Shown piece by piece: positions 1 to 35,968 of a DNA stretch of 35,968 bases. Positions within the stretch are counted from its first letter, which is position 1. Each line of letters begins with the position of its first letter. Where the stretch lies: assembly GCA_024275145.1 (NCBI GenBank), contig JAJRZR010000012.1, positions 1 to 35,968 on the forward strand. Direction: 5' to 3'. The stretch is from Deltaproteobacteria bacterium. Lineage in GTDB: Bacteria; Desulfobacterota; Dissulfuribacteria; Dissulfuribacterales; QOAL01. Position numbers and translations under genes: made by a program. A model generated the notes under the pieces. That model was not told the DNA's origin. It worked only from the letters and a program-made list of their open reading frames with translations, and made no database searches.

Positions 1-212
1 AACATGACGGTGAATCTGAGGGTGCCGACGGTGAGAGGACGCCAACCTTCACCTCGGGTTCAAGGACTGGGTACAATTTTAATCAAAGGAGGAGATTGTT
101 TTACCTATGACCATTATTTTTCAACCAAACAACAGGTGGATTATTGCTTAACTTTAACGATTTTCTGTCTTGACAATGGGGTCCACCTCAAACACTGCCT
201 TGATCGGTATTG

Positions 213-800
213 AAGATTTCCGGTTTGGATAACTTCAGGGCCTCTTTCAAGGCCGAGAGGCAAGATGAAGTATCCAAGGTGGTTGAGATCTCCCAAGCCA
301 GAACAAAGCGGCTGTACCAGTCCATAATGGCCATCAGGTAGATAAATCCATGAAGCATTCGAATATATGTGATATCTGCACACCATACCTGATCAGGATG
401 GTCAATGGCCAGGTTATCAGAAGATACGGGTACTTCTTGTGAGCCTGATTGGAAAGGCTTAAGCGTTGCTTTGGATAGACGGCTTCCAGCCCCATCAGGC
501 GCATTAATCGCCGTACCCGCTTATGATTCACCTCCTCTCCCTGACGTCTTAACCAGGCCGTCATCCTCTCAACTCCATAAAAGGGGGTCTTGGTGAATTG
601 CTCATCAATGAGGTTCATCAAGTACAAGTTGTAACCGTCATCCCTTTGCGAGTTATAGTAATATGAGGATCGGGCCAGACCTAACAGCTCACATTGCCTA
701 CAAATGGGAATCATCTCATTTCCTGGATCGATCAATTTTCGCTTCTCTCCTACTGGAGCATTTGGGACTTTTCTTAAGGCAGTCCAACTCCACCTTGAGC
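213..800 (-). pseudogene. IS3-family transposase OrfB, frameshifted and internally deleted
   Basis: The minus strand encodes the start of an OrfB integrase: the HTH_21-like segment with LGLARSSYYYNSQ, FYGVERMTAWLRRQG and HKRVRRLMRLMGLEAVYP. Near position 420 the frame breaks after KKYPYLL and resumes in another frame as DNLAIDHPDQVWCADITYI, which carries the first catalytic Asp. The reading continues to NTDQGS (second catalytic Asp, about 213-230) and then runs straight into element-terminal sequence and a stop. The region with the catalytic Glu is missing, consistent with an internal deletion joining the DDE core to the terminus. It is non-functional. Confidence 0.85.
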
Positions 801-808
801 TGACCGAT

Positions 809-1042
809 CTACCGGTATAGTTCCGAGACCAAATCCTCCTGTGCCCTATCTTGCTTCCTACGGCGGTCCGAAAACAGGGTCGGAAGTTCTTCAAGGAGCT
901 GCTTACACCATCGACCAATCTGGTTGGCATGTACCCCAAATTCACTGGAAATCTGGGCGAGTGTCTTTTCTCCTTTAACGGCTTCCAGGGCTACTTTGGC
1001 CTTAAAAGTCCCATTAGGGCTCCTCCTCATGTTTCGTGCCAT
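809..1042 (-). pseudogene. IS3-family transposase OrfA, truncated by a stop codon
   Basis: This 77-residue helix-turn-helix protein begins MARNMRRSPNGTFKAKVALE and contains the ISSEFGVHANQIGRWCKQLL recognition helix typical of IS3-family OrfA. Normal OrfA runs on through a leucine zipper; here the sequence after ...SELYR is a TAG (811-809), and the same frame continues beyond it as IGQLKVELDCLKK, which is the expected zipper. The TAG therefore looks like a CAG-to-TAG nonsense mutation. A short A-run just downstream (cttaagaaaag, minus strand) is where programmed frameshifting into orfB would occur in an intact element. Confidence 0.85.
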
Positions 1043-1115
1043 ACCTTGCCTCCTTCTTAGTATGGCAGGCTAACATCCACCTTATTCCCTTGTCCAGTTT
1101 TTGGGGAGTATTATA

Positions 1116-1166
1116 GACCCCTGGGGCCAAGTAGACCTTTATCCCTGAATGAAGGGGGAAGATCAT
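1116..1166 (-). pseudogene. tnpB: IS66 tnpB, 5' fragment only
   Basis: The ATG at 1166 overlaps the tnpA stop as ATGA, the usual arrangement in IS66 elements. The first 17 residues, MIFPLHSGIKVYLAPGV, match the TnpB N-terminus; the next residues expected (about TDMRKGFDGL) are replaced by sequence of the IS3 remnant. Only about 50 bases survive. Confidence 0.75.
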
Positions 1167-1519
1167 AACGACTCCAGCACCCTGAGCAGCCTGGAAAGGG
1201 TGGACGCACAAAAACCATCCCCCACCTCAACCCTGAGCCTGTCATCTACCCAGAGCCTGAGATCCGATGGGCATCGTCTTTCCACAGGCGGATCCTGTTT
1301 ACCAGAGGAGCAGATCTGACCTATCTGTACCAGGGCTATCCGAGAACCAGCTGAACTCCTCTGGATCTTCTTTCTCCAGTACCTGAATGCATGATAGTAT
1401 AACCCCTGATGCCTGCAATACTCAGCAAGGCTCAGTCCGCTGGCCTCATATGCCCTGAGGTGGCTCTTCCAGAATCTGAAAATTTTCTCCTGCCGAAATT
1501 CGTGCCCGTTTCCTGCCAT
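1163..1519 (-). CDS. tnpA: IS66-family accessory protein TnpA
   Basis: This 118-residue basic protein starts with a good site (AGGAGG nine bases before ATG). It has the TnpA pattern of IS66 elements: an N-terminal FWKSHLRAYEASGLSLAEYC helix-turn-helix, HAFRYWRKK, and a C-terminal half ending LRVEVGDGFCASTLSRLLRV, close to the family consensus ending in a ...L..LLRVL motif. TnpA is an accessory DNA-binding protein needed with TnpB and TnpC for IS66 transposition. Here the frame is intact but the partner genes are gone, so it is a relic with no expected transposition role. Confidence 0.88.
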   Translation of the reverse strand: MAGNGHEFRQEKIFRFWKSHLRAYEASGLSLAEYCRHQGLYYHAFRYWRKKIQRSSAGSRIALVQIGQICSSGKQDPPVERRCPSDLRLWVDDRLRVEVGDGFCASTLSRLLRVLESL

Positions 1520-1602
1520 CGCTCAGTCCTCCTGTTCTTCCATTTGGAATCACCATGGCAGAAAGAGGCTGCGAAAAAAAGTGGGGTCTAAAAGACGTTT
1601 AC

Positions 1603-2216
1603 GAAAGTACTAAAAAATTGGTATAGGACATGTAGCTCCACAAAGGAAAAGCCTTTCTGTAATTGATTGAAATTACAGTAGTTGTTTTGGCATACTGTTA
1701 AACCCAGATTATGCAGCTCGAAAGTTTGCCGGAGACGCAAGACATCAGGGGCGCAGACATACTTAAGTATTTCAACCCCCTGATAATGCAGCAGATTCGG
1801 TAAAATTTCGAGCCCCTTGCGGCTTCAAATGCCGAACAACTTCATTGCATTTTGCTTGCACCTTTTAGGTGAAAAAACGAAAACGGCCTCTTGCTCATAA
1901 CATCTTGAAATTTAAGAAACAATATTTTTGTTCGGCATTTGAAGTGCATAATTTGGGTTAAAGTCCAGCATAAGGTGAAGGTGATGGCATGGATAGTTTG
2001 GCATGTATAGTTGAGGTTAAATTAGCGCTTGCGTAACAGTGGCGTCCTTTCTGTTTGTTGCCTCCTTTTTTCGGACGTGTTAGGTTTCATGGGAAGTGTT
2101 TCTGCTCGTCCAGTTCAGTATGGATCATACCTTACCAAGAAAAGGTTTTCTTCTCATTCATCCAAATACATGATTAATGCGCTATCATCCAGACCAACGA
2201 GAGGGAGTACAAGAAA
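1603..2216. other. Gene-free stretch upstream of gatB
   Basis: This gap holds repeat R1 copy A (1703-1957). It also has a 14-bp tandem duplication, tggcatggatagtt/tggcatgtatagtt at 1985-2012. No convincing gene or RNA is seen. The gatB promoter must lie here, or gatB is read from inside the repeat. Reading frames that cross it have no recognisable protein features. Confidence 0.6.
1703..1957 (+). repeat. R1 MITE-like repeat, copy A (255 bp)
   Basis: The ends CCCAGATTATGCA and TGCATAATTTGGG are inverted repeats (12 of 13). The copy is flanked by TTAAA at 1698-1702 and TTAAA at 1958-1962, a perfect 5-bp direct repeat. Internally, a 17-base arm at 1823-1839 (CTTCAAATGCCGAACAA) has its exact inverse at 1928-1944, and a small CACCT/AGGTG hairpin lies between. 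There is no open frame. Most of its length matches the reverse complement of copy B (23620-23860) nearly base for base. A DNA-only mobile repeat of the MITE type is the best reading. Confidence 0.88.
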
Positions 2217-3644
2217 ATGGACTATGAGGCGGTCATTGGCCTTGAGGTTCACGTTCAGCTAAAGACCCGCAGCAAGATATTTTGTTCATGCTCAACCAGG
2301 TTTGGGGCCCCACCTAATACCCACACCTGTCCTATATGTATCGGTATGCCAGGGGTGCTGCCTGTATTGAACAAGAAGGTAGTGGAATATGCCATGAAAA
2401 TGGCACTGGCTACGAATTGTGAAATTGCCTCTGTCAGCCAATTCGCCAGGAAGCACTATTTCTACCCGGACCTTCCTAAAGGATATCAAATATCCCAGTA
2501 CGAACTGCCATTGGCCGAGAACGGGTGGATCGACGTGGAGGTGGACGGCCAGACAAGACGCATAGGCATCACGCGCATCCATATGGAGGAAGATGCCGGC
2601 AAGCTTATCCATGATGAGCATAGGCCCCTAAGTTTTGTGGATTTAAACCGTACTGGTACCCCGCTTATAGAAATCGTGAGCGAGCCCGACATCCGACGGC
2701 CGGAAGAGGCCTCGGAGTACTTGAAGAAAATCAGGCAACTCGTGCGTTACCTTGGTATAAGCGATGGCAATATGGAAGAGGGCAGCCTGCGTTGTGATGC
2801 CAATATCTCCTTGAGGCCCTTGGGTCGACAGGGATACGGGGTAAAATCCGAGCTCAAGAACATGAACTCGTTCCGACATGTGCAGAAGGCCCTGGAATAT
2901 GAGATCAGGAGACAGACGGCCTTGCTGCTGGATGGAGGACAGGTGGTCCAGGAGACAAGGCTATGGGACGCTGCAAAGGGGGTAACCCACTCCATGAGGG
3001 GTAAGGAGGAGGCCCACGATTATCGTTACTTCCCAGATCCTGATCTGGTGCCTGTTGAGATAGAACGGGTCTGGATCGAAAAGGTCAGGCAAGAGATGCC
3101 TGAGCTGCCCGGAGCAAAGCGGGAAAGGTTCGTCAAGGAATACGGACTTCCTCCATATGATGCCGATGTGCTGACCAGCAGCATCCATGTGGCAGATTAT
3201 TTTGAGGAATGCGTGAGATTGTTCCACAGGCCCAAGACAGTCAGCAACTGGATCATGGTTGAGCTGCTCAAGTTGTTACATCAGGATAATCAGGAGATAG
3301 ATACCTGCCCTGTTCCCCCTTCCAGCCTGGCAGCCCTGCTGAAGCTGGTGGAAGATGGTACCATAAGCGCCAAGATGGGGAAAAAGGTCCTGGAGGAAAG
3401 CTATAAAACCGGCATGGAACCACAACAGATCGTGCAGGAACAAGGGCTGAGCCAGTTAAGCGACGAGGCTGAACTCAAGTCTATGGTGGCCAGGGTGATA
3501 GAGGATTTCCCAGAGGAGGTAGCAAAATACAGATCCGGCAAGAAAAAGGTGTTTGGTTTCCTGGTAGGACAGGTGATGAGGATGACCAGGGGGAAGGCAA
3601 ATCCCAAAAAGGTGAATGAACTCCTGCAGAAGGCCTTGGACTAG
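2217..3644 (+). CDS. gatB: Asp-tRNA(Asn)/Glu-tRNA(Gln) amidotransferase subunit B
   Basis: GatB is the kinase/transfer subunit of the GatCAB amidotransferase, which converts misacylated Glu-tRNA(Gln) or Asp-tRNA(Asn) to the amide forms. At 475 residues it has the usual length. The N-terminal Cys cluster (CSCSTRF...CPIC), the [11 protein letters not shown] motif (about residue 81) and the PROSITE-type signature [13 protein letters not shown] (about 141) are all present. The C-terminal third is the YqeY-like tRNA-binding tail ending [17 protein letters not shown]. The ATG follows GAGGGAG by about eight bases. gatA and gatC are not in the window. It heads a string with mtnA three bases downstream. 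Confidence 0.97.
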
Positions 3645-3647
3645 ACG

Positions 3648-4730
3648 GTGACAGCCATGAGCCATCGAGAGATCAAAGAAATTCTGCTGCGAGAGGGTTC
3701 GCGGGTGGTTCCCATCAGATGGGAAGGCAGACGGTTGTACCTGTTAGACCAACGCCTATTGCCCGGCAAGGAGGCCTGGATAGCTTATGATGACCCTGAC
3801 AGGGTTGTCCATGCCATTACATCGATGGTGGTCAGGGGTGCCCCTGCCATTGGAATAGCCGCGGCATTTGGAATGGTTCTGGCCGCCTTTAGGCTAAGGA
3901 AACAATCCATGGAAACGTTTAAGAACGATTGGCACGCCGTGGCAAAGAGGATGCTGGGGGCACGGCCCACAGCAGTAAATCTCAAGTGGGCCGTGCACAG
4001 ACTCCAGGCCGTTATCACATCTGGAGACGACGTTTCCACTATATCGAGGTGTCTGGAACAGGAGGCGCTTGCGATATGGCATGAGGACGTCGTGGCCAAT
4101 ATCACCATGGGCAGATATGGACAGGCCCTGCTCCCGGCGGGTGCAGGTGTCCTTACCCACTGCAATGCAGGTGCCTTGGCGACCGGAGGATATGGTACGG
4201 CCCTCGGTGTACTGCGTGCGGCTGTCTCTGCAGGAAAGGGTATCAAGATCTTTGCCGATGAGACAAGGCCATGGTTACAGGGTTCCAGGCTGACGGCATG
4301 GGAACTTTTGCAAGACAGTATATCGGTCACCGTCATAATAGATTCAGCGGCTGGATGCCTTATGCACAGAGGTGACATAAAGGCAGTAATCGTGGGAGCC
4401 TACCGTATCGCAGCAAATGGGGATGTGGCGAACAAGATAGGTACCTACAGCGTGGCTGAGCTTGCAAAAGCAAACGATATCCCGTTTTACGTGGCCGCCC
4501 CGGTATCAACTATTGATCTTGACACCCCTTCAGGTGAAACCATACCGGTGGAGGAAAGGGCCCCTGAGGAGGTAACATTCTTTGCCGGTCAAACCGTGGC
4601 GGCGCCAGGCGCTGCTGCGCTCAATCCTGTCTTCGACGTAACGCCAAGCAGCCTTGTTACAGCCATAATAACGGAAAAGGGGGTGGTCAGGCCCCCTTAT
4701 ATAGAAACGTTACATGCCCTCTTCCATTAG
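3648..4730 (+). CDS. mtnA: S-methyl-5-thioribose-1-phosphate isomerase
   Basis: MtnA isomerises methylthioribose-1-phosphate to the ribulose form in the methionine salvage pathway. The 360-residue product has VVRGAPAIGIAAAFGM near the N-terminus and THCNAGALATGGYGTALG with the catalytic Cys at residue 172 (Cys160 of the B. subtilis enzyme). Eighty residues later the family has GADRI, whose Asp (Asp240 in B. subtilis) is the second catalytic residue. Here the sequence is VGAYRIAANGD: the codon at 4401-4403 is TAC, giving Tyr252. ANKIGTYS and FYVAAPVSTID follow normally. The GTG at 3648 lies three bases after gatB; ATG at 3657 is an equally plausible start, as neither has a strong ribosome site. 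Its end overlaps the next gene by 17 bases. Confidence 0.95.
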   Translation: MTAMSHREIKEILLREGSRVVPIRWEGRRLYLLDQRLLPGKEAWIAYDDPDRVVHAITSMVVRGAPAIGIAAAFGMVLAAFRLRKQSMETFKNDWHAVAKRMLGARPTAVNLKWAVHRLQAVITSGDDVSTISRCLEQEALAIWHEDVVANITMGRYGQALLPAGAGVLTHCNAGALATGGYGTALGVLRAAVSAGKGIKIFADETRPWLQGSRLTAWELLQDSISVTVIIDSAAGCLMHRGDIKAVIVGAYRIAANGDVANKIGTYSVAELAKANDIPFYVAAPVSTIDLDTPSGETIPVEERAPEEVTFFAGQTVAAPGAAALNPVFDVTPSSLVTAIITEKGVVRPPYIETLHALFH

Positions 4731-5598
4731 ATGCCATTTAAAGATGGTGGCCAACCTGTTTGATGCCTATACGGCGGCGTTGTTCCTACGTTCCAAGCAC
4801 GGGGAAAGCTACAGGCTGGTGGCAAAGGAAAGCCTGGGGGACGCCGTAAAGGACTCCTGTGTGATCGAATCCGGGCAGGGATTGATTGGATGGGTTGCCA
4901 GGGAAGGGAAAAGGCTGCATGTTACCCACTTTACACGGGATACCAGAACGCTTGGTATCTATAAGATCGATACTGGGATAAAGGCCTTTTTGGCCTCGCC
5001 TCTTCCCTACAGGGAGGGTGTCCTCATGGTCGATAGCAAGAATAGGTATGCGTTCCCTGAAAAGAAACAGCGTATCCTGGATGATTGTGCCAGGGTGGCC
5101 TACGATCTCTGGTTCCTGATACGCCAGGAGGTGGAACGGGAATTCTACAGGAAGTTGCTGGATTGGCTGATCGATTCGGGTGCCAATTTCCTGGACGACA
5201 TCGGCAGGCTTGGAAAGCTACTTGGACTGAAGATGGTGCTCTATGCCTGCAAAGACAGGGGAGAGAAACTTTACCGCCTGCGCGGTACAATAGGGGTACA
5301 TGGCCTGAAGGCCGGAGATACCCTTTACAGTGTGGACGAAGGCCTTATGGGTTGGTTCTTCAGGTACAAGAAAAACGTGATCTTGAACAAATTCCGGGGA
5401 GAGGCAGCACAAAGTTTTATAATCAAAAGGAATGAATCCCTTAATCCTGGACCTGTCGTTGTTGGGATCTGTTTGCCAGAAAACGGGGAGACATCAGAGG
5501 TGGTCCTGTTCAGTGGTGAAACGGATATAGAACGATGGCCATCCGACATACTTGAGACCTTGTCCCGCTCGCTCTCCAGGATAAGGGGTAACACGTAG
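4714..5598 (+). CDS. Protein with two GAF-like domains
   Basis: The 294-residue soluble protein has two repeats of a GAF fold: residues about 10-125 (NLFDAYTAALFLRS ... GQGLIGWVAREGKR ... ASPLPYREGVLMVDSKN) and about 145-290 (a second sensor-like unit with YSVDEGLMGWFF). GAF domains bind small ligands or act in dimerisation; no kinase, cyclase or HTH output domain is attached, so it probably works through a partner. It overlaps the mtnA end and precedes mreB by 380 bases. The start at 4714 lacks a clear ribosome site; ATG at 4744 (residue 11) would still keep the first domain. The ligand cannot be told. Confidence 0.82.
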   Translation: MPSSIRCHLKMVANLFDAYTAALFLRSKHGESYRLVAKESLGDAVKDSCVIESGQGLIGWVAREGKRLHVTHFTRDTRTLGIYKIDTGIKAFLASPLPYREGVLMVDSKNRYAFPEKKQRILDDCARVAYDLWFLIRQEVEREFYRKLLDWLIDSGANFLDDIGRLGKLLGLKMVLYACKDRGEKLYRLRGTIGVHGLKAGDTLYSVDEGLMGWFFRYKKNVILNKFRGEAAQSFIIKRNESLNPGPVVVGICLPENGETSEVVLFSGETDIERWPSDILETLSRSLSRIRGNT

Positions 5599-5611
5599 CG
5601 GGGGGCATCAT

Positions 5612-5733
5612 CCCGGATTATGCAGCTCGCAAGTTTGCCGGAGATGCAAGGCACGGAGGACACCGCAGACGTATGAGATCTTGTGATTTTAACGCAATCC
5701 TATTTATTCAGCATTTGAGATGCATAATTTGGG
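5612..5733 (+). repeat. R1 MITE-like repeat, copy C (122 bp)
   Basis: It begins CCCGGATTATGCAGCTCGCAAG and ends GCATTTGAGATGCATAATTTGGG. The first ~45 bases match the left end of copy A and the last ~25 match its right end, while the middle is shorter and different. ATCAT at 5607-5611 and ATCAT at 5734-5738 form a perfect 5-bp target duplication. It lies in the gap between the GAF gene and mreB. Confidence 0.85.
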
Positions 5734-5979
5734 ATCATACCCTGATCGCAAGCCGGTAGGATCGAACACGGCTGGCGGGTTTCCCGTAAGAGCAATTCCC
5801 CAACCCTTGTAGATGAACCTGCTGCTGCGAGGCGCTTCCGGTGCGTGACCAGGGAATCATGCATAATTGAAATCCACCTGGTAGCTTTTAGCTCGCTGAA
5901 GAAACAAATAAAAATTGTTTTTGCGCAGTATTTGAAACGATCTGGATAGGTTCTCGTCCATCCGGCACATGGAGCACAG
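5734..5979. other. Remaining spacer upstream of mreB
   Basis: With copy C this makes a 381-base gap between the GAF gene and mreB. It contains GC-rich sequence (5745-5850) that could fold, but no recognised riboswitch, tRNA or terminator pattern. A fragment gcataattg at 5873-5881 faintly recalls an R1 end. An mreB promoter is expected here but no strong match was identified. Confidence 0.4.
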
Positions 5980-7008
5980 ATGGGATTCAAGGGACTAAAA
6001 AATCTTATAAAGCAGGATGTCGCCATGGATCTTGGGACGGCGAACACCTTGATATACCTTCAAGGAGAAGGCATCGTTTTCAACGAGCCTACTGTCATTG
6101 CATTTGAAAACAGTAAAAACTCCATACAGATTGGGCAACGAGCCAAGGAATATCTAGGTAGGACACCGGCTGGTATCAAGGTGGTCCGACCTATGAAGGA
6201 TGGTGTTATCGAGGACTTCGATGCAGTAAGCATCTTCATCGAAACCGTCCTGGCACGCGCCAGGGAGAGGAAGGGGATTCTGTCCCCCAGGTTGGTCATT
6301 TGTGTCCCCTCACAAATTACCCAGGTAGAAAAAAGGGCGGTTATCGAGGCAGCCAGGCAGGCCGGTGGTAAGAAGATCTACCTTGTGGAGGAGACCATGG
6401 CGGCGGCCGTGGGGGCAGGCCTGGCGGTTACGGATAAACGACCGTCAATGGTGGTTGATATTGGCGGAGGTACTACCGAATGTGCGGTGATATCCAATTT
6501 GGCCTACGATCATTGCGAATCTATCAGGGTCGCAGGTGATGAGATGGACGATGCCATTGCCAACTGGTTAAAGAAAGAGATGGGCATAATCATTGGACCC
6601 TCATCGGCGGAGAGATTAAAATGGGAAATCGGTTCCGCCACCGGATTGGTTGGGGGAAGGGAACATTCTGCTGTTGTAGCAGGTAAGGACTCGGTTACAG
6701 GGGCACCTGTGCGCGAAACGGTTTCATCCCTTGAACTTGTAAAATCCCTCACAGAGCCGATAAAGGCCATAGGCATGCTCGTCACAGGGGTGTTCGGCAT
6801 ACTCGGGCCTGAGATGCAGGCTACTATACAGGAGGATGGGGTAACCTTAACCGGCGGGGGCAGCCTTTTAAACGGCATGACATCGTTTCTTGAGAAGGAA
6901 ACCGGCCTGAGGCACAGGCTGTCGGAGGATCCGCTGACCACGGTCGTAAGGGGCGCTGGCAAGACCATCGAAAATTTTGGTATGTTTGAACGTATATTCG
7001 TAGGTTGA
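5980..7008 (+). CDS. mreB: Actin-like rod-shape protein MreB
   Basis: MreB polymerises under the inner membrane and guides the elongasome. The 342 residues match the usual length. Nucleotide-binding motifs are present: phosphate-1 DLGTANTLIY (about 18-27), connect-1 VICVPSQITQVEKRAV, phosphate-2 MVVDIGGGTTECAV and adenosine motif VTLTGGGSLLNGM. GRTPAGIKVVRPMKDGVIEDF is close to the MreB consensus. A GGAGC precedes the ATG. mreC and mreD do not follow; the next gene is an unrelated desulfurase, so this could be a stand-alone or paralogous MreB. Function as MreB is well supported, its being the main copy is not. Confidence 0.95.
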   Translation: MGFKGLKNLIKQDVAMDLGTANTLIYLQGEGIVFNEPTVIAFENSKNSIQIGQRAKEYLGRTPAGIKVVRPMKDGVIEDFDAVSIFIETVLARARERKGILSPRLVICVPSQITQVEKRAVIEAARQAGGKKIYLVEETMAAAVGAGLAVTDKRPSMVVDIGGGTTECAVISNLAYDHCESIRVAGDEMDDAIANWLKKEMGIIIGPSSAERLKWEIGSATGLVGGREHSAVVAGKDSVTGAPVRETVSSLELVKSLTEPIKAIGMLVTGVFGILGPEMQATIQEDGVTLTGGGSLLNGMTSFLEKETGLRHRLSEDPLTTVVRGAGKTIENFGMFERIFVG

Positions 7009-7128
7009 CCACCGCCCCTTGTCAAGAAGCAGCTTATCCGGGAATTTTCCGCATACGTCCGGTCTGCACTCAGCAGGGACTTTTGCAAGGCCGGGCAGAA
7101 CCGCATTATGCAGGCACGGCTTTAATAA

Positions 7129-8271
7129 ATGTATACTGAACAGAGAAATGTCGTATACCTCGACTACAACGCAACCACACCGGTGGCGCCACCCGTAAAG
7201 GAAGCCGTCGATTTCGCCCTTTCTTACCTGTGGGGAAATCCAAGTAGTGGTCACAGGCTGGGTAGGCTTGCCAAGGCCGCAGTAGAGGCTGCCAGAGAGA
7301 AGGTGGCCATGCTTATAGGGGCCAGGGGCGAAGAGATTATCTTCACGAGTGGTGGAACAGAATCGAATAATATGGTTCTGCTTGGATTGACAGAGGATTT
7401 ATCCAAAAAAGGCCGGCACATAATCACCAGCAAGATCGAACATCCCTCGGTCATGAACCCTTGCCTCAGCCTGCTGGAGAAGGGATGGGATGTCACGTTC
7501 GTGGGGGTGGATCAAGACGGGCTTATAAAGATCGACGAGGTCAAAGATGCCCTGAGACCGGATACGGTTCTCGTTTCCATAATGCTTGCCAACAATGAAA
7601 CCGGCGTGATACAGCCCTTGGCCAAGATGGCTAGCCTGCTCCGTAAAAGGGGGGTCCTGCTCCATGCCGATGCGGCCCAGGCGGTAGGCAAGATTCCCAT
7701 AGATATAGATGCACTCAAGGTCGATTACCTAACCGTTGCCGGGCACAAACTCTATGCCCCAAAGGGCATAGGGGCACTTTTTTGCAGGAAAGGCGTGCCG
7801 ATCCCAAAACTTCTTTCCGGTGCCGGGCAGGAAAAAGGTGCCAGGCCTGGGACAGAGCCGGTGCCCTTGGCGGTCGGATTGGGCAAGGCCTGCGAATTCG
7901 TGATGCAGGATCTCGAGATGGAAACCAGACGTCAACACGACCTGCGGGAAGAACTTTTTACGTTGTTGAAAAGGACAGGGCACCGGATTATAAGATTTGG
8001 AAGCCCTGAAAATACCCTTCCCAACACATTGAACGTAAGCTTTCCAGGCAAGACGGGTTCACAGGTTCTGGAAAATGCACCCGGGTTAATGGCCTCGACC
8101 GGTGCGGCCTGTCATGATCGCAGTATCAAGATCTCCCATGTCATTGCCGCGATGAATGTACCCAAGAGGGTCGCCATTGGTGCAATCCGTATGAGCCTTG
8201 GCCGATTTACCACTAGAACGGACATAATACTTGCGGCAAAGGCTATTTCTGTGGCATTGGGAAGGTCCTAG
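7129..8271 (+). CDS. Cysteine desulfurase (NifS/IscS family)
   Basis: This PLP enzyme takes sulfur from cysteine to form an enzyme persulfide for Fe-S cluster or tRNA thiolation. The 380-residue protein begins VVYLDYNATTPV as the family does. It has SGGTESNN (PLP phosphate site), the IEHPSV His, ADAAQAVGK (PLP-contacting Asp), the PLP-lysine in AGHKLYAPKGIG (Lys207) and the catalytic Cys328 in STGAACHDRS on the C-terminal mobile loop. The RPGTEP substrate loop is present. No iscU, nifU or scaffold gene is adjacent, so the sulfur acceptor is unknown. The ATG has only a weak ribosome site. The loop sequence is nearer the NifS/IscS group than SufS. Confidence 0.93.
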   Translation: MYTEQRNVVYLDYNATTPVAPPVKEAVDFALSYLWGNPSSGHRLGRLAKAAVEAAREKVAMLIGARGEEIIFTSGGTESNNMVLLGLTEDLSKKGRHIITSKIEHPSVMNPCLSLLEKGWDVTFVGVDQDGLIKIDEVKDALRPDTVLVSIMLANNETGVIQPLAKMASLLRKRGVLLHADAAQAVGKIPIDIDALKVDYLTVAGHKLYAPKGIGALFCRKGVPIPKLLSGAGQEKGARPGTEPVPLAVGLGKACEFVMQDLEMETRRQHDLREELFTLLKRTGHRIIRFGSPENTLPNTLNVSFPGKTGSQVLENAPGLMASTGAACHDRSIKISHVIAAMNVPKRVAIGAIRMSLGRFTTRTDIILAAKAISVALGRS

Positions 8272-8330
8272 CATTGTCTCCCGGAAGGCATCGCACTTGG
8301 TAAAAGCCTTTGACCACAAAAGGAATTCCA

Positions 8331-9464
8331 TTGAAATTCATTGACTTGGACAGACAATATCAGGCCTATAAGGCGGAAATCGACCGGAGTATCCACGATG
8401 TTTTAAACAGTGGGCAATTCATACTTGGCGAGAACGTAAGCCAACTGGAAGGGGAACTGTCTGAATTTGTAGGGGCAAAATACGGTATAGGTGTATCCTC
8501 CGGGACCGATGCCTTGATCCTGGCCCTCATGGCTTTGGATATCGGACCAGGGCAGGAGGTCATAACTACACCGTTCACATTCTTTGCTACCGCTGAGGTT
8601 GTCAGCCTGGTAGGAGCCCGACCGGTCTTCGTCGACATAGATCCTGTAAACTTCAATATAGACCCGCTAGCCCTTGAAACCGTCTTGGAGGAACGCGTAA
8701 GGGCGGGGGCAACGGTCAAGGCCGTCCTGCCTGTAAGTCTATTTGGTCAATGTCCTGACATGGACATGATTTGTGCCATCTCACGACGATATGACATCCC
8801 TGTGATAGAGGATGGCTGCCAATCCTTCGGTGCCACATATAAAGATCGCAGATCTTGCGGATTGAGTGAGATAGGGGTCACCTCATTTTTTCCATCCAAG
8901 CCGCTCGGGGGATACGGGGACGGTGGAATGATATTTACCCATAGTCAGGAGCTTGCAGGAAGGATCAAGATGCTTAGGAATCATGGACAGAAGGACCGTT
9001 ACGTTCATGCGTATATTGGTCTGAATGCACGCCTTGACGAGATCCAGGCAGCGGTCATACACGTAAAATTCCGCCACTTCATGGAGGAGCTGAAGGCCCG
9101 AAAGGATGCAGCTGAACGATACGATGCCTTGATAAAGGAATTGACTCCGTGGATCAAGCCACCAACGATTGCTGCCCATGGCAGTTCGGTGTATGCCCAG
9201 TACACCATTCGCATACCTGGCGGGAAAAGGGATTTTGTGGTGAACCATCTCGCGCAAAGGGGCATACCGGTTGCCGTTCATTATCCTCTACCCCTCCATT
9301 TCCAGCCGGCCCTCAAGTATCTGGGGTATGTCGCTGGAGATTTTCCCCAGGCCGAGCAGGCAGCAGACGAGGTGCTTTCCCTACCAATGCATCCATTTAT
9401 AACGCTGCAGGAACAGGAGCAAATAATAAAGGCCCTGAAGGATGCCCTGGAGCAAGGCACTTGA
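8331..9464 (+). CDS. DegT/DnrJ/EryC1 sugar aminotransferase, WbpE-like
   Basis: This PLP-dependent enzyme aminates a nucleotide-linked 3- or 4-keto sugar. The PLP-lysine is in FFPSKPLGGYGDGGM (Lys190), the pattern of WbpE/WlbC-type enzymes that aminate UDP-3-keto-GlcNAcA; EDGCQSFGATYKDR and LRNHGQKDRYVHAYIGLNAR also fit that group. I prefer the TTG at 8331 (protein MKFIDLDRQYQAYKAEI, the usual family N-terminus) because AAGGA lies six bases upstream; a TTG at 8310 would add seven residues. No other surface-sugar genes are adjacent, so the exact product is uncertain. C-terminal VAVHYPLPLHFQPA is conserved substrate-pocket sequence. Surface polysaccharide amino-sugar synthesis is the likely role. 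Confidence 0.92.
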   Translation: MKFIDLDRQYQAYKAEIDRSIHDVLNSGQFILGENVSQLEGELSEFVGAKYGIGVSSGTDALILALMALDIGPGQEVITTPFTFFATAEVVSLVGARPVFVDIDPVNFNIDPLALETVLEERVRAGATVKAVLPVSLFGQCPDMDMICAISRRYDIPVIEDGCQSFGATYKDRRSCGLSEIGVTSFFPSKPLGGYGDGGMIFTHSQELAGRIKMLRNHGQKDRYVHAYIGLNARLDEIQAAVIHVKFRHFMEELKARKDAAERYDALIKELTPWIKPPTIAAHGSSVYAQYTIRIPGGKRDFVVNHLAQRGIPVAVHYPLPLHFQPALKYLGYVAGDFPQAEQAADEVLSLPMHPFITLQEQEQIIKALKDALEQGT

Positions 9465-9541
9465 TTTATATGGATGGTTTTTTCATTATCCCCGAACATG
9501 GAATATGGCCCTGACAGAGGATAGATTTTCAGGCACATCAT

Positions 9542-9573
9542 CTTATATTGCACTTGCAGTGCATAATTTTGGA
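9542..9573. repeat. Possible minimal R1 remnant (32 bp)
   Basis: Thirty-two bases, starting CTTATATTGCACTT and ending AGTGCATAATTTTGGA, look like two R1 termini joined almost tail to tail. ATCAT lies on both sides (9537-9541 and 9574-9578), as in copy C. The left end is poorly preserved, so this is a suggestion only. It ends about 20 bases before the purB start codon, just ahead of the ribosome site. Confidence 0.5.
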
Positions 9574-9592
9574 ATCATGCAGGAGTGACATC

Positions 9593-10900
9593 ATGATTGA
9601 ACGTTACAGTCGACCAGAGATGGCAGGTATATGGACACAGGAAAACAAGTACAGGACCTGGCTGGAGGTAGAGATACTTGCAGCAGAAGGCTGGGCAGAG
9701 CTTGGAGCCATCCCCAGGGAAGCCGCCCAGGAGATCAGGGAAAAGGCCCAATTCGATGCAAAAAGGATAGACGATATCGAAAAGGAAACCCGACACGATG
9801 TCATAGCGTTCCTGACCAACGTGGCAGAATATGTAGGGCCATCAGCCAGATATCTTCATTGGGGCCTTACGTCCTCGGATATGCTGGATACTGCCATGGC
9901 AGTGCTGCTCAAGCAATCAATGGAGATCATAATAGATGACGTGGAAGGCCTCCTGAGGGTTATAAAGAGGCGGGCACTTGAACATAAGAATACCATCATG
10001 ATCGGCCGCTCCCATGGCATACATGCGGAACCCATAACCTTTGGCCTGAAGCTTGCCATCTGGTACGATGAAATGAAGAGGAATCTCAGACGGCTGGAAA
10101 ATGCTAAAGAGACAATCTCTTATGGCAAGATCTCCGGTGCCGTGGGCACCTTCGCCCATGTGGATCCACGGGTCGAGGCATATGTTTGCAAGCACCTTGG
10201 GCTTAAACCTGCCCCTGTCTCAAACCAAATAATACAGCGGGATCGCTATGCCGAGGTCTTTTGTGCCCTTGCAGTAATGGCAGCCTCGGTGGAAAAGTTT
10301 GCAACTGAGATCCGCCACCTCCAACGTACCGAGGTCCTGGAAGTGGAGGAATACTTCAGGCCAGGGCAAAAGGGCTCCTCGGCAATGCCCCATAAACGCA
10401 ATCCGATCCTGTCAGAGAATCTATGTGGCCTGGCACGGATAGTTCGTTCCTATGCAATTCCCGCCATGGAAGACGTGGTCTTGTGGCATGAGCGGGACAT
10501 AAGTCATTCCTCAGTTGAACGATTTATAGGGCCTGATGCCTTTATTACGAGCGATTTCATGTTGGCGAGGCTGACCAGGCTCCTGGATAGGCTTGTCGTA
10601 TATCCCGAAAGGATGAAAAAGAATCTGGGTTTGTTGAAGGGCCTTATATTTTCACAACAGGTCTTGCTCACCCTGACCCGTAAAGGTGTAAGCAGGGAGG
10701 AGGCCTACAGGATTGTACAGAGAAGGGCCATGGAGGTTTGGGAGGGAAAGGGTGGTTTCAAGGAAAGGTTATTGGCGGATGAAGATCTGAAAAAGTATCT
10801 GGTCCCAGAGGAAATCGAAGGGATTTTCTCCATCAAATACCATCTAAAGCACGTCGATACGATCTTTTCCCGGGTTTTTGGAGAGGCAAATGAGTCGTAA
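9593..10900 (+). CDS. purB: Adenylosuccinate lyase
   Basis: PurB releases fumarate from SAICAR and from adenylosuccinate in purine synthesis. The 435-residue protein has the fumarase/aspartase fold markers TSSDMLDTA, GRSHGIHAEP (catalytic His region) and the signature GSSAMPHKRNPI (about residues 261-272) on the flexible catalytic loop. I start at ATG 9593 because AGGAG lies seven bases before it and the protein then begins MIERYSRPEMAGIW like other PurB proteins; an upstream TTG at 9548 would add 15 residues from repeat sequence. It is monocistronic here and faces amtB, from which a strong hairpin separates it. Confidence 0.97.
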   Translation: MIERYSRPEMAGIWTQENKYRTWLEVEILAAEGWAELGAIPREAAQEIREKAQFDAKRIDDIEKETRHDVIAFLTNVAEYVGPSARYLHWGLTSSDMLDTAMAVLLKQSMEIIIDDVEGLLRVIKRRALEHKNTIMIGRSHGIHAEPITFGLKLAIWYDEMKRNLRRLENAKETISYGKISGAVGTFAHVDPRVEAYVCKHLGLKPAPVSNQIIQRDRYAEVFCALAVMAASVEKFATEIRHLQRTEVLEVEEYFRPGQKGSSAMPHKRNPILSENLCGLARIVRSYAIPAMEDVVLWHERDISHSSVERFIGPDAFITSDFMLARLTRLLDRLVVYPERMKKNLGLLKGLIFSQQVLLTLTRKGVSREEAYRIVQRRAMEVWEGKGGFKERLLADEDLKKYLVPEEIEGIFSIKYHLKHVDTIFSRVFGEANES

Positions 10901-10931
10901 CCGAGCGCAACCTGAAAATTCAGGATTAATG

Positions 10932-10976
10932 GGTAGTTACAGGGCATCGCGCATCTCGCGGTGCCCTGTAATTACC
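10932..10976. terminator. Strong hairpin between convergent purB and amtB
   Basis: Two 20-base arms (ggtagttacagggcatcgcg and its near-perfect inverse) enclose a 5-base loop; all 20 positions pair, two as G-T. It lies between the ends of the converging genes and would fold on either transcript. There is no following T-run, so intrinsic termination is not certain; RNA-end protection is also possible. Confidence 0.75.
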
Positions 10977-10998
10977 CTGTACCAGTGAAGGTTTGTAT

Positions 10999-12372
10999 TT
11001 ACGCCTGTTTGCCTGTCTGGAAATCATAGTAGGCATGCCCACCGTGTTCAACGATATCCAGGCCCTCTATTTCCTCCTCAGCCGGTACCCTTAGCCCAAC
11101 AGTGGCGGATAATACCTTGAAGAGTATAAACGATGTGCTGAATGACCACACAAAGGCCGCTCCTATCCCTAACAACTGGACGCCTACTATGTGTCCGGTA
11201 AAGCCTCCTATATTGAAAAGACCTGCCGCCAGGGTTCCCCATGCACCGCAAACTCCATGGACCGATACCGCTCCAACCGGGTCGTCCACATGTATCCTAT
11301 CGAAAAACAATACCGACAAAACGACCAGGATTCCTGCTATTGAACCGATAATTATGGAACTTCCAGGGGTAACGTTGGCACAGCCTGCAGTGATGGCTAC
11401 AAGGCCCGCCAAGGCCCCGTTGAGGGTCATACCCACTTCGGGTTTTCCAAACTTGATCCACGAAACGATCATGGCAAATACCGCTCCAGCTGCGGCTGCC
11501 AGATTGGTGTTTACGAAGATCATGGCGATATCCGTATTGCCAGTAGTGGTCGATCCAGGGTTAAATCCGAACCAGCCGAGCCAGAGAATGAATACCCCTA
11601 GTGCGGCAAGGGGGATGTTGTGCCCTGGTATGGCCTTTGGTTTTCCATCCTTGCCGTATTTTCCGATCCTTGGACCCAGGACAATTGCACCGGCGAGGGT
11701 TGCCCAGCCGCCGATGGAGTGGACCACGGTGGAACCGGCAAAATCTATGAAGCCAAGTTGCTCGAGCCAACCGTGCCCCTTGTAAAGTCCACCCCATGCC
11801 CAACTGCCAAAGACCGGGTAAATGAAGGCACATATTACCATACTATAGAAAAAATAGGACTTGAACTGCGTTCTCTCGGCCATGCCCCCTGAAACGATGG
11901 TGGCGGAAGTGGCGGCGAACACACACTGAAACATCCAGAAGGCCAGGACCCAAGGATCGCCCCCTGGCTTGAAATCGCTCAAGAAAAAACATGAGGTGCC
12001 GATCCAGCCGCTCTTGCTTACCCCAAACATCAATCCGAACCCTATGGCCCAGAAGACAATAGAGCCTATGGAAAAATCCATCAGGTTCTTCATAATGATA
12101 TTTATGGCATTTTTTGACCTGGTAAAACCACACTCTACGCAAGCGAATCCGGCCTGCATGAAGAAAACAAGCGCGGCTGCCACAAGTGTCCATACATAGT
12201 CGAGATTGGTCTGGACGGCCTTTATAGCCACATTGTTAGATGCTACGGTTGGCGCGGCATCCTCTGCCCCAAGGGCGATGGCCGGCAATAACAACAAACC
12301 CACTGGCAGAAAATATCCTATGGCCCATTTCCACATACGATCAAGTGTCTTTATTCCTGTTGCCTTTCTCAT
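10999..12372 (-). CDS. amtB: Ammonium transporter AmtB with signal peptide
   Basis: Amt proteins form trimers in the inner membrane that conduct ammonium. The 457-residue protein starts with a cleavable-looking signal (LPVGLLLLPAIALGAEDA) as in E. coli AmtB, then about 11 membrane segments. The pore twin histidines are His218 (DFAGSTVVHSIGG) and His372 (VSVHGVCGAWG). The C-terminal tail GLDIVEHGGHAYYD is the PII-binding region conserved in AmtB. It lies two bases after glnK in the classic glnK-amtB pair, with AGGAGG in the glnK end. It differs clearly from the two plus-strand Amt proteins, which lack the signal peptide and are more like each other. Confidence 0.96.
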   Translation of the reverse strand: MRKATGIKTLDRMWKWAIGYFLPVGLLLLPAIALGAEDAAPTVASNNVAIKAVQTNLDYVWTLVAAALVFFMQAGFACVECGFTRSKNAINIIMKNLMDFSIGSIVFWAIGFGLMFGVSKSGWIGTSCFFLSDFKPGGDPWVLAFWMFQCVFAATSATIVSGGMAERTQFKSYFFYSMVICAFIYPVFGSWAWGGLYKGHGWLEQLGFIDFAGSTVVHSIGGWATLAGAIVLGPRIGKYGKDGKPKAIPGHNIPLAALGVFILWLGWFGFNPGSTTTGNTDIAMIFVNTNLAAAAGAVFAMIVSWIKFGKPEVGMTLNGALAGLVAITAGCANVTPGSSIIIGSIAGILVVLSVLFFDRIHVDDPVGAVSVHGVCGAWGTLAAGLFNIGGFTGHIVGVQLLGIGAAFVWSFSTSFILFKVLSATVGLRVPAEEEIEGLDIVEHGGHAYYDFQTGKQA

Positions 12373-12374
12373 GG

Positions 12375-12734
<360 letters not shown>

Positions 12735-12882
12735 TTAATTCGCTAATCTTGCCTGTAGCACCGCTAGCAGTTTTCAAGAAGCATGCCGTGGCCAGCGGCT
12801 GCCCTTTAATATTATCTAACTTATTGTAAAACAAAGAAAAAAATTAATGCACCCTCATGGCAAAACAAAATTATTTACATAA

Positions 12883-12904
12883 ATGTCTATTCCAAAATAG
12901 ACAT
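12883..12904. promoter_or_regulatory. Perfect 9-bp-arm palindrome, operator-like
   Basis: ATGTCTATT-ccaa-AATAGACAT is a perfect inverted repeat with a four-base centre, the size of a dimeric regulator site. It lies 170 bases upstream of glnK and 700 upstream of the outer-membrane gene. It matches neither the NtrC, NifA nor NtcA consensus. The binding protein is unknown. Confidence 0.5.
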
Positions 12905-12972
12905 TGGTGAATAAATTATTACGTTTTTGTAAACTTATTGATAAACCTGGGACGGGGGTATAAAATTTTTAG

Positions 12973-13276
12973 CCGGGTTCATACAATTGGCAAATTTGCC
13001 GAAACTACATGAGGAGAGGACGAAATATCACCCGTGCCGGTCGAATTTTCCACCGACTCCCGCCACAAAACCATAAGCGGGTACTACCAGGCCCTTCCCG
13101 TCAACCAGCGACAACCCGTTCTTTTTAGCCGGGCAAGGACCATGCGCAGGGAGGACTAACTTAGATTATGTTGTCATTTAAATTAGTTGTTGGTATTCTG
13201 CCATACAATGGATGTTTACTTAAATGGTCCTTGGGACCCTATCAAATCTGCTCGGCATTTGAAGTACGTAATCCGA
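12973..13276 (+). repeat. Decayed R1-like segment
   Basis: The left part (ccgggttcatacaattggcaaatttgccg) resembles the R1 left end and the right part (tcggcatttgaagtacgtaatccgag) resembles the R1 right end. The middle does not align and no flanking direct repeat was found. It may be an old copy or two fragments. Confidence 0.4.
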
Positions 13277-13463
13277 GTTGAAGTCGCAAAGGATTCACGA
13301 TAGTAACATTGCGGGCCGCATAATTTGGGCTTAACGTTTTTGCTACAAATTAAGACCAAATTTTACAAAATAGTAACATTGTATGCGGTAATACGGATGG
13401 CGCCACAAGTTGCAATGGATTAACTTCTTAAAATTACAATAAGATATCGAAACATCCGGGTAA

Positions 13464-13479
13464 TGGCACAAAATTTGTT
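13464..13479 (+). promoter_or_regulatory. Candidate sigma-54 promoter for the outer-membrane protein gene
   Basis: TGGCAC-AAAAT-TTGTT matches the -24/-12 consensus TGGCAC-N5-TTGCW except that the -12 element is GT rather than GC. It lies about 125 bases before the ATG at 13603. Nitrogen genes around it fit sigma-54/NtrC control. Confidence 0.55.
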
Positions 13480-13602
13480 TAAGGAGGACAAGGTAGGGTA
13501 AAATCCATGTAGGAAAGGGGGCGATAGGCAGAAAATTTACCGTTTAGAGACACCATCTATCTATCTAGTAGGAGTGAACCTAACCAAGGAGGGAATAATC
13601 AG

Positions 13603-14394
13603 ATGTTTTCTTTAATTAATAAGTGTTTTTTATTTCTTACTGTCGGCGTACTATGCATGGCACCAGGGATAAGCTGGGGCGGATCCGATAAACCTACTGC
13701 GGACCTTTCCGTAAGCTTCATGAGTCAGTATATCTGGCGCGGTTATGAGTTGAGCCGCGATAGCCTGGTTATCCAACCTTCTGTCACCATAGGGTACAAG
13801 GATTTTTCTGCAAATATTTGGCAGAATATTGATACCGATTACTGGGATTACAAGAACAATCCAGATATGGATTCTTTGAATGAAACCGATACTACCTTGG
13901 CCTATTCCATGGATATGGACCAAGTAAGCGCTGAGGTAGGCTATATATGGTACTCCCTTGACCAGGTGGATGACAGCCAGGAGGTATATGTTTCCGCATC
14001 CCTTAAGACCCTTTTGTCTCCGACACTTACAATCTACAGGGAGTTTGCACATTATCCCAGCACATATATAACCTTGGGGGTCTCCCATAGTATCGCCCTT
14101 CCAAGGGATATGAGCCTGGATCTTTCACTTCAGGGAAGCTACTTGATTTCCAATGACAAGGATGCCTATCCAGATCCTGATGATCCCAAAGATGATTACA
14201 ACAATTTCCATGATGGGCTCTTGTCCGTTGCCCTGTCTATCCCAGCTGCTGAATATATCACCGTTACGCCAGAAATCGACTGGTCGTTTCCCCTGTGTGA
14301 CGATGCAGCAGATGCCATGCAGGCCGGAAATGCTGGACACGGTGGTAAGGATAATTTTCTGTATGGTGGCGTGACAGTCAGCCTTTCATTTTAA
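13603..14394 (+). CDS. TorF-type outer-membrane beta-barrel protein (Gcw_chp family)
   Basis: The 263-residue product has a signal peptide (residues 1 to about 26, ...LCMAPGISWG) and then a run of alternating polar/aromatic strands typical of a beta barrel: SVSFMSQYIWRGYELSRDS near the N-terminus is the hallmark of the TorF/Gcw_chp family. It ends in FLYGGVTVSLSF, with the terminal Phe used for BAM-mediated insertion. No transported substrate is known for this family. The gene sits between glnK-amtB and two amt genes, and has a sigma-54-like promoter, so a role in nutrient entry under nitrogen limitation is a reasonable inference. AAGGAGGGA precedes the start codon. Confidence 0.8.
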   Translation: MFSLINKCFLFLTVGVLCMAPGISWGGSDKPTADLSVSFMSQYIWRGYELSRDSLVIQPSVTIGYKDFSANIWQNIDTDYWDYKNNPDMDSLNETDTTLAYSMDMDQVSAEVGYIWYSLDQVDDSQEVYVSASLKTLLSPTLTIYREFAHYPSTYITLGVSHSIALPRDMSLDLSLQGSYLISNDKDAYPDPDDPKDDYNNFHDGLLSVALSIPAAEYITVTPEIDWSFPLCDDAADAMQAGNAGHGGKDNFLYGGVTVSLSF

Positions 14395-14522
14395 CCCGCA
14401 CAGCCTGCTTGCATCCTGCCGTATGTGGAAGCATCTCCAGGGCAGGGAAAAATCTGCCTTCAAGGTGATCGCCTCCATATCCTGGACGCAAGCAGGCCAG
14501 ATATAGGAATAAGAAGGTGGGA

Positions 14523-14564
14523 TTTTTACATTTTTGTAAAAAATTACTGCAAATTTTACAAAAA
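14523..14564. promoter_or_regulatory. Overlapping TTTTTGTAAAA inverted repeats, enhancer-like
   Basis: TTTTTACA-tttt-TGTAAAAA (14523-14542) is a perfect palindrome. Its right half also pairs with a second element: TTTTTGTAAAA (14531-14541) and TTTTACAAAAA (14554-14564) are exact inverses 12 bases apart. It is about 80-120 bases upstream of the -24/-12 candidate, the usual place for an activator of sigma-54. The cognate regulator is unknown. Confidence 0.5.
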
Positions 14565-14644
14565 TGAAGAAATCATTTATGCGGATTTGTCCCAAACAAT
14601 GGCTTTGGTGCTGACTATGGTTCTCAATTGACCTGGAAAATCGA

Positions 14645-14660
14645 TGGCATAATACCTGCA
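14645..14660 (+). promoter_or_regulatory. Candidate sigma-54 (-24/-12) promoter of amt
   Basis: TGGCAT-AATAC-CTGCA keeps the invariant GG and GC with correct spacing (14646-14647 and 14658-14659). It lies 64 bases before the amt ATG, leaving a short leader. This is the best sigma-54 site in the window. Confidence 0.7.
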
Positions 14661-14723
14661 AGATATTATACAATTTTGTAAACTTTATAACAAAAATGTA
14701 AGATTGTGGGAGGAGAAAAGATT

Positions 14724-15953
14724 ATGCCATCGATTTCAGCGGGAGATACTGCTTTTATTCTTGTTTCAGCGGCGCTGGTACTACTTATGACCCCGGCATT
14801 GGGCCTTTTCTATGCCGGAATGGTCAGGAACAAGAACGTCCTTGGCACCATAATGCAAAGCCTGATCATGATATCTGTGATCAGTCTCGAGTGGATCTAT
14901 CTGGGCTATTCCATGTCCTTTGGTCCCGATGTCAGTGGAATCATAGGTGATCTGTCATGGTTCGGGCTTAAAGGCGTGGGGGTGGCCCCCAGTGAGACCT
15001 ATGCCACCACCATTCCTCAAATTGTATTCATGATCTATCAGTGTATGTTCGCAGTGATCACCCCGGCACTCATAACCGGGGCGTTTGCCGAACGTATGCG
15101 CTTTGGCCCCTTTCTAATATTTAGTCTTTTGTGGGCACTGATTGTATACAATCCGGTCTGCCATTGGGTATGGGGATCAGGTGGATGGTTGAGTGAAAGG
15201 GGGGTGCTTGATTTTGCCGGAGGGCTGGTCGTTCATCTCACCTCTGGCGCTGCAGCACTGGCCGCAGCGATTGTCGTTGGCCCCAGGAGGGGCTTTAGAA
15301 AGGAAAATTTCATGCCCCATAACCTGCCAATGACCCTTTTGGGGGCAGGATTGCTGTGGTTTGGATGGTTTGGATTCAATGGTGGAAGCGCCCTGGCTGC
15401 GAATGGTATAGCGGGCACCGCCTTTGTGTCTACCCACTTGGCAGGCATGAGCGGAATGGCTATGTGGACATTGGTGGAATGGATGCACAGGGGCAAGCCG
15501 ACCACTTTGGGGGCCGCCTCAGGCGCAATAGCCGGCCTGGCGACCGTAACCCCTGCTGCTGGTTTTGTGGGTCCCAATTCAGCGGTCATAATAGGCCTGC
15601 TGGCGGGGATCTGTTGTTATTTGGCTGTTACTGCCAAGACATCCCTGGGTTATGACGACAGCCTAGACGTTGTAGGCATCCACGGTTTGGGAGGGATAAT
15701 CGGCACATTCTGCCTTGGAATATTCGCATCGAAGGCCGTTAATCCATCCGGGGCGGATGGTCTGCTTGCAGGCAACCCTGCCTTCCTGGGGACCCAGGTC
15801 CTTGGTATCGTAGTGGTGGGGATATACGCATTCGTGGCTAGTTGGATCCTGCTCAAGATAATGAATGCGGTAGTTGGTCTCAAGATGTCGGAAGAGGCCG
15901 AAATGGCCGGCCTTGACGTCAGCGAGCATAGTGAAACAGCATATAACTTGTAA
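14724..15953 (+). CDS. amt: Ammonium transporter, Amt family (first plus-strand copy)
   Basis: This 409-residue inner-membrane protein has about 11 hydrophobic segments and begins directly with SAGDTAFILVSAALVLLMTP, without a signal peptide. Signature segments are present: [12 protein letters not shown]-like [23 protein letters not shown], and the twin pore histidines His171 (FAGGLVVHLTSG) and His320 (VGIHGLGGIIG). The C-tail ends GLDVSEHSETAYNL, a PII-contact region. I chose ATG 14724 with GGGAGGAG eight bases before it; an upstream GTG at 14706 overlaps that ribosome site. A sigma-54 promoter candidate precedes it. It resembles the next gene (16254) closely, which suggests duplication. Confidence 0.96.
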   Translation: MPSISAGDTAFILVSAALVLLMTPALGLFYAGMVRNKNVLGTIMQSLIMISVISLEWIYLGYSMSFGPDVSGIIGDLSWFGLKGVGVAPSETYATTIPQIVFMIYQCMFAVITPALITGAFAERMRFGPFLIFSLLWALIVYNPVCHWVWGSGGWLSERGVLDFAGGLVVHLTSGAAALAAAIVVGPRRGFRKENFMPHNLPMTLLGAGLLWFGWFGFNGGSALAANGIAGTAFVSTHLAGMSGMAMWTLVEWMHRGKPTTLGAASGAIAGLATVTPAAGFVGPNSAVIIGLLAGICCYLAVTAKTSLGYDDSLDVVGIHGLGGIIGTFCLGIFASKAVNPSGADGLLAGNPAFLGTQVLGIVVVGIYAFVASWILLKIMNAVVGLKMSEEAEMAGLDVSEHSETAYNL

Positions 15954-15996
15954 TTATTCCAAAGCATTTGCCAATAAATAGAAATTTCTGACTGCT

Positions 15997-16027
15997 AAGA
16001 TGCCAGCCTGAATGAAGCTGGTATCTT
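15997..16027 (+). terminator. Hairpin after the first plus-strand amt
   Basis: AAGATGCCAGC and GCTGGTATCTT form an 11-base stem (one G-T) around a nine-base loop, 44 bases after the amt stop. There is no T-run, so it may attenuate rather than stop. The rest of the 300-base gap to the next amt (15954-16253) shows no gene or clear promoter. Confidence 0.45.
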
Positions 16028-16253
16028 CATAAATATTGATACTGATACAGGCAAGCCAGGCAGACCGCCATCGGCCATACGGGTAAGTTTGCGCTCGCTC
16101 TGTATCTTAACGGCAAGCCAACAACCTCTGGGAAGGACAATTTTTGTTTGAAATATCGAGTAGATATCCGATTTAGCAACGAGCTATACTGTCAGCAAGC
16201 AAAATGGGAACTTTCAAGAGGGTACATAAGGCAGGTATCAGAGGAGGACTTTA

Positions 16254-17468
16254 ATGAATAGTGGTGATACGGCATTTATGCTTGTGGCTACGGCGTTGGT
16301 CATGTTGATGACCCCCGGGCTGGCCCTGTTTTATGGCGGGCTGGTACGTTCCAAGAATGTCCTTGCCACCATAATGCAAAGCTTTATATGTCTTGGAATT
16401 GTTTCTATAATATGGGTATTATACGGATATTCCCTTGCCTTTGGCCCTGACATAAACGGATTCATAGGCAATCTGGACTGGGTATTCCTGAATGGTGTGG
16501 GGACCCAAATCGGCCCGTATTCCAAGACGATACCGGACTTCCTGTTTTGTGCCTTTCAGCTGATGTTTGCGATCATCACCCCGGCACTCATAACCGGGGC
16601 CTTTGCAGAAAGGATGAAGTTCAGCGCCTTTCTGATCTTCACCGTACTATGGTGCACCCTGGTATATCTGCCTGTGTGTCACTGGGTCTGGGGTGGAGGC
16701 TGGTTGGGAAAGCTCGGTGCCCTGGATTTTGCTGGCGGCACCGTCATTCACATAAATTCAGGGGTCGCGGCACTGGCTGCTGCCCTGGTAATTGGCAAGA
16801 GAAAGGGGTGGGGGCGCGAGGCACTTCACCCCCATAATCTCCCGATGACCATACTCGGTGCCGGAATTCTGTGGTTCGGATGGTTTGGCTTCAATGCAGG
16901 AAGTGCCCTTTCGGCAGGTCAGACCGCGGTCCTGGCCTTCTTTACTACCCAGGTTGCCACCGGGGCCGCTGCACTATCCTGGGTCATGGCCGAGTGGATA
17001 TTCCAAGGCAAGCCGACCACGCTAGGGGCTGCATCGGGGGCCTTGGCAGGGCTCGTGGCGATTACCCCTGCTGCAGGTTTCGTAAGTCCCTTGTCCGCTA
17101 TCATCATAGGCCTGGTAGCAGGCACGCTTTGTTATGTGGCCGTACTTCTGAAGCCCAAATTTGGCTATGACGATGCCTTGGACGTGGTGGGAGTCCATGG
17201 AATAGGCGGTTTGTGGGGGGCCTTGGCTACAGGCCTTTTTGCCTCTACCGCAGTAAACCCTGATGGGGCGGATGGCCTGTTTTTTGGGAATCCCCATCAA
17301 TTTGTAATCCAGGCCATAGGCGCAGGGGCCGCCATCGCCTATTCCTTCATCCTGACGATGGCCATCCTTAAAATTACCGACACCGTTGTCGGGCTACGTG
17401 TACCACTGGAAGAAGAAGTTCAGGGCCTGGATCTTACCGAACATGGAGAAACCGGTTATACTCTCTAA
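16254..17468 (+). CDS. amt: Ammonium transporter, Amt family (second plus-strand copy)
   Basis: The 404-residue protein starts [20 protein letters not shown] without a signal peptide and has the Amt pattern of about 11 membrane segments. [24 protein letters not shown] and [12 protein letters not shown] are present. Pore histidines are His166 ([10 protein letters not shown]) and His315 ([11 protein letters not shown]), 149 residues apart as in E. coli AmtB. The tail [14 protein letters not shown] is the PII-binding segment. GGAGGA lies before the ATG. The PII gene glnB follows after 100 bases, so this copy probably pairs with that PII. Confidence 0.96.
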
Positions 17469-17532
17469 GGTGTCTTCGTCTTAGCAGAAACCAAATTTCT
17501 CTTTCGCCACTCCATGTGCACGCTCGACGTAG

Positions 17533-17907
<375 letters not shown>

Positions 17908-18070
17908 CCCGGCACCCAATCCAGGCCAGGCATGATCACGGCCCGCGTATTTTCGGCAATACCCTACTGCCTCTCTGGACGCTATGAAGAAGACACGGCC
18001 ATCGATAGAGACTCTATCCTTTAGGTAAGCAGTGGGGCGATCTGGATTCGCCACTGAATCTTTTTCTTTA

Positions 18071-18211
18071 GGATACCTCTAAAAATCAGGAACTTCGTTC
18101 AAGGGCAAAGTGCACGTGAAAAATGATCGCGGGCATCTTGTTGATATTTCGAGTACTATTTTTCAAGTGCAATATACCCATTGGGTAAGAGAATAATTTT
18201 TAGAGGTCCCC
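18071..18211 (+). repeat. R2 repeat, copy 1 (about 141 bp)
   Basis: The ends GGATACCTCTAAAAAT (18071-18086) and ATTTTTAGAGGTCCCC (18196-18211) are inverted repeats with a 12-base perfect core. An inner pair, TGCACGTGAAAAAT and ATTTTTCAAGTGCA, nests inside, so the whole can fold on itself. TTTA occurs on both sides and could be a target duplication. About 80 bases of its right half (GCATCTTGTTGATATTTCGAG onward) match copy 2 at 22677-22860 in reverse orientation. It fills much of the 332-base glnB-glnD gap and ends 29 bases before glnD. Confidence 0.7.
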
Positions 18212-18239
18212 TTTAAAAAAGTATTGCAAAGTTGATTAA

Positions 18240-20819
18240 TTGACACAGACACAGCTAATTACACAATCAATAAGTGAGGAATTAATAAAACGGCTTTCTC
18301 CCAGGCAGGCGCTTTCTGCCCTGTGGCAGGAGGGCCTGGCAGGCCGCCAGTTATTGAAAGAGCATTCCTCGCTTATTGATAAATTCATCAAAGACCTGTT
18401 CTTGTCCCTGCCCGAAACGGGCAGGAACAGTGTGGCACTGGTGGCACTAGGCGGTTACGGAAGGCAGGAACTGTTTCCATATTCCGATATAGACCTCCTT
18501 TTATTGTATCATCAGGAAGCCGAAGGTGAGATAGAGTCGCTTGCTGAAAAATTGTTTTATCCACTGTGGGACGCCGGCCTTGACGTTGGACATGGCGTAA
18601 GGACCCTGGACGCCTGCCTGGAGGATGCGAAGAGGGATTTCTTCTTCCAGGTTGCCTTGTTGGATGCCAGGTTAATCTGTGGTAACAAGGGGCTTTTTTC
18701 GTCGCTTCTGGAGAGATCCATGGAGAGGTTCGTCCATGGCCAGAGAAAGGCCTTTACAGAGAACATGATGGCACACAGGAACCAGCGGCACATCAGGTTC
18801 GGCGACCATACCTACCTGCTTGAGCCCAACATCAAGGAAAGTCGTGGTGGGCTCAGGGACTATCAGGCAATCCTCTGGACATCAAAGGTCATGTTTGGTC
18901 TTGAAGGCCTGGAGGCATTGTCGGATGCAGGCATGCTCACGGGGACAGAGGCCAGAGTCCTTGAAGAATCCCACGACTGCCTGATCAGGATCCGCAATAA
19001 ATTACACTACGTAAGCAGAAGAAAGAACGACCGTCTCTATTTCGAATATCAGCAGGAAATAGCAAAGGCACTAGGCCATCACAACCTTGGTGGGCTCCTT
19101 GGTGTGGAACACTTTATGGGGCATGTGCACAAGTGCATGCACGATATTGCCACCACCTCCGACCTGTTTTTTGAACACGTCCAGGAGGTGCTTGGCCTGA
19201 GAAGGCCCACCATAGACGACCGCATACTTGAACCCGGTATAGAATTGCTAGGGGGCAAGATCCACCTGACGGATAGGGAACTCATTAAACGTAAGCCCGA
19301 TATCCTGATGAAGATATTTCTTCACGCTGCGAGGCAGGGGTGTCCGGTACACTATCTCAGCCGCAGAATTATAAGCGAAGCGGCTACGGGCCTAAGCAAA
19401 TCATTGAGAAGATCCAAACGGGCATCGAATGCATTCCTGGATATCCTCATGGAGGCCAAGAATCCGGAGCAGGTGCTGGATGAAATGCTCGAGACCGGTT
19501 TGCTCACTGCCTATCTTCCTGAATTTAAGAGAATCCTAGCCCTTGCGCAACACGATGTCTATCACGTCTACACCGTAGACCGCCATTCCATAGAGACAGT
19601 GGTGGAACTTCATAATCTCAGGGAAAAGGAACCCGCACGCTTTGATGCCCTGGAGTCCCCCAACCTCCTGTTTCTTGCAGCACTGTTACACGACATCGGC
19701 AAGGGGGAAGGCAGCGGACATGCAGAAAGGGGCGGCGAAATTGTCCTCAAGATCGCCAAGAGGATGGGGTTGACCGACAAAGATGCCTCCTGTCTGTCCT
19801 TCCTCGTTAGAAACCACCTCTTTTTGATAGATACTGCCATGCGCCGTGATCTCGAGGATGAGTCCCTCGTCATAAAATGCGCGAGGAAGATCAAGCATCA
19901 CGATACGCTTAACATGCTTTTCCTCCTGACAATAGCCGATTCCAAGGCTACAGGCCCTACCGTCTGGAACGATTGGAAGGCAGCCCTGTTACTGGAGCTT
20001 TATCAAAAGATAGACCACCTGCTGGATCAATCATACCTGGTGGACCCAGACAGAATCCAGGCAGTCGAGTGGATGAAGGAACAGGTGGCTAGCAGGCTTG
20101 GGCCTGAAGAATCAGAAAGGGTGCTTCCTTACCTTCCCGAGGACTATCTGCTGAGTTTCACGCCCGAGGCGATAATACAGCACCAGCAACTCAAGAAGCA
20201 GTTGAGCGTGAAAAACGTCCTGGTGTTGCCCGAATCAAAGGGGAATTATTGGTCGATCCTGATAATGGCCAGGGACAGAACAGGGCTTATGTCACGTATT
20301 TGCGGCACCCTGGCCCTACATAACCTGAATGTCCTTACTGCCAATATCTTTACCCTGAAGGATGGAATCGCTGTAGACGTATTGGATGTATACAGCACAG
20401 TCGATCTGGATTTCCATGAAAAAGACTGGGCAAAATTACAGAAGGATCTTGAGACGGCGATCGATTACAGACTGGGCTTGTCTCACAGGTTGGCCGAAAA
20501 ATTTTCAGGTATTTCATCAAAGGTAAACAAAACCGGGATACAGCATGGAACAAAAGTAATAGTAGACAACAAGGCCTCGGACTTTTATACACTTATCGAG
20601 GTTTGTGCAGAGGACACACCCTGTCTTTTATATAGCATAACGCGCACGCTGGCGGATTTTGGTATAAATATCTTTAAGGCAAGGATAGGAAAAAATGTGG
20701 ACCAGGCCCTTGATGTGTTCTATGTATTGGACAACTTGGGACAAAAAATCGAGGACAGACAGTTCGAACAAGAAATAAAAAGGGCCTTGGAGTTTGCAGC
20801 CACCGGATGCCTTATATGA
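18240..20819 (+). CDS. glnD: Bifunctional uridylyltransferase/uridylyl-removing enzyme GlnD
   Basis: GlnD senses glutamine and adds or removes UMP on Tyr51 of PII. The 859-residue protein has all four parts: nucleotidyltransferase motif GGYGRQELFPYSDIDLL (Gly71 to Asp85, with Asp83 and Asp85 as metal ligands), a central helical linker, an HD phosphohydrolase domain with LLHDIGKG (His484-Asp485), and two C-terminal ACT domains (about 680-750 and 785-859) for glutamine binding. Both catalytic sites look intact. The start is TTG at 18240 because no ATG or GTG fits earlier than the first domain; the ribosome site is weak, suggesting low expression. It stands between glnB and glnA. Confidence 0.96.
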   Translation: MTQTQLITQSISEELIKRLSPRQALSALWQEGLAGRQLLKEHSSLIDKFIKDLFLSLPETGRNSVALVALGGYGRQELFPYSDIDLLLLYHQEAEGEIESLAEKLFYPLWDAGLDVGHGVRTLDACLEDAKRDFFFQVALLDARLICGNKGLFSSLLERSMERFVHGQRKAFTENMMAHRNQRHIRFGDHTYLLEPNIKESRGGLRDYQAILWTSKVMFGLEGLEALSDAGMLTGTEARVLEESHDCLIRIRNKLHYVSRRKNDRLYFEYQQEIAKALGHHNLGGLLGVEHFMGHVHKCMHDIATTSDLFFEHVQEVLGLRRPTIDDRILEPGIELLGGKIHLTDRELIKRKPDILMKIFLHAARQGCPVHYLSRRIISEAATGLSKSLRRSKRASNAFLDILMEAKNPEQVLDEMLETGLLTAYLPEFKRILALAQHDVYHVYTVDRHSIETVVELHNLREKEPARFDALESPNLLFLAALLHDIGKGEGSGHAERGGEIVLKIAKRMGLTDKDASCLSFLVRNHLFLIDTAMRRDLEDESLVIKCARKIKHHDTLNMLFLLTIADSKATGPTVWNDWKAALLLELYQKIDHLLDQSYLVDPDRIQAVEWMKEQVASRLGPEESERVLPYLPEDYLLSFTPEAIIQHQQLKKQLSVKNVLVLPESKGNYWSILIMARDRTGLMSRICGTLALHNLNVLTANIFTLKDGIAVDVLDVYSTVDLDFHEKDWAKLQKDLETAIDYRLGLSHRLAEKFSGISSKVNKTGIQHGTKVIVDNKASDFYTLIEVCAEDTPCLLYSITRTLADFGINIFKARIGKNVDQALDVFYVLDNLGQKIEDRQFEQEIKRALEFAATGCLI

Positions 20820-20894
20820 CACGGGCACGGCGTACAGCCGTTTTACAGGACAAATCCGAATGATATCACCCGGTCCAGGTGACTGTCTTATTCT

Positions 20895-20919
20895 CCCCCT
20901 TTTCGAACACGAAAGGGGG
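20895..20919. terminator. Hairpin between glnD and glnA
   Basis: CCCCCTTTTCG-aaca-CGAAAGGGGG forms a 10-pair stem (one bulged T) about 75 bases after the glnD stop. It lacks a T-run and is followed by the palindrome CATCCGGATG. It may terminate glnD or be part of the glnA leader. Confidence 0.5.
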
Positions 20920-20960
20920 CTCATCCGGATGAAATTTAATTAAAAAAGGAGGAACATCTT

Positions 20961-22373
20961 ATGACCCCAAAGGACGTACTGGAAATGATCAAGGAAAAGG
21001 ATATCAAAGTGGTTGATCTCCGCTTTATGGATTATCCAGGCACATGGCAACACTTCACTGTACCGGTAAGCGAAGTAGACGAGGGTTGTTTTGAGGACGG
21101 TTTTGGATTTGACGGGTCCAGCATCCGCGGATGGCAGCCTATTCATGCAAGCGACATGCTTGTAGTACCAGACCCCAACACCGCTCTCGTAGATCCCTTC
21201 TTTGAAGAGCCCACCCTGGTATTGATAGGCAATATTATCGATCCACTCACGAAGGAACCCTACAGTAGGGATCCAAGGAATATCGCTCAAAAGGCCGAGG
21301 CCTACCTCAAAAGCACTGGCGTAGGCGATACTGCATTCTTTGGCCCTGAGGCGGAATTCTTCATATTTGATGACGTTCGCTTCGATAATGTCTCCAATGG
21401 ATGTTTCTATGAGGTCGACTCAGTTGAAGGCATCTGGAATACGGGAAGGGATGAATGCCCCAACCTCGGATATAAGCCCCGCCACAAGGAAGGCTATTTC
21501 CCAGTACCTCCCATGGACAAATTTCAGGACATGAGGACCCAGATGCTTCTCACCCTTGAATCCCTGGGGATCGAGGTCGAATGTCAGCACCACGAGGTGG
21601 CGACTGCCGGGCAGGCAGAAATAGATATGCGTTTCAAGCCCCTTCTTCAAATGAGCGATCAGCTTATGTGGTTCAAATATGTACTGAAAAACGTTGCTTA
21701 TCAACACGGGCGCACGGTTACATTCATGCCCAAGCCACTCTATGGTGACAATGGAACCGGTATGCATACCCATATAAGTATATGGAAAGATGGACAGCCG
21801 ACCTTTGCAGGGGATAAATACGCAGGGCTTTCAGAAAATGCGATGTATGCTATTGGTGGAATACTCAAGCATTGCAGGGCGCTCTGTGCCTTTACCAATC
21901 CATCTACCAACTCCTATAAACGCCTCGTACCGGGTTTTGAAGCACCTGTGAACCTTGCCTATTCCAGCCGTAACCGCAGTGCCTCTGTTCGTATCCCGAT
22001 GTATTCACAATCACCAAAGGCAAAGAGACTGGAATTCAGGACCCCTGATCCGACATGTAATGGTTACCTAGCTTTTTCAGCAATGCTCATGGCTGTGCTC
22101 GATGGAATAGAAAACAAGATCGATCCAGGTGAGCCTATGGACAAGAACATATATGATCTCCCACCAGAGGAATTGGCAAATATTCCCTCTGCACCAGGTT
22201 CCCTGGAAGAGGCCCTTGAGGCACTAAAGGAGGATCATGAATTTCTCTTGAAGGGGGATGTCTTCACCCAGGATGCCATTGACATGTGGATTGATTACAA
22301 GACAGAAAACGAGGTAAATGCCGTCAAACTTCGTCCACATCCCTACGAGTTCTTCTTATACTATGATATCTAA
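20961..22373 (+). CDS. glnA: Type I glutamine synthetase
   Basis: GlnA makes glutamine from glutamate, ammonium and ATP as a dodecamer. The 470-residue length is that of the GSI-beta form. Motifs seen: [11 protein letters not shown] (N-terminal beta-grasp), [12 protein letters not shown] with the metal Glu residues, [28 protein letters not shown] and RIP in the substrate site, and Tyr398 in NIYDLPPEE, equivalent to the adenylylated Tyr397 of enteric GSI. The adenylyltransferase glnE is not in the window. AAGGAGG lies eight bases before the ATG. An excellent terminator follows. It closes the nitrogen cluster. Confidence 0.98.
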
Positions 22374-22403
22374 CTAATCCTTTGCCTCTGTCATAAAAGA
22401 CAC

Positions 22404-22442
22404 AAAAAGGCCCTATCTACGTATCCTGGATAGGGCCTTTTT
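22404..22442 (+). terminator. Intrinsic terminator of glnA
   Basis: AAAAAGGCCCTATC pairs perfectly with GATAGGGCCTTTTT around an 11-base loop, ending in a T-run. It is about 30 bases after the glnA stop. The symmetrical A/T flanks would also work for minus-strand transcripts. The rest of the gap up to 22676 shows nothing recognisable. Confidence 0.95.
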
Positions 22443-22676
22443 ATTTGAACTGTAAGCGGTTTGACTAACAGCTACCCATTTAAGAAAGGATTTTTACTGT
22501 GAAATACATCCTGATCGTGGATTATATTTTCATGCAATGGTGGGTGGGAGCGTCTAAGGGGCATGGGTTGCATGGAGCATTCGGCGTGGGAGACCTGGAA
22601 CATATCCCAATGCCAGTGGCTATAGAACAAGTAATATTATTTATATAGTTTCGTTGCTAGGGAAAATTGTATAAAG

Positions 22677-22860
22677 AGAGGCTTCTAAAAAATTACTCCT
22701 TTGTCCAATGGCTTTATTTCATTCAAGAATAATTCGAATATCAATAAGATGTCTGTGATTAATTGTTCTGTGTACCTCGGCCTTGAATAAAATTGTCAAT
22801 TTTTACCACCCTGAAGGCGATCAAGCTGCCTGATGGGCACACATTATTTTAGAGGCCCCC
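22677..22860 (-). repeat. R2 repeat, copy 2 (about 184 bp)
   Basis: Read on the minus strand it begins GGGGGCCTCTAAAATAATG and ends TAATTTTTTAGAAGCCTC. The segment GACATCTTATTGATATTCGAATTATTCTTGAATGAAATA (in two parts, about 22705-22760) aligns with copy 1 over roughly 80 bases with scattered substitutions. Its left outer end lies inside the last codons of the response-regulator gene. No clear flanking duplication was found. Confidence 0.65.
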
Positions 22861-23240
22861 AGTCTTTCCTGAAGGTTGTTGAGAAAGGACTTTACGAGAA
22901 ATGAAAACTCCTCCAGTTTAAAGGGCTTGGCCAGGTAGGCATCCGCTCCCAGGGCCCTGGCAAGGCGTTCATTATCCGGATAGCCCGATATGAGTATGCA
23001 AATTTTTTGTGGAAAGGTCTGCCTGATCTTTCTCAAGAGATCCAATCCACTCATACCGGGCATATTCACATCGGTTATGATGATGTCAATGTTATTCTGT
23101 TTCACTTTCAAGGCCTGCCAAGCAGAGACGGCATCATTAAAGGATATAACTTCATCATGCACGTAGGATTCCAGGAACTCGACCAGGAACTCTTTCAATG
23201 CACAATCGTCTTCTACCACTGCTATTTTAACAGATACCAC
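22821..23240 (-). CDS. Stand-alone response-regulator receiver (CheY-like)
   Basis: The 139-residue protein is a single receiver domain: acidic pocket VVEDD (Glu10-Asp12), phospho-acceptor Asp57 in ITDVNMPGMSGLD, Ser85 in LISGYP and Lys105 in YLAKPF. No output domain follows, so it would act by protein contact. No kinase gene is adjacent. The start is GTG at 23240 behind a GGAGGAGG ribosome site. The domain is complete by about residue 126; the last 12 residues (GASKIMCAHQAA) are encoded by the end of R2 copy 2, so the native C-terminus has probably been replaced. Confidence 0.9.
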   Translation of the reverse strand: MVSVKIAVVEDDCALKEFLVEFLESYVHDEVISFNDAVSAWQALKVKQNNIDIIITDVNMPGMSGLDLLRKIRQTFPQKICILISGYPDNERLARALGADAYLAKPFKLEEFSFLVKSFLNNLQERLGASKIMCAHQAA

Positions 23241-24366
23241 AACCTCCTCCTATCATCCTTCCGAAACAGACAAAAAGGTGTGAATACGCCGTCCTTTCTC
23301 TTTAATTTTATACAGGCTCTTATATACTATTGTTACACTAAAATATCTTCCAAGGCAAGGCCTTTAACTGTTTGGTAATTTTGCCAATTTAGAAATCCCC
23401 GTATCTACGCAGCACTGTGCCTCGTACCCTTTAAAGGGCAAATTCCTTCCCCTTCTAGGGCCCTTGTAAAGCAACTATTTTGTGGGAGTCCAAGGCCCCC
23501 AAGTAAACAAAAAACCGACATGTCCTTGGCATACACCATTCTCTTCCGCGAACAAGCGATACAATTTATAGGACAAGAGAGAAATTTCAAGGGATCTTTT
23601 TAGGCATCTTGCATATAATCCCAAATTATGCACTTCAAATGCCGAACAAAAATATTGTTCCTTAAATTTCAAGATGTTATAAGCAAGAAACCGTTTTCGT
23701 TTTTTCACCTAAAAGGTGCAAGCAAAATGCAATGAAGTTGTTCGGCATTTGAAGTCGCAAGGGGCTCGAAATTTTACCGAATCTGCTGCGTTATCAGGGA
23801 CTGAAATACCTAAGTAGATGCCTTGCATCTCCGGCAAACTTTCGAGCTGCATAATCTGGGATAATACTTTAAATTGAGAAATGCTTAATTTTCAGGGTTG
23901 GAATTGTAAGGAAAACTGCCAAGGCCTGGGCAGAGATTGCAGAGGCGAACATTCCAATAGGTTTTCTACTGGCCTTTTTGGAAACCCTGTCAAAAAAAAT
24001 GCAGATAAGGAAAAAGGGTTGTTAATGATACTGGATTTATCTGCTATCTGCAGAGGATATCAACCCCGGATGTAATTGGAAATCATCCCATGAAAGGCGG
24101 CCTCTTTGAAACCTTTGTCTTCATGGAGATTTTAGAAAATTTGCAGATGCTGCCCCGACCTTTTATACTATTCAAGGAGTTCAGCACGTAATCAATGGCA
24201 GAGGGCCTATCTTAGCCGGAAATGATATCTTCTGCCAGCGTGGCTCTTTACACAGATAACTGTTTTTTAAGCACAGAGGGCGCCGAAAGGAACATAAGCG
24301 TAAAAGACGGTGGTAGAACCATGCCCCGTCTTTCAACAAGTTTGTTTAAAAATTATTTTAACTTTT
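23241..24366. other. 1.1-kb stretch without a recognisable gene
   Basis: R1 copy B occupies 23620-23860. Several short open frames exist on both strands, but those inside the repeat are by-products of it and the rest lack ribosome sites or protein-like composition. No tRNA, rRNA or riboswitch pattern was recognised. It may be a decayed gene region. Confidence 0.5.
23620..23860 (-). repeat. R1 MITE-like repeat, copy B (241 bp)
   Basis: The ends CCCAAATTATGCA and TGCATAATCTGGG are inverted repeats (12 of 13), and ATAAT flanks both sides (23615-23619 and 23861-23865). The internal 17-base arms are at 23633-23649 and 23738-23754. It matches copy A in the opposite orientation, differing mainly in a short internal segment (around 23795-23825) and a few point changes. 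Confidence 0.88.
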
Positions 24367-24663
24367 TCAGTGAGATTTATCTCCCACTGTGATGAGTGGC
24401 CGCAATTTTTCGAACTTCTTATCCCCGATTCCCTTTACGTTGATAAGTTCATCAACTGATTTGAAGGAATGCATTTTCCTGTATTCCACGATGGCCTTGG
24501 CGGTCTTGGGACCAATCTTGGGAAGGGCCTGCAGCTCTTCCATAGTGGCAGTATTTATATCGACCTTTTCGGCAGATATGGCAGGTATTGTAAACGAAAC
24601 AGCCGCTATTGCCAGGACTAGAATCAAGCAGGTTTCAAGATGCCTCTGGATTTTCACCAACAT
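24367..24663 (-). CDS. ComEA-like helix-hairpin-helix DNA-binding protein
   Basis: ComEA-type proteins bind incoming double-stranded DNA in the periplasm during natural uptake; short forms are common in Gram-negatives. This 98-residue protein has a signal/anchor segment (LILVLAIAAVSFTIPAISA) and then the HhH pair VDINTATMEELQALPKIGP and FKSVDELINVKGIGDKKFEKL. I start at ATG 24663 because AAGGAGG is seven bases upstream; a GTG at 24669 abuts the ribosome site. No other competence gene is nearby, although type II secretion/pseudopilin genes lie 4 kb away. DNA uptake is a family-based inference. Confidence 0.9.
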   Translation of the reverse strand: MLVKIQRHLETCLILVLAIAAVSFTIPAISAEKVDINTATMEELQALPKIGPKTAKAIVEYRKMHSFKSVDELINVKGIGDKKFEKLRPLITVGDKSH

Positions 24664-24794
24664 TACCACACCTCCTTTAGGATATTTCTATTCCTTTTCG
24701 GAAAATGGCAGTTGGAACTTTAATTTTGTGTCCTTGGGTGGGGCAATTTCAGGTCGCATCAAGTGGGCATTTTACGATTGCCATTTACAAGAGG

Positions 24795-24824
24795 GGGTGA
24801 GGTGAAGGCTTCTTCACCTCACCC
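24795..24824 (-). terminator. Hairpin ending the hcp operon
   Basis: GGGTGAGGTGAAG and CTTCACCTCACCC form a perfect 13-base stem with a four-base loop, 50 bases beyond the stop of the zinc-ribbon gene. There is no T-run on the minus strand, so it may protect RNA ends or aid factor-dependent termination. Confidence 0.65.
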
Positions 24825-24874
24825 TGTTAGATCATGACGGATCAGGGTGAATTGTGAAAGGCTCCCGATCCGAA

Positions 24875-25147
24875 TCAAGGTTCAGCTTCTTTAGGATCTT
24901 TCGTCACGGACTCCTGGCGTTTGTCCCAAAGTTCCTTGGGCAGACTGCCGATACATTCCTTTGCATAGGGACAATGGGCAGCACAGCCGAAATCCACCCT
25001 GGGATTGTGGATCTTGCGTCCGCATTTTTTGCAAGTCCGCCATATATCATCCTTAAAGAACTCTACGGTAGAGTCACACCCAGGACATTTCAGTTCAAAG
25101 ATGGCCTCTGGATTCCAGTAGCGTGTATCCTGGCCAGGGCATTTCAT
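24875..25147 (-). CDS. Small cysteine-rich zinc-ribbon-like protein
   Basis: This 90-residue protein has no catalytic signature but ten-odd conserved-looking metal ligands: Cys3, the pairs Cys21/Cys24 and Cys39/Cys42 (a zinc-ribbon pattern), then Cys55-x3-Cys59-x5-Cys65 (FGCAAHCPYAKEC), which could hold a second metal or an Fe-S cluster. It begins MKCPGQDTRYW. It lies 20 bases after hcp and ahead of a hairpin, so it is the last gene of that operon; GAGGGG precedes the ATG. A small electron or metal carrier for the Hcp system is an inference. I recall similar proteins in sulfate reducers without an assigned function. Confidence 0.75.
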   Translation of the reverse strand: MKCPGQDTRYWNPEAIFELKCPGCDSTVEFFKDDIWRTCKKCGRKIHNPRVDFGCAAHCPYAKECIGSLPKELWDKRQESVTKDPKEAEP

Positions 25148-25167
25148 GGTTTTGTGTCCCCTCTTGT

Positions 25168-26796
25168 TTACCCGAGGATTGCCTTCAGGTCCTCTTCGGG
25201 AGTCGTTATGGGTTGAACGTTATAGTTCTTCACCAGCACATCCAGGACGTTTGGCGTGATGAAGGCCGGAAGGCTGGGTCCCAGCCTGATGTTCTTGACT
25301 CCAAGGGCGAAGAGTGTCAGGAGGATGGCCACGGCCTTCTGCTCATACCATGAAAGTATCATGGATAGCGGCAGGTCATTGATGCCACAATTGAATGCCT
25401 CTGCCAGGGCCGAGGCGATTTTGATGGCCGAATAGGCATCGTTACACTGTCCGATGTCAATCAATCTCGGGATTCCGTCGATGTCTCCAAGCTTCATGTC
25501 AAAAAACCTGAATTTTCCGCAGGCGAGGGTCAGCACTACACAGTCTTTTGGTACCATTTCGACAAATTTCGTATAGTAGTTGCGCCCTGGTTTGGCGCCG
25601 TCGCAGCCGGCAACCAGGAAGAAATGACGTATTTTGCCGCCCTTTACCGCCTCAATTATCTTGTCGGCCACGGAAAGTACGGCATTCCTGGCAAATCCCA
25701 CGGTCACAGAGCCCTTGTCGGTGTCCTCTGTATAACCCTCCATTTCCAATGCCTTTTCGATAACCGGGGTGAAATCCTTGTCGGCAATGTGTGCTACGCC
25801 AGGCCAACCTACAAGGCCGGTGGTGAAGATGCGATCCTTGTATGATTCGTGAGGCTTCTGGATGCAGTTCGTCGTCATGACGATAGGGCCAGGGAATTCC
25901 CTGAATTCCCTGGTCTGATTCTGCCAGGCAGTGCCAAAGTGGCCATAAAAATGCGGATATTTCTTGAGGCCTGGATATCCATGGCACGGAAGCATTTCGC
26001 CGTGGGTATAGACATTGATGCCCTTGCCTTCTGTCTGTTTAAGGATGGTTTCAAGGTCCTTGAGGACGTGGCCGGATACCACTATGGCCTTACCCTTCTT
26101 CGACCCCAGCGGCACTTCAGTAGGTACCGGGTGTCCATAGGTGCCCGTGTTCCCTGCATCGAGGATCTCCATTGCCCTCAGGTTGGTCTCTCCGCACTTG
26201 AGAACGAGGCCCAGCAGGTCTTCGAGCGTGTTTTCCTTGTTCAGGGTGGCGGCCATGCCTTCGTGTATGAAATCGTATACCCCTTGATCTTCCTGACCAA
26301 GTATCTGCGCATGATCCGCATAGGCGCACACCCCCTTCAGGCCGTAGACCAGGGTCTCTTTCAGAGACAGGATGTCTGGGTTCGGTTCTGCGTCAAACCT
26401 TATCCCGTGGGCCTCGCCCTGTTTTACCAGCTCCTCCTTGGCAGATGCGGGTTCGAAGGAAGCGGCTTCGCCAAGGTCGCTAGTGTCACCACCGGCGGCC
26501 GTTACCTTTGCCTTGAGGGCCTCTCGGAGATCAACGCACCTGCGGATGAGTTCCACAAAACGGTCGGCGTCGAAATCCACGTTTGTCAGGGTAGAAAAGA
26601 CCGCCTCACACGTGAAGACATCCACGTCTCTACTTGTGACGCCAACCCTGCGTCCCTCGGTCGCCACCTGTGACAGCCCTTTTACGGCATAGATCAGAAG
26701 ATCCTGAAGTGCCGCTACATCCGGCTGCTTTCCACATACACCGATGGTGGTACAACCCTTTCCTTTAGCTGTCTGTTCACACTGAAAACAAAACAT
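25168..26796 (-). CDS. hcp: Hybrid cluster protein (Hcp, hydroxylamine/NO reductase)
   Basis: Hcp holds a cubane [4Fe-4S] cluster and a hybrid 4Fe-2S-2O cluster; it reduces hydroxylamine in vitro and is thought to remove nitric oxide or act in nitrosative stress in vivo. The 542-residue protein begins MFCFQCEQTAKGKGC with Cys3, Cys6, Cys15 and Cys21 (C-x2-C-x8-C-x5-C), the class-I pattern of strict anaerobes. Hybrid-cluster segments HGEMLPCHGYPGL, TTNCIQKP and FLVAGCDGAKPGR follow. I start at ATG 26796, with AAGGAGA upstream; a longer start at 26844 would overlap the preceding gene. It is the middle gene of a three-gene operon. Confidence 0.97.
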   Translation of the reverse strand: MFCFQCEQTAKGKGCTTIGVCGKQPDVAALQDLLIYAVKGLSQVATEGRRVGVTSRDVDVFTCEAVFSTLTNVDFDADRFVELIRRCVDLREALKAKVTAAGGDTSDLGEAASFEPASAKEELVKQGEAHGIRFDAEPNPDILSLKETLVYGLKGVCAYADHAQILGQEDQGVYDFIHEGMAATLNKENTLEDLLGLVLKCGETNLRAMEILDAGNTGTYGHPVPTEVPLGSKKGKAIVVSGHVLKDLETILKQTEGKGINVYTHGEMLPCHGYPGLKKYPHFYGHFGTAWQNQTREFREFPGPIVMTTNCIQKPHESYKDRIFTTGLVGWPGVAHIADKDFTPVIEKALEMEGYTEDTDKGSVTVGFARNAVLSVADKIIEAVKGGKIRHFFLVAGCDGAKPGRNYYTKFVEMVPKDCVVLTLACGKFRFFDMKLGDIDGIPRLIDIGQCNDAYSAIKIASALAEAFNCGINDLPLSMILSWYEQKAVAILLTLFALGVKNIRLGPSLPAFITPNVLDVLVKNYNVQPITTPEEDLKAILG

Positions 26797-26840
26797 AGTT
26801 ACTCTCCTTGGTTTTTGTTTGATATCTAATGATCTGTCGA

Positions 26841-27638
26841 TCATGGTTGAAGGCTGGATACGATTGGTTCCAAGCCTGTCCTGTCAAGTACTTCACCGAA
26901 ACGTTCTTCCCCGTGGCAGTTGGCCACGAAATGGTCTACACAATGCCCGACAAGCTCCACTACATCGTTACTTGAATGGATACCGGCAATTTCCGTTCCC
27001 AGGCTTGGATGCCTGCCCAGCCTGCCGCCGAGCAAGACCCTGTAACCGCTCATTTCCTCTTCCAGTGCACCTGTTGGACAATTTTTGATACATTGGCCAC
27101 ACATCAGGCATTTTGCGGAATCGATTGTCGGTCCATTCCCCGAAGAAAGATCTATGGCGCCTTCTTTACAGATGGCTACGCACTGGCCACAATCTGTGCA
27201 TGCATCCCCTATGACCCGTGGCCTGCATGCCCCGATTATTCCAATATCGGCGATTTGTGGCCTGGAACAGGCGTTGGGGCAATCTGAGATGGCGATACGG
27301 AATTCATTGTGCAGTTTGAGGGGGCCGTGGACGGTATTACTAAGGAAGCCCTTTAGGTCCTTAGGCCTGAGGACAGCTTCCAATCTATCAACGAGGTGTT
27401 CGCCACGAACCGCCCTGTTTGGGCACCCGCCGAGGCCAAAACAGGTTTCAATTCGATATCCGCGGACCTCTTCCTCCATGTTTGTCAGGTAACGCTGCTG
27501 TACTGTCCTAACGTGTTCTATCTTCACCTTCGCCGAACCTAAATGCCTAGCCTCGTCCTCTATACGGCGTCTAACCCTCTTGCGCACAAAAAAGGGTATC
27601 CTCGATATAGCCCTTTCCGCCTTGTCATCCCAGATCAT
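26841..27638 (-). CDS. Small siroheme-type sulfite/nitrite reductase-like protein with two ferredoxin clusters
   Basis: The 265-residue protein has three parts. Residues 1-31 (MIWDDKAERAISRIPFFVRK) resemble the PCP_red-type helix found in some reductases. Residues 40-140 are a NIR/SIR half-module with the siroheme-[4Fe-4S] ligands Cys66-x5-Cys72 and Cys120-x3-Cys124 (CFGLGGC, CPNAC). Residues 147-187 are a 2[4Fe-4S] ferredoxin, CTDCGQCVAIC and CLMCGQCIKNC. Full reductases have two such half-modules, so this is a minimal form, like the low-molecular-weight sulfite reductase-type proteins of sulfur anaerobes. It heads the operon with hcp 44 bases downstream, suggesting joint reduction of nitrite, hydroxylamine or NO; that is inferred. 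Confidence 0.85.
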   Translation of the reverse strand: MIWDDKAERAISRIPFFVRKRVRRRIEDEARHLGSAKVKIEHVRTVQQRYLTNMEEEVRGYRIETCFGLGGCPNRAVRGEHLVDRLEAVLRPKDLKGFLSNTVHGPLKLHNEFRIAISDCPNACSRPQIADIGIIGACRPRVIGDACTDCGQCVAICKEGAIDLSSGNGPTIDSAKCLMCGQCIKNCPTGALEEEMSGYRVLLGGRLGRHPSLGTEIAGIHSSNDVVELVGHCVDHFVANCHGEERFGEVLDRTGLEPIVSSLQP

Positions 27639-27744
27639 ATGTGTCCAACCCCTAGGTCTTTTTAATCGTAGCCGATCACAGGGTTATCGTTGAAGACCGG
27701 TAAAATCCTGGTCCGCGTTAATCATTTATGTTGAATCCGATAAT

Positions 27745-27900
27745 CCCAAATTTTCATGGGGTCCATTCCCTTGAAGTCACAAGGGTTCGTAACTTTTACC
27801 GAATCTGCCGCCTTGCCATGGATTGGGGCACCCAAAAAGTTTTTATCTTGGCCCCCTTCGCCTCACATCTTTAGCAAATTTGCGAACTGTATTGTTCGGG
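27745..27900 (-). repeat. R1 MITE-like repeat, copy D (156 bp, short form)
   Basis: It starts CCCAAATTTTCATGG and ends GCGAACTGTATTGTTCGGG, with ATAAT on both sides (27740-27744 and 27901-27905). The body TTGAAGTCACAAGGG...TTTTACCGAATCTGC aligns with the right two-thirds of copy B, but the block between the 17-base arms is absent. It is more diverged than A or B. It occupies much of the gap between gspC and the hcp operon. Confidence 0.78.
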
Positions 27901-27926
27901 ATAATAGATCATTTGAGATTCAAACG

Positions 27927-27944
27927 CCTTGACTTAAGTCAAGG
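27927..27944. promoter_or_regulatory. HcpR/FNR-type palindromic operator
   Basis: CCTTGACTTAAGTCAAGG is a perfect 18-base palindrome containing TTGAC-N4-GTCAA, the CRP/FNR-family form associated with HcpR control of hcp in sulfate-reducing bacteria. It lies about 290 bases upstream of the siroheme-protein start and 83 bases beyond the gspC stop. R1 copy D lies between it and the operon it would serve. The regulator gene is not in the window. The remaining bases of the 27639-28029 gap show nothing else. Confidence 0.72.
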
Positions 27945-28029
27945 AGGGAATGATTTCCTCAAAGATACATCCAAGTCCTGCCAGCGGGTCGCAGGGCGTT
28001 ACCATCAGGCTGGCCTTGCCACGCGAAGG

Positions 28030-28902
28030 TTAGTCGTCGGCAGGCCGTTGCTGCTCCCTGGAGCGTTGCAACAGTTTTAAAAATGGATTCGATATCGGAG
28101 CGGGTGATCCCTTCACCGAATTGTTTTGCGTATTGCCGCCGAAAAATCCCGGGATGGAACGAGACGTAGTACTGCCTTTTGTCGAGTGGGATCGGTCAGG
28201 TTGTATCCCTGGCGTCGTAGCTCTGGTTCGCGATCTGGAGACAGGTGGTGCCACCCCATGATAGAATTTGGGCCGGATCACCACGGGTTTACGTTTTTGA
28301 GATGGATTGGTTGGGCGGGCCTTGGCGGAGGAGGTGGATGTAGCAGCAGGAACAGGGATGGGATTGACCGGTTGCGGTGTCTGGATTACAACCGGGGCAA
28401 TGGCCTTTCTTTCCTTTTTTTCCGAACCAAATACACGAAGAAAGGCATCCTTGTCCCCAGAGACCAGCTTGATACCACTTGAAGAGATGGAGACCACCTT
28501 CCAGCCATCTACGAGGTCCCCGATACTCAGGACCCGGTAACGTGGTTTTTTGTAGCGTCCCCGTCTGGGTGTTTCATCGGGTTCCATGGCCCTGAGATAG
28601 GCCCTGCGGTTATTACCGGCAACTATGATGCCATATACCTGATAGCGTTTCTTGAGGTCATTGCTACTGTTCGATTGATTGCCAAGGTCTTCCTGCCTGT
28701 TTTTCCCTCGTTCCGGGTCGAAGGGGTCCTTTGCTACTATGGTGTTGTAGGGGCCAAGGTCTATGGTCTTGGGTGCTCCTGCAGGATAGGCCTTTACAGG
28801 TGGCATTACACATAGGGAGGTGCCGAGGATCGCCAGGAAGAGATGGCTGAGTACGGATCGGTTGAAGGAGACCGGATGGTAATCAGTCCTGCCTGTGTGC
28901 AT
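28030..28902 (-). CDS. gspC: Type II secretion GspC/PilP-like inner-membrane protein
   Basis: GspC links the inner-membrane platform to the secretin. This 290-residue protein has an N-terminal hydrophobic segment (VLSHLFLAILGTSLCVMPP), a DPFDPERG motif and an HR-domain-like beta region (RYQVYGIIVAGNNRRAYLRA ... YRVLSIGDLVDGWKVVSI). The C-terminal half (about 170-290) is rich in Pro, Ser and Arg and looks disordered, with no PDZ domain. It overlaps the end of gspD by 20 bases and is last in the operon, whereas gspC is usually first. Assignment as GspC rests on the HR-like region and context; a PilP-type relative is possible. Confidence 0.7.
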   Translation of the reverse strand: MHTGRTDYHPVSFNRSVLSHLFLAILGTSLCVMPPVKAYPAGAPKTIDLGPYNTIVAKDPFDPERGKNRQEDLGNQSNSSNDLKKRYQVYGIIVAGNNRRAYLRAMEPDETPRRGRYKKPRYRVLSIGDLVDGWKVVSISSSGIKLVSGDKDAFLRVFGSEKKERKAIAPVVIQTPQPVNPIPVPAATSTSSAKARPTNPSQKRKPVVIRPKFYHGVAPPVSRSRTRATTPGIQPDRSHSTKGSTTSRSIPGFFGGNTQNNSVKGSPAPISNPFLKLLQRSREQQRPADD

Positions 28903-30937
28903 GAAGATCTCCGCTGTCCTGATCCAGGTATTTTTTCCCGAGTGCCTTTTTGAGGGATTTTATTTTCTGTGAGAATTCCCTCGTTATGGCATCTGCCTGC
29001 TCCCTGGAGGTGATAACATGGGGGGTTATGGCAAAGAGTAATTCTGTCTTCGTGTTCTTGAACCCCTTTTTCCCAAAGAAATAACCTAACACCGGCAAAT
29101 TTTTCAGAACCGGTATGCCGGCATTGATCCGTTCCTTCTGTGTCTGGATCAGTCCGCCGATAATAATCGTCTGCCCGTCCTGGGCCACCAGAGTCGTGTT
29201 TGCCTTTCTCGTCTTGAAACGTGGGGAGCTTATACCCCCGGTGGTTTCATCTGTGACCGAGCTTACCTCCTGCGTGATCTCCATCCTGACCAGCCCGCTA
29301 TCGTTGATGGAGGGTTTTACCTTGAGAATGATGCCAGCATTCCTGTATTGAACGGACTGGGTGGTCGTGCCCCCATTGGTGACGGTGGTCCCTGTCAAGG
29401 TGGGAACGTCGTCCCCCACCTCTATGGTGGATTCTTGGTTGTCTATGGCCAGGATGTTTGGGGTCGACAGGATGTTGACATCGGTATTTTCAGCAAGTAC
29501 GGTCAAAAGGGATCTCAGGCCGTTGGCACTGTCGAAAAGGCTGTAGCCAAAACCGGCAAATTTTCCCCCGATATCCTTGTAGCTGGCATTTTCAGCTGCG
29601 GTATTCAGGAACATGGTCCCGGAATAAGGGGCGCCGTTCAATTTTATTCCCTTGTTTTTTATGAACCATTCTACGCCATACTGAACGTTATTCTTCAGGG
29701 TAACATCAAATATCAAGACGTCGATCAGGACCTGTCGTGGCTTGACATCTATCTTTCTCAGCACCTGCATTATTATTGCATAATCTTTTGGTTTTGCCTT
29801 GACTATGATGGCATTGTTCACCTCATCGGGTATGATTTCCACCTGGCCGGAAAGCTCGCCGGTAGCGCCCATTTTGCTGGTCTTGATCTTTTTTTCGCGC
29901 CTTACGATAACCGTTTTGTTCTTTGATGCCCTGGATGCACCTTCCGTTCCATAGAGCTGTTTTAAAAGATCCGCAATGTCCTTGGCCTGGCCGTTTTGTA
30001 CAAAATAGACATATACCCTGGCCCCCTTCTCTGACTGGCCCTGGTCCAGCTCCTTGATCCATTTCCCTACCGTATTCAGTATATTTTCCCACCTCGTTAC
30101 TACAAGAATGGCGTTGATGGTCTTCAAGGTGATTATCTGGAGGCTGTCCGAGTCGATCCCAGGTCTTGCGTAGAGCCCCTTGCTCTTGAAGATCTTTGCG
30201 AGATCGCTGGAAAGATCTTCGGCATCGGTATATTCCAGGGTGAAAAGTCTCCAATGTATGTCCTTGAAAATGTTCGTGTCGAGGAGGCCCAGGATTCGTG
30301 CAACCTTTTGGATATTGGGAGCAGTGTCACAGATGATGAGGGAGTTAGAGCTTTGTAGCGGCACTATCAATGCCCCAGGTGACAAGAAATTTCTGAGACT
30401 TGCCACGGTATTTGTGGCGGCCAGGTATTCTAGTTGAAAGACCTGGATAACATCACCTGGATGTTCAGGCCTTTGCCCGATCCCTGCAATCTGGTTGCCC
30501 ATCTTGGCGCTGTTTGCCTTTCTGACCACCTTATAAAGGCCCTTTGTCCCCCTGGTAATTGCAAGGCCCTGCATTTGAAGAATGGAATTTACCAGGTCCA
30601 GTAGCCCGTCCCTGGTGTATTTCCCCTTGATGTGCAGGGAGATGGTGCCCCTTATCGCAGGATCCACCACGTAATTTAATCCTAGTATCTGCCCCAGGAC
30701 CTGATCCAATACCGGGTATATGTCCATGTTGTCCAGGGTAATATTGATCAGGCGTTTCTCCCTTGGGCCTGCTCCCTGATAGGGAGAGGTCATCGTCTCT
30801 GAAGGGCTTGCGGCCTGAAGTTCATTAACCTGGCTCCCCTGTGTTTCCTGGGCCAGACCAACATGGGCAACCATCCCAAGAAAGATAAAAAAAACAGCTA
30901 TCGAAAGGGACAGCGTCTGCCATTTTCTTCTATTCAT
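28883..30937 (-). CDS. gspD: Type II secretion secretin GspD
   Basis: GspD forms the outer-membrane channel. The 684-residue protein has a signal peptide (LSIAVFFIFLGMVAHVGLAQ), an N0 domain (ITLDNMDIYPVLDQVL...GLNYVVDPAIRG), N1-N3 ring domains (about 165-400, including VFQLEYLAATNTVASLRNFL and NAIIVKAKPKDYAIIMQVL) and the secretin core (about 420-645) with NAGIILKVKPSIN and the VPVLKNLPVLGYFF region; the tail to 684 is charged. Start overlaps the gspM stop by four bases. No S-domain for a pilotin lipoprotein is obvious. Confidence 0.95.
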   Translation of the reverse strand: MNRRKWQTLSLSIAVFFIFLGMVAHVGLAQETQGSQVNELQAASPSETMTSPYQGAGPREKRLINITLDNMDIYPVLDQVLGQILGLNYVVDPAIRGTISLHIKGKYTRDGLLDLVNSILQMQGLAITRGTKGLYKVVRKANSAKMGNQIAGIGQRPEHPGDVIQVFQLEYLAATNTVASLRNFLSPGALIVPLQSSNSLIICDTAPNIQKVARILGLLDTNIFKDIHWRLFTLEYTDAEDLSSDLAKIFKSKGLYARPGIDSDSLQIITLKTINAILVVTRWENILNTVGKWIKELDQGQSEKGARVYVYFVQNGQAKDIADLLKQLYGTEGASRASKNKTVIVRREKKIKTSKMGATGELSGQVEIIPDEVNNAIIVKAKPKDYAIIMQVLRKIDVKPRQVLIDVLIFDVTLKNNVQYGVEWFIKNKGIKLNGAPYSGTMFLNTAAENASYKDIGGKFAGFGYSLFDSANGLRSLLTVLAENTDVNILSTPNILAIDNQESTIEVGDDVPTLTGTTVTNGGTTTQSVQYRNAGIILKVKPSINDSGLVRMEITQEVSSVTDETTGGISSPRFKTRKANTTLVAQDGQTIIIGGLIQTQKERINAGIPVLKNLPVLGYFFGKKGFKNTKTELLFAITPHVITSREQADAITREFSQKIKSLKKALGKKYLDQDSGDLHAHRQD

Positions 30938-31509
30938 TTAGTCTGTTTCTCCTGCAAGACAAGGGCTTCGACCTCAAGATTGACCCGTAGGTACGGCTTT
31001 CTTCCTCTGACCTTTATAATATTTATATTGTATATCCGGTATTCCTTCCCAGCCCTTTCGAGAAGATTCAGGAAACCAACCAGTTTTGCGGTGTCCGTTT
31101 TGACGGTGAAAGTGGATACAGCCAACTGGTAGTCCCTCCAGTGCCTGCTTCTCGATGTTTTGTAGGTGACAACCTCAAGACCCGCTTCTGAGGCCTTTTT
31201 GAGCAACAGGTCCTGCAGATTTGATGCTACCACCTGAGGGGTATCACCGGGCAGGAGTTGCTTTTTCAGGCGCTCAAGCTTTGATTTTGCCAGCTTTATC
31301 TTGTCATTGACTCCCCTGAGTTTTTTGAATTCCTTGTTGATCAGGCGGATCCTGGCGGTTTGGGATTCTACCTGCAACGTCTTGTTCTCTAGCTTTCTGG
31401 AGAGCGGGTCGTAGATGAACGAATACCACAGGATTACGACGATGATTAAAATCCCATACCTCAAGAACGGGGCCTTGTGGGATAGTATATCGGATACCCC
31501 ACCTGTCAT
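30934..31509 (-). CDS. gspM: Type II secretion GspM/PilO-like protein
   Basis: The 191-residue bitopic protein has a short cytoplasmic start, one membrane helix (YGILIIVVILWYSFIYDPL, about 18-36), a coiled coil (about 38-95, rich in Lys, Leu and Glu) and a ferredoxin-like periplasmic domain. This is the GspM/PilO plan; it partners GspL. It overlaps gspL upstream and gspD downstream by four bases each, which indicates translational coupling. Confidence 0.85.
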   Translation of the reverse strand: MTGGVSDILSHKAPFLRYGILIIVVILWYSFIYDPLSRKLENKTLQVESQTARIRLINKEFKKLRGVNDKIKLAKSKLERLKKQLLPGDTPQVVASNLQDLLLKKASEAGLEVVTYKTSRSRHWRDYQLAVSTFTVKTDTAKLVGFLNLLERAGKEYRIYNINIIKVRGRKPYLRVNLEVEALVLQEKQTK

Positions 31510-32873
31510 TTGTCCGTACCACCAATGGATTTGATCAGAATTTCAACCGAAAAACGTTCACGCTGGTACCGGTCCTTGGTAACTGGGGAGATAAGTTTTA
31601 CATTGGAAAACAGTGGGCTCTTGCGCCATCTGGCCATTGTTTCCACGGCGGAGGCCCCCTCTGCGCTGATTCTCAGTTTGTTTTTCCTTAGCCTTAGACT
31701 CTTAATCCAGGTGTTGTCCGGCGTAAGCTCGGCCAGTTCCTTTAGGATAGACAGCGCAGAGGGATATTCACTTTTGAAATCGTTCAAGTCATTGATCTGT
31801 TTCTCTATCTCCTCAAGCCTCTTTTGTGATATACGAAGCGGTTCTATACGCTTGTCCAGTGCCTGGATTTGGATTTCCTGTTGCTTCAGTATCCTGGAAG
31901 CCTTAACGGTTTCCAGGACCAATCCACCAGTGGTCCATAGGATGACGGCAGCGGTCAATGCGGCTGCCATCTGGAACATACTGATCTTGAGGCGAAATGG
32001 CCTCTTCCGGGGCTCCTCCTGGAAAGAAATTTCAGGATAGGAACTAAGTCCCAAGCAGGCGGTTGCCAGCCCCCAATTGAATCCCTTCACCGAATGACAT
32101 AGATACTCCATGTCCCTTAGAAGCCTGCAAGGGTCCTTTGAACGTAACTCGAGGGCATCCTTCTCTGAAAAACCTATAAAAAAGTCAGGAGACCGGGCAT
32201 GTTCACGAAAGGGCCGTGGCAGGTAATCGGACAGCTCCAGTAATTTCCCTGCGACATCCCCTGGATTCCCTGTATCCAAGAGGTGGGAGCCTTCCCAGCA
32301 TTCTGTGCCATGGAGGGATACGACCATGTCTTTTCCCTGGATGCCAACACTGAGACTTGGGAAGGAGGCATGGGCCGATTCCCGCAGGAATATGTCCAAC
32401 CCTAGGGAGGCCGGGCATGCGTATAATTCAGACTTGTTATGGCCGGTATCTTTTATGATTTCAAACAGGGGTTCGAGGACGGATCTTGGCACGTATGCCA
32501 GTAAGACCTTCGTATGGCCATCCCGCACGAAGGCCCATTGATCGAAATAGATCTCTTCGGGTTTCAGGTGGACATGCAGGCCTATGGACATACGGACCGA
32601 TTCGGTTGCATCCTCAGGCGATAGTTGAGGGAAATCTATCTCCCGTAAGAAAAACAGCTTCCTTGAAAGGCCAAGGCAGATCCTGCGCCTCTTGGCTGGG
32701 TGTATCGTCTTGAGCAGTCCCCTCAGTTGTTCCTGTGGTGAACGCGGGGATTCCCCAAGTGGCTTTGGCAGGCTGGCAGTGCGCCATTTGCCCCCCTGTT
32801 TTTTCAGGCACATGGTTTCCAGCTTGGAGTCATCCAGGAATAGACCCAGAATTTCATTACAACCCTTGAACAT
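31506..32873 (-). CDS. gspL: Type II secretion GspL (PilM/PilN-like)
   Basis: GspL anchors the ATPase GspE at the membrane. The 455-residue protein has a PilM-like actin-fold cytoplasmic part (about 1-285, with LGLSRKLFFLREIDFP and VLLAYVPRSVLEPL), one membrane helix (about 297-320, MAAALTAAVILWTTGGLVL), a coiled coil (about 325-370) and a PilN-like periplasmic domain with LKELAELTPDNTWIKSLRL. Its start is directly after the gspK stop. It overlaps gspM by four bases. Confidence 0.88.
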   Translation of the reverse strand: MFKGCNEILGLFLDDSKLETMCLKKQGGKWRTASLPKPLGESPRSPQEQLRGLLKTIHPAKRRRICLGLSRKLFFLREIDFPQLSPEDATESVRMSIGLHVHLKPEEIYFDQWAFVRDGHTKVLLAYVPRSVLEPLFEIIKDTGHNKSELYACPASLGLDIFLRESAHASFPSLSVGIQGKDMVVSLHGTECWEGSHLLDTGNPGDVAGKLLELSDYLPRPFREHARSPDFFIGFSEKDALELRSKDPCRLLRDMEYLCHSVKGFNWGLATACLGLSSYPEISFQEEPRKRPFRLKISMFQMAAALTAAVILWTTGGLVLETVKASRILKQQEIQIQALDKRIEPLRISQKRLEEIEKQINDLNDFKSEYPSALSILKELAELTPDNTWIKSLRLRKNKLRISAEGASAVETMARWRKSPLFSNVKLISPVTKDRYQRERFSVEILIKSIGGTDK

Positions 32874-33878
32874 TTATTCGCTTTCTCGTGTATTGTCCCG
32901 TGTCCGGTACGTGTCGTTGTCCTTCAGCACCATACCAGTGAAGTCCTCGGACCAGTGGACTATCCTGTAAGTCTTGTATGTTTTTCCATTGCGTTCAAGC
33001 GACCAGAATATCTGGTAATGCCTAGAACGCCACGAAGTCTTGAGCCGTAATACGCCATGTCTTGAGGCCTGCTTCTTGAACTTGATGCCCCCTATTTCTA
33101 AAAGTGGCATCGGTGCAAACTCCTTTACCACATCCGGAGTTTTATTGTAAATTGTAAATAGGTCTTGTAAGCCACCGATCCATATTCCTTCGCCATCCCG
33201 GGCGGTACCGGATTCATCCTCGTGCCATTCAAGCGGTCCGTAGTAGTCCCTTTGGGAGACCCCATTTACAAGTTGAAGCTCCTCCAACAGATGAAATGGT
33301 CCGTTTGCCGGGTGATAGGGTGGGGTCTTCTCCTGATAGACCCTGTCCTCGGCACCATGAAGCCGGATCAACTTGTCCGGGTCCTTCCAGTCCAGGATAC
33401 TGTCGGTAATGGTATCGGCCTTCTCCAGCCTGTCCCCACCAAGTATTGATCTTATCACCTCTCTTATTTCCTCATCCGGTGCCTTGTTCAGGTCAATTTT
33501 TCCACTTTCATCTTCCAGGCGTAAGTCGACCATACGTCCTGCGAATTTTATCTCGTACAAGGAGCCGTCTGCCACGATAAGGCCATGATCCCAGGCCTCG
33601 TCCGTGTCCATACCGATTGGTGCAAGGCGCAAGGCCGAAAATCTTAGGAGAGATCTGGTCATTTCCAGGCCTTGTATGTCATCCCAGGCGTTTTGCCCAA
33701 GGTTTCTACGGATACGTGCCTCTATGGCGAAGAAACCGCCTATGATGGTGAGCATGGCCAGTACCCATAGTACCAGGATGAGCACGGATCCCCCCTGACC
33801 GTCAGGAAGGCATGAGCCAGGGCCTTCTTGCACCTGCCCGGAGCCAGGGGCATGAGATACCTCAAGAGACGGATACAT
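32874..33878 (-). CDS. gspK: Type II secretion minor pseudopilin GspK
   Basis: GspK caps the pseudopilus tip with GspI and GspJ. The 334-residue protein has a prepilin segment, QGG followed by SVLILVLWVLAMLTIIGG, with no Glu at mature position 5, which is characteristic of GspK. The large periplasmic domain contains helix-hairpin-helix-like LRLEDESGKIDLNKAPDE and LLEELQLVNGV. The leader is about 30 residues, longer than usual. It overlaps the gspJ end by 17 bases. Confidence 0.9.
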   Translation of the reverse strand: MYPSLEVSHAPGSGQVQEGPGSCLPDGQGGSVLILVLWVLAMLTIIGGFFAIEARIRRNLGQNAWDDIQGLEMTRSLLRFSALRLAPIGMDTDEAWDHGLIVADGSLYEIKFAGRMVDLRLEDESGKIDLNKAPDEEIREVIRSILGGDRLEKADTITDSILDWKDPDKLIRLHGAEDRVYQEKTPPYHPANGPFHLLEELQLVNGVSQRDYYGPLEWHEDESGTARDGEGIWIGGLQDLFTIYNKTPDVVKEFAPMPLLEIGGIKFKKQASRHGVLRLKTSWRSRHYQIFWSLERNGKTYKTYRIVHWSEDFTGMVLKDNDTYRTRDNTRESE

Positions 33879-34623
33879 GGAAAATATGCCTTGATGTCAT
33901 GATGCGTCCTGAATCACCGTTTTCGAAGATAAGGGTCAAGGCTATTGCCCTTGGCGGTTTGCCATGTCTCTCCCACTGCCTGGGCCAGGTATCAGGTTCT
34001 GTATCTCTTGCCTGGTCTTCGTAGGAAAACGTGACACTCTTTAGCCATGGGATTATCGATATGTCCCATCCTTCTTCGATCAGGGCCGGCCTGCTTTCTT
34101 CCGTAATGTCCTCCGGCAGCCTGGCCTTCAGGTCATCCTTAGTAGTTATGATCCTTTGTCCATAGATCAATTGTCCTTTATCAGGGTCGAACCGGTATGT
34201 CACAAGGAATATACCACCGGCTCCTGCACCGATAGGGACGTGGGTGGTTACCATGGTTAACCCATCTTCCGATCCCTCGAACAGGGAGAAATCCTTCAAC
34301 CCAGGCTGTGACCCATCGACAATCGCCCTGAGCTGCATACTCAGGAGCCCCTCTATGGCGGTGGCCGCAACCAGTTGTTCATTTCCACCCTTTGCCCTGG
34401 TATAGGCGCCGATACCCGTCCTTAGCGCAAGGGAGAGAATGACTATAATGATGGACATCAGCGTAATGGAGATCAATAGTTCCAGCAGGGTAAACCCTTC
34501 CTGTACGCTGATGCCCCCCCTGGCCTCTGTCCGGAGGTACTGGCCCGGATGAGGATCGTTTCTACGCCAAGCCTTGTTTACTTGGGCAGCCAGGTTGAGT
34601 TGAAGGTTGGACGATATCATCAT
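33862..34623 (-). CDS. gspJ: Type II secretion minor pseudopilin GspJ
   Basis: This 253-residue minor pseudopilin has cleavage site QEG followed by FTLLELLISITLMSIIIVIL, with Glu at mature position 5. The periplasmic part (about 80-253) with ALTLIFENGDSGRI is of GspJ length. The leader before the site is 43 residues, far longer than the usual 5-15; no closer ATG, GTG or TTG in frame was seen. GspJ joins GspI and GspK in the tip complex. Confidence 0.85.
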   Translation of the reverse strand: MMISSNLQLNLAAQVNKAWRRNDPHPGQYLRTEARGGISVQEGFTLLELLISITLMSIIIVILSLALRTGIGAYTRAKGGNEQLVAATAIEGLLSMQLRAIVDGSQPGLKDFSLFEGSEDGLTMVTTHVPIGAGAGGIFLVTYRFDPDKGQLIYGQRIITTKDDLKARLPEDITEESRPALIEEGWDISIIPWLKSVTFSYEDQARDTEPDTWPRQWERHGKPPRAIALTLIFENGDSGRIMTSRHIFHVSVS

Positions 34624-34638
34624 TGCTGAATCCTTGGC

Positions 34639-35076
34639 CTAAGATTGTCCAGCATCCGTAGAGGGTATCCATGTGATCAGTTTAAGCGGCGAAGAATGCG
34701 GAGGGATGATTTCGATGATCATTTCCTTGAGTCCTGGGACTTCGCTCTCTACGGGTTCCTTGTCTTCATGGGAAATGGCCACCTTAAGCCCATGTAATTC
34801 CATCCTGAAACGCCAACCTGGATGATCTTTTACCTCGCCTTCGTCGGAATCCGGTATCTCTGCCTCCGAATAATATCTGTTGAGCAGGTCCTCGGCTATC
34901 GATGCGGCCTCCCTGGTGATATCACCTCTAAAGGCCTGCCTGTGGCCCATGGCAAAGCCTCCCAGGAGCGTACCCAGGGCAATACCAACTATAGCAGTCG
35001 CCACCAGGACCTCGAGTAATGTGAAGCCATGGTTGCCACGGGCCGTTTTTGCCTCTGGGCAGATAGTTTCCATCAT
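34639..35076 (-). CDS. gspI: Type II secretion minor pseudopilin GspI
   Basis: The 145-residue protein has NHG followed by FTLLEVLVATAIVGIALGTL, the GspI-type N-methylation segment with Glu5. The small periplasmic part fits GspI in length. It starts at ATG 35076, 23 bases after gspH, and is followed by gspJ after 15 bases. Its 17-residue leader is near normal. Confidence 0.88.
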   Translation of the reverse strand: MMETICPEAKTARGNHGFTLLEVLVATAIVGIALGTLLGGFAMGHRQAFRGDITREAASIAEDLLNRYYSEAEIPDSDEGEVKDHPGWRFRMELHGLKVAISHEDKEPVESEVPGLKEMIIEIIPPHSSPLKLITWIPSTDAGQS

Positions 35077-35099
35077 GATGTGAACTCAACCATTTTTTA

Positions 35100-35648
35100 T
35101 CATGAGGGTACAAGGGTTATACGTATTATCCCTAATAACTTGTCCACGTAGATCCGGGCCGTGCCCCCTTCTTCCAGCTTGAGGTCCAGTTCGCCCCCGC
35201 TCGAACTTCCATCCGGGAAGAAAAGGATACCGTAGATCCCTTTGTTCATTCGTGTTACGCCTTCCCCTTCCACCTGTACGGATTCGGGGATTTCTTGCCA
35301 CCTGGTGCCACCTACACTGAAGCGTCGTTCTTCCCCATCGATCAAGAAAGGGACCGTATCCCCTCTGCCAAGGCTGGCATTCCTGGCCCTGAAAAGACCG
35401 TTGCTGAAATCTTTGACAAAACGCCTTTCATCGGACCTAAAAAGGCCACCAGAAATTGAGACAAATACAAGGGAGCTCAAAAGTCCTACAAGGACAAGAA
35501 CCACCATGAGTTCCAATAGGGTGAACCCCTTATCGGATCGTAGAAGAGGTCCAGGCAGTTCACTGGGCAGCGTATCTGTTTTGCAGACAGGTATGGGTAC
35601 AGAAAGCGCGGTTTTGCAGCATTTATATTGCAGCGCTATGCGGCACAT
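35100..35648 (-). CDS. gspH: Type II secretion pseudopilin GspH
   Basis: The 182-residue protein has SDKG followed by FTLLELMVVLVLVGLLSSL, and a short beta-rich periplasmic part (RFSVGGTRW ... ILFFPDGSSSGGELDL) with the FPDGSS.GG motif of GspH/FimT proteins. The leader is 41 residues with four cysteines (MCRIALQYKCCKTALS...C); no alternative start codon lies closer in frame. The ribosome site for ATG 35648 is weak. It follows gspF after 20 bases, where gspG would normally stand. Confidence 0.88.
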   Translation of the reverse strand: MCRIALQYKCCKTALSVPIPVCKTDTLPSELPGPLLRSDKGFTLLELMVVLVLVGLLSSLVFVSISGGLFRSDERRFVKDFSNGLFRARNASLGRGDTVPFLIDGEERRFSVGGTRWQEIPESVQVEGEGVTRMNKGIYGILFFPDGSSSGGELDLKLEEGGTARIYVDKLLGIIRITLVPS

Positions 35649-35668
35649 ATATCTTGGTCCAGGATGAT

Positions 35669-35968
35669 TTAGAATGATATATCATTAATTCCAAAGATGG
35701 CCATCAACATGGAGAGTATTATGCCGCCTATCACGATTCCCATGACAACTATGGTGACAGGCTCTATCATGGACAAGAATATCTTCGTTTCCTGTTGTAT
35801 ACGTTCATCCATGTCGTCCGCGATTTTCAGTAGCATGTCAGACATTTTGCCGGTTTCCTCACCTACGGCTACCAGATGCACCATGAGGGACGGAAAGATA
35901 CCGGTTTTTTTCATGAGCTGACTCAGGCTCTTACCTTGGCGTATGCCCTTGTATATCTCCTTTATTGC
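35669..35968 (-). CDS. gspF: Type II secretion platform protein GspF, C-terminal part
   Basis: GspF is the polytopic inner-membrane platform protein. Only the last 99 codons are inside the window; the gene continues past its right edge. IYKGIRQGKSLSQLMKKTG and LVAVGEETGKMSDMLLKIADD are the second T2SSF-domain motifs, and the last membrane helix EPVTIVVMGIVIGGIILSML followed by PIF-like AIFGINDISF is typical of GspF C-termini. Confidence 0.92.
   Translation of the reverse strand, partial: AIKEIYKGIRQGKSLSQLMKKTGIFPSLMVHLVAVGEETGKMSDMLLKIADDMDERIQQETKIFLSMIEPVTIVVMGIVIGGIILSMLMAIFGINDISF

Follow-up and report, generated by a model that had tools for sequence, protein, structure and literature searches.

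In delta-proteobacteria, the motif of the HcpR1 regulator, wyTTGACnnnnGTCAArw, is found 5' of hcp and ferredoxin genes (Rodionov 2004, PMC545781; Rodionov 2005, PMC1274295), and HcpR1 proteins reading TTGAC half-sites are predicted to carry Ser or Pro at position 180 and Glu at position 181 of the recognition helix (PMC1274295). MITEs can also be found at the start of transcription units, as in Neisseria gonorrhoeae, where a Correia element lies downstream of the mtrCDE promoter and an IHF site within this MITE matters (PMC10969869). The locus described here associates a known kind of operator with a known kind of element, and their arrangement is instructive. It belongs to a window of 35,968 nt (the whole stretch of DNA analysed; JAJRZR010000012.1, positions 1 to 35,968) from a 2.65 Mb Deltaproteobacteria genome assembled in 120 contigs.

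The operon is located on the minus strand. Its first gene (26841..27638) encodes a siroheme/4Fe-4S protein of 265 aa with PCP_red, NIR_SIR and 4Fe-4S domains (Pfam), with an 80% identical orthologue in a sister species of the same genus (G015). The second gene, hcp (25168..26844; PF03063, E = 4.5e-176; PRK05290, 842.9 bits), encodes a hybrid cluster protein/hydroxylamine reductase and overlaps the first gene by 4 bp at the stop codon of the latter. In the sister orthologue, the open frame extends by about 26 codons on the N-terminal side (L030:505-583), an extension that the gene of the window lacks. Elsewhere in the window, a 352-nt inverted pair (12373-12724 and 17558-17909; 73% complementary) covers ORFs near the two ammonium transporter genes, and may represent paralogous genes.

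The gap upstream of the operon extends, on the minus strand, from the stop codon of the upstream gene (28030) to the ATG of the siroheme-protein gene (27638). It contains an 18-bp perfect palindrome, CCTTGACTTAAGTCAAGG (27927..27944), whose core TTGACTTAAGTCAA (27929-27942) is the sole TTGAC-N4-GTCAA site in the gap, and a 156-bp repeat, R1-D (27745..27900), which lies between the palindrome and the operon, as an earlier note on this DNA had described. The distance from the end of the palindrome to the ATG is 290 bp, in agreement with the approximate value in that note. Compared with the delta-proteobacterial HcpR1 motif, all 10 core positions matched and the inner y and r flanks were respected (C and G), whereas the outermost w positions were C and G and not A/T.

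Exact TTGACN4GTCAA sites numbered three in the whole genome compared to one for a reversed-pattern control, with alike counts in other genomes. As this is close to the chance level, the count by itself is no proof, and it could even be taken to favor a fortuitous 10-base match. The promoters of relatives were gathered by searching orthologues of the first gene of the operon, and their comparison refuted this explanation, whose probability we regard as negligible. The sister species possessed TCTTGACTTAAGTCAAGG upstream of the orthologue, and a perfect palindrome was found 51-61 bp 5' of the orthologous start in 12 of the 17 other family genomes, so that, in the comparison of close relatives called for earlier, those lacking R1-D keep the palindrome. 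In a wider Desulfobacterota set (80 named loci, of which 77 had at least 150 bp upstream), the palindrome was perfect within 400 bp upstream at 36 of the 77 loci, compared to 0.01 expected by mononucleotide shuffling, and at least 9 of the 10 positions matched at 58. It is this conserved position upstream of orthologues that places the palindrome beyond chance, and its assignment as a predicted HcpR1/DNR-type operator is well supported.

A second site of the regulon type was present in the genome (L011:1501-1514), between a divergent pair formed by a NIR_SIR-domain gene and a 4Fe-4S ferredoxin gene, with a TATGAT hexamer at spacing 22 toward the ferredoxin gene; operator sites beside ferredoxin matches recur across the family. 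The third site of the genome, at pyrR, had no -10 hexamer at spacing 22 in either direction and was treated as a chance occurrence.

On the operon strand, a TATTAT hexamer (27901..27906) is located 22 bp from the operator core, and G015 possessed the same hexamer at the same spacing. Across 14 family promoters, the -10 score (match to TATAAT) peaked at spacing 22 (mean = 4.43 of 6, compared to 3.07 for the next-best among spacings of 15-30 bp), and the peak was again at 22 in the wider Desulfobacterota set; in the window, the assignment depends on a single hexamer. When a 14-bp FNR-type site is separated from the -10 hexamer by 22 bp, its centre falls at -41.5, the position of a class II activator. 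The best -35 box in the promoter matched only 2 of 6 positions, as expected for activator dependence. From this geometry, transcription would start at about 27894-27893 (minus strand), inside R1-D. This ancient and conserved class II HcpR1-type promoter of the siroheme-protein/hcp operon can be extended across Desulfobacterota.

Three clear CRP/FNR proteins are encoded in the genome. One of them (G000:C72:34263-34946; PF13545, 71.2 bits) had the recognition helix TIPETLSR, whose two specificity residues are Pro and Glu, matching the HcpR1 prediction; among relatives of solved structure, the NO sensor DNR is nearest to it. Its orthologues were detected in 16 of 19 family genomes (E < 1e-15), with an identical recognition helix in 15 of the 15 best orthologues, the protein of this genome being included in both counts. 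This DNR/HcpR1-type protein is a candidate reader of the palindrome, and the term HcpR-like operator used earlier agrees with the motif, its conserved position and this matching regulator. The site may instead be read by a DNR-, NnrR- or FNR-type factor that is not an HcpR1 orthologue, or the signal may differ from nitrosative stress, since HcpR1 groups with DNR and the half-sites of the two are almost identical (PMC1274295), since the candidate gene is not a neighbour of hcp, and since its product is not named by any curated HcpR model. We find this possible but unlikely, as the two remaining clear CRP/FNR proteins have different helices (VRVVVNR and VRVVINR), and as hcp and ferredoxin targets constitute the published HcpR core regulon (PMC545781).

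R1-D is a diverged member of the R1 family, which is large and dispersed in the genome (44 BLAST matches, and 127 matches to the end motif). R1 target duplications were exactly 5 bp long in 20 of 36 copies and never 3 or 4 bp, so that a 3-bp TNA duplication, also considered, fits less well; their second position was always T and their fourth always A, giving the form WTNAW. A decayed 1,672-bp IS1380-family element (C50:39637-41308; L231) has the same ends as R1 and carries a broken transposase gene matching NF033539 in two fragments (E = 1.1e-20 and 2.3e-8), the break explaining why these matches are under the curated cut-off. Given these common ends, R1 most likely consists of MITEs moved by a transposase of the IS1380 type, and the decayed element is its likely source. 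R1-D itself is a degraded, internally deleted copy with CCC...GGG ends (CCCAAATT at one and CCCGAACAATACAG at the other, degenerate past the first bases). Its alignment with full R1 copies covered 55 bp (E = 9e-6), its best near-full-length relative was 70% identical, and it was 20-30% diverged from other copies. No R1-D match was detected by blastn at the sister promoter. At the genome scale, six TATNAT hexamers were found at 74 R1 flanks compared to 4.15 expected, giving no clear enrichment for -10 boxes.

R1-D is bordered by two copies of its 5-bp target duplication, one on the gene side (ATAAT, 27740..27744), followed by the remnant of the original leader (27639..27739, minus strand) up to the start codon, and one on the promoter side (27901..27905; ATAAT on the plus strand, ATTAT on the minus strand). 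On the operon strand, the latter corresponds to positions 2-6 of the TATTAT hexamer, whose first T belongs to the original flank, and R1-D starts with the first base past the hexamer. As the duplicated ATTAT provides five of the six bases, the box would have been regenerated by the insertion. Excising the 156 bp and one 5-bp repeat leaves 129 bp between operator and start codon; the earlier estimate of about 130 bases was thus accurate, and the value is still above the family norm. The sister leader 3' of the -10 box was not alignable with that of the window and offered no clean base-for-base empty site.

We give a probability of about 0.8 to the following model. The siroheme-protein/hcp operon would be driven by a class II promoter that depends on an activator, with the palindrome as the operator read by the DNR/HcpR1-type CRP/FNR regulator. 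The target of R1-D would have been the ATTAT within the TATTAT -10 box, and duplication of this target would have rebuilt the box, so that operator, spacing and -10 survived. As the predicted start lies within R1-D, the leader of about 255 nt should begin in the element, which would supply roughly its first 150 nt as well as the discriminator and the start point, and the promoter would remain active and responsive to NO. The insertion thus most likely spared both operator and promoter and replaced the 5' end of the transcript; judging from the sequence, the nitrosative-stress switch probably still works, with only the mRNA start altered.

The earlier note had suggested that the insertion may have disconnected the operator or supplied a new promoter, and neither suggestion was supported. 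The relevant distance for the operator is that to the -10 box and not to the start codon, and it is unchanged, being identical in the R1-D-free sister. Concerning the second, R1-D was rejected as a promoter donor as no sigma-70-like site reached the threshold in 27600-28060, and the -10 box consists of the original flank and the duplicated target. A stronger version, in which the insertion broke control and left the palindrome as a relic, with only low expression of the operon or expression driven by a weak promoter inside the element, would fit the 290 bp to the start codon (compared to 51-61 bp in 12 family genomes) and the replacement of the discriminator and initial transcribed sequence. 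We consider it improbable, since R1-D has diverged and yet the operator, the -10 hexamer and the length of the spacer between them are all intact, which points to selection maintained after an old insertion; moreover, neither an internal sigma-70-like promoter nor a minus-strand terminator was found, and long leaders occur in other lineages too.

Other roles of R1-D in the leader were also considered. The sole terminator-like site was on the other strand, and none was found on the operon strand; no Rfam match was obtained in the window, and the predicted fold of the leader was no better than that of shuffled sequences (z = -0.63). Predicted Shine-Dalgarno accessibility was little altered (0.09 vs 0.14), and the masking attributable to R1-D was small and inside the range of shuffled elements. 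The start codon was predicted to be less open with the long leader (0.24 vs 0.68), and the 255-nt leader could, according to this folding model, lower translation.

Insertions in the same leader were observed in other lineages. In G015, a different dispersed repeat, AGCACCAAGGTGCGGGCTGCA (27 matches in its genome and none in that of the window), flanks the same promoter on both sides (L030:355-375 and 483-503), one copy being in the leader. The same leader carries a dispersed repeat of about 190 bp in Desulfobacteraceae 4484_190.2 (L144:3785-3975; five matches in that genome), as seen by comparison with CSMAG_2410 (L147), which is otherwise very similar. With only three lineages, these insertions are too few to claim a hotspot, and tolerance of leader insertions combined with selection on operator and -10 box explains them.

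The locus provides a clear case in which the distance to the start codon can mislead on operator function, an example of a transposon whose target duplication restores the very promoter element it struck, and a natural test of the effect of leader replacement on a stress operon. A general proposal, that IS1380 MITEs with WTNAW targets serve to swap leaders and in this case tune the nitrosative-stress response, is highly doubtful; if it held, their target would fit the TATNAT -10 box, the 5-bp duplication would rebuild it, and the promoter would survive while the gene acquires a new 5' UTR.

Among known systems, the Correia element at mtrCDE is likewise a MITE directly 3' of a promoter and within the transcribed leader, but it is not related to R1-D, and in its case an IHF site was shown to matter. 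With IS1380-family MITEs, R1 shares CCC...GGG ends matching an IS1380-type element and short AT-rich target duplications; it differs in that it duplicates 5 bp of the form WTNAW and that R1-D is a degraded, internally deleted copy. The closest system is the HcpR1 regulon of delta-proteobacteria (PMC545781; PMC1274295), with which the system described here has in common the operator type, the hcp and ferredoxin targets, the Pro/Glu recognition helix and the predicted activation. Two features set it apart from that regulon: hcp and the candidate regulator gene are not neighbours, and the MITE in the leader leaves 290 bp between operator and start codon.
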